Of a stretch of 64,000 nucleotides of DNA, positions 1 to 64,000 are shown piece by piece (position 1 is the stretch's first letter; each line of letters begins with the position of its first letter). A program made the position numbers and the translations under genes. This stretch comes from Stomorhina lunata (Eukaryota > Arthropoda > Insecta > Diptera > Rhiniidae), in assembly GCA_933228675.1 (NCBI GenBank), contig OW121743.1:16635384-16699383 (forward strand), written 5' to 3'. The notes beneath the pieces were generated by a model, which saw nothing but the letters and a program-made list of their open reading frames with translations, was not told where the DNA came from and searched no databases.

Positions 1-773
1 TGTGTTGGCCTAATGTTCTTTTTTTTTTTTTGTTTCTACAAGTCAAATACAATTGACGTTGTTTTGGTTTTTCCTTCTTTCTCCCCAAATTCGTGTGTAC
101 GTGCCTGTGTGTGTTAGAGAGTGAGAGTGGACGTTTTACTGTTATGTTTGAGAAGGGTGTGTGTGTTTGAGGAGCTATGCTATTAAATTGTTTTGTACAA
201 CAAAGTACTTGTTGTTGTATGGGATAAGAAAAAGAATAGGACGTGAGTTGGGTTTGAAAAAGAATCTGTATGTATGTGTTTGAATGTTTGTTGAAGAAAA
301 GGTGTGGGTTATTTTTCTACTTGTATTTCATCTTGTTCTTGTTAGTGTTAACGTTGTCATCACTGTGTGCTTTTTTCTTCCTATACTTGTTATTGTTATT
401 GCAGCAACACTTGTTGGTAGTTAGTAGTAGAAATGAATGAATTAAGAACCAAAAAGTGAAGTAATTTAAGCCAAAGAAATATTTGATAGAGGTTTTGAAG
501 ATACAAATTTAAAGGCTGGTTTGTCGGGTTTCTTTCGTGAACTTAACTCTTTATTTTTTTTAAGCAATTTCGTTTCTTGGATGTTAAGGTTCTTTTCTAG
601 AAGAAGTTAACCTGTTTTTCAGCTTAAGAGCTCTTTTAGGGTTATTTTGTTATAACCTGCTTTGCTATTGTGTATTTTGAGTTTGTGCTATAGTTTGTAA
701 CACATAGAAATATTGGTATGATATCAATCATTTAGTCGATTGGTACTAAAACAACTTTTTGAGTTGATTTAAA
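1..773. other. Non-coding, T-rich and GT-rich stretch
   Basis: I see no gene here. The stretch has homopolymer T runs and short GT/GA-rich tracts near 95-165. It could be intergenic or part of an intron of a gene lying outside the window. Confidence 0.5.
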
Positions 774-1440
774 GATGACCGCGCTCTGCTGAAGCATTAT
801 ATTGAAACTCGGAAAATCAAAGGAAGAACTATAAAGAGGAAGCTTGTAAACATTAGATGTGATTTTCCCTATACTAAAGCGTCCCTATACTAAAGGGGGA
901 GTAAATTCCTCATACTGAAACATGAACCTTCTCAGTCCGCTGGCCCTTAAAACACAAATGAATGAGCTGTAACGGATAGGCATGTGTTGCACAGTAGTTT
1001 TCGACGAGTTCCCTAAAGATGACCGCGCTCTGCTGAATCGTTATATTGAAACTCGAAAAATCATAGGAAGAACTACAAAGCGGAAGCTTGTGAACATTAG
1101 ATCCGATTTTTCCTATACAAAAGCGGTAAGAAAAACTTTTTGGGGAAGTAAATTCCTCATACTGAAACATGAACCTTCTCAGTCCGCTGGCCATTCAGTC
1201 CGCTGGCCCTTAAAACACAAATGAATGATCTGTAATGGATAGGCATGTGTTGCACAGTAGTTTCCGACGAGTTCCCTAAAGATTACCGCGCTCTGCTAAA
1301 GCATTATATTGTAACTCAAAAAATCATAGGAAGAACTACAAAGAGGAAGCTTGTGAACATTAGATCTGATTTTTCCTATTCTGTACCGGCAGGAAAAACC
1401 TTTTGGGGCCCTTAAAACACAAATGAACGAGCTGTAATGG
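774..1440 (+). repeat. Three-copy tandem repeat, ~244-263 bp unit
   Basis: Three diverged copies begin near 774, 1018 and 1281, each opening with a variant of GATGACCGCGCTCTGCTGAA and followed by the same AGGAAGAACTA and AAGCTTGT words. Copy 2 has an 80-codon open frame (982-1224), but the other two copies break it, so I do not call a gene. The sequence between the copies (about 905-1000, 1145-1250) repeats too, so this is a local tandem duplication, probably of transposon debris. Confidence 0.75.
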
Positions 1441-2419
1441 ATAGGTATGTGTTGCTGTTGACTGTGATGACGTATCCAAGATCTTTGACACTGCCAGCCC
1501 CAAATCTAAAGCAAACATTGACTCTTCCGGGATGCATTAAACGCTTTTAGATCTTATTCTGTTTGTTGAAGTACCTACTCTTCCAGGAATGGTCCTAATC
1601 GTTTTTGGCTTTCGGAAACGATATCCCTGATTTCTTTAGTCTAAATAACAATCCGTCATCTCGATAAGTTCTGGGGAATGGAGCCATCTTTTTAGAAATT
1701 GTTGGCATCTTTCTAGGAATGGTGACATCTTTCTAGGAATGGTGTCATCTTTCATTCCCCGGTTGATGATCTACCAAGCTGACTTTGATAACCTACATAA
1801 AGATATTTGGGCCGGTGTGACTTCTTAAGTTATTTTAAATACTGGCGATTTTTACCTTGTATTAGTTTCCCGTTTTGGGGAATAGCATCTCAACCATTTT
1901 AGAGATTATCTGTGCTTGGCGGTCCAAATTCTCCACTTTATCTCTCAAATGTCATTAGGATTCTGATAAAATTTCGTCGCCTTTTCGTACCTCTTCTTCG
2001 AATTTCCGGAATTCTTAACTTTTTATGTAAAATCTGAGGTATGAAGCATTTTTGCATCCATTTTAAGGATTATCTGTGCTTAGCATTTGAAGTTTTCTGC
2101 CTTACCTCTTATATCTTTCAACGATTCTGATACGATTCTCGCTCATTATACTTTTTCTTTGAAGCTCTGGAATTCTTAACATTAAAGGAAGCAGTTACGA
2201 AGAAAGAGGTGAAATCAGTGAGTCTGACCTCTAACTTTAGGAATTTTAGGGTGTCGGTGGATTATCAGAAAATCGCAAGCTGTTATTAATCGTCGCTTTA
2301 TATTGATATTTTTTGGACACAATAATTCGTATTTAATCTGTCCCTGAAATAAGATATAATGTGTGGTTTTCGCTCTGTCTAGAATTAGGGATAATCCTCC
2401 TGAAGAAGATGGTGTTAAG
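1441..2419. other. Gene-free stretch with a ~165-bp partial duplication
   Basis: No coding region is supported. Two diverged copies of a ~125-bp segment sit at about 1896-2017 and 2063-2188, sharing the words GATTATCTGTGCTT and GGAATTCTTAAC. A second short pair, with the shared word CTGTTTGTTGAAGTA, lies near 1555 and 2920. Confidence 0.5.
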
Positions 2420-2740
2420 TCGATGGGCGATGGGTCCAAATAAACGAGCCACGTTTGTATAGCGAGCCGCTCGATTCGAGATAGACGCCGCAACTAACAT
2501 GTTGAACAGACGCTGCATTTTCGTACTTTACCAAGTACAATTATCTTAGACCAAATACGTTAGAATCGCTCTACGATGGGAGTTATCTTATATTAGCCCT
2601 GACCTAGAATCTAAAACGGAGTGTTTACAGCATCTTCAACTAGATTGCTCAGGTTACCAGAATGTGCCACGAGAAGGTTAGAGTAGGAATTGGAACAGTT
2701 CTTACCTGGTAGCTGGAGACGCCAAGCATCAGCTAAATCC
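2420..2740 (+). repeat. Interspersed repeat family D, copy 1
   Basis: This segment is related to 61555-61740, in the same orientation. Both contain GCGAGCCGCTCGAT, then a block reading CCGCAACTAACATGT, then a block with GTTGCTCAGG or TTGCTCAGG followed by a CCACGAG word. The open frames overlapping it are short and not conserved between the two copies. Class is unknown; it is probably a transposon fragment. Confidence 0.6.
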
Positions 2741-3293
2741 CATTACATAACGTTAGTGCAGAATATTTACTACGGCATAGGCGGTATGGCACATGTCAAG
2801 TGCATTTGGTGTCCAAATCAACCAATTCAGGCCAAAGTAGTTGGTAAACTTCGATGGCTATTGACTAGAGCAAATAGCAACTCTTTCGGTATGTATTAGA
2901 CGCTTTTAGATCTCATTCTGTTTGTTGAAGTATCCATTCTTCCAGGAATGGGCCTCATCACTGAAAATAATCTGTCGCGTCGTATGATACCAAATAAGAA
3001 CACCTATTATGTACATTATTGAATGATATATCCTTCTATGATGATTTTACAAGACAGACTTAGTAAGCTATAACTAATTTTACAGGTGTAGGTTCAATAC
3101 GTTGGCCTTTTTCAGCTATAAATGTTCGCAAGTTCTTATAGGAAGGGATCTTGCTATTGAAATTCACTTAAATTCCCGAAAAATCACAAAAACTCTTATA
3201 AATCGATGGAAACTTTCCACAGAACAGTTTTATATAATTATTAATTGATATTCTTTATTTCTTGGCGATTGGTTTACATTAAACCGCTTCACT
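2741..3293. other. Gene-free stretch
   Basis: I see no gene, RNA or clear repeat here apart from a short word shared with 1555 (CTGTTTGTTGAAGTA) near 2920. Confidence 0.4.
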
Positions 3294-5312
3294 AGTTGAC
3301 TTTGTGGGGTAGAGTATCATATGGTCGGTCTCGACTGTATTTAACACTTTCTTACATGTTTTATACCCACCATCAAAAAGAATGGGGAATTTATATTGTC
3401 ATTCCGTTTGCAATTTCCTTAATATTGGCTCAAAAACCAAAATTGAAGTATATTCTGAGTCCTTATAAAACTCTAAGACGATTGAGCGATGTCCTTCTGT
3501 CTGTCCGTCTGCCTGTCTGTTGTCGGCACGATAAAACCTTAACGAAAGGATATTGGTCACATAAATTTGGCATAAACATTCTTCATTTCTTGGTATTGAA
3601 ATCGGGCAAAATCGGTTCACATTTCATATAACCTCGACTAGGCTAATTGCTAATTTGCTAATAAGTGACCAATTATAATAGCTATGATGATAAAATGTGG
3701 TATATAGAAGTTTTACATAAGTACCTGGTAGCATCAAAAATTTCATCGAAATCGGTTCACATTTGAACAAAAAACTTACGAAAACCGCCTAAATTCCACC
3801 TAAAATACACTTAAATGCCAATAAATGATAAACTGTAATAGCTTTGGCCACTAAATTTAGCACAAGGAAGTCTTATGTAAATTCCAGGCAGTGTGCAAAA
3901 TTTTGTCACAATCGGTCACCATTTGACCATAGCTCCCATATAAAAAACTTACAGAAATACAAAAAGACAAGGCGGTTTATGTCCGCCAGTCCGTCAGATA
4001 AAAGCGCGATAGCGCCTTAACGAAAAGAGCTAGGGGAACAAAATTTTACAAAACTATTTTCGATATCTTCAAAAAGTTGTATTTCGAAAATGGACGAAAT
4101 CGCTTCACATTTAGTTAGAGCTCCCATATAACCCCGATCCGGGAAACACATTAATGCTGATAAATTGAATACATTTGTAATAGCTATGACGACTAAATTT
4201 AGAATAGAGAAGTTTTATGCAACTATTGGTCAGTATATCAAATTTTTTAGGAATCGGTCCGTATTTGGCTATAGCTTTCATATAAAAAACACTCCCGGAA
4301 ACCAAAAAAAAAAAAAATATAGCAAAGGCCAGTTAATAGCTATTCAATTTGAAAAATAAGTAGACAGGTGTTTGGTACTTTTCTAAAACTACGCCCGACA
4401 GGGGGTAAAAAAGGGTGAAAATAGATTTTTTGGTACATTTTTTAACCCACTCTTGTCTTTTGAATAGAATATAGAAAGAAACTTTCTACTGCAGTCAATA
4501 GAAGTGGAAAAAATATTGCATACGTATTTGGTACTTTTTTGATTTGGGTAAAAAAGGGATAAAATGATATTTTAACACCGCATGAACTAATATGATTAGA
4601 AACAATATATCAACTGCTTTTTAAAACACGTACCGAATTCAATTCCGACAGGTGGCGCCACTGAAAATTACTCAAAATTAATTAAATTGTAAACTGTGCA
4701 TTTGATCATGCTATGATCTTTAGCAAAGTTATAGCGCATGAGCCGGCAAAGGTTTCTTAGTTGGTGTGAACAGTTTCCGACAGGTGGCGCTACTGAAAAT
4801 TACTCAAAGTGAGTTAAATCGTAAACTGTGTATTTAATCATGCTATGATCTTTAGCAAAGTTGTTGCACATGAGCCGACGAAGGTTTCTTAGTTAGTATG
4901 AATAAATTTCGACAGGTGGCGCCACTAAAAACTTGCGTAATGTCTTTCCTCTAAATTTATTTTAGTACTTCAAAATGCTTATCATAAAGCTCCGAGCAAG
5001 TCTCGGTCAACCAGGTACTTAATATTAAACTATACCCGGTTATGAGACTAAATTTTGTGCAAAGTAAATAGTATTAGGAAAACCACTTAGATACTTTTGA
5101 ACGTTGAACTATAAAGCTACTGCAACCGAATCTAGTCCAAATATTTTACTAACAATACCAACTAGCGTAACAACTTTTTTCGAATTTGGTCCACATTTTG
5201 AATTAGCTGCTCCCTAGTAGATATATGAGAGATATTTCAAAATTTAATACAACTTGATGGTGGGTATATAAGATTCGGCATAGCCGAATATAACACTCTT
5301 ACTTGTTAATAA
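3294..5312 (+). repeat. Interspersed repeat family A, copy 1 (~2 kb, plus)
   Basis: The copy opens with a TTTATACCCACCATCAAAAA block near 3360. It closes with TGATGGTGGGTATATAAG, a hairpin-forming ATTCGGCATAGCCGAAT and TAACACTCTTACTTGTT at about 5258-5309. The same order of blocks appears at 28108-29372 (plus) and in reverse complement, interrupted, at 6282-17100. No transposase is encoded, so it looks like a non-autonomous element or the remains of one. The ends carry short inverted words (TATACCCACCATCA and TGATGGTGGGTATA). Confidence 0.8.
4645..4930 (+). repeat. Internal ~131-bp tandem repeat of family A
   Basis: The word CGACAGGTGGCGCYACT recurs near 4648, 4778 and 4910, each time followed by a block containing ATCATGCTATGATCTTTAGC. 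The same internal repeat occurs reversed at 18960-19240, which marks that place as family A debris. Confidence 0.7.
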
Positions 5313-6281
5313 AGAAATATTGAAAACTTTGAATAGGTGACTTTGTGGTATAGGGTATCATATGGCCGGCCTCGACTGTCTTTAACATGTTTTTAATAAC
5401 GAAATATTGAAAACTTAGAATAAATTTTTAATAGCTATTTACCTCAATCACTGCCACTTAGTTGAGGGAGGATTATTTGGCAAAAGTAAAGAACCTTGTT
5501 TAAATATTTATTAAATAACTATTTATTTAATAGTTAGGATCTTTTTCAAACTTCACTAAAAATTGGCAAACTTTTGTTAAAACAGCTGCTGGGGTAACTC
5601 CACAATTTTAGCTAAAAATTTTATATAATTTTTTTTTATTTAATAATTATTATATCAATATTATTTCATACTTTAAATTTTTTTTTATTGAATATTTTTT
5701 TTAATAACTTTTTTTAAATTCCACAATTTTTTTCACTTTTTCCATTAAAAGTAAACATTTCTTTTTACGATTATTTGATATCTTAACTTTCGTTTAATTT
5801 ATTCTAGTATTTACTTTTTCAATAAAAATGTTTGTTTATTTGTTTCTTTAATTTTTTTTTGTACACTTTTTTTCTGTCATTTACTGCCAGACCAGACAAT
5901 TCTTTGGCTTGTTATCGGTTACGCGTTTCATTTGCAACTGCGTTTTTTCGGTTTGTTGATGGCCGCGTAACACAGTTTTTCTTTACACTTTTTTTTTCGT
6001 TTTTTTATTCATTCGGTGTTTTTTTTTCGTTTCTTTTGTCTTTCTTTGTTGTTAGTGCTTTTAAGCCAATAACAAATATTATTCTAATAAGAAATAAATA
6101 ATAGAAAAAAGCTTTGTATTTGTGTGTTTGCGCAGCTTTTTTTTTAGCTCTTTGTCACTCTCACTCGCTCTCTGGTTGTTAAGTGAGAATTTAAGAAACT
6201 TGAAATCATAATGTAACGGTATTTTGTTTTTAAGAGCTTTTTAACACTGTTAAGGGTTGCCATATCAATTAAATAATCTAA
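5313..6281. other. AT-rich spacer between two family A copies
   Basis: This holds long T runs and no supportable gene; the 89-codon frame at 5832-6101 is a Phe/Ser-rich product of poly-T. The word TAGGGTATCATATGGCCGGC near 5355 repeats the sequence that precedes copy 1 near 3310. Confidence 0.5.
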
Positions 6282-6616
6282 CAAGTAAGAGTGTTATATT
6301 CGGCTGTGCCGAATCTTATATACCCACCATCAAGTTGTGTTAAATTTAGAAATATCTTTCATATATCTACGAGGGTGCAGCTAATTCAAAATGTGGACCA
6401 AATTCGAAAAAATTTGTTAGTAAAATATTTGGACTAAATTCGGTGGCAGGAGCTTTATAGTTCAACATTTTAAAGTACAGTGAACCGCAAAACTAAGGAC
6501 ACATCAATATGTTTTTAAGTTTTTTTGAAAAAAAATTTATTTACATAAACAAAAAACAAAAAAAATATCAAGGTAGTAAAAATAAAATATAGTAATTCAG
6601 TCTAACAAAAGAATAA

Positions 6617-7080
6617 TAGCTCATTCATATTGAGCTCGAAAACTAGTTAAAGTAGTTTTCGCCTCAAAACAATATTGAAAACTTAAGTTTTCACATACAA
6701 AACGAAAACTCCTTCCGTATGAGTTTTCAATGAAAACTTATTTGAAAACTATTAAAATACCGATGCAACACTGAGTTCATAGCATTTATTACAACTCTAG
6801 ATAAGATAAATGGAAAAATATCAAAAATAAATGTCAGTGTAAAATAAATTTTTAAATTTCGGAAAAAACATTATAAAAGTAGTGAAAAGGTTATTATTTT
6901 ATTGTGTATTAATGATATCTAATAAGTCAAAAGCATTTGGTGTTCGGTTTTTTAAAATAATCGAGAGTAAAAAATCCGAAAACTTATGAAATGCCAAATT
7001 TCCATAATGTGAATGGTAAAGTTTTCGATGGTGTTTTCATTTCCGAAAACACCTAAAAACTTATAGTGTGAATGGGCTAT
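6617..7080. mobile_element. MITE inserted in the left arm of the Tc1 element
   Basis: The ends are imperfect inverted repeats: TAGCTCATTCATATTGAG on the left and its diverged reverse complement ATAGTGTGAATGGGCTA on the right. The interior is AT-rich with repeated GAAAACT words and no coding potential. Without it, the distance between outer and inner Tc1 repeats is about 200 bp on the left, matching about 196 bp on the right, which supports a later insertion. Confidence 0.7.
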
Positions 7081-7232
7081 AAGGAACTTTGTTTCACTAT
7101 TTAGAAATTATACAAAAAATATTTATATAACTTCATATATTTACACCGCAAGAGTAAGGGCACATCTATAAAAATAATAAATATTTATTAAAAAAATTTG
7201 CATATGCAACGAAATTTTCACGACCTAAATAT

Positions 7233-8210
7233 TTAGTATCCTATATTGTATAATACAGCTTTCAACCGATTGCTCATGGAACCTACTAACGATTTTGTTG
7301 TTTCGGCACTTATTTTGTTCCATTCCTCCAAAAGAACCTGTTTTAGCTGTGCTTTGTTCCGGATTTCGTGTTTTCGCACATTTCTCTCCAAAATTCCCCA
7401 TAAATGTTCTATGGGATTAAGGTCTGGACTTTGTGGAGGAGTTTTGTGGGTATGTGGAGTGTTATAAAGAATCCACATTTGCACCTTATGGGCTGTATGC
7501 TTCGGGTCGTTATCTTGCTGGAAGTAGAAGTCGTTAGCTAAACCCAATTTTGAAGCACTTTCCTTTAGGTTATTTTTTAAAATATCTAAATAGACATATT
7601 GGTCCACTGTATTTTCAACAAAAACCAGATTACCAACCCCAGAAGATGACATACAGCCCCATACCATGACATTTCCACCTGCATGTTTCACAGTCTTCAC
7701 CGTATTTTTTGGATTTAAGGCTTCCCCTTCTCATCGGAACCAAATATGTGATATTTAGATTCATCGGTAAATATTACTTTGTCCCAGAACTCTTGAGACT
7801 TATTTAAATAAGTTTTTGCGAAATCTATACGCTTGGCTCTATTAATCTTGTTTACATGTGGCTTTTTTCTGGGAACACATGACTTTAATCCCTGATCAGC
7901 TAAGCACCTTCGAACGGTATCAGGGGAAACTTTTGTATTTTGGTATCTTTCGAGGTCTGCCGCTGGTGAACGGATTTTTCTCAATTGTACGCTTAATGAG
8001 ACGTTTATCTTTCTCTGATAACTTGGATGACCGGCCACTTACAGGTTTATTTTCGATTCTATTTTCTTTTATTTTGCGTTGGATAACTTTTCTCACCGTA
8101 AAACGACTACGAGATATTATTTTTCCTATTTCACCATACGATTTACCTTCGTTTTCGTACAAATTAATTATAATTTGTCTCTCCTCAAGAGTAAGTTGTT
8201 TGCGCGACAT
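7233..8210 (-). pseudogene. Tc1 transposase pseudogene (DD34E), frameshifted
   Basis: Three minus-strand frames together make a Tc1 transposase. 8210-7920 carries the N-terminal helix-turn-helix (MSRKQLTLEERQIIINLYEN start, AT-hook-like GRP). 8038-7715 carries the second helix-turn-helix and the first catalytic Asp in VIFTDES. 7700-7233 carries the second Asp in FQQDNDPKHTA and the Glu in SPDLNPIEHLW, spaced 34 residues apart (DD34E). There is a frame change around 7950-8000, and another near 7715 with apparent loss of some residues after the first Asp. All catalytic residues survive, so decay is modest. In this family the protein cuts and pastes its own element at TA sites. Confidence 0.9.
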
Positions 8211-8310
8211 GATTTGATTTTTCTCACAGAAATATTTAAGCTAAACTGAGCGATTCCAATAAATGTGTGTGTTTTCGTGTTGATTACAATGCTTCTTATA
8301 CAATTCAGCT

Positions 8311-8315
8311 ATATT
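8311..8315. repeat. Left target-site duplication of the copia element (ATATT)
   Basis: ATATT here matches 12777-12781 exactly. A 5-bp duplication is the expected size for Ty1/copia integrases. Confidence 0.8.
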
Positions 8316-8489
8316 TATTGTAAATATTGTTTCAGATTTAAAGATTTTTAGAAAAAACTTAATTTATTTAATTATATTTTTTTTATTTCGAAAATTTTCT
8401 TCTTTTCTTCACAAAATATTCAAAGCTTATAAGTATAAATTACAAATTTAAAACAAGTTAAATTATAAACAAAGTATTTTGTTTCTACA
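8316..8489 (-). repeat. 3' LTR of copia element (174 bp)
   Basis: Read on the minus strand it begins TGTAGAAACAAAATAC and ends CAATATTTACAATA. It differs from the partner at 12604-12776 only by one T in a T-run, which indicates a very recent insertion. Confidence 0.9.
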
Positions 8490-8500
8490 CTCCTCCTCTT
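8490..8500 (-). promoter_or_regulatory. Polypurine tract of copia element
   Basis: On the minus strand AAGAGGAGGAG abuts the 3' LTR. This is the expected place for the plus-strand DNA primer. Confidence 0.8.
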
Positions 8501-8509
8501 TGTTTATAA

Positions 8510-11500
8510 TTATGATAATCCTAAAAGTGTTCTTAACATTAACAATTGTGGCTTAGGAAGTGGTTTTGTCAAAACATCTGCTATCATTTTATCTGTAGGA
8601 CAATATTTAAGATTTACAAAATTTTGTATACAAAAATCTTTTACAAAATGATACTTTATATCAATATGTTTTGACCTAGCATTGAATTTTTCATTTAATA
8701 CCATCTTATTGCAACTCTGATTGTCTTCCATTATTGTAATTGGTGTATTCACTATATGGCCCATTTCTTGTAGAAGACCATGTATCCACTTTACTTCTTT
8801 ACAAGCTTCTGATAGTGCTATAAATTCTGCTTCTGCTGTTGATAGTGAGACACAACTTTGCTTTCGACACGACCAGTTCACAACACCTCCATTTAAATAA
8901 AATACATAACCACTGTGAGATTTTCTATCAGTTTTGTTTTCACCCCAATCTGCATCTACATATCCAAATAAATTATTATTTTCTGTTGAACTACTTAACT
9001 TGAGTGATAAATTAGCTGATCCTTTTAAGTATTTTATAACTCTCTTTACTTCATTCCAATCTTCTTTAGATGGTGCTTGAATTTTCTGTGCTAATATTGC
9101 TACACTGGCTGTTATATCTGGTCTTGTATTTACAGATAAATATAAAAGAGATCCAATAGCTTTCTGGTAAATTTTATTATCTAATAATCTTTCTGAATCC
9201 AAAGTTTTGTTATATGAAGGAATTAATGGTATATCTGAAGTTTTAGATTCTTGAAGACCAAATTCATTTACAATTTTCCTGATATACTGTTCTTGACTTA
9301 ATAAAAAATTTCCATCTTTATCTTGAGTAACTTCCATTCCCAAATAGTGTTTAATTGGTCCTAAATTTGACATGACGAATTTTGAGTTTAACATCTTAAA
9401 AATTTCTTCAATAAATTTTATATCCTTACTTGCAATAATCATATCATCAACATATACTAAAATATAATCCATACCTTCTTTGGATTTCCTGGTATACAAA
9501 CAAGGATCTAATATACTTTGCTTAAATTTAAATTCAATTAACGCTTTATGAGTACATTGATTCCACGAACGAGCCGCTTGCTTTAACCCATATAAACTCT
9601 TCTTGAGTAAACACACTTTATTGGGATTTTGTTCTGAAATAAATCCTGGAGGCTGTTTCATATAAATTGTTTCTTCCAAATCTCCATTTAAAAATGCAGT
9701 CTTAACATCAAAATGAAATACCTTCATTTTTTGTTTACCAGCAATTGAAAATAAAATTCTTGTTGTAGTCTGCTTAACAACTGGTGCGAATACTGCATCA
9801 TAATCTATACCATATTTTTGATTGTATCCTTGTGCTACAAGTCGTGCCTTAAATCGATCTATTTCTCCTTTTTCATTTAACTTTTTCTTATAAACCCATT
9901 TGCAGCCAATTGCCTTACGGCCGGGGGGAAGATCAACAAGGTCCCAAGTATGGTTTTCCTTAATAGATTTAAGCTCCTCCTGCATGGCACCAATCCACTG
10001 AGATTTCTCCTCCTTAATTGAAATAGCTTCATTGAAATTACTTGGATCTGGGGTCATGATTGCCGAATTTATCTGATACCGACTTGGACGCACACCTTTA
10101 TTCACTCTTGTAGACACACGTTGAACTGGAACAGGACTTTGTATAGCATCTTCAAAATTTTCACTAGTACCTGACCATTCAGAATCCGAAACTTGATTGC
10201 GAGACGTAGTACTGCTAACGCTTACAACAGTAGAATCAGATTCACCTTCACTTTCATCTATATGACTAACATCCTGATTTTCTGTTTCACTTTCAATGTC
10301 TTCTACATTATCTGCACTAACTTCTACATCCGCTGAAGGTACTTCGTTAACCTTAGGACTACTCATAGGAAAATATACTACATCTTTACTATTTTGTGGA
10401 ATTTCTTTAATGGTTTCTTTTTGATCTATAAAAACAACATCACGTGAAATCTGGACTTTATTTGTTGTTGGATCACAAACTCTTAAACCCTTTGAGTTAA
10501 AATCAACACCAATAAAAATTTTCTGAATTGCCTTCAAATCAAGTTTCTTCCTTTTTTCTTTTGGAACATGAACATAACATAAAGAACCAAATGTATGAAT
10601 ATCTTTTAATGAAGGTTTCATACCATATCTTATTTCATAAGGCGTCTTTGAAATACTTCTTGATGGTAAGCGATTTTGAACGTAATTCGCGAACATCAAA
10701 GCTTCACCCCAATAACTTTTATCTAAATTTGAATCAATCAACATACATTTAACCATCTCCATCAAAGTACGATTCTTTCTTTCAGCGACTCCATTTTGTT
10801 GTGGGCTGTATGGTACGCTATACTGAATTTTAGTTCCACATCTTGATAGAAACTGTTTAACATTTTCGGCTATATATTCCCCACCTCTATCTGATCTAAT
10901 TGTCTTTGGATAACATCCCACCTGATTTTTTACTAAATTCCAGAATTCAACTATTTTGCCATAAACTTCACCTTTTGTCTTTAATAGATAAACTGCACAA
11001 TATCTGCTATGATCATCAATGAATGTAACAAAATATTTATAACCACTGCAAGTCAAAGGAGATATAGGGCCGCAAACGTCAGAGTGAATTAAATCAAAAC
11101 AGTTTTCAGACCTTGAAAAACTTTCTTTAGGGAACGGACTTCTTGCAAGTTTGCCTTGTAAACAAATTTCACAAATATTGCTATGGTCTTTACACTCAAT
11201 TATCTTTATATCTTTTGCTAAGTCATTTTGTATCAGCTTCTTAATACCATCCTCATTATGATGACCAAGAACACGATGCCAATAGTGAATACAACCTTTA
11301 TTACAATTTTGAACCGTAAAAGCTTTTTCAGAAATTGCATTAAAAGTGTACAAACTATTCTTAAGATAAGCCTTACAAATAATCTTATCATTTCTTTCTA
11401 AAATACATTCATTTTTAACAAATTTAACAATAAAACCCTTTTCTGTAATTTTCCTAACCGATAATAAGTTTGAATTAAAATCTGGAACATAATATACATC

Positions 11501-12457
11501 ACCAATAGTTAAAGTTACACCTCTGGTCTTGATTTTACAAACTCCTTTACCCTTAGCTTGAGAACTGTTTCCATTTGCAACACTAATTGATTGACCGCAT
11601 TCATTATAATTGATTTCACTAAAAAGCTTCTTGTCATGGGCAATATGACAACTTGCACCCGAATCTACTATCCATGTACCTTGAGTTTCACCAGAAAATT
11701 GAGTCATCAGCACGTATTTATCTTCATTATCTTCAACTTTTTCAATAATATTTGCTGTTTTCTGATTTTTCTTGCACCAGTTTATGTATTTATAACAATC
11801 CTTCTTGAGGTGACCACTCTTCTTACAAAAGAAACAAGTTTTGCCTTCAAATTTCTTCACTGTTTTTGACTTTAAAGCGGAAACGTTAGAAGAATCATTT
11901 CGGGATGCTCTTTTGAAATATTCTTCCAATAATTTTGCTTTAACCATTTCCATTGTCAAATCTTTATCTGGTCTTACCTCAAGAGCAGTAATTAAACTAT
12001 CATAGCTAGATGGAAGGCTGCTTAAAATCATGGAAACTTGCCAATCTTCTGAAAAATCTTGATTTCCAATTGCTTTTAATTTATCGAACAGTTCCATCAT
12101 TGAATTTATGTGCAATTCCATATTCTCACCTTCGCCTAATTGCATGCTGCATATTTTTCGCATTAGGTGCACTTTTGAACTTAATGTGACACGTTCATGC
12201 TGTTTCTGTAGGTTTTGCCATGCATCCTTAGCTAATCTTTCATTGCGAATATGAATGAGTTGAGAATCTTCAACACATAAACTCAAGACAGCAAAGGCTT
12301 CCATATTTTTCTTCCTCCACGAATCTGTGTCTTGAACAGGATCTTCAAATACATACCACAGATCTTCTTTAATGAGGAACATCTTCATCTTGAATTTCCA
12401 GTTGTAATAGTTGTCTTGATTGAGCTTTTCTATTCCATAAAATTTATTTTCGCTCAT
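8510..12457 (-). CDS. Copia gag-pol polyprotein, 1315 aa
   Basis: A single uninterrupted frame in Ty1/copia order. A Gag region (about 1-200) is followed by a CCHC zinc knuckle near 207-221 (CFFCKKSGHLKKDC) and an aspartic protease with WIVDSGASCH near 262. Next come the integrase HHCC (about 390-435) and core (HSDVCGPIS, then SDRGGEY, then PQQNGVAERKNRTL). The reverse transcriptase has KARLVAQGYNQ, VKTAFLNGDL and the catalytic YVDDM. RNase H carries DADWGENKTDRKSHSGY, AEAEF and EDNQS, and a KHIDIKYHF block lies near the end. Length is usual for copia. Start is the first ATG after the primer site. All catalytic motifs I can check are present, so it is likely functional. Confidence 0.97.
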   Translation of the reverse strand: MSENKFYGIEKLNQDNYYNWKFKMKMFLIKEDLWYVFEDPVQDTDSWRKKNMEAFAVLSLCVEDSQLIHIRNERLAKDAWQNLQKQHERVTLSSKVHLMRKICSMQLGEGENMELHINSMMELFDKLKAIGNQDFSEDWQVSMILSSLPSSYDSLITALEVRPDKDLTMEMVKAKLLEEYFKRASRNDSSNVSALKSKTVKKFEGKTCFFCKKSGHLKKDCYKYINWCKKNQKTANIIEKVEDNEDKYVLMTQFSGETQGTWIVDSGASCHIAHDKKLFSEINYNECGQSISVANGNSSQAKGKGVCKIKTRGVTLTIGDVYYVPDFNSNLLSVRKITEKGFIVKFVKNECILERNDKIICKAYLKNSLYTFNAISEKAFTVQNCNKGCIHYWHRVLGHHNEDGIKKLIQNDLAKDIKIIECKDHSNICEICLQGKLARSPFPKESFSRSENCFDLIHSDVCGPISPLTCSGYKYFVTFIDDHSRYCAVYLLKTKGEVYGKIVEFWNLVKNQVGCYPKTIRSDRGGEYIAENVKQFLSRCGTKIQYSVPYSPQQNGVAERKNRTLMEMVKCMLIDSNLDKSYWGEALMFANYVQNRLPSRSISKTPYEIRYGMKPSLKDIHTFGSLCYVHVPKEKRKKLDLKAIQKIFIGVDFNSKGLRVCDPTTNKVQISRDVVFIDQKETIKEIPQNSKDVVYFPMSSPKVNEVPSADVEVSADNVEDIESETENQDVSHIDESEGESDSTVVSVSSTTSRNQVSDSEWSGTSENFEDAIQSPVPVQRVSTRVNKGVRPSRYQINSAIMTPDPSNFNEAISIKEEKSQWIGAMQEELKSIKENHTWDLVDLPPGRKAIGCKWVYKKKLNEKGEIDRFKARLVAQGYNQKYGIDYDAVFAPVVKQTTTRILFSIAGKQKMKVFHFDVKTAFLNGDLEETIYMKQPPGFISEQNPNKVCLLKKSLYGLKQAARSWNQCTHKALIEFKFKQSILDPCLYTRKSKEGMDYILVYVDDMIIASKDIKFIEEIFKMLNSKFVMSNLGPIKHYLGMEVTQDKDGNFLLSQEQYIRKIVNEFGLQESKTSDIPLIPSYNKTLDSERLLDNKIYQKAIGSLLYLSVNTRPDITASVAILAQKIQAPSKEDWNEVKRVIKYLKGSANLSLKLSSSTENNNLFGYVDADWGENKTDRKSHSGYVFYLNGGVVNWSCRKQSCVSLSTAEAEFIALSEACKEVKWIHGLLQEMGHIVNTPITIMEDNQSCNKMVLNEKFNARSKHIDIKYHFVKDFCIQNFVNLKYCPTDKMIADVLTKPLPKPQLLMLRTLLGLS

Positions 12458-12592
12458 CTTAAATCTTGAGGTCTTTAATATTTTCTTTCTTGAGTCTTGA
12501 AATTTACCTTTCTTGAGCTTTCTTTCTTGAATAACTGCTTATCTTGATGCCCTTATTCCTTTATCTTTAAACCGTCTTTATGAAACAACAAT

Positions 12593-12603
12593 GGCCCATA
12601 ACC
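12593..12603 (-). promoter_or_regulatory. Primer-binding site (half initiator-tRNA-Met type)
   Basis: On the minus strand GGTTATGGGCC lies directly after the 5' LTR. It matches the complement of the anticodon arm of initiator tRNA-Met, the internal primer known for Drosophila copia, rather than a tRNA 3' end. Confidence 0.75.
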
Positions 12604-12776
12604 TATTGTAAATATTGTTTCAGATTTAAAGATTTTTAGAAAAAACTTAATTTATTTAATTATATTTTTTTATTTCGAAAATTTTCTTCTTTTCTTCACA
12701 AAATATTCAAAGCTTATAAGTATAAATTACAAATTTAAAACAAGTTAAATTATAAACAAAGTATTTTGTTTCTACA
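12604..12776 (-). repeat. 5' LTR of copia element (173 bp)
   Basis: Same ends and sequence as 8316-8489 except for one fewer T in a homopolymer. It is flanked outside by ATATT at 12777-12781. The promoter should lie within it, but I cannot place a start site. Confidence 0.9.
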
Positions 12777-13108
12777 ATATTTTCATTCGTTTTGTGTGTG
12801 ACTTGTACCGTTATTTCAAGTAAAGAACAAGTGTGTCCTTAGTTTTGCGTTGCCATATTATAGGTTTTTCAAATACAACTAGATTTTTTTAGGAATGTAT
12901 TAAAAAGACCAAATCTTTTCTTATGCTGAAATTAAGAGCAACATTAAAGCCAATAGTATACAATAGTATTGTAATAACATTATTGCTATTACAACAGAAA
13001 ATTTGTAAAATATAAAAAAGAAGCAAGTGTGTCCTTAGTTTTGCGGCACACTGTATGTAAGTGGTTTCCATAGTATTTATTTTGAACAAAATTCGGTATC
13101 GTAACCTG

Positions 13109-14797
13109 GGCCCTATTCCACGAAACAACTTATCAACTTTTCACTTTGCACTATCAAATTGTATTTTTTGGCAAAGTGATAACTGTTTGTGTTCCACAAA
13201 ATTCTTTGCAAATCTCTCTTAGTACCAATAAAATTTTTGCTCCCTTTGCAAAGGCTTTGCTCGCTCTTGCAAAGTTTTTGAGCTCTCTTGAAAAGTGAAT
13301 GTGAAAAGTGATCCACAAAGCATTAAACCTACTTTGCATTTGCTTGTTATCATTTTTCACTTTGCGTTAAAGATTAATTGTCAAAATGAGCCGCAAGATA
13401 CAAATAAAAAAAAAATAACTTGCAGTGCTCTCGCATGATCCATATTAATAAGGATACCGTTCCATTCTTCAGCATTTTCTAGATCTAATTCATCGATTTC
13501 ACCGTCAGTGTCTTCAGTAGACGGCATGTTTTCACTACTTCTTCCAATGATACAGGCAATATTGTGTAAGATGGCACATACAATTACTACCTTTCCTGCA
13601 AACTCGCAGGTAATTTAGACACGGAAATTTTTCTTTAAGAATGCCAAAACAATTATGCGCCGTGTCTTTTTGTGGCAACGGTTGAAAGCCTCTTTAGCAG
13701 AGTTATCAGGTTTCCAGCGTAATCAACTAATTTTTCAATCCGTAACCACTATCACCCAAAACAACAGCATCTGGAAATGGTCTCCATCCATTGTCAAATC
13801 TTTGACTTATAGCCGAATTCCGTAAAACTCTTGAATCATGAACACTACCCGGCCAACTTGCATTTACACCGTAAAATGTTCAGTCTGGCCCGCATATCAT
13901 CATTACATTTAATGAATGGTTACTATGCCGGTTCACATATGCTTCCTCGTGTAATGAAGGCGCATCAATTTTAACGATTGTGCTATCCACACAACTACAT
14001 ACACAGGGGATTCCACCCTTAAAAAAACTTTTCAGCAATACCACTAACGTCATCGGGAAACCGCACTGTGTTTTTAAATGAAACGTCTATTAAAATGTCA
14101 ACAACCTTATGGATAGTTCTGCAAACCGTTGATTTTGCAACACCATGCATAGCTGAGACTCCATGGTACTGGCAACCATTTCCAAGCCAATGCAGGCACA
14201 GTAGCAGTTGATTTTCAGCAGATCATGACTGTGTTGTGTTTTGTGCTCTAATTTTTCTTTAATTTTACTTCAAATAAAATCAACTTGGATTTTATTTAAT
14301 CTAAAGCACTCTTTAAAATTAAAGTTTTGTAGTCCCGAAAAATTAATTCTGTCTCTATAATTTCTTCTTATAACCACTTCTTCACGATCGTCGATCAAAA
14401 ACTTACGTCTTAACATTTTGAAAGTTTCACTAGTTATAACAATATAAATTTGCAAAGAGATCGTTTACCTTGCAAATCTTTGATAAATTTATAGAAATTT
14501 GCTTCGCGAAAATATAATTTACAGTTTTTGTGGAACGAAACAGCTTAATTAATTGCAAAGTCTTTGCAAATTACACTTTTCAATTTTAGCTTTGCACTTT
14601 GCAAAAGACGACGTACATGGAACAGAAATTGCAAAGAGAATAAAAAAATTGTTAAGAGTTTGCAAATTATACTTATCAGTTTTAACTTATCACTTATCAA
14701 ACTTTATAGTTCTGAGGAACATAAAGTTTTGCTAATTGTCGAAAAATTTTATAAGTGCAAAGTGAAGAGTTGATAAGTTGTTTCGTGGAATAGGGCC
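13109..14797 (-). mobile_element. PIF/Harbinger DNA transposon relic (~1.7 kb)
   Basis: The ends are long, nearly perfect inverted repeats starting GGCCCTATTCCACGAAACAA, flanked by CTG at 13106-13108 and 14798-14800 (3-bp duplication, the size expected for this superfamily). Subterminal regions repeat TTGCAAAG words. The middle encodes a decayed Harbinger transposase on the minus strand. It is inserted in family A copy 2. Confidence 0.85.
13430..14240 (-). pseudogene. HARBI1-like transposase pseudogene
   Basis: Translating the minus strand in shifting frames gives the order typical of PIF/Harbinger nucleases. It runs from a helical block with GVAKSTVCRTIHKVVD, through GIPCVCSCVDSTIVKIDAP and YVNRHSNHSLNVMM, to VVLGDSGYG near 13755. 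A histidine block near 13570 corresponds to the family's C-terminal LHN motif. Several stops and frame changes are present and no long frame survives, so it cannot be active. Confidence 0.8.
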
Positions 14798-14970
14798 CTG
14801 GTATGGTTTTATATTAAAAGTTGTTAAGTGCTTTTCGTTTAGCTTAATATTTAGTTAGGAAAAACATGCTGCCAGTAATACGACAGGTCCATTTATTTTG
14901 TTAGGAGTTCCTAATGCATCTACCGTATATAAAGTCTGGACGTTGGTGCAGTCTTAATATGCTGCTTGTA

Positions 14971-16252
14971 TCGGGTGTTTTTTATTGAGGTATAGAACTT
15001 TAAGTTGGCATCACTTTTTTAACTGGCGGCCATTTTGTCAGCTGTCAAGTGATTAATATTTAGTTTGGTTTGCCATTTCATCATGAACAGGTTGACAAAA
15101 GAACAACGCTTGCAAATCAAATTTATTTCGAAAATAATGGTTCAGTTCGCGAAGTTTACCGCAAGCTCCGTCTATTTTATGGTCGACATAATCGTCCATC
15201 AGAGCAATTAATTCGGTTAACCATGGATCGTTTTCACACTACGTTTACTCTATGTGATAATACGCATCCGCAGCGACGTCGAACAGTGCGCACCGAAGAA
15301 ACAATTGCCGCTGTAGAGCAAAGTGTTGAAGAGGACCCGAATGCACAGCAATTGGAGCTTTGTCCATCAACTTTATGGAAGATTTTGCGCAAAGATCTTG
15401 GCTTGCGACCTTACAAGATCCAGCTTGTGCAAGAATTAAAGCCGCGAGACCATGCAATGCGTCGTGATTTTGGTGTATGGGCCGAAAATGAGATTGATCT
15501 CGATGCTGATTTTCATCGCAAAATTTTGTTCAGTGATGAGGCTCATTTTTGATTGAATGGCTACGTCAACAAGCAAAATTGCCGCATTTGGAGTGAAGAG
15601 AATCCACATGAGACCCTTGAGACGCCATTACATCCACAAAAACTGACTGTTTGGTGTGCTCTATGGGCTGGTGGAGTCATTGGGCCATACTTCTTCCGAA
15701 ATAATGCTGGAGAGTCAGTTACCATAAATGGAGACCGGTATAGAGCTATGATAACCGACTATTTTGTTCCCCAATTGGATGGCATGAATGTGGATGAGTT
15801 GTGGTTCCAACAAGACGGCGCTACATGCCACACAGCGCACGTCACAATTGATTTATTGAAGGAAACATTCGATGAGCGCATAATTTCGCGGAATGGACCT
15901 GTCAATTGGCCACCAAGATCGTGCGATTTGACACCACTGGATTATTTTCTTTGGGGATATGTGAAGTCGCTCGTCTACGCCAACAAACCAGAAACGTTAG
16001 GGGACTTGGAAGCCAACATTCGTGGCGGTATTGCCAACATACGGCCCCATATGCTCGAAAAAGTAGTTGAAAATTGGACCTGTAGAATTGGCTTTATTCG
16101 AGCCAGCCGCGGCGGCCACATGCCCGAAATCATATTTAAACATTAATGGCATAAAATTATCCTTCCAATAAAGCCAAATTGATGGACATTAAAACGATTT
16201 TCTTGTATTTTATTTCAATTCGAAGTTCTATGCCTCTAAAAAAAACACCCAT
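14971..16252 (+). mobile_element. IS630-Tc1-mariner element of DD41D (rosa-like) type, 1282 bp
   Basis: Inverted ends of about 32 bp (CGGGTGTTTTTTATTGAGGT on the left, a diverged complement on the right) are flanked by TA at 14969-14970 and 16253-16254. The element is inserted in family A copy 2 at a TA inside a conserved family A block. It encodes one nearly intact transposase. Confidence 0.88.
15083..16146 (+). pseudogene. DD41D mariner-like transposase with one frameshift and one stop
   Basis: The natural start is probably the ATG at 15083 (MNRLTKEQRLQI). A one-base slip near 15117-15125 moves it into the frame that continues IYFENNGSVREVYRKLR. The first catalytic Asp is in ILFSDEAHF; the stop TGA at 15550-15552 follows at a place where the relative at 60653-61494 has a His codon. 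The frame then continues to 16146 with the second Asp in FQQDGATCHTA and the third in SCDLTPLDYFLWG. Those two are 41 residues apart, the DD41D spacing of the rosa group. Only two lesions, so decay is recent. Confidence 0.85.
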
Positions 16253-16308
16253 TACCTCCAAATCTTTTTGATTGTAGATTTAAAAAAAGGGGATGTTATA
16301 TATATATT

Positions 16309-16519
16309 ACACGCTTCTTGCGATCGTCAATAAAGCACCATTAGTTTAAATACTAATTACTGAGTTTTATTCACTAAAAATGAATTAAATTAATTTTACA
16401 AGAAAGTAGTGTTTTTACAAATTAAAGATTTTTAGAAGAATGTCCCGTTTTTTCTTATGTGGTGCTAACGTAGTGATTTTAGAAACGCTAGAATTAAAAA
16501 CTTATTTGCAGAGCTGCCA
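16309..16519. mobile_element. ~210-bp insertion, possible solo LTR
   Basis: This block is missing from the other family A copies, where a TATATA-rich stretch is continuous. It ends near GAGCTGCCACA and contains AATAAA-like signals on both strands. The target is a TA repeat, so the duplication cannot be delimited. A solo LTR is one explanation; a small unclassified element is another. Confidence 0.35.
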
Positions 16520-17229
16520 CATATATATAAGAATTATAGCCAAATGTTGACCGATTATAACAACATTTTACACACTGGTTGGTTTTTATACAGAGCTTAT
16601 TCTTGCACAATTTTGTGGTCATAGCTGTCATAGTTTCTAATCTAATACCTTTCAACTGGCCTTTATCAGCATTAACGTGTTTCCCCGATGGGAGCTCTAA
16701 ACAAATGTGAACCGATTTCTTCCATTTTCAATACACAACTTTTTCAAGATATTGAAAATACTTATGTAAAATTTTGACGCTGTAGCCATTTTCGTTAAGG
16801 CGCTATCGCACCTTTATCTGACGGGCATAAACCTCCTTTTCTTTTTGTATTTTTGTCTTTCCGTAAGTTTATTTATATGGGAGCTATGGTCAAATCGTGA
16901 CCGATTGTTGACATTGACATAAGACTTCCTTGTGCTAAATTTAGTGGCCAAAGCTATTACAGTTTATCATTTACTGACATTTAAGTGTATTTCAGGTGGA
17001 TTTTAGGCTGTTTCTGTAAGTTTTTTGTATGGGAGCTATGGTTAAATGTGAACCGATTTCGATGAAATTTTATATCCTACCAAATGCTTATGGAATGTAA
17101 TAGGCAGTGTTGCCTTTATTTTTCCACGCTTTCCCGCCAAGTAAGGGTGTTTAAATCGCTAGAAACAGCTAAAAACAATCGATTTAGCGGGAAATAATAA
17201 AAAATAAAGCGAAATCATTAGACCACGGG

Positions 17230-17990
17230 AGTGACAAAACCTTCAATGCAAATTCAGAATTTTCTTTAAACGGGTTATGATGCCGTTCCATATAACATTT
17301 AAGTGAAAGTAAAGTTGTCGTCCTAGATATTTACAAGGCGTTCGATAGAGTGTAACGTACACCATTTTTATCAAAATTTTTTGCTTTTGGTGTCGGTAAT
17401 ACCTTCTCTCATCAAACGAGTTCAAAATCAATTCAGGGGTGCCTTAAGACTCTAAACTTTCTCCTACTCTATTTCTTCTTATACCTACATATACCTTCAA
17501 CGTCAAACTTCCAATTCAAGTGCATAGGTTTTCTTAAACGGTGTACGAGATACTGATCTCCTTAAACATTACAGCACCTATATCCGACCAAAAATGGATT
17601 ACAACTCTCATGTATGGGCCGGTGCTTCAAAGTCTATTTTGGAGCTTTTCGATGCCAGTTGGGTATCCAACTCTTTTTACTCACTGGAGCACCGCCGCAA
17701 TGTGGAATATATTACATTTTTCTATAGGTACTACTTTGGAATGTGTTCTTACGAATTCAGGGACCTCGTTCCCGAAACCCGAAGATTCTTGTGCAACACA
17801 CGTCAATCCGTTAGATCACAAGCATTTGTGATCAACAACTTCTCTCGCAGAAGTTTTTCTTGCCAGTTGCAATAATAAGATAATTCAAACCTAATGTCCA
17901 CAAACTCTACTCCCTCTATTCTCCTTCCGACAACCTATTTTTCTAGTTCCAACACAATGCATAGCATAAGTACTAAGAATCAAATTGATC
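17230..17990 (+). pseudogene. Decayed LINE reverse-transcriptase fragments
   Basis: Translations show VVVLDIYKAFDRV near 17315 and a decayed GVP-x-x-S-x-LSPTLFLL block near 17440. The C-terminal block EHRRNVEYITFFYRYYFGMC lies near 17685, and the tail near 17880-17940 matches the 3' ends at 38530 and 61750. There are many frame changes and the middle is deleted. It is the same non-LTR family as 61743-63560, in the opposite orientation. Confidence 0.75.
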
Positions 17991-18389
17991 ACATAAACTC
18001 AAAGTGGCGATCATGTTTGCTTTGAAAGTGATCAAGTAGTTTCAGTGGACTAGGTGTCCTGGGCTGACCTGTATAGAGAATGGCTAATTAGCGGTTTTCA
18101 GGCGGATAGCGACACACTCATAAATTGATCAACATCTTAACGATTAAGAAGAGCAACAGATTTAGCATCTGGGCACCCAGAAGATGTCGCAAAGATACTA
18201 TATATGAATTTAATGGCGGCCTAACTGTCGAAACAAAAACGAATATCTCCGTCGTATAAACTGTGGTATCTTAGCCACTTGGTCGTTTTGTATATTACCA
18301 ATATCTTAACCTGAAGGACACTACAGAGATCAGGCTGCTTAAAACCGATTTCCTTTTCCAATAAGGCTATAAGGAAGACCATCTCCCAC

Positions 18390-18900
18390 ACTCTCACACC
18401 CTTCTTCGACTTAGATCAGTCCGAGTATATCTAAAGAAACCCATCCTTAGAGGAAATATGATCTCCAGAGATATTTACTGTAAAGGTATGCTAGGCGGAT
18501 GACTAACCTGGTATACCGCAGCGGTTCGCGAACAGATTTCTTTCTCTAATAACACTTTTTCAAATTAGATCCGTTCGTATATACCTCTAGAACCCATCTT
18601 CAGAGAAAGTAGGATCTTCAGAGCCAGTTAGGTATAGCAAAGAATGCCTTGAAGGTCGTCGTCCTAATGGCATCAGTTGAGTGCAGGCCTCCAGACAAGC
18701 GCACCGTACATCAATATAGATTTGACGACCATTTCGACAAACCGTGCGGTAGTATTTGTAGGGTTTAAACCACAAGAGTGAAATATATGCTTTAGACACC
18801 CTAGTTGGAGTGTTCAGGCTCTAGGACAATTTCTAGTCTAGAATGACCCCAAAATCTTTGGAATGGTCAGTTGTTACAAGTTTTGCACCGTTCAAGCTTA
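18390..18900 (-). pseudogene. Degenerate LINE (Jockey/I-like) reverse-transcriptase tail
   Basis: On the minus strand the segment near 18660-18800 reads as a broken KSILMYGALVWRPAL block. This is the typical end of the reverse-transcriptase domain in Jockey/I-type LINEs (RP-x-L-x-YG-x-x-VW). Upstream and downstream frames are full of stops. Low sequence quality makes the family uncertain. Confidence 0.5.
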
Positions 18901-18959
18901 AAATAGCAAATATTGGAGAATAAAACAAATATCCAATTAATTTTGAATCATTCTATTGA

Positions 18960-19240
18960 TTTTGTCCGATAAACACAAGATCAAATGCATAGTTTACGAT
19001 TCAATTAATTTTGATTAATTTTCAGTCGTATCAACTTAGAAACCTTCGTTGACTCTTGCGCCACAATTTTGCTTAAGATCATAACATGATCAAATGCAAA
19101 GTTTACGATATAATTCAATTTGAGTAATTTCTAGTAGCGCCACCTGTCGGAAATTGGTTATAACAACTTAGAAACCTTCGTCGGCTCATGCGCAACAAAT
19201 TTGCTAAAGATCATAACATGATCAAATGCATAGCATACTA
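18960..19240 (-). repeat. Family A fragment (internal tandem repeat)
   Basis: The segment carries two copies of the ~131-bp family A internal repeat in reverse orientation (word GCGCCACCTGTCGGAAAT near 19136). Neither end of family A is present, so this is an isolated fragment. Confidence 0.65.
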
Positions 19241-19985
19241 TTCTATAAAGTACAAACATTCATTTTTATATATTTTGACTATTGTAACTACAATTAAAAT
19301 TTTCCCACTTGTTGATATTTTCCCAGTTGTTAAAAAAAAACTTCATTCTTATAAGCATTGAATTTAAATTAATTTGAAAATAATTCTGTCACAAAAAAAA
19401 TAATTTTCTTTCGAACATTTTTCATATTTTTTAGAGGCAAAAACAAGCTAAAATTTTCGATACCAAATCAAAATTTTTTTCTAAGATGTGATATTTACAA
19501 TCAACATAAAAATTATATTACTCAAAAAATTAGATAATTGTAGCTCATAAAAAAATATGTGAACCTCACTGCGCTCCCTATGGACCTTGTTGCAGATCTT
19601 ACGGTCGTTTTGAAGTTAGTGCATTAGTAAAATTTTGTATTTTTTAAATGTGTCTTTGAATGATGGCTTTTTTATTTAAAACAAATCTGTATCGAATGTT
19701 GATGTCTTAACTAAACCTTAAACCGAAATGTTACAAATGTACGTAATTACATGACATATCTCAATATGCCACCACGCATACCAACATCGTCTCTTAAATC
19801 GGTAACGATCCTAAAAATGCCGCTTTGAATACACAAAAATCTTGATCCCTTACGGAAATAAAGAAATGTTTTTAGCATGATTTTGTATAGCTCTAAAACT
19901 TTGTATGCTAAATTTCAATTCGATTCGTGACTGTAAGAGGCGAAAATCTCCATTCCAGAACAACAATCTTAAAGGAGGTTCCCAA
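19241..19985. other. AT-rich gene-free stretch
   Basis: I see no gene, RNA or recognisable repeat. Confidence 0.4.
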
Positions 19986-19989
19986 AATA

Positions 19990-22830
19990 TTTTTTTTTAG
20001 CAAAATTTTACTATTTTTATAGCAAAATATTCAAAATGTTACGATTTTTACAGGAAAATTTTCAAAATTTTACTATTTTTTAGGAAAATTTTCAAAATTT
20101 TACTATTTTTATAGGAAAATATTCAAAATTTTACTATTTTTATATGAAAATTTTTCTATTTTTATAGGAAAATTTTCAAAATTTTACTATATTTATAGGA
20201 AAATTTTCAAAATTTTACTATTTTTATAGGAAAATTTTCAAAATTTTACTATTTTTACAGGAAAATTTTCAAAATTTTACTATTTTAATAGGAAAATTTT
20301 ACTATTTTTACAGGAAAATTTTCAAAATTTTACTATTTTTGTAGGAAAATTTTCAAAATTTTACTATTTTTATAGGAACATTTTCAAAATTTTACTATTT
20401 TTATAGTAAACTTCTCAAAATTTTACTATTTTTATAGGAAACTTCTCAAAATTTTACTATTTTTATAGGAAACTTCTCAAAATTTTACTATTTTTATAGG
20501 AAACTTCTCAAAATTTTACTATTTTTATAGGAAACTTCTCAAAATTTTACTATTTTTATAGGAAACTTCTCAAAATTTTACTATTTTTAGAGGAAAATTT
20601 TCAAAATTTTACTATTTTTAGAGGAAAATTTTACTATTTTTATAGGAAAATTTTCAAAATTTTACTATTTTTATAGGAAACTTCTCAAAATTTTACTATT
20701 TTTATAGGAAACTTCTCAAAATTTTACTATTTTTATAGGAAAATTTATAAAATTTTACTATTATTATAGGGAAATTTTCAAAATTTTACTATTTTTACAG
20801 GAAAATTTTCAAAATTTTACTATTTTTATGGGAAAATTTTCAAAATTTTACTATTTTTATAGGAAAATTGTCAAAATTTTACTATTTTTATAGGAAAATT
20901 TTCAAAATTTTACTATTTTTATAGGAAAATTTTCAAACTTTTACTATTTTTAGAGGAAAATTTTCAAAATTTTACCATTTTTTATAGGAAAATTTTCAAA
21001 ATTTTACTATTTTTTATAGGAAAGTTTTCAAAATTCTACTATTTTTATAGGAAGATTTTCAAAATTTTACTATTTTTATAGGAAAATTTTCAAAATTTTA
21101 CTATTTTTATAGGAAAATTTTCAAAAATTTACTATTTTTAGAGGAAAATTTTCAAAATTTTACTATTTTTAGAGGAAAATTTTCAAAATTTTACTATTTT
21201 TATAGGAAAATTTTCAAAATTTTACTACTTTTATAGGAAAATTTTCAAAATTTTATTATTTTTATAGGAAACTTCTCAAAATTTTACTATTTTTATAGGA
21301 AACTTCTCAAAATTTTACTATTTTTATAGGAAACTTCTCAAAATTTTACTATTTTTATAGGAAACTTCTCAAAATTTTACTATTTTTATAGGAAACTTCT
21401 CAAAATTTTACTATTTTTATAGGAAACTTCTCAAAATTTTACTATTTTTATAGGAAAATTTTCAAAATTTTACTATTTTTATAGGAAAATTTTATTATTT
21501 TTATAGGAAAATTTTCAAAATTTTACTATTTTTATAAGAAAATTTTCAAAATTTTACTATTTTGATAGAAAACTTTTCAAAATTTTACTATTTTTATAGG
21601 AAAATTTTTTAAATTTTACTATTTTTTATAGGAAAATTTTCAAAATTTACATATTTTTATAGGAAAATTTTCAAAATTTTACTATTTTTTTTAGGACTAT
21701 TTTCAAAATTTTACTATTTTGTAGGAAAATTTTCAAAATTTTACTATTTTTGTAGGAAAATTTTCAAAATTTTACTATTTTTGTAGGAAAATTTTCAAAA
21801 TTTTACTATTTTTGTAGGAAAATTTTCAAAATTTTATTATTTTTATAGGAAAATTTTAAAAATTTTATTATTTTTATAGGAAAATTTTCAAAATTTTATT
21901 ATTTTTTTAGGAAAATTTTAAAATTTTACTATTTCTTTTAGGAATATTTTAAAAATTTTACTATTTTTATAGGAAAATTTTCAAAATTTTACTACTTTTA
22001 TAGGAAAATTTTCAAAATTTTACTATTTTTATAGGAAAATTTTCAAAATTTTACTATTTTTGTAGGAAAATTTTCAAAATTTTACTATTTTTGTAGGAAA
22101 ATTTTCAAAATTTTACTATTTTTACAGGAAAATTTTCAAAATTTTACTATTTTACTATTTTTATAGGAAACTTCTCAAAATTTTACTATTTCTCAAAATT
22201 TTACTATTTTTATAGGAAACTTCTCAAAATTTTACTATTTTTATAGGAAAATTTTCAAAATTTTACTATTTTTATAGGAAAATTTTCAAAATTTTACTAT
22301 TTTTATAGGAAAATTTTCAAAATTTTATTATTTTTATAGGAAAATTTTCAAAATTTTATTATTTTGATAGGAAAATTTTCAAAATTTTATTATTTTTTTA
22401 AGAAAATTTTCAAATTTTTACTATTTCTTTTAGGAATATTTTAAAAATTTTACTATTTTTATAGGAAAATTTTCAAAATTTTACTACTTTTATAGGAAAA
22501 TTTTCAAAATTTTATTATTTTTATAGGAAACTTCTCAAAATTTTACTATTTTTTATAAGAAACTTCTCAAAATTTTACTATTTTTATAGGAAAATTCATA
22601 AAATTTTACTATTTTTATAGGAAAATTTATAAAATTTTACTATTATTATAGGAAGATTTTCAAAATTTTACTATTTTTATAGGAAAATTTTCAAAATTTT
22701 ACTATTTTTATAGGAAAATTTTCTAAATTTTACTATTTTTATAGGAAAATTTTCAAAATTTTACTATTTTTATATGAAAATTTTCAAAATTTTAAAAATT
22801 GTACTATTTTTATAGGAAAATTTTCAAAAG
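19990..22830 (+). repeat. 31-bp minisatellite array, ~90 units
   Basis: The repeating unit is 31 bp, containing TTTTACTATTTTTATAGGAA followed by AATTTTCAAAA. Two main variants differ in the second half (AAATTTTCAAAA or AAACTTCTCAAAA) and occur in runs, for example TTCTC runs at about 20400-20580 and 21260-21440. Unit length is mostly kept, with some truncated units. It begins where unique sequence ends and stops about 450 bp below the stop codon of the pie/G2E3-like gene. Confidence 0.95.
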
Positions 22831-23292
22831 TAGATACGATTAACGTAAAAACATGAATATTTATAGATTTATTAAATCTTTTTATTCAAGATTGGAGTGT
22901 TAATTATTACTGCAATTGGAATAGAAATGGAACTACATTAATACTTTAAATGTTGTATAAATGGGTCTTAAAAATTACGAGTAGAAATTAAGATTGAATT
23001 CACATAAACCAAAATATTTCAGAATTCTTTCTTAACTATGACATATTGCAATTTATGTATAATTAGAGTATGTATGTATGTTCAAGATTTGTTAAGGACA
23101 AAAAGAAATTACAATACTTCATGGCTAAAGTAATACAATATATATGTATGTATAATCTTGTATATAATATACCAGTATAAAATAATAATAATAATTGGTA
23201 TGTAAAAAAAATTAATAACAATTTAGTAATTATAGAATAGTGTTAGAATCTAAGACAAAATAAACGAAATAGATTATGGAATATATAAATAA
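22831..23292 (-). other. Probable 3' UTR of the pie/G2E3-like gene
   Basis: AT-rich, no gene. A minus-strand AATAAA lies at about 22869-22874, just before the minisatellite, and is a plausible polyadenylation signal. Confidence 0.45.
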
Positions 23293-26200
23293 TTAAAATC
23301 TGTTACGATTTTTATTATGAATAGGATAATAATATTCCTTTAAATGATATTTCTGTTGCATGCTAGAGGATTTTGTATTGTATTTAGGCTGTAGAAAAGC
23401 TGTGTAATTATGTTGTGGCAATTTGTCCAGCAAAATATTGGGAGAAATACTTTTAGTTTTCTTGGCCTGGCGAGAGTTTATTGCAGTTGTTTGGGGTGCT
23501 ACAAAATCATCTGAAGAGTTAGAAGAAATACTGTAAGGTCTACGTTGACTAACATTCGAGGACAAACTTGAAAAATTTGTAGAACTGTTGGTTGAACTAC
23601 AGCTAGTGTTGGCTGAAACAAAGTCATCTGAAGAGTTGGAAGAAATACTGGGAGTGTAACGTCTACCTCGATTAATAGTTGATGGTAAACTTGAAGAATT
23701 TGAAGAACTGTTGGTAGAACTACGGCTGTCATTTTCATCAATTATAAACAAAGTTGATTCATGAGATTTAAGAGACTTGCGTTTTCGCGTACGATTTGCT
23801 ATGCAAGATATTTCAAATTTATTATCTCTTTGCTCATAACTATCGTCAACTATGAAATTATCTAAATCTGTATCGACCAAGACTTCATTAAATTCTGAAT
23901 CATCTTCGGTTAGATCATAGATTACTGACTCGCCGTCATCGTCTTCAGATTCGTGAACTTTTTCATAGATTTGTGACATTTCGTAAAGAGATTCAGGCTT
24001 GTAATTTGATTCTGCACATATGGTTTTGCGTCTAGTTCTTACGGCTATGCAGGAAATGTTTAAGGGATTTTCTTTTTCATTCTTACTATTGCTCCTTAAG
24101 TCCATAGATTTGCGACGTGTTCTTTTGGCTATACAGGAAATATCCATAATTTGTGGTTCATCTTTTAAAGGAGCCATTCTACCTTTATGCTTGCTGGAGT
24201 GTTTTTCTGGAGATTTTCTTCGATTATTAGTGAAATTTGCCTCGTTTCTTTCATTTTCTTTTTCATTGCTTCCCTGGGAGTTTTGTGGTTGTTCTTGCAA
24301 CTGTTGATTTTTAAAATTCTGAGATCTTCTTGTTCTTAAAGCTATACAACTTATATTCTTTTGCTTTTCAATGATTTTCGAGAAATTTTCCAAGGGATCA
24401 TCGTCATCTTCACTTTCTTCGGTTTCCATAAAGTCACTTTCAAAAGTGTCGGTAGTTTCAGTTCCATCAGAGTCTAAACGTTTTTGTTTAGCTGTCGTAA
24501 CTCCGTTTGTAACTTCTTTAGAATCTTTTAGAAGGTTTAATGATTTACGTTTTCGTGAAATTCGAACAATTTCCTCATCATCCGAAGAGGTTGATTTATC
24601 ACTTTGTATTTCCTTGTTTTTATTTAATTTTGTTGTCTTTTCTTCCCTATAGTCTTTGTCTTGATTATCATTTTGGAATAAACTGGAGTCATTTGATGCT
24701 GAGGAATTCAATCTCAAACGCCTTAATCCAACATTAGAACCAGTTATAATCTCTTCTTCTGTGTTACTACTACTACTGCTTGAACATGCCTTAGAGTTTT
24801 TTTGAGATTCCTTACTTCCCGTTGTTCTACTATTGATTTTGACGTTTAATGACTTCAGCGGCATGTTATCTTCAGTGCTGTCTGAATCACTAGGCAAACG
24901 TCTTGATGTAGAAGCTTTAACCGGTTTTATTTTATCACTATCCTCACTATCACTTTCTGTATCTATATTATTCTTACGTCTGCTACCACAATTACGACTT
25001 CTGGGTCTAGCTACCTCATCATCATCACAATGTGAACCCGAATCTCTTTTACTTGTTCCAGCTTGATTATTGTTGACCAACCCAAAAAGTCTGTTAGCTA
25101 ATTCTAAATCTTCTTTATCACTGACATGACAGACATCGATTTCCTCATCCTCGTCTTGATTTCCCTGATGAAGATTAAGACTTTCACGACCACTATCGCC
25201 TTCCTCCAAAGCCAACGTACAATCAGCACAATGAAATCGTCCGCCACCATTGGGCAAACATTGTCGATGCATGGCTGTAGAGCCACAGGTACTGCAAAAT
25301 ACAAAAGGATTATTGTTGTTAAACGATTTGCGTCCATTTCGATTAGAGCACTGAGGGGCGGCACATTCATTAGGACGTTCCAAAAGCTCAGCAAAGGCAT
25401 TGGGTTCTAGTTCCCAGGCAGCATCTCTGTAAAAGATAAAGTAATTAAGCTACAGCTTGTGACTAGTGTTAATTTAAGTACTCACTGATTCGGTATAAAA
25501 ATTCCTCTTTCTGGCAGTTTTTCGCGAAAAGTATTTGCATCATTGCACAGGGGACACTTAAAGAAATAACCAGCAGTCTTGGCAAACTTCTGCAAGCACA
25601 GCTTGTGAAACCAACCATTCCCACAGCAAGGAGTTAATATCATTTTAGAACTATCGAATTTTCCATTATTCTCACATAGACTATCATAGCAAATCAAACA
25701 AGTCTCGGAAGGATTAGGACGTTGCCGTACCTTTGTTGCGTGATCATGACAAAATGAACGAAATTCATGACAAAATTGATTCTCGGCTTTATTTTCCAAA
25801 CCGCAAATGAAATGGAATGAACGACGACACCTTCGTTGACAACAGCCCACATTTGCATATTTCTTCTGGCAATAGCAACATTTCTACAAAGAAAATTAAT
25901 AGAAAGAGTAGTTTAGGTTAGAAAGGAGACCCAATGTGTTCATTGTAATTCTTGCAAAAAGAAAAAGAAGAGGATAAAAAGAAAAAAAAAATAAAAGTTG
26001 TACATATTTTCTGAAATTCAAGTATTTATTATAATAAACTGGTGATATATACACTATTTTTTCCCATCTATTGGACAGCATACGAATCCCGATTTGAAAA
26101 AATTTGTCATCTTTAGTGTAATCCATGAACCAATGTTTACTTCTTTGTCTTTCAATTTTCGGCTCAAACGGACTAATCGCTAATCGATAACGGTCGCCTG

Positions 26201-27858
26201 TGTTTGTTTCAGCCGATTTTAACAACTTATAAGGGGCTATTCAAAAATTACATAACGCTCTTGGACAGGGGTTAGACTTTTGTGACTCTGGAGAAATTTC
26301 GGAAGGTAAAAATCTGCGAAAATAGCGTCTAATACACTACGACGAGCTGATCCCACCAAATGATATTGGAATATTCGGTTTGGTCGTCGATGTGGAAGCA
26401 TGCTAGGGATATCACTACTCTTGGCACATTATTTTATTAAAAGCGGAAAATTAAAACCTGCCGCAAATGAAGAGAATTTGGGTCGTAAGCTGGCATGTTT
26501 AATCGGGAATAACATTATGGAATTCATGGAATTCATAACTAGAAACTGAAGTCTCCGGCTTTGTACAAGAGGAAATGACTAAGCAAGTATTTTACCGATT
26601 TGGACAAGTTCTTAAAAGTCAACAAACCTATGCATCCGTTACCACGGCAGTCGTTTCTTCGTACCGGAACGAATCGGAAATCTTAGGAAACCGACTAAGG
26701 ACTGCCACTTCTGGTATATTTACAATAATATCGCAATTACAACATCTGATTTGTCTTACTCAGGCTTAGCTAAATATTGGTCTTTTCCTTATAAAATTAT
26801 GGCTATAGGGCTATATGGATTAATGTTGCTCTAGGTCTTTGTGGTTCTTTCTGGATCCAGGACCTGATAAAGATGCCAGATAGGGCTTTATATCTGACAG
26901 CAAATGACTCAGTTTTAGGATTCAATCCTGTCTGCCCACTTCATTGGAAAAATTTATTGCCGTTTAAATCACAATGAACAGGTCCCAGCAGATTCTAACC
27001 CTGTACTTAACCGATAGTTCCCTTAAGGCTAAAATACAATTATTAACTATATTATCTTTAATTGTAAAGCCTTAAGTGATATCTGACTGTTGACGCAGAA
27101 AGACGACTCAGGTCTATAAGACCTTCTGATATCTTATTCAAGCAAGAATACACACAAATACAGTTGCCGCTTCACATTAATGATTCGCCTACACAATTTA
27201 ATTAAAGTAATTTAAACACTCCTTTAAATCTTCTCATTTAAATAGTTAAGCAAAATTACCAATAAAGAAATACGCTGCACTTCGTGCCTAATATCGTCCT
27301 CTAGAAAAATTAAGAAGCGTTTCTAAAGCCATAAGTGATCTCTGACTGTTGACAGAAGGACGCCACAGGTCTATAAGACCTTATGATATCTTATTCAAGA
27401 ACACACACAAATACAGTGACCGCCTCACATTAACGATTCGCCTACAATATTTGCTTCTAGTAATTTAAACACCCCTACTTTAAACCTTCTATCAAGATTC
27501 ACTTCAACCCTTTAGATAATCTAAATTCACATATAAAATAGTTAAACAAACAACTTACCAATAAAGAAATACGCTGCACTTCCTGCTTAATATCGGCTTC
27601 TAGAAAACCTAAGAAGCCTTCGTCATCTGCCCCATTTTGAGGTAAATTTGAAGACAAATACTATAAATAAAGATAAAAGGAGTCAGTAACAAATCCTTTG
27701 TTGCGGCAGTTTACAGCTGCCTTCTTTTTTAAATTTCACATCTAAAAAAAGTAGTTTACCAAACAAAATGTGTGTACACCAAAGCGTTTTTTCTTCAGGA
27801 ATTCTCCATATTGTATTTCATCTTTTTTGGAAGATTTGCACAAAATGCAAGTATCCAT
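23293..27858 (-). CDS. pie: pineapple eye / G2E3-like PHD-RING zinc-finger protein, ~910 aa, four exons
   Basis: Exons: 27858-27760 (33 aa, MDTCILCKSSKKDE), 27660-27559 (34 aa), 25883-25486 and 25426-23293; all introns are GT/AG and the frame joins throughout. Residues 1-110 form the extended PHD seen in PHF7/G2E3 proteins (CILC, CCYCQKKYANVGCC, RRSFHFICGLEN). Residues 128-181 form a RING/PHD finger (CLICYDSLC, CCGNGWFHKLC, FKCPLC). DAAWELEPNAFAELLERP and a third zinc finger follow at about 201-268. The remaining 640 residues are Ser/Asp/Lys-rich and look disordered, with four copies of an ISCIA-x-RTR motif. In this family such proteins act as nuclear ubiquitin ligases or chromatin readers. 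Fly Phf7 is the alternative ortholog; the long tail exceeds the Drosophila pie length as I remember it. Confidence 0.85.
26028..26135 (-). pseudogene. Mariner transposase C-terminal relic in intron 2 of the pie-like gene
   Basis: The minus strand reads DDKFFQIGIRMLSNRWEKIV, which matches the usual end of mariner transposases (FF-x-x-GI-x-x-LP-x-RW-x-K-VV). No catalytic core or ends are seen nearby, so this is a remnant of unknown size. Confidence 0.6.
26630..26760 (+). repeat. Interspersed repeat family B, copy 1
   Basis: Shares CGTACYGGAACGAMTCG, AATCTTAGGA and a block with AATATCRCARTTACAACA with 32912-33036 (plus) and 40018-40130 (minus). No coding potential; it could be a SINE or MITE. 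Confidence 0.65.
27066..27612 (-). repeat. Tandem duplication in intron 2 that includes part of exon 2
   Basis: Units begin near 27066, 27325 and 27613 (about 259 and 288 bp). Each carries the words TAAGTGAT-TCTGACTGTTGAC and ACACACAAATACAG. The copy ending at 27260 repeats the last ~60 bp of exon 2 and its splice donor. This arose from local duplication across the exon border. Confidence 0.8.
27260..27318 (-). pseudogene. Partial copy of exon 2 of the pie-like gene with donor site
   Basis: On the minus strand it ends GCGTATTTCTTTATTG followed by GTAA, identical to the true exon end at 27559 and its GT. The upstream part has diverged: the reading frame meets a TAG where the real exon encodes the Lys of DIKQE. 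No acceptor was identified, so it is most likely a dead exon. Confidence 0.7.
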
Positions 27859-28107
27859 TGTAGGCAGCTTTTTTTATAGTTTATTATCTTCAATATTTAA
27901 TTATTTTATGCAAAAGATTTGTAAACAAAAAATAGTTCACGTTTAATTGCGAGCGAGTAAATAATTAACATAACGAAACAAGCGCGCTTTATCTGTTATT
28001 ATTATTTTTTAGTTGTAAATGTCAAAAGAGAAAAGGTGTTGCCAATCGGTTGAAATGCTATAAAAACGCTTTAAGTAAAGAAAGCACTTAAATGAATTTC
28101 GTTAGTT

Positions 28108-29372
28108 TTTATACCCACTATCAAAAAGAATGGGAGGTTTATTGAGATTGTCATTCCGTTTGTAATTTCCTTAATATTGGCTCAAAACCTATATTTGCTA
28201 ATAAATACCAAACTATAATAGGTATGAAATGATTTAGCCACAGGTATGATATGATTTAGCCATAGCTCCCATACAAAAAACTTACGGAAACAGCCTAAAT
28301 TTTACCTAAAATACACTTAAATGTCAATAAATCTAAAACAATAACGGATATAACCACTAGCTCAATGAAGTCTTGTGTCAATGCCAGCCAGTGTGCAAAA
28401 TTTTGTCACAACCGGTCACCATTTGACCATAGCTCTCATATAAAAAACTTACGGAAACACAAAAATACAAAAGAAAAGGGGGGTTATGTCCGTTTGTCCG
28501 TCAGATAAAAGCGCGATAGCTCCTTAACTACAAGAGCTAGGGTGACAAAATTTTATAAAAGTATTTTTTATATGTTATAAGAGTTGTGTGCTGAAAATGG
28601 GCGAAATCGGTTCACAAAATTAATAAAAACTCCCATATAACCCTGTCCCGGGAATCATTTTTATGCTGATGAATTTAATTCAATTGTAATATCTATGACA
28701 ACTAAATTTGGAACAGAGAAGTTTTTTTGCAACTTTTGGTCAATATGTCAAATTTTAGAGCAATCGGTCCATATCTGACCATAGCTTTCATATAAAAACC
28801 GCTCCCGGAAACTACTAAAACGCCACAAATGTCAGATAAAAGCTAGAATAATAAATACCAGCCAGTGTGTAAGATTTTGTGACAATCAGTCAACATTTGG
28901 CTATAGTTCTTATATACATATATAACACCCCTTTTTATATTTACAATCAACAAGATTTTGAGGTACATTCAGTATATTAATATTGCACCAAGGAATTTAG
29001 ATAGCTATTAATCAATGTCCAGAATTCAAACACGGTAGATGCATTAGGAACTCCTCCCAAAATACATGGACCTGTCATATTACTATCAACTTGTTTATTC
29101 TAATTAAATATTAAGCTAAACGAAAAGTATTTAACAGATTATTAATGCTAAACTATACCCGGTTATGAGATTAAGTTTTGTGCAAAGCAAATACTAGGGA
29201 AGCCACTTTCTTCTTCTTCTTCTGTTATCCTTGACTCCCAGTATAGCATAGGTCCTCTAAGATACTTTTAAATGTGTAACCACTTAGATACTTTTAAATG
29301 TTGAACTATAAAGCTGCTTGATGGTGGGTATATAAGATTCGGCACAGCTGAATATAACACTCTTACTTGTTT
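28108..29372 (+). repeat. Interspersed repeat family A, copy 3 (plus)
   Basis: Begins with TTTATACCCACTATCAAAAA and ends with TGATGGTGGGTATATAAG, an imperfect ATTCGGCACAGCTGAAT hairpin and TAACACTCTTACTTGTT. It is shorter than copy 1 and lacks the ~131-bp internal tandem repeat. A ~75-bp block near 29205-29280 is an extra insertion whose first words match the start of the LINE fragment at 59955. Confidence 0.8.
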
Positions 29373-32300
29373 TTTTTTTATTTATGGTCCAGAAGCCTCA
29401 TAGAATTGAAATTCATTAAACTTTTTAAAAGAAATTTAAAATATTTATAGAATATTTTTAATTTAATTATTTGGAGTGGACAATATATCGGTTTGAATTT
29501 GAACCATCAAACAGTGTTTGATTATTCAACCTAGCTGGCCAAACCCCAAAAATAAACTATAGAAAATAGAACATTGAACCATGAATAAAAGCATTCCTGC
29601 TAAGATTGTTTATAAATGTTTATTAGAATTTAATAATGTGTGAATATAACGGTGCTATGTCCAATTAAATCAAGAATACTTTCATTAAAGTTATATGAAG
29701 CGAAAAATAACTTTGAGGAAAAATAACTTTTTACTTATTTGAAATTGCGAAGAAAATTTTTCAAAAACGAAATTAATCCTAATAATTTTATGTACGGCTA
29801 TCAAAAACGACAGAGTTGATGGTATAATTGACTATTTGGAACAAATGCAGTTTATTCAAGCCGGTCTAAAGAAGGTGTAGAATGGGTGATTTTGAGCAGA
29901 AAAAGTAAATTAAAAAAATTGTCGGCGATGCCTAGTTTTCGAGTTATGAACCTGTAAAGTTTTCAAAATGTAAGTTATATTTAAATGTTTTCAACGTATG
30001 TGGCCGGTCTAAAAAAAGGGAGGTAGAATTGATAATTTTGAACAAAAAAATTTAAATGAAAAATTTGGTTACAAGCCCTAGTTTCCAAGTTATGGACCTC
30101 CAAAATTTTATATATAAAAAGTTGATAAAATGGTAACGCTGTTTGTACTTGTTGCATTTTTACTGCAATATGACAACTTGCAATCTTTCTATATATGGAA
30201 GTTGAATTAAAATTTCAGTTAGCGCAAAATGTTTTGTTATGATTAAATAAAGGAATATTAAAAACTTAATACAAATTTACGATCTTTTTGACCACTAAAT
30301 TTGTGGACAAGTACCTGAATCTGTCTTGCCAGTTTTAATAGATTGGGGCATAATACCAAGGCAAGGGGAATACCTTTGCCAAAATCGCGCGATTTTTGGA
30401 AAACAAATTTTTCAGCGCTTTAGGCAAAAAATAATTTTAAAAAAATTGCGCGATTTTTTGAAAATAATTTTACTTTTTTTGGAAAATAATTATTCCATCA
30501 CATAAATAAGTGTACAGATAAGACATGGAATTTTTTTAAGTAAACTTTACTAATTTCCCGTGATCATACATCAATCAAAATAGAGTCACAAAACATTGTT
30601 ACCATATTTCAGAAATATTACTATATTGCAATAAAATGATAGAAAATTATAGAATACAAAATCAAAGAAGCAAGATAACGAAATTTAAAGAGTTGACTAA
30701 TGTTGTAAGTTCTGATCAGATAGTAATAGCAGCACATTCTCAAAACGCGATTCGCTGGACTAATAAAATTTGAATTTTTTTTTAAATAAAAAGTCAAAAA
30801 CTGATTTTGAAACGGGTATTTCAGCAGATGAAGTTCTTGCTTTGTATGGAGATTATAAAAAAATGTGTCAGGGCGTAATTTTTGCAAGGGTTTTCTATCT
30901 AGGCCTTGCAGTCTGCGAGAAAGTAATCACTATGCTATACCTTTTAGTTTCAAAAAAAATATTTTAAAATTTCATATTTTTACATAGGAAATTTTTCCAA
31001 GTTTTGTTTTTAAGAATCTTTATGGGAGTCAAGAAGTCTAAATATAAGAAATCAACTATGTACGGTTAGTATTTCATAAGAAATCAATTGATAAAAAAAA
31101 TCTTTAAAAATTTGGTATTTATTACATAAGAAATACGGGCGGACACGGTGGATTTTTCAAATTTTTAGGTGATGGTAAAATAATGGACTTTATACGTCGT
31201 TAACTTCAGAAGCTTTAATTTTGGATAGTTAGATTATTGAATCGAACACTGCACCATTGTATTATTCTATCGCAAAGTCCAGTATATTATTTCCGCTAAA
31301 CGTAATGGTCTTACCAAGAAAAAAAAGACAATGCACATCACTGGCCCTTGAAAGAAGAAGAGGCGCAACTATCAGCCATGTCACAGAACTCAATTCCGTT
31401 CGGAAGTGGAATGAATTCCGAATGTAAAACGAAAGTTTTTTTCGGAATGAAACCACCTTCTCATTTGAAAGTGGAATTGAATTTGTATGTTTTTCTTTAA
31501 TATTTGAACAATTTGTTCAATTATTTAGTGTTATTTGTTAAATCAAAGATAGAGCTACCGATTTCAGTTGAAAAAATCGCGTTTGTACTGTTTTGTAGCA
31601 TTTCAAATTTTTTGAAATCTATACAACTTTAACTCATTCTGATCAGAGTTCAACTACGAAATCGTTTCAATTCCGAACGGATATTTGTGACATACATGTA
31701 TAAACGATTTTTTTGTGTACAACCCCATACACTCGAAAAAATGCTCAAAAATTGGTATTATCGAATTCAAATAGCCGCGGCGGCTATTTGAATAAAAAAT
31801 CAGAGACCGGAGATCGTTTTATTTTTTGAATCCATCAAGTATAAATATCATTGCCGATGAAAATTTATTTTCATTTCGATCGAAAAATAAAAAAGGAGGG
31901 ATTTATATTTGAAATATAAATATCCCTAATGATGAAAATTTTAAATATCTATAACGATAAATATCCGAACAGAAAAATATTTTATTGATTGTTTTATTTT
32001 TGAACTTCTGTTATGACTTTAAAAAAATAAAATGTTTATGAAATTCCAAAATTTTCAACAATGAATGTATGAATGTTTTCAATTTATTGCAATGTTTTAG
32101 GACATCGAAGTTAAAGATAATAGTTCTAATGGGAACTATTGGTGGTTTCTTTGATTCGCATCGCTATTTCTTTTAAATTAACTTTTAAACGTTTTAAACG
32201 CACTTAGAATATTTTTTATAAAAATATTCCATTTCTAACAACAACAAAAAAAACGAATTTGGCAAAATTTTAAATAGTTTTTGCATTTTTATGGCCTATT

Positions 32301-32540
32301 TTTATAATAAGTTTCATTGCAAATCGTTCGTCATATGAGAAGAAAAATTTGGTTTTCGTTTTTGTAATTTCTGATTTAGTAAAAAATGTAAGAACTAAAC
32401 AAAAGTACCTATTACAAAACAAAAGTACCTCTTAAAATAAAAAAACAAATTTATCGTTTTTGTAAGTAAATTTCATATTTTATAATTTCATATTATTCTT
32501 TGTAATTCGTTTCAGTTGGCAGCACTGTTGACAGTTAAGG
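29373..32540. other. AT-rich intergenic stretch
   Basis: No gene is supported. A ~130-bp block with AGCCGGTCTAAA / GGCCGGTCTAAA occurs twice (about 29850-29970 and 30000-30120). A perfect 29-bp palindrome lies at 31765-31793. The longest frames (30770-30967, 31262-31456) show no family features. Confidence 0.5.
31765..31793. repeat. Perfect 29-bp palindrome with GC-rich core
   Basis: Arms of 14 bp (ATTCAAATAGCCGC and its complement) flank a single G. The GC core stands out in AT-rich DNA. Confidence 0.8.
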
Positions 32541-32544
32541 GTTT

Positions 32545-32645
32545 AATCATGAAATAAATATTATATTATTATTATTATTATTATATTATTATATTATTAT
32601 ATTATTATATTATTATATTATTATATTAGTATTTATTTCATGGGT
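32545..32645. repeat. ATT-type microsatellite between inverted words
   Basis: A run of TTA/ATATT units at about 32558-32628 lies between GTTTAATCATGAAATAAATA and a near complement, TATTTATTTCATGGGTTTAA. Confidence 0.7.
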
Positions 32646-32911
32646 TTAATTAAGAAGCCAAAAAATTTGTTGTATTATATTATCAACTATTTATTATAAC
32701 GAGTAAATCAACCGCTGTTATGTCAACAAACAACGTATCAAAGAAAAACAAAAACCGATGTCTCTTTTGCAAAATACGTTTTTGTCGCACGTTGTTATTC
32801 TAATATTGTCTTTAGGATGGTGTAGATTGCTGGAACAGTACCAACTATAAGAAGATTTATCATGTTCAAGAATTCTGGCTTCCAGAAGTGAACTGCACCT
32901 TATAGCCTGTC

Positions 32912-33036
32912 TTTCCACGGCAGTCGGTTCCTCGTACTGGAACGACTCGAAAATCTTAGGATTCCAACCAAGGACTGTTACTCCTGCTAGTTTGCCAATA
33001 ATATCACAGTTACAACAACAATAATAGTGGCTGATG
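32912..33036 (+). repeat. Interspersed repeat family B, copy 2
   Basis: Same blocks and orientation as 26630-26760 (CACGGCAGTCGGTTCCTCGT). It ends about 50 bp before the start codon of the tandem-repeat gene at 33086, so it may form part of that gene's upstream region. Confidence 0.7.
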
Positions 33037-33085
33037 TTTTCTATGAAAACCCTCCAGTTATTTAATGACCACAAAATTTAAATAG

Positions 33086-35425
33086 ATGACATATGGTGAT
33101 ACAATTTGTAAGATGTATTTTAAAAAAAGATCAGAACCAAGCAGTGAATTAAGTAGTTCAGACAAGGAAAGTCCTGAAGATGGTTCTAGCTCTGGAAAAC
33201 GGAGGTGTTACGATGACGAAGTAACAAAGAGACAACACAATGAGGAATATAAATTTGCTAAAAGTGTGGTTGGTGAAGATGGAACACCTGAGTTTGATCG
33301 TTTCTTAGATGTTTTAATCAGAGAAAAGAAACTAGAATTTCTGAAAAGAAATGGAATAAATCCTGCTAATATGTCCAGTATATTACATCGAGCACGAACT
33401 AAAGCTGCAAAAGCTTTTAAAGACTTATATGATCTTTGGATTGATGCCGAAGGAAATAAAACTGAATACTTAAAAACACTAGAAGCAAACCGAATAAATC
33501 TATCTAGTATCTCGAGTATTTTAAGTAAGGCAGGATCAAAGGCTGTAAAAGCTTTTAAAGAATTATACGATCTTTGGTTTTATCGGAATGGAACAAAAAC
33601 ACGATACTTAATAAAACTAAAAGAAAGTGGTGTGGATCTAGTACGTATAACTAGTATTGTGCATGGAGCAGCAGCTGAAGCTCCTAGAGCTTTTAAAGAA
33701 TTATACGATCTTTGGTTTGAGCAGAACGGCAATAAAACATGTTACTTAATAAAACTAGAAGAAAATGGAGTAGATTTAGTTCGTATGTCTAGTATCTTAA
33801 GTGGAGCTGGAGTTATGGCGGCAAAAGCTTTTAAAGAATTATATGACCTTTGGTTTGATGCAGAAGGAAATAAAACTCAATATTTAAAAACTCTAGAAAA
33901 AAAAGGGGTAAATCTTTGTAATGTCTCAAGTATTTTAAGTAAAGCAGGAGCTAATGCTTCAAAAGCTTTCAAAGGCTTATATTACCTTTGGTTCGATTTG
34001 AAAGGGGAAAAAACACGATACTTAATAAATCTAGAGGAAAATGGAGTAGATCTAGTTCGCATGTCTAGTATCTTAAGTGGAGTAGGAGCTAATGCTACAA
34101 AAGCTTTTAAAGAATTATATGAACTTTGGTTTGATAAAGAAGGAAATAAAACTCAATATTTAAAAACTCTACAAGAAAACGGTATGAGTTTAGCTAATAT
34201 GTCCAGTATTTTACATAGAGCAAAAACTAAAGCTGCCAAAGCTTTTAAAGAATTGTTCGATCTTTGGTTTGATCAGCAAGGAAACAAGACAAGATATTTA
34301 AAAACTCTAGAAAATGAAGGAATAAATCTTTTAAATATAACGAGTATTTTAGGGGGAGCAGGAGTTAATGCTGCAAAAGCTTTTAAAGAATTATATGATC
34401 TTTGGCTTGATTCAGAAGGAAATAAAACTCTATACTTAGAGCACTTTATTAGGAACGGAAAGGGGGAAGAAAGTTTTATGCTACATAACTTATCTGGTAT
34501 GTTAAGTAGGGCAGGAGTTAAGGCTAAGGAAGCTTTTGAAAATTTGCATAATATGTGTTTTAATGAAAAAGGGGAAAGAACCGAACTTTTAGATGATTTC
34601 TATAGGGAAGGTTTTAAGCCCAGCAACTTGTCTTGTTTGTTATCTGGCTCAGGGTTTCATGCTTCTGCTAATTTAAAAAACTTGCATAAACTTTTTTTTA
34701 ATGACAAAAGGGAAAAAACCGAGCTTTTAGATGATTTCTATAAGGCTGGTTTTAGACCATGTGATTTGTGTAGTATAGTAAGTGGATCAGCCGATAGTTT
34801 AAAAGAATTTCATAATTTTTGTTTTATAGCAGAGACAAAAATTTATTTATATAATTTTTTAAATAAAGATCAAGGTTTTACGGCAAGTCATTTATCTGGT
34901 ATATTACATGGAGCAAAAGCTAATATTTGTCCAGCTTTAAAAAATTTCCATGATGTTTGTTTTGATGAGACGGGAAACGAAACACAGCTTTTAGTTGATT
35001 TTTATGACGAAGGCTTTGGACCGGATTTCCTATTAAATGTCTTATCCATGGCAGGAAATAATGCCTCTTCTATTTTAAGAAATTTTCATACATCATGTTT
35101 TAAAGAAAATTATTTAAATCACTTCTTTGTCGAGGAAACACTTTTTACGCCGAAAAATCTGTCAAAAAAGCTATTATATGGAGTTGGGATTAATTTGTGT
35201 CAGATATTTGAAAAGTTACATGATCTTTGTTTTGATAGGGCAGGAAATAAAACAAAATATTTAAATAAGCTTATTAAAAATAAACGGCGTGATCTATTTA
35301 ATATACTGCATGAAAAAGTTAGAGGAGTTCCTTTTAAATCCTTGGATAATGTATCACTTCAACAACATTATATTAGTGGAATAGAGAAAATCAAAAAAGA
35401 AGACATTAATGAAATTGCGTGGTAG
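33086..35425 (+). CDS. Unrecognised 779-aa protein of ~14 tandem 46-residue helical repeats
   Basis: I do not recognise this family. One intact frame without introns. Residues 1-60 are polar and low complexity with basic runs (GKRRCYDDEVTKRQ), possibly nuclear targeting. Repeats 1-8 (residues 89-456, exactly 46 aa each) follow SSIL-xx-AG-xx-A-x-KAFKELYDLWFD-xx-GNKT-x-YLKTLE-x-NG. Repeats 9-14 (about 464-731) are a diverged class with LHDLCFDE-x-G and LLDDFY-x-x-GF-x-P. The pair after Ile-Leu/Val varies (HR, SK, HG, SG, SK, SG, HR, GG, then others), while most else is conserved. Two short helices per repeat are likely, giving a solenoid. The start could also be Met10. A polyadenylation-like AATAAA lies at about 35539. 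A decayed partial copy is at 35680-35822. Bacterial-symbiont origin or a TALE-like nucleic-acid binder are hypotheses only. Confidence 0.75.
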   Translation: MTYGDTICKMYFKKRSEPSSELSSSDKESPEDGSSSGKRRCYDDEVTKRQHNEEYKFAKSVVGEDGTPEFDRFLDVLIREKKLEFLKRNGINPANMSSILHRARTKAAKAFKDLYDLWIDAEGNKTEYLKTLEANRINLSSISSILSKAGSKAVKAFKELYDLWFYRNGTKTRYLIKLKESGVDLVRITSIVHGAAAEAPRAFKELYDLWFEQNGNKTCYLIKLEENGVDLVRMSSILSGAGVMAAKAFKELYDLWFDAEGNKTQYLKTLEKKGVNLCNVSSILSKAGANASKAFKGLYYLWFDLKGEKTRYLINLEENGVDLVRMSSILSGVGANATKAFKELYELWFDKEGNKTQYLKTLQENGMSLANMSSILHRAKTKAAKAFKELFDLWFDQQGNKTRYLKTLENEGINLLNITSILGGAGVNAAKAFKELYDLWLDSEGNKTLYLEHFIRNGKGEESFMLHNLSGMLSRAGVKAKEAFENLHNMCFNEKGERTELLDDFYREGFKPSNLSCLLSGSGFHASANLKNLHKLFFNDKREKTELLDDFYKAGFRPCDLCSIVSGSADSLKEFHNFCFIAETKIYLYNFLNKDQGFTASHLSGILHGAKANICPALKNFHDVCFDETGNETQLLVDFYDEGFGPDFLLNVLSMAGNNASSILRNFHTSCFKENYLNHFFVEETLFTPKNLSKKLLYGVGINLCQIFEKLHDLCFDRAGNKTKYLNKLIKNKRRDLFNILHEKVRGVPFKSLDNVSLQQHYISGIEKIKKEDINEIAW
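33350..35278 (+). repeat. 138-bp coding tandem repeats within the 779-aa gene
   Basis: Fourteen codon-phased units. The first eight keep the exact 138-bp length and share long identical words such as AAAGCTTTTAAAGAATTATA. Units 4 and 6 have the same helix-1 residues (VDLVRMSSILSG), which suggests recent copying between units. Confidence 0.85.
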
Positions 35426-35679
35426 ACCAAATCGCATGCAAAACAAAATTGTTCTCACGGGTTGTGGTTTTAGTTGATAGAAAGGTTTATATTATTTGAG
35501 TTATTAATAATATATTTAGTAATTATATTAATTAACAATAAAAGAATGTAATGGTGCTTAATTTGGTGTTTTATTTAAATTGGAAGTTTTATTAAATTCT
35601 AAAATATAAATAAAAACAGCCCAATTATAAACATTCCCAGTGAGTTCTATTCCCCGTGAGCTTATTTTGCTCGATAAAG

Positions 35680-35822
35680 TAAAAGTGTGGTTGGTTAAGG
35701 TGGAACAACTAAGTTTGATCATTTCTTAATACTAGAAGTAAACCAAATAAATCTTTCTATTATCTCGAGTATTTTAAGTAAGGCAGGATCTAAGGCTGTA
35801 AAAGCTTTTAAAGAATTGTACG
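35680..35822 (+). pseudogene. Fragment of the tandem-repeat gene with internal deletion
   Basis: It matches 33258-33316 (AAAAGTGTGGTTGGT, TTTGATC-TTTCTTA) joined to about 33477-33575 (CTCGAGTATTTTAAGTAAGG, AAAGCTTTTAAAGAATT). About 160 bp are lost between the two parts and a stop falls at the join. It shows that the family has been duplicated locally. Confidence 0.85.
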
Positions 35823-36534
35823 TAATATTTTTATGTGGAAGGGAATTTAAATTTTTCCCATTTTCAAAGTTTGTTTATAATAAGGGATAATTGTTCATTT
35901 TTTTCCGAAGTTTATTTATAATAAGAGAGAAGTGAAAAATGTTCACTTAAGATTTTATTTATAATAGGGGAAGAGTGTAAAAATCGCTGGGAATTGTTAT
36001 TCAAAATTGGGCTAAATATGAAAAATATTAAGCGATTGTCGCGATTTTTAAACTCTAGGATAAACCACATTCTCCGTTATTGTCAAATGCTTCATTCAGA
36101 CCAATTCATAGTCTTAAGTTTCTAGTGGTGCAAACTGAACGTTGTTTTAAGCTTCTTAGTGGGACTCTGCTGTTAAAGACAAAGTTTTAAATTATTACTA
36201 ATCTGTATCTAGTCCCAATTCTAGTCTATCTCTTCTTATTAACATTCTTTACTTGTCTCTGGCAACATTTTGATGGATCATGTTGGACCCATTGAGTCTC
36301 CTAAAGAAGGACCCTTTGCTACCATCTTTATGTTCAAATTTCCCTTATAGAAATAATAATATTCGAATTCTCCTTTTCTTTAGGTCCTTTCTAAGTGTTT
36401 TTCCTGTATTAGGATGGACCACGTTGGACCCCATTGGGTCTTCTAAAGATGGTTCTAATATCGACCATCTTCATGCTTATAATTTCATTGAAATAAACCA
36501 ACATTTTTCCTTAATAACAACATTAACATTTATT
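35823..36534. other. Gene-free spacer with two small tandem repeats
   Basis: Three diverged ~55-bp units with TTTATAATAAG-type words occupy about 35868-35965. A ~140-bp duplication with TGGACCcATTGaGTCT-type words occupies 36275-36370 and 36415-36500. Confidence 0.5.
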
Positions 36535-36870
36535 TTAAATCTCCTTTTCCTTAGTATTATCGAATTCTTTCTCCTCGATTTTGGTAAAGCCCTTATATCT
36601 GATAATTGTACCCTTTTCCACATTTAAGCGCTTACTAAATTGCACGGCCTGAGACTCGTTTTTCTCGTCATCCGTTTTAAAACCATAGTAATGGGCCCAA
36701 TCGCTGCGTCCACTAAAGACCATATAGCAGACAAAACCAAAGGCATTCCAGGCGACAACAGCATAGGCAATACTTAAGCGACGCTTCCAAATTTCGGCCT
36801 GCAGCTCGGGAATGGGAGTGGTGTGACGTCTAACCAAACGGCGCAGCCATTTCATTTGAAAAAAGGACAT
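36535..36870 (-). CDS. Small single-pass membrane protein, 111 aa, probably mitochondrial
   Basis: The frame begins MSFFQMKWLRRLVRR and ends in an acidic, Lys/Glu-rich tail. The N-terminus is basic without acidic residues and could serve as a mitochondrial presequence. One hydrophobic helix (IAYAVVAWNAFGFVCYMV) lies at about residues 33-50 after WKRR. The layout (basic WKRR-type stretch, one helix, polar tail with an EKGTIIRYK-type segment) recalls small integral membrane proteins such as SMIM26, but I would not assign the name. The start may be Met1 or Met6. A minus-strand AATAAA overlaps the sequence just after the stop. It lies head to head with Vps37A, about 545 bp away. Confidence 0.75.
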   Translation of the reverse strand: MSFFQMKWLRRLVRRHTTPIPELQAEIWKRRLSIAYAVVAWNAFGFVCYMVFSGRSDWAHYYGFKTDDEKNESQAVQFSKRLNVEKGTIIRYKGFTKIEEKEFDNTKEKEI

Positions 36871-37415
36871 TTTTATTTAAGTTCTTTTTAAAGTTATGTA
36901 AAATTTTTTATAAAAGGTAGAATAAATTGAAATAAACAAATGCGGTTTTTGTTTTTGTCAAGAAGAATATGAAGAGAAAGGGCATGAAAAAACAGCTGTT
37001 TATTTTGCGGTTGATTTTATTAAACTCTCAGGGTTGTAAAAATTAGTTCTTTAACAAAAATTATTCACATTTATAGTAAGTGCAAGTGTGTGTGTGTGTG
37101 TGAATATGTTTGTTTTTCGTTTTGCGTTTTGTCAAAACACTTTTTTTGCATTCGTACTGTTAAGTTGAAGATCATAAGGAGAAAAGAAAGGAAAAAAAGA
37201 AAAATACTAAATATTACTCCGTGCTATTTTGCAAAGATTCTAAAATTGCCATTAAATTTATTAATTATTGCATTTAAAGTACATTTTTTTTCAACAAACT
37301 TGTGTTTTAAATGTTTTGTATATTTAGCTGTGTTATAAACCCCTAAGAAAGAAGTATATGAATTAAATATTTTTATGTTTTTAACAAAAAACAAGGCAAA
37401 TATATAAAACAAAAA
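36871..37415. promoter_or_regulatory. Shared upstream region between the small membrane protein gene and Vps37A
   Basis: Two divergent genes have their start codons 545 bp apart with only AT-rich sequence and a short GT repeat (37088-37103) between them, so both promoters and 5' UTRs must fit here. I cannot place core promoter elements with confidence. Confidence 0.5.
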
Positions 37416-40400
37416 ATGTTAATGCGAACTCAGCAATTTAACAATTTGGATTATCGTCGTCGCCAAATTGATACTTTAAAAGTATTTAATGACAAGTAAG
37501 TTTTGCACATATTCCAATTTCCCTTCTTCACCTGCTAATTTTGTTATAAACTCCTCCTCTCCAGCGTTGTTGAAGTTTGTGATTTGGAAGAATATTGCAT
37601 ACATTTTGAGTCTGGCGGACGTAACTTTATATTATCCGTTTTGTTAGGTGTTAACTTTCCCAATGAGAAACCTAAACTCTTACTGTCGCCCATTGTACAG
37701 CATATGTGGGTAAATGCATCAACGGGAGAAGTGGAATCAGCTCCAGGTCTCTTAAATGTAAGTACATACATATTTAGGACATTATTTTTATTTACTGTTA
37801 TTTTGTCATTTGTTAATTAATGATGGAGGATAACCTTGTCAAAATATTGAATTTTCCTTTTAGCCTTTTGGTTGTTTTTGTAAGTAACTGTCAAATTGTT
37901 TGTCATTTGGGACCACCAAATCAACGTGCACAAGGTAATATCCTTGATATGTTCATGTATGTATGTACTAAGTTGAAGGTTATCATTAATTTTGCGTTTG
38001 TACAAAATGTTAACCTTAAACTTGCAAACATGAAGGACGAAATTGTAAATAGACAATGTATTTGCTCAGGATGTAAGGGGAAACAAAAAACATTGTAACA
38101 ACTGCAAGTTCTCATGACTGCTGGTTCTTTATATAAGAACTATTCGATAATGCTAGAATTCCGACGAAGGAGGGTAAGCCAAAACTATCCATCTACAGTT
38201 TTTCGAATAATTTTTGAATGGTCTTGCAACACCACATGTTGCAAAACCGAGCACTGTCGTGATGGTAGATTATAGACTTGTGTCCGGTCGAATATTCTTC
38301 AAACTAGTTAATTGTACACATTTCCTGTGATGGGGTGACCTGATTTAACAGTTTAGAAATTCTGAGTCATAATACAAAAAACCTTTCTGACTCCACCAGA
38401 TAGATATTCAGTTTCGGAGTTGATTTGGTTGATTGGTCGGGCTTTACATATTTATTTTTGCACTTAGTATTATCGCAGTGTATCTATATTATCATCAGAA
38501 ACAATGTGTTGCAATAATGACTTCTTTTTTTTTGTATTGGACCAACACTCAGGGGATGACCCTATGTATGCATATGCATTGTGCTGGAACTAAGAAAAAA
38601 GGTTGTGGGAAGGAGAATAGAGGGAGTAGTATTTGTGGATATTCGATTTGAACCTTTGGATATCATAATTAGAGGGGAAGGCTGATGCAGGAAGTTTATT
38701 CCACATTCGTGCTGTGCGGCTAAAACGAAGAAATGTACGGGTTTCAGGAACAAGATCTCAACTTTCGTTTAAGCACATGCCATTATAGTAGCGATAGCGT
38801 TAGTATTTTCTTGAAGGTGATTGAACACCATTCAGAGTCGTGAGCATTATGTTGTCGATGACGAGGATAAAAAGTATTGGTGACAAGATACACCCTTGTA
38901 TTACTCCAGTAGTAACTTCGAACGGATTACACAATTTACCTTTATATAGGATCCGACATTTAAAATCCACGTACATTGCCCGTAAGTTCAGAATTTTCAT
39001 TGGCATGTTTCTAAAATTCTCCATAGATAGCTCCTATTGACATTGTCGAAAGCCTTCATAAAGTCGATAAACGCTATTTAAACGGGAGTAAGGAATTCAT
39101 TACATTGTTCTAGTATTACTCTTACTGTATTGATTAGGTCAACACAAGATCGATTCTCTCTGAAACCAAACTGATTTCCGCGAAGTGCAGTGGAAACTGT
39201 ATCGGATATTTTATTCAAAATTACTCGACTTAGTATTTGGCTCCATATTGGAAGAAGTGTGATACCCCTGTAGTTCTTGCAGTTTTTGGAGTCACCGTTT
39301 TTTGGTATTTTGACTAGTATACCTTCATCTCAGGAGGTTGGCAGAGCTTCTTCTTCATATATTTTTTGCGCACAAAAGGGTGAGACAGTCTCGCCGAACG
39401 TTCAAAATCACATAAAAGCATCTCGGCTGATATAATGTCATTGCCCGAGAACTTGTTGCGCTTAAGTCTTTTAATGGCGTTCTTCACAACTTGTATTGTT
39501 GATGGATTGTCTGAAAGTCCATTGAATGTACTGTCATGGTTGGTTTCATTACGCACTTCCGTCAGAGAAGTGTTCCATCGATCGTATTAATTGTTCATCA
39601 GAAGTTGAGAGAAGTTACTACTCAAGATGGAACTGTTGTTATAGGGAGGTTTGCAACACAACGCCCTTGATATATTGTATAACGTCTTCATGTCGCCTTG
39701 CAGCTGATTCAGCTTGGCACGCTTGTTCATCTATCCACATTCACTTGTCCCACCTTGCAGACTTTTTGATTTTATTGCAGGGATCGCGATATGTTATACG
39801 GAAGACTTCAGCATCTCCATTTTCATTTAAAATTCAATTCATATGGGAGCAAATTTCCTCACTTTCGAATGAATCCCAATGATTTCAAACGTAGGGAAAT
39901 GATTTGTTTTCTAACTCCCAAAAATGACGCAAGTTCTCTTTGCGTTTAAAAACATTTTTGTCAAATAAGTTTACTAATTCCTCATCATCAAAGTTTTTTT
40001 GGCTGACCAGGCCTCTTTTTGTTGTTGTTGTAACTGCGATATTATTGGTAATATCGCAGAAGAGGCAGGTCAGGTTGGAATCCTTAGATTTCCGAGTCGT
40101 TCCGGTACGAAGAACCGATTGCCGAGGGAACGGAAATATGTTGTCCAAATCCTCAGCGACTTGGACAAAAGAAGAAAGACTACAGCTTGACGTGGAGGTC
40201 GATGGTATACCAATTTCGAACGTGAACTACCAGAAAACCCTAGGAGACACTTTTAGCGCACATAACGACAATTGGAGTTGCGGACTCATCCAATTGTAGT
40301 AGCACAATCTATATCATAACTATAACTAAACTAGAACTAAATTGAAAACTAAATCAAAAACTTGGGGTTATTATGTAGTTCAATACGAAAGAAAAACCTT

Positions 40401-41631
40401 TCGAAAAGTTTTTCTTTCAAATCGAATTACATTATAACACAGAACTAGAACTGGGGCCAAATTACCGCATTCGATATAGATCGAAATCTTAGATATTTTC
40501 AAAATATTTATAAAGCCTACTTTAAGGATAATCAAAATTATTTAAAAGATGCACAGTTTACTATATTTTTTTTAAGTTATTTGCCAAAAGAACCGAATCA
40601 AATTGGATACCAAATTTCAATAAACTTTTTGCATCGAAGTAACTTTGAACATCCCTAAAGTAAACTCCACAATATTTGCTTAAAAGTCTGAGCTTTCGAT
40701 CGATATCGAATGCGGTAATTTGGCCCCTGAACTGGAATCAAACAAAAACTAATTCTGATTATACAATAATATGTATTTCTTTGGCTTTAAAAAAATAATT
40801 TTTGTTCTTTTTTAGTATTCCCCACACTCCGATTTGGGCCGTGTAGTGCAAGCAGTTATTCGCGAGTTTGAACGTTTCCCCCCACCTATACTAAAGGCCA
40901 ACAGTCCCATTAACATACCCACTTCCAATAATTCCTCGCTTACAGCTCAGCAAACAATGCTGCAAATGTCTCATCATTCCCATTCATATCATCACCACCC
41001 CTATCCCCTACAAGTGGCCAAATCCTTAGATAGCGGTACTAGCAGTGGTGCCTCCAATAGTACCAACAGCAGCAAAGAGACCTCTCCACATGATCCCTCC
41101 AATTCTGCATCACCCCGTCTTAATGATAGCAATTTACCCAATTTATCCACCCTTTCCTTGGAAGAACTCAAGCAACTAGATAATGATCCAGAGTTCTTTG
41201 ATGATTTCATTGAGGAAATGTCGGTAGTTCAACAGCTGAATGAGGAATTGGATTCTATGATCAATCAGGTTGAATCTATATCAAAAGAAAATGAGACCAA
41301 GGAAACCCATTTGGTAGAATTGAAACGTAAACTAAGTGATGATGTTACTACACTCAAGCATTTGGGCGAGAAATGTGATCAGTTAAATAAGAAGTATCTT
41401 AAGAAATCGGAGGAATATAATCCTCAGCACATCAGAGAGCTATTGCAAATAGCAGCCTCCAATGCAGATACCGATTGTGAACGTCATGTGGAACAGTTTT
41501 TGAATGGCAAAATAGATGTGCAAACATTTTTGCAAAGCTATACACACTGCAAGAAACTGAGTTCAGAGCGTAAAGCTAAAGAAGAAAGATTGGGCCAACA
41601 GTTAACGGCATTGGAAAGAGCAGGCATTTAA
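37416..41631 (+). CDS. Vps37A: Vps37A, ESCRT-I subunit, ~362 aa, three exons
   Basis: Exons: 37416-37495, 37565-37757 and 40816-41631; introns are GT/AG and phases join. Residues 1-115 form the UEV-like fold found in VPS37A but not other VPS37 paralogs (YCIHFESGGRNF, VNFPNEKPKL, HMWVNASTGEV, LLNYSPHSDLGRVVQAVIRE). A His/Ser/Asn-rich linker follows at about 115-200. The Mod_r domain (about 205-362) is coiled-coil, with ELKQLDNDPEFFDDFIEEM and IRELLQIAASNADTDCERHV. The protein is a stalk component of ESCRT-I, which sorts ubiquitinated cargo at endosomes. Length is close to the human protein (397 aa from memory). Intron 2 (3.06 kb) holds transposon debris. The ATG at 37416 is the first in frame; a second lies two codons on. 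Confidence 0.93.
38530..39560 (-). pseudogene. LINE fragments in Vps37A intron 2
   Basis: Minus-strand frames show an RT segment with KCRILYKGKLCNPFEVTTGV, the QGCILSPILFILVID block (38800-39024), and upstream pieces with NQFGFRENRSCVDLI (about 39120-39180) and IKRLKRNKFSGNDIISAEML (about 39415-39475). The part 38530-38815 instead matches the 3' end of the family at 61743-63560 (ETRTFLRFSRTARMWNKLP). This looks like two different LINE remnants side by side. Stops and frame changes are frequent. Confidence 0.75.
40018..40130 (-). repeat. Interspersed repeat family B, copy 3
   Basis: Reverse complement of the blocks at 26630-26760 and 32912-33036 (TTGTTGTAACTGCGATATTA on the plus strand, then CCGAGTCGTTCCGGTACGAA). 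Confidence 0.7.
40454..40726. mobile_element. Harbinger-like MITE, 273 bp
   Basis: Inverted ends of ~34 bp (GGGCCAAATTACCGCATTCG) differ at one or two bases and are flanked by CTG at 40451-40453 and 40727-40729. The 3-bp duplication and GG start match the Harbinger element at 13109-14797, though the end sequences differ. No coding potential. Confidence 0.75.
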
Positions 41632-42110
41632 ATAAGTTAACACATAAATGTTATCAAAACCCTGCTAACAGCCTGGTGCTGGGCTTAATATTAATAATGT
41701 ATATTGATAACTATCGTTTCATTCGAAATTGTTGTTTTTTAATTATTATTTTTATTCTTATTATGTATATTTTTATTCTTTATTATGTTTAACTTTTATT
41801 TTATTACGTTTTATTTATTCTTGTTTGTTTTATTTCATTTAGTCCTTTTTCCAGTGGTCTTTAGTTGAAGCAAGAAAAAAGAAAAGTAATCTCTAATTAA
41901 ATAATTAACAAATGCTTAAATTATATATCAATCAGAAAAGAAAGTTCTCTGTAGTTAAATAGTTATATTGTAATGTATTTAAATATTATTAATTTATTAT
42001 TGTTTTCCTTTATCCTTATGTATTAAATAAATTTAGCTTCTGCTGGTTATTTAAACTTTTAAAAACATATTTCAAAGGAATAAAATTTATTTTGTTGAAA
42101 AAAAAAAAAA
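41632..42110 (+). other. 3' UTR of Vps37A
   Basis: AT-rich stretch after the stop. AATAAA at 42079-42084 is followed 14 bp later by a 13-base A run; another AATAAA is near 42026. The A run may be genomic, so the exact end is uncertain. Confidence 0.6.
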
Positions 42111-42393
42111 TATATAAGAAATGTTGCTGAAAGTTTTTTTATTACTCCGGCTTTTATTACTCGGGCTAGTAACCCACTCCTGCAAAAAGCAATTACTATT
42201 AGAAAGCTAAAATTATACTAAAAACGGCCTTTCTTATGTTAGAAGAGAACATCCGAAACATCGATGGAAAGATTAAGTAGAGGAAAATCTTTCACAGCTT
42301 GACCTACAAAATTGAAGAATATGCGCACAAGATCGCAGCGCATGGAATTCTAAAATATTCTCGGCCTTTGACCTTAACAGGTTGTAAATATAT

Positions 42394-43131
42394 AGGCCAT
42401 TTAAAAAGTAACTACTTTCCATATACGATTGGTATATCATTACGTGAACGATAATAATTACTTTAACCTGGACATACTCCAGCAGAAGATACCATTACTG
42501 AAGGAATTGAAAAAGTTAGGGAATTCAGTTGAGAGGTTAGCTGACTCTCTAAACACCACAGCCTCTAAGACTTTTCACCTTATTTTGACCGGAAACTCGA
42601 GGAAACTATGATTTCGGCTCGCAGCCAAAAGCAAGAGAGGTCGCCTAAAAAATGAGAGATAGCTGAGTCTCTAAAACCACAGGGTCTGCAAAAACACTTC
42701 GCTTGATCTTGACTCGAAACTCGAGTTAACTGTGATTTCTGCTAATAGTCTAAATCAAGAGAGATAGGCCATTTAAATAAGTAACTACTTTCCATATACG
42801 ATTGGTATATCATTACGTGAACGATAATAACTACTTTAACAGCAAAAGATACCGTTACTAAAGGAATTGAAGAAGTTCGGGAATTCAATTGAGAGATTAG
42901 CTGACTCTTTAAACATCACAGCGTCTAAGACATTTCACTTAAATTTGACCGGAATCTCAAGGTCACTGTGATTTAGGCTCGTAGCCAAAATCAAGAGATA
43001 TCGCCTCCAAAATGAGAGATAAGCTGAGTCTCTAAAAGCCACAGGGTCTACAAAAACACATCGTTTGATATTGACCCGAAAGTCGAGGTGACTGTAATTT
43101 CAGCTAGTAGTCAAAATCAAGGGAGATAGCC
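42394..43131 (+). repeat. Two-copy tandem duplication, ~372-bp unit
   Basis: Units start at 42394 and 42766, both with AGGCCATTTAAA, CCATATACGATTGGTATATC and ACGTGAACGATAATAA. Within each unit a sub-block with GCTGACTCTCTAAA / GCTGAGTCTCTAAA also occurs twice. No gene. Confidence 0.85.
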
Positions 43132-43389
43132 TTCAAAATCTCTGGCGGCAGCAGTGAAGGAGAGTCAGAAAAAAAGAGGGAGAATAAGACAAGAAGCAAA
43201 GACAGAGCGGGTTCCATCCCAAGTCCATTTATTCTTACACTTTTAGTTTGTAACCTTAAGATATGTCCTAATTATGGTGTTTGACCAAAATACACTAAAT
43301 AGAATGCTTAAGCCTTGGAGACGTTGCCTTGTCGCTTACTAAACAGCCAATTTTTTAAAGAGACGATTTACGATTTAAATGACCTTTAT

Positions 43390-43710
43390 TTAAAACTTGT
43401 TAAAGTCGAAGGCCGGTCATATTTTATAATGCGCTTCGATCTTTTGCACACATTCTCCAATTTCGTAGGCCAAGCCTTGAAAGATTTTCTGCTTGGTCTT
43501 TCCATCGAAGTTTGTTACAGAGAGAGCTTTATTTCTTAGCAGCCTGCTTAGGCGAAAATAGCATCTGTTGGCAAGTATGATCCTATGTTATTTATGTTGA
43601 CGGCGGTACCAAGATAAATAAAATCTTTTGCAACCTCAAAGCTATAGTTCTCAACGATCACATGTGGCCCAACTTTTGTGGATTTTCTGGCAGGTACCTC
43701 AATGAGTCAA
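43390..43710 (-). pseudogene. LINE remnant (C-terminal part of reverse transcriptase)
   Basis: The minus strand near 43590-43690 reads VGPHVIVENYSFEVAKDFIY followed by LGTAVN. This is typical of the segment after the RT catalytic core in some LINEs (F-x-YLG). Downstream frames are broken. Confidence 0.6.
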
Positions 43711-43749
43711 GGGATCTCAAATAAAACAAGTATAACTATTTCTTGGAGA

Positions 43750-44300
43750 ATTTTTTCAAATTCTGTTGAGAAATCGGTTTATATATTGAAAAATAAAAAA
43801 CAAAATACATAAAAAATAGAGTCCAAGAAGTCAATTTGGTTAAAATTCGTGATTTCAACCAAAATTAGTAGACCTCCTTTTCAGACTAATAGACATGTGC
43901 CAAATTTCATCAAATTCTGTTGAGAACTGAAGAAAAATAGATGAAAAATGGGGTTCCAAGGCAGATACCCCAAGGCGTCGACAAATTTCAACAAACATTA
44001 GTAGAGCTATTTTTTTAAATAATTAATAGACCTGTGTCGAATTTCATCAAATACTGTTGAGATTTGCTACTTGTACATTAAAAAATAGGTGAAAAAATGG
44101 GTGCTCAAGGTAGGTAGGAGAAAAAGGGAATCGAAGGCAAGTACCCCAAGGTGTGAATTTTAACCAAATTTAGTGGACCTATTTTTTTAATTAATAGACG
44201 TGTGTTGAATTTTATCAAATTCTGTTTAGAATTGCTTCTTGTAAATTGAGAAGAAAAATACATAGGTGAAAAATAGGGTCCATGAGTCAACGGATTTCGA
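43750..44300 (+). repeat. Tandem repeat, ~140-165-bp unit, about four copies
   Basis: The word TCAAATTCTGTTGAGAA or a variant recurs near 43756, 43911, 44047 and 44214. It is accompanied by AGACCTGTGT-type and AAAATAGGTGAAAAAT-type blocks. No gene. Confidence 0.65.
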
Positions 44301-45000
44301 AAATTCTTTAAATTGTTCTTATCTATATAAAACTGAACTAGTGTGCAAAATTTCATCGTTGTAGGACCAGTCCTTCTATTTTTTGCACTTCGATGTGTGA
44401 AGAAATACGACCTAACCCATATTTTTATCGTTCTTATGGGGAGAACACTCGACAAATGTTGGCTCGCTTCCTGAACGGGTGTTATCGTAGATTTCTAGGT
44501 GATACCACGAGGAGGTCAGTGTCCACAGTTGAGATGAAGGATAACGAAGATAAGTCTGGGCTTACCAAGTTAAGACCAATCAGAACCGTTGCTTAGTATC
44601 CAACATTTCTACCCTACATCACCCATGCGATTATAATGCTATTATTTTGCTATTACACTGTAATATCTGTGGCTTGGTGCTAAAAGGGTCAATGTCGAAA
44701 AAAATTGATTTAAAGTTTTTATTTTTCATATAAATTCATAGTAACAATGCCCAGAAAAACCCTTAAAAACTTTTCTGAGTTAAGTTAGAGGTAAGATGTT
44801 GAAGCCAAATAAAAGAGGATAAAAAGGGAATCTAATGCAATGATTAACTCAAAATATCCGAAAACTGACATTGGCCCTTCTAGTACCAAGAAACAGATAT
44901 ATCTAAAAGCATTAAAATGTATGATTACCCATTGCACTATTTTAAAGGAATTTTACATTTTTAGACAATTTTTTCCTTGATTCCACAACTTTCAAATCCT
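44301..45000. other. Gene-free stretch
   Basis: No gene or repeat recognised. The 67-codon frame at 44393-44596 has no family features. Confidence 0.4.
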
Positions 45001-46055
45001 TCCCCAATTTTTCAATAAAAAACAATTGTTTAATTTTATTATTTTTGTCGGTTTTTAATACGTATATCAATTACATGTATTTTTCTTTATATCAATTACT
45101 TGAATATAGTTTTTTTTTTGTTAATTTAATGCAGTTTTCGTACAAATAAAATTTTTAATTGAATTAAAAAATTAAATAGAAGAAACACAAAATTCTCAAA
45201 CAAAAATAAAATACAATTTAATGCAAACACAAGAATTAGATGCTTATAGTATTTCGAATAAATTTTCTAAACGAATTAAACCTTTTATTGTTTATATTTT
45301 CTTGTTTTTAATTTAAAATTACAATGAGCAGAGTTTTATATATAAAAAAAACACAAAAAGGTTTCAATTTAATAATAATGATAAAAAATAATACTACAAG
45401 TTTAAAAATATTGTTAATATGCTGGAATAATAATAATAAAATAATGGGACGTAAATGAGTTAAAAGTAACCCTAATTGTGAAGTGAGAATTTATAATATC
45501 AAAATAACTAAAAATATTTAGGTAAAAATTTTATCATTAATAATGTAATTGATCCCTTTTGGTAAAAAATGAAGAAAATAATTCAAAATATCCTTCAGTT
45601 TAGAAAACGAAACATTTTTTGAATTATATTAATTTGTTTAGGTAAGTTTAAGGAAATAAATAGATTGGTTTGATTTGAAGGGGAATTGGATTATAAAATA
45701 ATTTAGATTTTTTTCTATTTTATAATAATTTTAGCCATAAACTATCGTCATTTGCTTTAATTGTTTTTTTTTGTTGTTTTGTTTGTTTTGCTTTAAATTA
45801 AAGTAATAATATAAATATTGAAATGTTTAGAGTTTTTGTTTTAATATAAATTTAAGTTTGGGGCATTTGTTATGCCTTAAAATTCCTATCTTTTAAATTT
45901 TTTGTGTGATTTTCTTTTATAATTTTAATGCTTTTTTTTAAGGATTTTTATCTTCAATCTTTCTTGAATCAAGTAAAACGCTTTTAGCGTTTAATTGTTG
46001 GCTTAAAGTTAGAGAGTTTTTAATGAAATAATATTCAAAAATATGAATGAATTAT
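45001..46055 (-). other. Probable 3' UTR and flank of PPP4R2r
   Basis: Strongly AT-rich, no frames of note, and several minus-strand AATAAA-like words (for example near 45030). The true polyadenylation site cannot be chosen by eye. Confidence 0.45.
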
Positions 46056-49000
46056 TTACTGATCCATGGCTTCTTGACTGGTATCATCGACTTCCATGCC
46101 GGTAGGTTCGTCTTCGGCTTTGGTAGTGGTGCTGATGGCGGCGGTTGGTACCTCATCAGTGGCCATGGCAGTAGCAGCAACAGGGTTATCAACTTCCTTA
46201 GCTTCGGCATTATTTGATGCAGGAGGTTCGGCCATTACAACTTCTTCCACTACAGGAGAGGCTGACGTTTCTTCTATGGCTTCATCTTCTACCATAGGCT
46301 GATCGTTCAGGGCCAAAGCTGGAGGTGTTACCGAGGTTGTGTTTGGTGTAGAACTTTCAGTTTCTTTTTCTGTGGCAGCAATAGCGGAACTTTCTTCTTT
46401 CAACGGCGTTTCTTTTTCTTTAATTTCTGTTTCGGAGGCGGCAATTTCTTCTGTTTTTGTGTTTGTGGCAGTGTTTTCTTTTTCTTTGTCTGTTTCTTTA
46501 ATTTTATCTTCTTTAATTTCTTCCTTCTTAGTTTCTTCCTCCTTTTGAGTTTCTTCCTCTTTCTTTTCTGACTCCACCTCTTTCTTTTCAGTTTTCTTTT
46601 CTTCTGTTTTTGTTTCTTCCTTTAAGGTTTCTTCTTCAGTCTTTTTAGTTTCTTTATCTCCTTGTGAGATTTCTTCTTCAGTTTTTTTAGCCGCTGTTTC
46701 TTCCGGCTTTTCTTTTTCTATTTCATCTACTTTTTGTTCGTTATCTTTTGCCTTTTCCTCCTTCTTTTCTTCTACTTTTTCACTTGTTTTTTCTTCCACC
46801 TTCTCTTCTTCAACTTTTTCCTCTGTAATATCTGACTTTACTTCAGCTTTTTCTTTCTTGTTTTCTTCTACCTTCTCTACTTTCTCTTGCGGCTTTAAAT
46901 TTTCCTTAGTTTCCTCAATTTTATTTTGCTCTTGATTTTCTTTATCGCTCTCGTCTATATTTTCCGCTTTATCACTTTTTGCTTCAATCTTTGATTCTGA
47001 ATTTTCTTCCTTTTCTCCTTTTTCCAACTCCTGCTTTTCTACTACAGTTGTCTTCGCTGAGCTTTCTTCTTCTTTCTTGTCTTCTACCTTTTCTTCTTCA
47101 GCTTCCACTGTTTTCTTGCCATCTACTTCCATGGTCTCTTCCGCTTTTGGATCTTCTTTTGCGGGTTTGACTTCCTCAGTTTCTTTAACTACTTCCTTTT
47201 CTTTAACTGGTTCTTTTTCCGTTACCTCTTCTGTTTCCTTAACGTCATCTTTTTTCTTTTCTGGTTCGCTAGGCTCTTTAGTCTCATCTACTTTCACTTC
47301 CTTGGCCTCCTCTTTTTTCTCATCCACCTTTTTCTCTTCTACCTTTTTGGACGAGTCTTTAACTTCTTTCGCTGACACTTTCTCCTCTTCTACTTTTTCT
47401 TCCATTTCTACATCTTCCATTTTGGCATCCTTTTCAACAGCCACCTTTTCCTTCACCTCCTTACTCTCTTCCTCTTTACTAAGCTCTTTTTTGGAAGTTT
47501 CTTCATTTAACTCTTTGACATCTTCCTTCTTCTCTTCAGTCTTTTCTTCACAATCCATTTTCTTTTCATCTACCTTCTCCTCTTCCTTTTTCTTCTCATC
47601 TGTAGCTACCTTCTTTTCTTCTTCCACCTTCGGCTTCTCCTCCTCTACAGCCGACGGTTTCTCGATACTTTCTTTCTCTACCTTGACGTCACCTTCCGGT
47701 TTCTCTTTTTCCTCTTCCGGTAAATCTAATTTAGGCTTTTTAGGATTTGGCAAATTATCGTCATCATTGGCATGTGTATTTTTTGTAGTAGTTTTTTCTT
47801 CAGGTTTGGTCTCCTCTTTAGCTGCTTCCACCTCAGCTTTGCTAGCTGTTCCATTGCCGTTGGTGGTGTTTTCGCCATTATTGAACAGACCATCAGCTTC
47901 CATATCGATGTCGACATTGACATCCAAGGAAAGATCACCATTGACCACAGAATCCAAAGAGTCACCATTTTCGGGTTCAGTTCGTTTACGTCCAGGTTCG
48001 ACGGTACTGACTACTGAAAATAAGTTAAGGTGTGAGAAATGGGAAAACTATTGGATTGAAATTATATAATATAAAGTCGAATAGAGGAAGTCTATGTTCT
48101 GTTCTTTATTCAGTTTTTGATTCAGACCTAGACACGTTGTAGTTCAGTTCTAGTTCTACACCATTTTCAATTGTAAATGAGAAAATTCCAATTGAAAATG
48201 AGAATTTTAATGAAAATTCCAATTGAAATTAAGAATTTTCATTTGAAAATGAGAAAATTCGAATTGAAATTGAGAATTTCCATTTGGAAATGAGAAATTT
48301 CCAATTGAAATTGAGAATTTTCATTTGAATTTCAGAAAATTACAATTGAAATTGAGAAATTTCCATTTATAATTGAGAATTTTTTATTTGAAATTGAAAA
48401 TTTTTTATTTGTAATTGAGAAAATTTCAAATAGAAATGAGAAATTTTCACTTGTAATTGAGAAATGTGCATTTGAAAATGAGTTTTTCATTTGATATTGA
48501 GAAATGTGTAATTGAAAATGAGAAATGAAAAATTGTAAATGAGAAATTTTAAATGAAAAATGGGAATTTTCCATTTGTAAATGAGAATTTTTCATTTGTA
48601 ATTGAGAAAAGTATAATTGAAAATGATAAATGATAAAATGATAATGTGTATAATTACACATTTCTCAATTAAAAATGTAATTTTCTCAATTACAAATGAA
48701 AATTTCTCATTTTCAAATGAAAAATTTTCATTTGTATTTGAGAAATTTTCATTTGAAATTTAAAAAAACCCAATGAAAATTTATCAATTACAAATGGAAA
48801 TTTCTCATTTTTAATTACACATTTCTCAATTAAAAATGTAATTTTCTCAATTACAAATGAAAATTTCTCATTTTCAAATGGAAAACTCAATTTCAAATAA
48901 AAATTTCGTAATTACAAATGGTAATTTCTCATTTTCAATTAAACATTTCTCAATTTCAGATGGAAAACTGAATTTGAAATGAAAATTTCTCAATTACAAA

Positions 49001-52000
49001 TGAAAATTTTTCAATAACAAATGAAAATTTCTCATTTTCAATTTACTTTTCTCAATTACAAATGAAAAATTCTCATTTACAAATGGAAAATTCCCATTTT
49101 TAATTTAAAATTTCTCATTTTCAAATAAAAATTCTCAATTTCAATTGGAATTTTCTCATTTTCAAATGTAAATTCTCAATTTCAAATGAAAATTTCTCAA
49201 TTTATTGTGGAAATTTCTCATTTACAATTGAAAATGGTGTAGTTCAGTTTTAGTTCTAGTTCAGTTCTAGTTTAGTTCAGTTTTAGTTCCGGTTCTAGGT
49301 TAAATTCTAGTTCAGTTTTTTTTTATTTATTTTATTTAGTTTTTTATTATTATTATTTTATTTTTCCGGTATGTGCTGGAAACCGAGCGTTTTCAAATCG
49401 TTCGATTTCTAATATATTTTTGAGATAATTTCCCCTATTTCCACAAACAAATTCAAACCAAATGAAAAATAAGATATCAGTCAAAAGGATGAAAGCCCAA
49501 ATTTTCATTTGTTTTAGGGAAATAACCGATAATTATCTCAAAAATATATCAGAAATCGAACGATTTGAAAACGCTCGATTTCCAGCACATACCGGTTTAT
49601 TTATTTATTTTTATTTTATTATTATTTATTTTAGTTTTGTTCTTGTTTAGTTCTGGGTTCAGTTCTAGGTTTCGTTTTTGGTTTAGTTTTTTTTAGTTCA
49701 GTTTCAGTTCAAGGTTTAGTTCTAGCTTAGTTTTAGTTCGGGTCTAGTTTACTTCTATTTTAGTTTCACTTAAGTTTTATCTTAGTTCTAGTTTAGTTCT
49801 ACAATAGTTCTTTTCTAGTTGTTGATCATTCCTATTTCTAGTTCAGTTCTTATTCATTACTAGTTCAATATGTATAACTTACCAAGAATATTCTTTTCCA
49901 AAGCCCGCATAAACTTATCAATGCGACTGTATTGCTTGCGAGGATCAATTAGGAGCTCGCACAAACGTTGAATCGTAAAGGGTGCAGCATTGAAAAGTTC
50001 CAAACGTTCCAGTAATGAAGATTTCATGCTCTCATAATTAAATGGATCGACATTGGGATATTGGGGGATTTCTGTAAGAGACGAACATATTTATTTAGAT
50101 TCATTAATTATGATTAATGAAAATAATTTAAGAATTGTAGTATAAAAAAAAAACTAGTTTTTGAAATATTTTTTTTTTTTTTGTCAAAGATTTCTTACTT
50201 TATGAACTGGAAAAAAGTTTTAATGAGTGTAACCTTTTCCTTGTTCCACTTACTTTGTATGACAACTTCATTTTATTTAATGTTCAAATTTTAACATCCT
50301 GTAATACTCTCTTCTGAATAAACATATTTTTAACATTTTATGTAAAAGAGAATGTTGTTTGTAACATCAAAATTTTAGAAATTTCGCCGGTAACATAAAA
50401 TTAAAACTGCAAATGCATTAAGAGTCGGCATCTTTAACAGAGCTGCTTGTGGTATAAAAGCTGCAGAGCATATGCAAAAGCAGCATAATGCACAAAAAGA
50501 GACGGTTTTATTAACAGAGCCGCTCTCGTGAACAGAGTATCTGTAAAATAACATGGCTCTGCCACGTTTTTCAACTGACTTCACACAGTGGGTTTATTTT
50601 GACAGTTTGTTTGTCACTTTATTTGCCATTTTAAAGCATTAAGCTAACTAACACATACACACAGACACGTGTTTTAAATTTAGCCATTAGTTCAAAAAAC
50701 AAATCCATTAGGCAAAGAAAAATTTAATATTTTGACTAATATTAATATTATTTAATCAACTTAAAGGTCGATGATAAGCAAAAACAAATAAGAAAGCCAT
50801 CATATCTTTCTACATTAAACTTTTCTATAGCTAAGTCAGTTTTTATATAGCAAAGGGTTCCCGTCAAATTTTCTATAGCAAAGTCTTCCTATCGTCAAAT
50901 TTTCTATAGCAAAGACTTACACGTCAAGTTTTCTATAACAAATTCCTACCAACGTCAACTTTTCTATAGCAAATTCTCCCTAACGTCAACTTTTCTATAG
51001 CAACGTCTTCTTAACGTCAACTTTTCTATAGCAAAGTCTTCTTATCATCAACTTTTCTATAGCAAAGTTTTTTTAACGTAAATTTTTCTATAGCAAAGTT
51101 TTCCTAACTTCAACTTTTCTATAACAAAGTCTTCCTAACGTCAACTTTTCTATAGCAAAGTCTTCCTAACGTCAACTTTTCTATAACAAAGTCTTCCTAA
51201 AGTCAATTTTTCTATAGCAAAGTCTTAATAACGTCAACTTTTCTGTAACAAAGTCTTCATAAAGTTAACTTTTCTATAGCAAAGTCTTCCTAACGTCAAC
51301 TTTTCTATAACAAAGTCATACTAAAGTCAACTTTTATATAGCAAAGTCTTCCTAACATCAACTTTTCTAAAGCAAAGCAAAGCTTTCGTCAATTTTTCTA
51401 TAGAAAAGCCTTCCAAAAGCCAATTTTTTTATAGCGAATTCTTCCTATCGCCATTTTTTCTATAGCAAAGTCTTCCTAACGTCAACTTTTATATAGCAAA
51501 GTCTTCCTAACATCAACTTTTCTATAGCAAAGTCTTTCCATCTTAAACTTTTCTATAGCAAATTCTTCACAACGTCAACTTTTTCATAGCAAAGTCTTCC
51601 TAACGCCAACTTTTCTTTAGCAAAGTTTTTCTATCAACAAATATTACAAAACAAAGTCTTCAAACCTTCCTACCGCCATTTTTCCTATAGCAAAATCTTC
51701 CTAACGTCAAATTTTCTTTAGCAAAGTTTTTCTATCAAAAAATATTACAAAACAAAGTCTTCAAACCTTCAAGTTTTCTAAAGCAAATTCTTCTTAACGT
51801 CAACTTTTTCATAGCAAAGTCTTCCTATCGTAAAGTTTTCTATAGCAAAGTCTTCCCAACTCCAACTTTTCTATAGCAAAGTCTTCCCAACTCCAACTTT
51901 TCTATAGCAAAGACTTCCTAACGCCAAATTTTTTTTAGCAAAGTCTTTCTTACAAGTTAATATTACATTTATTGTAAATCTTTTGTACTAAAATTGTGCG

Positions 52001-55000
52001 AGATCGGTCCATATTCGACCATAGCTCCCATACAACATTCATCCTTAAATAACACCAGTTTGAGAACGGAAATATAAAATTCGGACCAGTCGTAGTATTT
52101 TATTTGACAATTCCGAATCTTTTAGAAAATCTTGTTGGAAAAATAAACATTTCAATATTATTAAGATTTTATAAAAATTGCGGGCTACCAATTTCCGGTA
52201 AATTGATTTCTTAAAAGTCTAAAACTTAAATGTTAGTGTCATGTACACATTTTTCGTTAGTCTCTTTTTTTATTGCTCCAGCACCTCTTATTTCTTTTCA
52301 AATGAAATTTTATATTATTTCACAATCTTTTTAAATCGGTGCATTTGTGTGTCTACTTCTCTTTCACATGTGTATTCAACAACCATCCACCACCATCCAG
52401 CCTAGTTCAAAAGCACAAAGAAGAAAAAATTTCATTCACTTTAAGTCTGGTTCTAAAAATAACCCAATAAAAGCTGGGTAAGGAATCCAGCAAAACTACA
52501 CACAACAAATCTACAATAACAACATGCAAGGCAACACAAAAATGTGCCATTAAAAACTTCCTAAAAAAAAAAATGAAAAAAAAAGAAACGACTTTAAATG
52601 TATTTTTCTTTTTTGTTTAATTTTGTTTTATGAATATTGTTAATGTTGTTTGTTATTTTTTCTTGTATTTCAGTAAATAAATGCGTTTGTTGCGGGGACT
52701 AAGTTGGGGCCTTAAAAAAGTTGATAGTAGGAACTCATTTCTTTAGAAAAGTTGACGATAGGAAGACTTTACTAAAGAAAAGTCGGTCATTTGAATACCA
52801 GTTGGAAAATGGAGCATGAAGGATGATTTGTTACTATACACGGGCAATATCGTGTCCAAACATTCAGTATAGGATAAAAAGCTTATTATGTACCATAAAG
52901 AATTATGTGATGTATAATTCAAGCACATAATGTATAACATCTAACTACAAAGTTCCCTAAAGTCTTGGCCTTGACATTTAGTTTCCCGTACAGTAAGCTT
53001 CAATATTTGCCAGCTTTTCAATTTTAGTTGTTTTTGTCCGGCTGACTGTGTGTATTTTGTTATTTTTTCTTCTTTTGAATTAGTAATTTATGTTCGTTTA
53101 CTCTTCATCTTGTTATTCTTGCTTATATTACTCCGTTTCAGTTTATTTTGCCGGCTCTTCTTAATTGGTTTTCTTTGTTAATTTCAATTGTTTGTAGATT
53201 TTTTCTATGTGGATTTTCTATTTCATTTGCAAATATTATGTATATCTAACTATTTACCTAAACTAAGCAAGTTAGAGTAATTAAATTTATGCTGAAAACT
53301 AAATAGAAACTTAATTTAAAGAGCAAACGTGTTACCCAAAATGGTTATATATTTATAATAGGTAATTGTAGAGGATTTTAAGACCGTTCTCCGGCAGAAT
53401 CTATTTAAGTCGATTTAACTTACGTCTCCCATCTGAAATGTTAGTTTTTCATGTAATTTTTTTACTTAAACATAATTTTATTTGAAGTTTATTGTAATAA
53501 TGGGACCATGACCACTTAATTTAATCAAAATCGGTCACATAGAAAAGTTGACGTTAGGAAGACCTTTCTATAGAAAAGTTGACGTTAGGAAGACTTTTCT
53601 AAGAAAAGTTGACGTTAGGAAGACTTTTCTATAGAAAAGTTGACGTTAGGAAGACTTTTCTATAGAAAAGTTGACGTTAGGAAGACTTTTCTATAGAAAA
53701 GTTGACGTTAGGAAGACTTTTCTATAGAAAAGTTGACGTTAGGAAGACTTTTCTATAGAAAAGTTGACGTTAGGAAGACTTTTCTATAGAAAAGTTGACG
53801 TTAGGAAGACTTTTCTATAGAAAAGTTGACGTTAGGAAGACTTTTCTATAGAAAAGTTGACGTTAGGAAGACTTTTCTATAGAAAAGTTGACGTTAGTAT
53901 GACTTTTCTATAGAAAAGTTGACGTTAGTATGACTTTTCTATAGAAAAGTTGACGTTAGTATGACTTTTCTATAGAAAAGTTGACGTTAGTATGACTTTT
54001 CTATAGAAAAGTTGACGTTAGTATGACTTTTCTATAGAAAAGTTGACGTTAGTATGACTTTTCTATAGAAAAGTTGACGTTAGTATGACTTTTCTATAGA
54101 AAAGTTGACGTTAGTATGACTTTTCTATAGAAAAGTTGACGTATGACTTTTCTATAGAATAGTTGACGTTAGTATGACTTTTCTATCGAAAAGTTGACGT
54201 TAGTATGACTTTTCTATAGAAAAGTTGACGTTAGTATGACTTTTCTATAGAAAAGTGACGTTAGTATGACTTTTCTATAGAAAAGTGACGTTAGTATGAC
54301 TTTTCTATAGAAAAGTGACGTTAGTATAGAAAAGTTGATGTTAGTATGATTTTTCTATAGAAATGTTGACGTTAGTATGACTTTTCTATAGAAAAGTTGA
54401 CGTTAGTCCGACTTTTCTATAGAAAAGTTGACGTTAGTATGACTTTCCTATAGAAAAGTTGACGTTAGTATGACTTTTCTATAGAAAAGTGACGTTAGTA
54501 TAGAAAAGTTGATGTTAGTATGATTTTTCTATAGAAATGTTGACGTTAGTATGACTTTTCTATAGAAAAGTTGACGTTAGTGCGACTTTTCTATAGAAAA
54601 GTTGACGTTAGTATGACTTTCCTATAGAAAAGTTGACGTTAGTATGACTTTTCTATAGAAAAGTTGACGTTAGGAAGACTTTTCTATAGAAAAGTTGACG
54701 TTAGTATGACTTTTCTATAGAAAAGTTGACGTTAGTATGACTTTTCTATAGAAAAGTTGACGTTAGTATGACTTTTCTATAGAAAAGTTGACGTTAGTAT
54801 GACTTTTCTATAGAAAAGTTGACGTTAGTATGACTTTTCTATAGAAAAGTTGACGTTAGTATGACTTTTCTATAGAAAAGTTGACGTTAGTATGACTTTT
54901 CTATAGAAAAGTTGACGTTAGTATGACTTTTCTATAGAAAAGTTGACGTTAGTATGACTTTTCTATAGAAAAGTTGACGTTAGTATAGAAAAGTTGACGT

Positions 55001-57450
55001 TAGTATGATTTTTCTATAGAAAAGTTGACGTTAGTATAGAAAAGTTGACGTTAGTATGACTTTTCTATAGAAAAGTTGACGTTAGTATGACTTTTCTATA
55101 GAAAAGTTGACGTTAGTATGACTTTTCTATAGAAAAGTTGACGTTAGTATGACTTTTCTATAGAAAAGTTGACGTTAGTATGACTTTTCTATAGAAAAGT
55201 TGACGTTAGTATGATTTTTCTATAGAAAAGTTGACGTATGACTTTTCTATAGAATAGTTGACGTTAGTATGACTTTTCTATAGAAAAGTTGACGTTAGTA
55301 TGACTTTTCTATAGAAAAGTTGACGTTAGTATGACTTTTCTATAGAAAAGTGACGTTAGTATGACTTTTCTATAGAAAAGTGACGTTAGTATGACTTTTC
55401 TATAGAAAAGTGACGTTAGTATGACTTTTCTATAGAAAAGTGACGTTAGTATAGAAAAGTTGATGTTAGTATGATTTTTCTATAGAAATGTTGACGTTAG
55501 TATGACTTTTCTATAGAAAAGTTGACGTTAGTGCGACTTTTCTATAGAAAAGTTGACGTTAGTATGACTTTCCTATAGAAAAGTTGACGTTAGTATGACT
55601 TTTCTATAGAAAAGTTGACGTTAGGAAGACTTTTCTATAGAAAAGTTGACGTTAGTATGACTTTTCTATAGAAAAGCTGACGTTAGTATGACTTTTCTAT
55701 AGAAAAGTTGACGTTAGTATGACTTTTCTATAGAAAAGTTGACGTTAGTATGACTTTTCTATAGAAAAGTTGACGTTAGTATGACTTTTCTATAGAAAAG
55801 TTGACGTTAGTATGACTTTTCTATAGAAAAGTTGACGTTAGTATGACTTTTCTATAGAAAAGTTGACGTTAGTATAGAAAAGTTGACGTTAGTATGATTT
55901 TTCTATAGAAAAGTTGACGTTAGTATAGAAAAGTTGACGTTAGTATGACTTTTCTATAGAAATGTTGACGTTAAAATGACTTTTCTATAGAAAAGTTGAC
56001 GTTAGTATGTCTTTTCTATAGAAAAGTTGACGTTAGTATAACTTTTCCATAGAAAAGTTGACTTTTCCATAGAAAAGTTGACTTTTCCATAGAAAAGTTG
56101 ACGTTAGTATTACTTTTGCTATAGAAAAGTTGACGTTAGTATTACTTTTGCTGTAGAAACGTTGACTTTAGAAGGACTTTTCTATGAAAAAGTTGTCATT
56201 AGGATGACTTTTCTATAGAAAAGTTAAAGTTAGGAGGACATTTGTATAGAAAAGTTGTCATTATGAAGACTTTTCTTTAGAAAAGTTGACTTTTGGATGA
56301 CTTTTCTATAGATAATTGGACTTAAGAAATACTTTGCTATAGAAATGTCTTTATATTGTCGATTTTACTTCAGAAACGACATAATATGCTCAACATTAAG
56401 GCTAAAACTTAAAATTAATAAACACTTAAGGAACTTTTGTTAAGAAAATTCTTACAATTTAAATTTATTTAATTTTAACCTAATTCCGTCATATTTTACG
56501 ACACATTTTAACTTTTAAAATTATTTTTCTGGAGCTTTTGTGTTAAAAATCCCTTTTAAAAATACTCTTTGCTTTTTAAATTCATTTAACATTGCTTTGT
56601 AAATTTAACATTAGACTGTTAAATGATGTGAAATGTTTCTGCTTTGCAGAATTGATCGATTTTGTTAACATTTGAAAAAAAAAAGAGTCAAGGATTTATG
56701 ATAAATTTGCTAAGATAGCTTTTAGGCTTAAAGCTAATTATTATTATTCTTTTCGTTAATTAAATTTGTTCTTTTGTTTAAAATATAGCCATTTTTATTA
56801 TTCTTTTATCGTCTGTTTTTTTGTTACAAACCTAACCTATAAATTAAATACTGTAAACTTTTCAGGGCAAAGAGTAGTGGCTTAAGAGAACTTAATAACT
56901 GTTAAAGCTTAAGTAAAAGCTAAAGAGTAAAAAACGAGGAAGAAATAATATTGTAGAAAAAAAAGAACAAAGGATGAACAAAAATTTAGGAAAATAATTA
57001 AAAATAAAAAAATGGAAAACTAAAAAAAAGAAGAGAAGTTAAAACAATTAAAATGAGGAATAACGCCCTATTTTAGTTATGACAAAAATTAAAGGCAAAA
57101 TATTTAAATAAAAAAGTAAAAGAGAAAGTTAAGTTGAGATGAAAAAAAAGGAGTAGGACAATTATTAAAAGAAAAAGCCGGTTGAACCAGTTAAAGTTTA
57201 GGAAAAAGGAGAAATTTTTATTGTGAGACTTACCATCAATGCGAGGAGTGGTATCATGGAAATTTTTGATGACATTAAGCAATTTCTCGCGGAACAAATA
57301 CTTAAGGGAGGCCCATTTAAAGACAGTATCACCGGTTTTGGCTACATAACCCAAGTATTCATCCAATTCCTTGGGTATCTCCTTCTGTTTGAGACGAGTA
57401 AAACGATCCAAAATTTGCATAACTTCTTCGGCATTCTCCATGGTTACCAT
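46056..57450 (-). CDS. PPP4R2r: PPP4R2r, protein phosphatase 4 regulatory subunit 2, ~787 aa, three exons
   Basis: Exons: 57450-57234, 50071-49883 and 48013-46056; splice sites are GT/AG and phases agree. The conserved PPP4R2 domain is residues 1-150: IPKELDEYLGYVAKTGDTVF, LFREKLLNVIKNFHDTTPR, then YPNVDPFNYESMK, FNAAPFTIQRLCELL and DKFMRALEKNILVVSTV. An NLS-like NPKKPKLD lies near residue 226. The rest is a Glu/Lys-rich, probably disordered tail with repeated EEKK-type words, longer than the Drosophila tail as I remember it. The protein anchors the catalytic PP4 subunit in a nuclear complex that acts on DNA-damage and snRNP-maturation substrates. Start could be Met1 (57450) or Met4 (57441). 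Intron 1 is 7.2 kb and intron 2 is 1.9 kb, both full of inverted repeat arrays. Confidence 0.93.
48157..49241. repeat. ~1.1-kb foldback of 21-bp repeats in PPP4R2r intron 2
   Basis: Starts TACACCATTTTCAATTGTAA and ends with the exact reverse complement at 49222-49241. In the right half the unit is about 21 bp (ATTTCTCAATTACAAATGAAA and variants); in the left half the same unit is reversed (GAAATTGAGAA, GAAAATGAGAA). The switch is near 48660-48700. Both sides are flanked by AGTTCAGTTCTAGTTCT-type DNA, which suggests insertion into that repeat. Confidence 0.8.
49242..49865 (+). repeat. Degenerate TAGTTC hexamer satellite
   Basis: Long runs of TAGTTC / TAGTTT / CAGTTC variants at 49242-49320 and 49625-49865, and a short piece at 48145-48157 on the far side of the foldback. 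Interrupted by the MITE at 49366-49595. Confidence 0.75.
49366..49595. mobile_element. MITE with ~70-bp inverted ends, 230 bp
   Basis: The left end CCGGTATGTGCTGGAAACCG continues through an ATCGTTCGATTTCT word to GATAATTTCCC. The right end is its near-perfect reverse complement. The ~90-bp centre is unique and non-coding. No clear target duplication is visible in the T-rich flanks. Confidence 0.8.
50072..50814. other. Start of PPP4R2r intron 1, no repeat recognised
   Basis: I see no gene here. The 69-codon minus-strand frame at 50375-50584 shows no family features. Confidence 0.35.
50815..51960 (-). repeat. 31-bp minisatellite array, reverse orientation, ~35 units, PPP4R2r intron 1
   Basis: Unit on the plus strand: AACTTTTCTATAGCAAAGTC then TTCCTAACGTC. 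This is the reverse complement of the unit at 53536-56330 with a C in the palindrome (TATAGCAAAG). Units are diverged and some are truncated, so this array looks older. Confidence 0.9.
51961..53535. other. Spacer between the two opposed 31-bp arrays
   Basis: No gene. A short fragment of the array unit lies at about 52717-52790 (AAAAGTTGACGATAGGAAGA). A few family A-like words (CCATAGCTCCCATA) occur near 52018. Confidence 0.5.
53536..56330 (+). repeat. 31-bp minisatellite array, forward orientation, ~90 units, PPP4R2r intron 1
   Basis: Unit GTTGACGTTAGTATGACTTTTCTATAGAAAA (31 bp; positions 53980-54010 show one). It contains CTTTTCTATAGAAAAG, a perfect 16-bp palindrome. The first ~12 units have GGAAG in place of GTATG; later units are nearly identical. 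Blocks of variant units (GTGACGTTAG, GTATAGAAAAGTTGATG, TGCGACTT) recur at 54311, 54487 and 55439, showing higher-order repeats. The far end (56040-56330) decays. Confidence 0.95.
56331..57233. other. Rest of PPP4R2r intron 1
   Basis: AT-rich, purine-biased on the plus strand (56880-57180), no gene. Confidence 0.5.
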
Positions 57451-59380
57451 GATGATGGCTGGAATTTTGAAGGTTTTGTGATGTACGGTAACAAGAAAAG
57501 TGGTTTCTTTTTTTTTGGTTAAAGAAAATTTAAAAGTTTTTGTTTAATTGAAAATTTTTTGGGATTTGATTTCGTTTTAAAATTTTCAAAATGATTTTAG
57601 TGTAGAGAAAAATTTGTCGTCGTTCGTTTCGTTTGTTCAATGGCTGGTGGCTGCTTTTTGCAGTTCGTGGTTGCTTGTTGTTTTTGCAGTAGTCGCTTTT
57701 TCCTGCAAGTTTTGTTAACTTTGTTGTTCTTGTTGTCGCTCTGTCGACGTCGTTTTGTTTGGTTGTTTTTGTTGCTGCAGCTGCACACACAGTTTTTTTT
57801 GCACAATTTTCAGTTAAATGGTGGTGGCAAAAAAAATATCAGAAATATTTCGTTTTTGCCGAAGTCTGGTTTAGATTTCTTCTCTATATACTAGAAAAAA
57901 AATTTTTTCTGAAGATAAGAAATATTTCCGGCAAATGTCTAAAGAAAAAAAATAATGAGAGCAGGACAATGACCGGCTTTTTGTTTTCTTTAAAGGTTTT
58001 AATACACTTTGTTTATAATTAGCTAGCAAGTTTTAGCTTAATTTAAGCCTTTTTGCTCTCACAAAATGATTGACAGAAATGGAATTCTTTTTTTTTTTCT
58101 TTAAATTAATTTAATTTAAATGCTTAGTATCTTGTTTAATGGATATCCGAGAAGTGATGCAGCTTCAACAACGTTGAACAGGCGACTGAACAAAACTCAC
58201 AAAATTCAGCTTATAGCTGTGAAGACGTCAACTCTGGCAGAGGCAGAGCATTTCGAAATAAATTCTCTGCTGCAAAAGGATTAAGAGCAAAGTGTGCAGA
58301 TCTCTGTTAACTAATAACAGTGATACTCATGTTAAGGCAAACAAAAAAGGAAAAAAAGGTAACAAAAAAGCAGAAACAACAACTACAAGGGAATACCCTT
58401 AACAATTTAATAAATAAATTTGCCAAGAATATTTTAACTTTTTACAAATTTTCCCTGAAAAAAGTTAACAAGAAATTTACAACAAATATCATATATGTAT
58501 TTATTTTCCAAAAGCTTTTAAATTAATTAAAGAATTTGCCTAAAACCCACATTTGCACACCAGCCGAACGACCAACAATTTTTTGCAAACAACTTTATTT
58601 CAACAAACTTACCTTTTCTTTGTTATTAAACTCTTTTAAATAAAAAACCTCTAGTCTTTCGCTAACAGAAACTATTCAACAAACTATAACTCTTTATTAA
58701 TATTAACTTTTTCCAAGTTTTTTAATTAAATTTTTGCAAAAATTTCTTTTTTTCACACTTTGTCAGCGTCTTTTCTACTTTTCGTTAAGTGCTAACAGCT
58801 GTCTGTGGCCATTTTCCTTCTTTTGTTCTTCTATCTTTTGGGTCATTCTACACGAATGTATTTTTGAGTAGTAGTTTTATTTACACTTTTTTTGCATCAA
58901 ATCAATCAAACAAACATCATGTATTTAGAAAATTTGATGTCGATTTGAAGAGCCCCCTTTCATTTGAAGCCAGCAAGTGTAAGTTGTTGTTGACTGTTTG
59001 ATGGCAGACATGAATTGGCAAATATAACAGTGAAAACAATATGTTAAGGTAAAATCAAAATGTTACGGCAAAGCAAGAAATGTAAAGGCAAAGTCAAAAG
59101 TTATTATAAATTAAAAAAAAGTTAAGGCAAAATAAAATGTTAAGTTAAAATGAAAATGTTAAAATAAAATACTGCTGTTATGGCAATTCTGAGGGTAGTA
59201 TGTACTGGTAAATGCTAAATATGTGTAATTGTAAACAGTTTTAATGCAAGAAATAAGTTTAAAAGAAAATAAGTACTTTTTGATGAATAAATAAATTAAA
59301 AAAACAATAAATATGAAAGAGAAATATATTGTTTATTTAATAAAATAATAGTAAAATGATTCCTATAATTTCTTAATAGT
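57451..59380 (-). other. Upstream region and probable 5' UTR of PPP4R2r, no other gene seen
   Basis: The minus strand is rich in CAA/ACA triplets at 57600-57800, like many fly 5' UTRs. I cannot place a promoter. Short frames on either strand (for example 57640-57894) are low-complexity artefacts. AAGGCAAA/TTAAGGCAAAA words repeat loosely near 59040-59160. Confidence 0.45.
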
Positions 59381-59606
59381 AACAAGTAAGAAAAGCTATA
59401 GTCGGTCAAGCCCGATTTTGTTAAACCCTTTACTGCTAAGGTCAAATATGGACCAACAGTTAAACAAGTTTTCCTTAAGTCTTAGAGTCATGATTCTAAG
59501 TCGATTGGTATACTAAAAGGTGGGTGTCAGACCAATATTTCTATGCGCTACAAACATCAGCACAAATCCAATATACCCTTTCCACCTATGGTGGTGAAGG
59601 GTATAA
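59381..59606 (+). repeat. Interspersed repeat family C, ~226 bp
   Basis: Starts AACAAGTAAGAAAAGCTATA and ends with an inverted pair, TATACCCTTTCCACC then GGTGGTGAAGGGTATA. The first 10 bases equal the reverse complement of the family A terminus (AACAAGTAAG), so the two families may be related. Confidence 0.65.
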
Positions 59607-59949
59607 ATACAAACTGAAAACTACATATAACATTCTTAACGAGGGTTGCTTTCAAATTACACCTTAAACCAGTATCCCCCCATTTGCACCCTAAAGTCAA
59701 AAGAATATTTTTGTCTGTTTATAGGGGTGACTTGACAATGAAAATCATTTTTATTTTAGATATTATTGTTATAAAATTGATGTTTGTGGGAAAAAGTCCA
59801 GAGCGTTATACCTATTAATACAACCTTCTTAAAAAAGGGTGAGTTATGGGTGATTTTTCGTCATGTGTATTATTAAATTAACATCCACTTTAAAATAAAA
59901 CTATTTTTTTTAAGAAGCAATTTTTTAATTGCATTAACAGTAATATCAT

Positions 59950-60640
59950 CAAATCAAGCTTCTTCTTCTATTAATCTTGACTTCCAGTGAAGCATAGGGC
60001 CTCAACTATTGTTTTAAATCGAACTCTATTACGAGATGTTAGGCATAAGTCATTCCATGACCTCCACGTTCTGGCAGGTGTACCAACTCGACGGTAGCTT
60101 CCCTGTGGATTTCAACGGAGCGCTTTAGGGCTATGTTGGTATGTGGCCTATCCACCGCCATTTCCGTTCACATACCTCTATAGAAGCGGGGATTTGGTGT
60201 GTCGCGTTTAGAAGATTTTCATTTCTTATGCGATAATTATCAAATTACGAGCTTTAGTCTTAAGTTTTATTGCCATTAGCCTCTCATTGATGGAATACCA
60301 TGATATCATGGCTTTAGCTATTCTTTTAGTCATCAGAAAGCCCACACCCCTACTATGCTTAACCCTCCGGGCGACCAGAGTAAAGAAACACACTATTTTC
60401 GTTCCGAACTTCCCCTTGTCCTGTTCATCTTGCTTCTTGCACTGCCAGCAAATCAATTTTATAACCCAACATTTCACGCCTTTCCCAGTTTCTTATAGCG
60501 TGCAAACTTTAAACTTTCTTTCATGCCTATATTAGGTTTATAGTCCCATTTCTTCTGATAGAATTGGTTTCATTCATCAGGATGTTTTTGCATAGATTAG
60601 GCATCTCCATAATCCAGGGGGATTTCTCGCTTGATTACCC
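59950..60640 (-). pseudogene. LINE endonuclease-domain fragment
   Basis: The minus strand at 60226-60477 reads GVGFLMTKRIAKAMISWYSI then NERLMAIKLKTKARNLIII. This is the usual apurinic-type endonuclease segment of LINEs (GVGF, then W-x-x-I-x-ER). Surrounding sequence is broken. The start (59955) matches a short insert in family A copy 3. Confidence 0.65.
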
Positions 60641-60652
60641 CTTATTGTAGTA

Positions 60653-61494
60653 AATGCGTCCCAACTAGAACGTAATTTTTAAATTTTGCGCGATTCGAAG
60701 TGTCAAGAATGAACAACGCATTCTCCTTGTGAAATTGTTTTACCAAAATGGTGAAAGTTTTGCGGCTACAGTTTGCAAATTGCGATCAATTTGGGGTCAC
60801 AATAATGCTCCAAAGGAGTCAACTGTAAAGAGATTAATCGAATTGAGAATTGCCGAACAACAACATGCCTTCAACCAGGTCGATCGACTGAAAATGTCGC
60901 AGCTGTACATGATTATGTCGCTCAAACTCCATTCACCTCAATTCGACACCGAGCTCAGCAAATTGGTGTCTCCAAATCCTCTATGCAGCGAATTTTGACG
61001 AAAGATTTGCATCTTCATGCATACAAAGTTCAATTGACTCAGGAACTGAAGCCAGATGACCATGGACAGCGAAGGGAGTTCATTAATTGGGTATTGGAGA
61101 GACAACATGAAAATGCTAATTTTGCCTATAAAATAATCTTCAGTGACGAGGCCCATTTCCATCTTGATGGCTTCGTCAATAGGCAGAATAGTCGCATTTG
61201 GGGTAAGGAAAATCCTCGAGTGATTCACGAGAGACCAGAATTGCCGCCTAGATCGTGCGATTTAACACCTTTAGATTTTTTTCTTTGGGGTTTTTTGAAG
61301 TCAATGGTTTACGTTAATAAGCCGAGACGACTCAAGTCTTAAAAGAAAAAAATTGGACGCTGCATTAATGAAATACCGCCGGACTTATGCAAAAAGGTCA
61401 TTGAAAATTTCACTAAAAGATCGCGTGTGTGGCAGCAAAGTCGATCTGTGTTTTATTTAAAATTTAAAAATTGCGTTCTAGTTGGGACACCCTT
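60653..61494 (+). mobile_element. Internally deleted DD41D mariner-like element, 842 bp
   Basis: Inverted ends contain GTCCCAACTAGAACG and extend about 30 bp, next to TA at 60651-60652 and 61495-61496. Transposase remnants run from EQRILLVKLFYQNGESFAAT near 60707 through ILTKDLHLHAYKVQLTQELK and IIFSDEAHFHLDGFVNRQNS, then jump to PPRSCDLTPLDFFLWG. The region carrying the second catalytic Asp is deleted, so it is non-autonomous. Its ends differ from those of 14971-16252. Confidence 0.85.
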
Positions 61495-61554
61495 TATATT
61501 CTGTAATGTTGTGTATTTCCATGCTTAAAACATCGTAAGTGCTAAGACGATGGA

Positions 61555-61740
61555 TGATGAGTACAAAGACAAGAACCACGTTTGTAAAGCGAGCCGCTCG
61601 ATCCGAGACAGACTCCCGCTTGTAACCGCAACTAACATGTGAAACAGACGCAATTATCTCAACTAGGTTGCTCAGGTTTCCAGGATGTACCACGAGGAGG
61701 TGGAATTGAATACAGTTATTACCTGTTAGCAGGCAACAAC
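61555..61740 (+). repeat. Interspersed repeat family D, copy 2
   Basis: Same order of blocks as 2420-2740 (GCGAGCCGCTCGATCCGAGA, CCGCAACTAACATGT, GGTTGCTCAGG). It abuts the 3' end of the LINE at 61743. Confidence 0.6.
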
Positions 61741-61742
61741 TG

Positions 61743-63560
61743 TTTTTTTTATTTAGCACCAGCACTCAGGGGATAACCCCTACTTATGCAATGCATTGTG
61801 TTGGAACTAGGAAAATAGGTTATGGGAGGGTGGATAGATGGAGTAGTGTTTATGGACATTTGATTTAAACTTCCCTATATTGCAACTGGCAGGGAAAATT
61901 TCTGCGGAAAGTAAATTCCACATACGAACTGTAAGACTAAAGAATGAATTTTCTCTGTTGTATGTTGTTCTGTCTACTGGCCTATCGACTACTTAGGGAT
62001 GAGCTCTAACAGACAGACGTGTATTGCGTAAAAAAATTCGAATTTCGGGAACGAGTTCCCTGTTTTCATTAGAGTACATTTTAAAGTAGTAACGATAGAA
62101 TAGTGTGATACAACCCACATTGCGACGGTGCTCTAGTGAATCAATAGAGTTGGATACCCTACTGTCAAGAATAAGCACCTTCGCCCTCTCCTGCACTCGG
62201 TCGAGAAGCTCCAGCCCATACATGAGAGGTCTATTCCATTTTCGGTCGAGTAAAGGTGGTGTAAATAGAAAGGAGATCAGATGGAGTGAAATATCTCTTA
62301 CACCGTTTAAGAAAAACGAGGCACTTGAATGCTTCTTTCGACACTTGAAAAATGTAGTCAGTCCAACGGACATCATGTCCAGAATATCAAGAGTATCCGA
62401 TTCCTCGATATTTTCACCACCCATTAATACAGATGAAGTAACATGATCCGCCGTACGTTTGTGCGTAAACATACAACACTGAATTTTCCGCGCATTAAAA
62501 TCCACTCTATTCGCACGACCCCATTCTGAGATTGTTTCTAAATCGCGGTTTAATGATTCATTCATATTTTCCCTCATAGTGCCAATCTCTAAAAGGTTTG
62601 GTCTATGATTGAATGAATACGAATGGCAAATGTTACTATCATCTGCAAAAGAGTAGATAGGATTGGAAGATTGACGTAGAAGGTCGTTTATGAAGATAAG
62701 AAATAGAGTTGGAGAAAGAACAGAGCCTGAATTTAGCTTGAACTCGTTTGATGAGATTCCATCTACAACAACTCTTATAGTGCGATCTCTGAGGAAGCTC
62801 GATATAAATCGAGAGAAGTTATCACCGACACCAAAAGCAATAAGTTTTGATAGAAGTACTACGTGTCACACTCTATCAAACGCCTTGGAAATATCCAGAC
62901 CCACAACTTTACATTCGCCAAAACGGTGTATTGAATGACACCATTTTTCCGAAAGGAAGGCTAGCAGGTCTTCCGTAGAGCGTCCCCTATGAAGTCCATA
63001 CTGGCAGTTGCTTAGTAGGTTGTTAGATTCCAGATATTTAACAAGATGGTGGTTAACCATACTCTCCAATACTTTGGAGAGTGCAGAGCAAATTGTTATT
63101 AGGCCGTAATTTTCAGGTTTGGTAGCCTCACCCTTTTTAGGAATTGGCGTTACATTAGCAACCTTCCAACACCGAGGAAATTTACCAGCATGGTACAAGG
63201 TGCTGAAAAGGTTAGCTAATGGGCGCAAAAGCGTCGAACAGCACTGCTTCAAGACCATTGCTGGAATACCATCCGGCACTGACGACTTGTTTATGTTGAG
63301 ATCTGCTAAAACCCTTTTTACAGAACGGGCGCGAAAGAATATCTTTGGCATAGTTATTCAGATATTCTTTCGAGCTCGGGCGGAGGCTGAGTGCTTTCCG
63401 GCAAGCGAGAATTGCTTGCAAATAATTCAGCTAAAAGGTCAGCTTTATCAGCCGGGTCAGTGAATGATTGACCATTCTTTAAAAGAGAAGAAATTGTAGA
63501 ACTAGCTTTATTCTTGACTTGCTTAACAGTTTCCTGGTATAAATCACTTCCTATAGTAGT
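61743..63560 (-). pseudogene. 5'-truncated LINE with reverse transcriptase (Jockey/CR1-type)
   Basis: The minus strand reads from about 63545: a linker with FTDPADKADLLAELF, then RT motifs. These include NKSSVPDGIPAMVLK, WKVANVTPIPKKGE, PENYGLITICSALSKVLE, QYGLHRGRSTEDLLAFL and VVGLDISKAFDRV (to 62866). A TGA follows that point, then come FKLNSGSVLSPTLFLIFIND, the catalytic FADDS near 62650, and a C-terminal block EHRRNVGCITLFYRYYFKMY. The poly-A is the T run near 61743-61750 on the plus strand. At least one stop and one small deletion disable it. The fragments at 17230 and 38530 belong to the same family. Confidence 0.85.
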
Positions 63561-64000
63561 ACAATTTATTTTTATAAAAAATACTTAAGTTTATCTTTGA
63601 AATTGAATACTTTGGCGGGGTTTTTTTTAAAACTGGGTATGCATTTACTTGTAAATGTATTTGTGTGTAAGTACTTTAAAAAAAATTTCCTTTTTTGATC
63701 TAAAAATATACTTAAAAACCAAAAATAATGACTTATTTTTTTTATTACCTGAAAAATTTCATCCTTCAGTATTTTTCCATTTATTTAACAAAAAACACGT
63801 GCCCTTAGATTTAGTCATAAACTCTCCCTCTCATACTCTGGTAGGAAAACACTCACGTATGTATGTACCACACTCACACTATACTTTGAGCATTACTAAG
63901 TATAACGGATACCTATTAATGTTGTTGGTTTAGCGATTTTTTTCTTCTCTGTAATCCTGAAATATGAACATGAATTGATGCTGATTTTCAAAATAAAACA
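63561..64000. other. Gene-free stretch
   Basis: AT-rich; I see nothing that I can name. Confidence 0.4.

Follow-up and report, generated by a model that had tools for sequence, protein, structure and literature searches.

The repeat gene and its surroundings

Positions 33086-35425 on the forward strand of a 64,000-nucleotide window from the rhiniid fly Stomorhina lunata (positions 16,635,384 to 16,699,383 of contig OW121743.1, assembly GCA_933228675.1) form a single uninterrupted frame from ATG to stop that encodes a repeat protein of 779 aa, here referred to as P0001. An earlier note, made from the letters alone, had described the frame as fully open and intronless, which is correct as long as 'intronless' is said of the ORF, and had counted 14 tandem repeats, the same number of units as is marked by an HMM seeded on the protein's own repeats and then iterated on relatives. 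Re-reading the two residues at unit positions 9 and 10 (the pair) returned the identical list of 14 pairs, given unit by unit below. The eight repeats of exactly 46 aa in that description are a slight undercount: in ten units the distance to the start of the following unit is 46 residues, the start-to-start spacings being seven times 46 followed by 51, 46, 46, 42, 46 and 44. The features of the gene and its immediate flank are as follows.

33086-35425, + strand: ORF of the repeat protein P0001, 779 aa (translation, homologs)
33086-33238, + strand: N-terminal low-confidence linker, residues 1-51 (model; alignment by eye)
33239-33361, + strand: predicted helical cap ahead of the array, residues 52-92 (model; motif by eye)
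33362-33499, + strand: repeat 1, pair HR
33500-33637, + strand: repeat 2, pair SK
33638-33775, + strand: repeat 3, pair HG
33776-33913, + strand: repeat 4, pair SG
33914-34051, + strand: repeat 5, pair SK
34052-34189, + strand: repeat 6, pair SG
34190-34327, + strand: repeat 7, pair HR
34328-34480, + strand: repeat 8, 51 aa, pair GG
34481-34618, + strand: repeat 9, pair SR, opening the six diverged C-terminal units, which were aligned over 30 copies
34619-34756, + strand: repeat 10, pair SG; 24 of 30 copies have C at the first place
34757-34882, + strand: repeat 11, 42 aa, pair SG; S in 30 of 30 and G in 21 of 30 copies
34883-35020, + strand: repeat 12, pair HG; H in 30 of 30 and G in 29 of 30 copies
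35021-35152, + strand: repeat 13, 44 aa, pair SM; S in 27 of 30 and M in 24 of 30 copies
35153-35290, + strand: repeat 14, pair YG
35680-35822, + strand: decayed partial second copy of the ORF

Residues 1-51 align by eye with a basic, NLS-like stretch of the relative P0012 and of long Wolbachia proteins, a stretch that is eroded in P0001, and the cap corresponds to a segment that by eye reads ...KSVVGxxGTPxFxxFLD... in the relatives. Judged by the domain matches in the window, the DNA around the ORF is eukaryotic in content: a copia-type gag-pol ORF of 1315 aa is open at 8510-12457 on the reverse strand, a Mod(r)-domain ORF at 40834-41631 on the forward strand provides a host landmark near the repeat gene, and a reverse-transcriptase match lies at 62866-63351 on the reverse strand. 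The GC content of the ORF (31.7%) is close to that of the window (32.0%).

Relatives and fused domains

A search with P0001 returned at least 37 proteins at E<=1, a lower bound because scoring was limited to the 7986 candidates with the most shared words; the best-covering match is 57% identical over 94% of the query. With these matches the repeat protein is not a chance product. They include proteins of bees, an ant, wasps, Bicyclus, Rhagoletis and orb-weaver spiders, together with P0016, P0022 and P0029 from Wolbachia and P0038 from an uncultured Roseibium. A plasmid search added one record, from Robbsia andropogonis, whose 1356-aa protein (L001:5629-9699) carries no fewer than 15 47-aa units and ends in a C80 peptidase; the gene is flanked on both sides by transposase genes. 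Searching with this protein gave 18 proteins, 14 of them new, including five Wolbachia proteins of 1546-2296 aa and a Glossina austeni record, and searching with P0038 gave 16 (13 new), the SET proteins P0055 and P0056 among them. Altogether 65 other proteins of the same kind were gathered from bees, an ant, wasps, a butterfly, Rhagoletis, orb-weaver spiders, Wolbachia and a few other bacteria. The remark that the repeats are unlike any known fly family was fair, but the family to which they belong has these 65 collected members. Unit lengths among the relatives are 39, 41, 43, 44, 46, 47 and 58 aa; P0059, P0060, P0062 and P0063 share the motif in units of about 39-44 aa, and the C-terminal part of P0062 appears protease-like by eye.

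Several relatives carry further domains beside the array. An OTU domain in P0041, a giant Wolbachia protein, matches wMelOTU at E 4.5e-10, a second in P0013 lies just below the Pfam cut-off (E 2e-4), and domain searches place SET domains in P0029 and P0055 and a C80 domain in P0039; P0016 is a further SET protein of Wolbachia. Between the OTU domain and the array, P0041 and the long copies hold units that look nuclease-like by eye. P0055 and P0056 join a SET domain to near-identical 41-aa and 58-aa units and represent natural fusions of an array with a methyltransferase-type domain. Scans of genome contigs confirmed none of 166 stretches in the first round and one of 27 in the second, a 1156-aa ORF of Wolbachia wPpe (L002:4366-7836) that has the same length as P0056. 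In the phage collection P0001 had no match, and the sole match of P0041 covers residues 47-217, the OTU region, in phage WO; residues 5-238 of this N-terminal region match phrog_9049, a phage family of 4700 positions, at E 1.1e-35. From its sequence, a link of the P0041 OTU region to phage WO is possible. Three scans of viral contigs confirmed 0 of 17, 0 of 220 and 0 of 23 stretches.

Loose basic-motif patterns match in 11 of 12 proteins, P0039 being the one without, and by the same kind of loose pattern NLS-like motifs lie outside the array in P0041, P0046, P0038, P0054, P0055 and P0056. The only such match in P0001 falls within a repeat. P0012, which is laid out like P0001, has an NLS-like stretch immediately before its array; the pattern finds seven units there and the eye an eighth, against 14 in P0001.

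TAL_effector (PF03377) is absent from the HMMER matches at E<=10 of both P0001 and 15 repeat pieces, in a search whose filters may drop weak matches. Ntox33 (PF15533) scores 37.9 bits in P0001 against a cut-off of 28.4, but covers residues 77-130 only and falls on different repeats in P0003, P0006, P0041 and P0046, so that it looks like a repeat artefact. Matches to rSAM_mat_DynA, Put_DNA-bind_N, DUF3846 and other Pfam and NCBIfam entries were set aside because they span about one repeat or less, two at most, and their places differ between relatives. Odorant-binding-protein matches among PDB sequences (E 0.18) were rejected, as were three of the four plasmid matches of P0055, Klebsiella Sel1-like repeat proteins that are likely compositional; the fourth is from Robbsia.

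Phylogeny and the state of the gene

In a tree built from the C-terminal 300 aa of 44 rows, which is read here by its clades and not by counts of its groups, Wolbachia and arthropod copies interleave. Well-supported clades unite Wolbachia pipientis with Rhagoletis (99/99), a Wolbachia MAG with Trichonephila (100/100), the Wolbachia of Ennomos with Bicyclus (100/99), that of Myopa with Trichonephila and Araneus (100/100), another Wolbachia with Glossina and Trichonephila (100/100), and that of Apotomis with Lasioglossum and one further row (100/99, internal order unresolved). P0001 is sister to P0012 (100/99) inside this Wolbachia-arthropod radiation, on a branch of 0.28 as compared to 0.11 for P0012. 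Because the copies interleave, repeated transfer from Wolbachia is the best reading of the tree, and we infer that the direction was from bacterium to arthropod. The copies of Rhagoletis, Lasioglossum and Bicyclus sit on contigs of 101.6, 9.6 and 10.1 Mb and are therefore very probably nuclear; the spider and Glossina rows that hardly differ from Wolbachia may reflect contamination or recent insertion. The horizontal transfer from a symbiont that the earlier note had entertained finds backing in the interleaved tree, and on this phylogenetic evidence a symbiont origin of the sequence is well supported.

Downstream of the ORF, the partial copy at 35680-35822 matches separate parts of the ORF, one stretch of 49 nt being 90% identical and another of 95 nt 92.6% identical, and carries an internal deletion and an in-frame stop. 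When half of the 7.4% divergence is placed on the ORF, the chance that an unconstrained frame of this length would have stayed open is about 7e-5, a figure that assumes a local duplication, neutral decay of the copy, and an assumed mutation spectrum and indel rate. The long open frame beside its decayed copy favours constraint without proving it. Between the first eight units of P0001, dS exceeds dN in 27 of 28 comparisons and equals it in one; this is not used as evidence, since much of the divergence may predate the transfer. Upstream of the ORF the window holds no match to any part of P0001-P0038, the 38 proteins used as queries.

Predicted structure of the array

P0001 was modelled with AlphaFold2, using 28 of the 37 relatives as alignment rows. 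The best of five models has a pLDDT of 80.5 and a pTM of 0.68, and the other four range from 70.5 to 59.3. A typical unit of the model has three helices of 7, 15 and 8 residues, the first two joined by a loop and the last two by a short bridge. The pair separates helix 1 from helix 2 in 10 of the 14 units; a single helix runs through it in units 1, 2, 3 and 7, and in unit 12 its first residue ends helix 1. The worry, voiced beforehand, that the pair might be buried away from any groove is not borne out at the level of secondary structure, at which the helices are broken at the pair in these 10 units.

Foldseek against the PDB gave 101 matches, three of which reach E<=0.001; all three are TALE-type, namely dHax3 (2.2e-8) and two TOD6 entries, and the next are XptA1 (0.16) and MTERF1 (0.45). 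VIA-align, a second look at the candidates from Foldseek, places TALE-type structures in rows 1-39 of its best 50, with mTERF next at 6.3; 33 of these rows are titled TAL effector, TALE, dHax3, RVD, AvrBs3, PthXo1 or BurrH, and six are TOD or DdCBE entries, which we take to be TALE fusions. A separate model of the Roseibium relative with its 39-aa units, folded with 12 other distant rows, shows two-helix units with the pair in a four-residue loop of the regular units, at a pLDDT of 68.2 overall and 78-94 in the array. TALE-type entries occupy rows 1-38 of its VIA-align result, the last (6.8) tied with mTERF at 6.1, and one of its 73 Foldseek matches reaches E<=0.001, again dHax3, with mTERF next at 0.014. 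Beside TALE-type and mTERF, the fold lists of the two proteins show no other prominent family.

For the register of the alignments we assume that position 505 of dHax3, the position named in entry titles, is the second residue of its pair. In 28 of the 39 TALE-type rows of P0001 the start offsets range from +1 to +7 and the end offsets from -3 to +3; the alignment thus ends in phase within about two helical turns, where an exact equivalence of the pair with the RVD at TALE positions 12-13 needs -3. Among 11 hand-picked of the 38 Roseibium rows, five have offset 0 and the other six end outside the regular units or out of phase. Taken as a prediction, the TALE-type fold of the array is well supported. 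The TALE-like solenoid suggested in the earlier note is supported by the predicted fold and the top PDB matches, but the pair is not the standout variable site and HMMER detects no homology to TALEs.

Variability of the residue pair

Ranked by variability among the 45 adjacent residue pairs of the P0001 unit, the pair is 19th over 10 units and 14th over seven; in the latter set positions 29, 16, 35, 30, 14, 13 and 2 vary more than the pair. The near-total conservation that had been claimed outside helix 1 and the pair is not found in P0001, and a near-invariant unit with a variable pair is closer to the truth in the homogenised arrays of relatives, where the pair ranks first in P0039, P0040 and P0055 (tie) and second in P0056 (tie). 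Its alphabet is narrow: among the 363 units of P0001-P0038 (38 proteins), S, H, N and G prevail at position 9 and G, R and K at position 10.

Across 44 arrays of at least five units, which are related and hence not independent counts, the mean variability percentile of the pair is 0.84; it rises to 0.92 in arrays with at least seven units and a mean identity of at least 0.60, with the pair in the top 10% in 9 of these 12. In the 35 arrays of 46-aa units the pair comes first of 45 (mean percentile 0.82), closely followed by the adjacent pair at 29 (0.81) and those at 2 and 16 (0.79); it drops to third in the 26 of them that have seven units or more. Taken alone, position 10 is 19th among the 46-aa arrays. 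The first-place residue of unit 9 is S in 17 of 30 relatives, and that of unit 14 is Y in nine and H in nine. Over the six C-terminal units of these relatives the pair columns are mixed and on average of middling conservation. The pair is not unusually conserved between orthologs, and we therefore claim no specificity-site signature from these units.

A model for P0001 and its alternatives

We think it reasonably probable that P0001 is a symbiont-derived, enlarged TALE-like nucleic-acid-binding solenoid that has been kept as an array alone. In each 46-residue unit a loop bearing the two variable residues would connect a short helix to a longer one, followed by a short third helix, and the units would stack into a superhelix resembling that of TAL effectors. 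In the bacterial ancestor the array would anchor an attached OTU, SET or peptidase domain to the DNA of the host nucleus, and the pair would take part in the choice of bases; the gene would have entered the fly lineage from Wolbachia or a close relative. Enzyme tethering on nuclear DNA is most likely the ancestral job because arrays of Wolbachia and a few other bacteria are fused to enzymes and many have NLS-like motifs; the fold, the position of the NLS-like motifs outside the array and the kind of fused domains support such tethering in bacteria. P0001, which is without enzyme domains, was probably retained as a DNA- or RNA-binding protein with a competing or regulatory role; with the array alone left, a binding or competing protein is likelier than an enzyme. 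The predicted fold and the variability together suggest DNA as the ligand and the pair as its reader; the protein may also act in the nucleus and have a function in the animal.

The same fold is compatible with a dead or dying nuclear insertion of Wolbachia DNA, open by chance and functionless in the animal. The N-terminal domains of the 38 proteins have left no trace upstream in the window, the N-terminal basic stretch is eroded, a decayed partial copy adjoins the ORF, and the branch of P0001 is long beside that of its sister (0.28 against 0.11), all of which fits decay; the chance of about 7e-5 that an unconstrained frame would have stayed open, under the assumptions given above, weighs in the other direction, and we regard a dying insertion as unlikely without dismissing it.

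Another reading accepts the symbiont origin but takes the array for a protein-binding helical solenoid, acting for example in the ubiquitin pathway or on chromatin, whose TALE-like superhelix would be convergent and whose pair would be a tolerant loop site. Sequence homology to TALEs is not detectable, surface positions 2, 16 and 29 are about as variable as the pair in the 46-aa arrays, and the OTU and peptidase fusions would fit a protein target as well. However, TALE-type and mTERF, the two fold families that match best in each of the models, are both nucleic-acid-binding, and the alphabet of the pair stays narrow over the 363 units of 38 proteins; we find this reading rather improbable. The three-helix units would be nearer to mTERF or pTERF than to TALE if P0001 were an mTERF-like nucleic-acid-binding protein, but TALE ranks higher than mTERF for either model and the units of the 39-aa relative are built of two helices, so that an mTERF-like identity appears very improbable. 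The TALE-like solenoid of symbiont origin can also be placed in a wider frame, which we offer tentatively and with some doubt: an unrecognised superfamily of programmable TALE-like DNA readers in animal symbionts might serve Wolbachia and others as a natural epigenome editor that aims OTU, SET or nuclease-like domains at selected places in host chromatin, and might have been captured many times by arthropods, with P0001 still binding DNA under selection.

Significance and comparison with known systems

The known cases of TALE-type DNA reading come from bacteria associated with plants and fungi, some marine sequences and one fungal record. If the proposed reading is true, a fold-level relative of TALEs joined to SET or OTU domains in Wolbachia would offer a testable route from symbiont to host chromatin. 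Its occurrence in bees, wasps, flies and spiders would further mean that animals have acquired arrays of this type, and a repeat scaffold with another unit length would become available for study.

TALEs, whose units measure 33-35 aa, are the best fold matches of P0001 and the Roseibium protein among solved structures, with dHax3, AvrBs3, PthXo1 and BurrH in the match lists; RipTALs and MOrTL, also of the TALE type, are absent from these lists. Like the TAL effectors of Xanthomonas and the Bat/BurrH proteins of Mycetohabitans, P0001 is predicted to combine a short helix, a two-residue variable loop and a long helix in a superhelix of TALE type, which recurs in two separate models; the pair lies at the turn between short and long helix in 10 of the 14 P0001 units and in the regular Roseibium units. 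In contrast to TALEs, the P0001 units have 46 aa and a third helix, and those of its relatives span 39-58 aa; the alphabet of the pair is S/H/N/G followed by G/R/K, HMMER detects no homology, and the relatives carry OTU, SET or peptidase fusions and occur in Wolbachia and animal genomes. The TALE hallmark of a hypervariable pair within a near-invariant unit is found in P0039, P0040, P0055 and P0056, but not in P0001. The three-helix units of mTERF and pTERF, nucleic-acid-binding proteins and the next-best fold family, resemble those of P0001 but reach a lower Z than TALE in both models, and no hypervariable loop pair is described for them in the section of PMC11417379 consulted.

In the literature searched, which lay largely outside subscription papers and preprints, we found no report of TALE-like proteins in Wolbachia or arthropods. 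STAR proteins have TALE-like repeats too diverged to have been recognised initially (Hu et al. 2024, PMC11417379), and the one from Apophysomyces is reported there as the first TALE-like protein of a eukaryotic species; STAR units have 34 positions and largely keep the TALE RVDs and code, unlike P0001. The main text of PMC11417379 is free of the terms Wolbachia, Roseibium, insect, symbio*, SET domain and OTU; it describes MIRAGE, a DNA-binding mosquito repeat protein, as having a disordered repeat region that is not TALE-like. A term search of PMC5472282 finds neither Wolbachia nor insects. Wolbachia CifB and related OTU/REase effectors have been discussed together with their OTU domains and their homologs in Trichonephila, Nephila and Araneus (PMC11342252, in whose main text the word 'TALE' is absent). 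P0041 shares the OTU domain with these CifB-related effectors, and its repeat array is a separate module.
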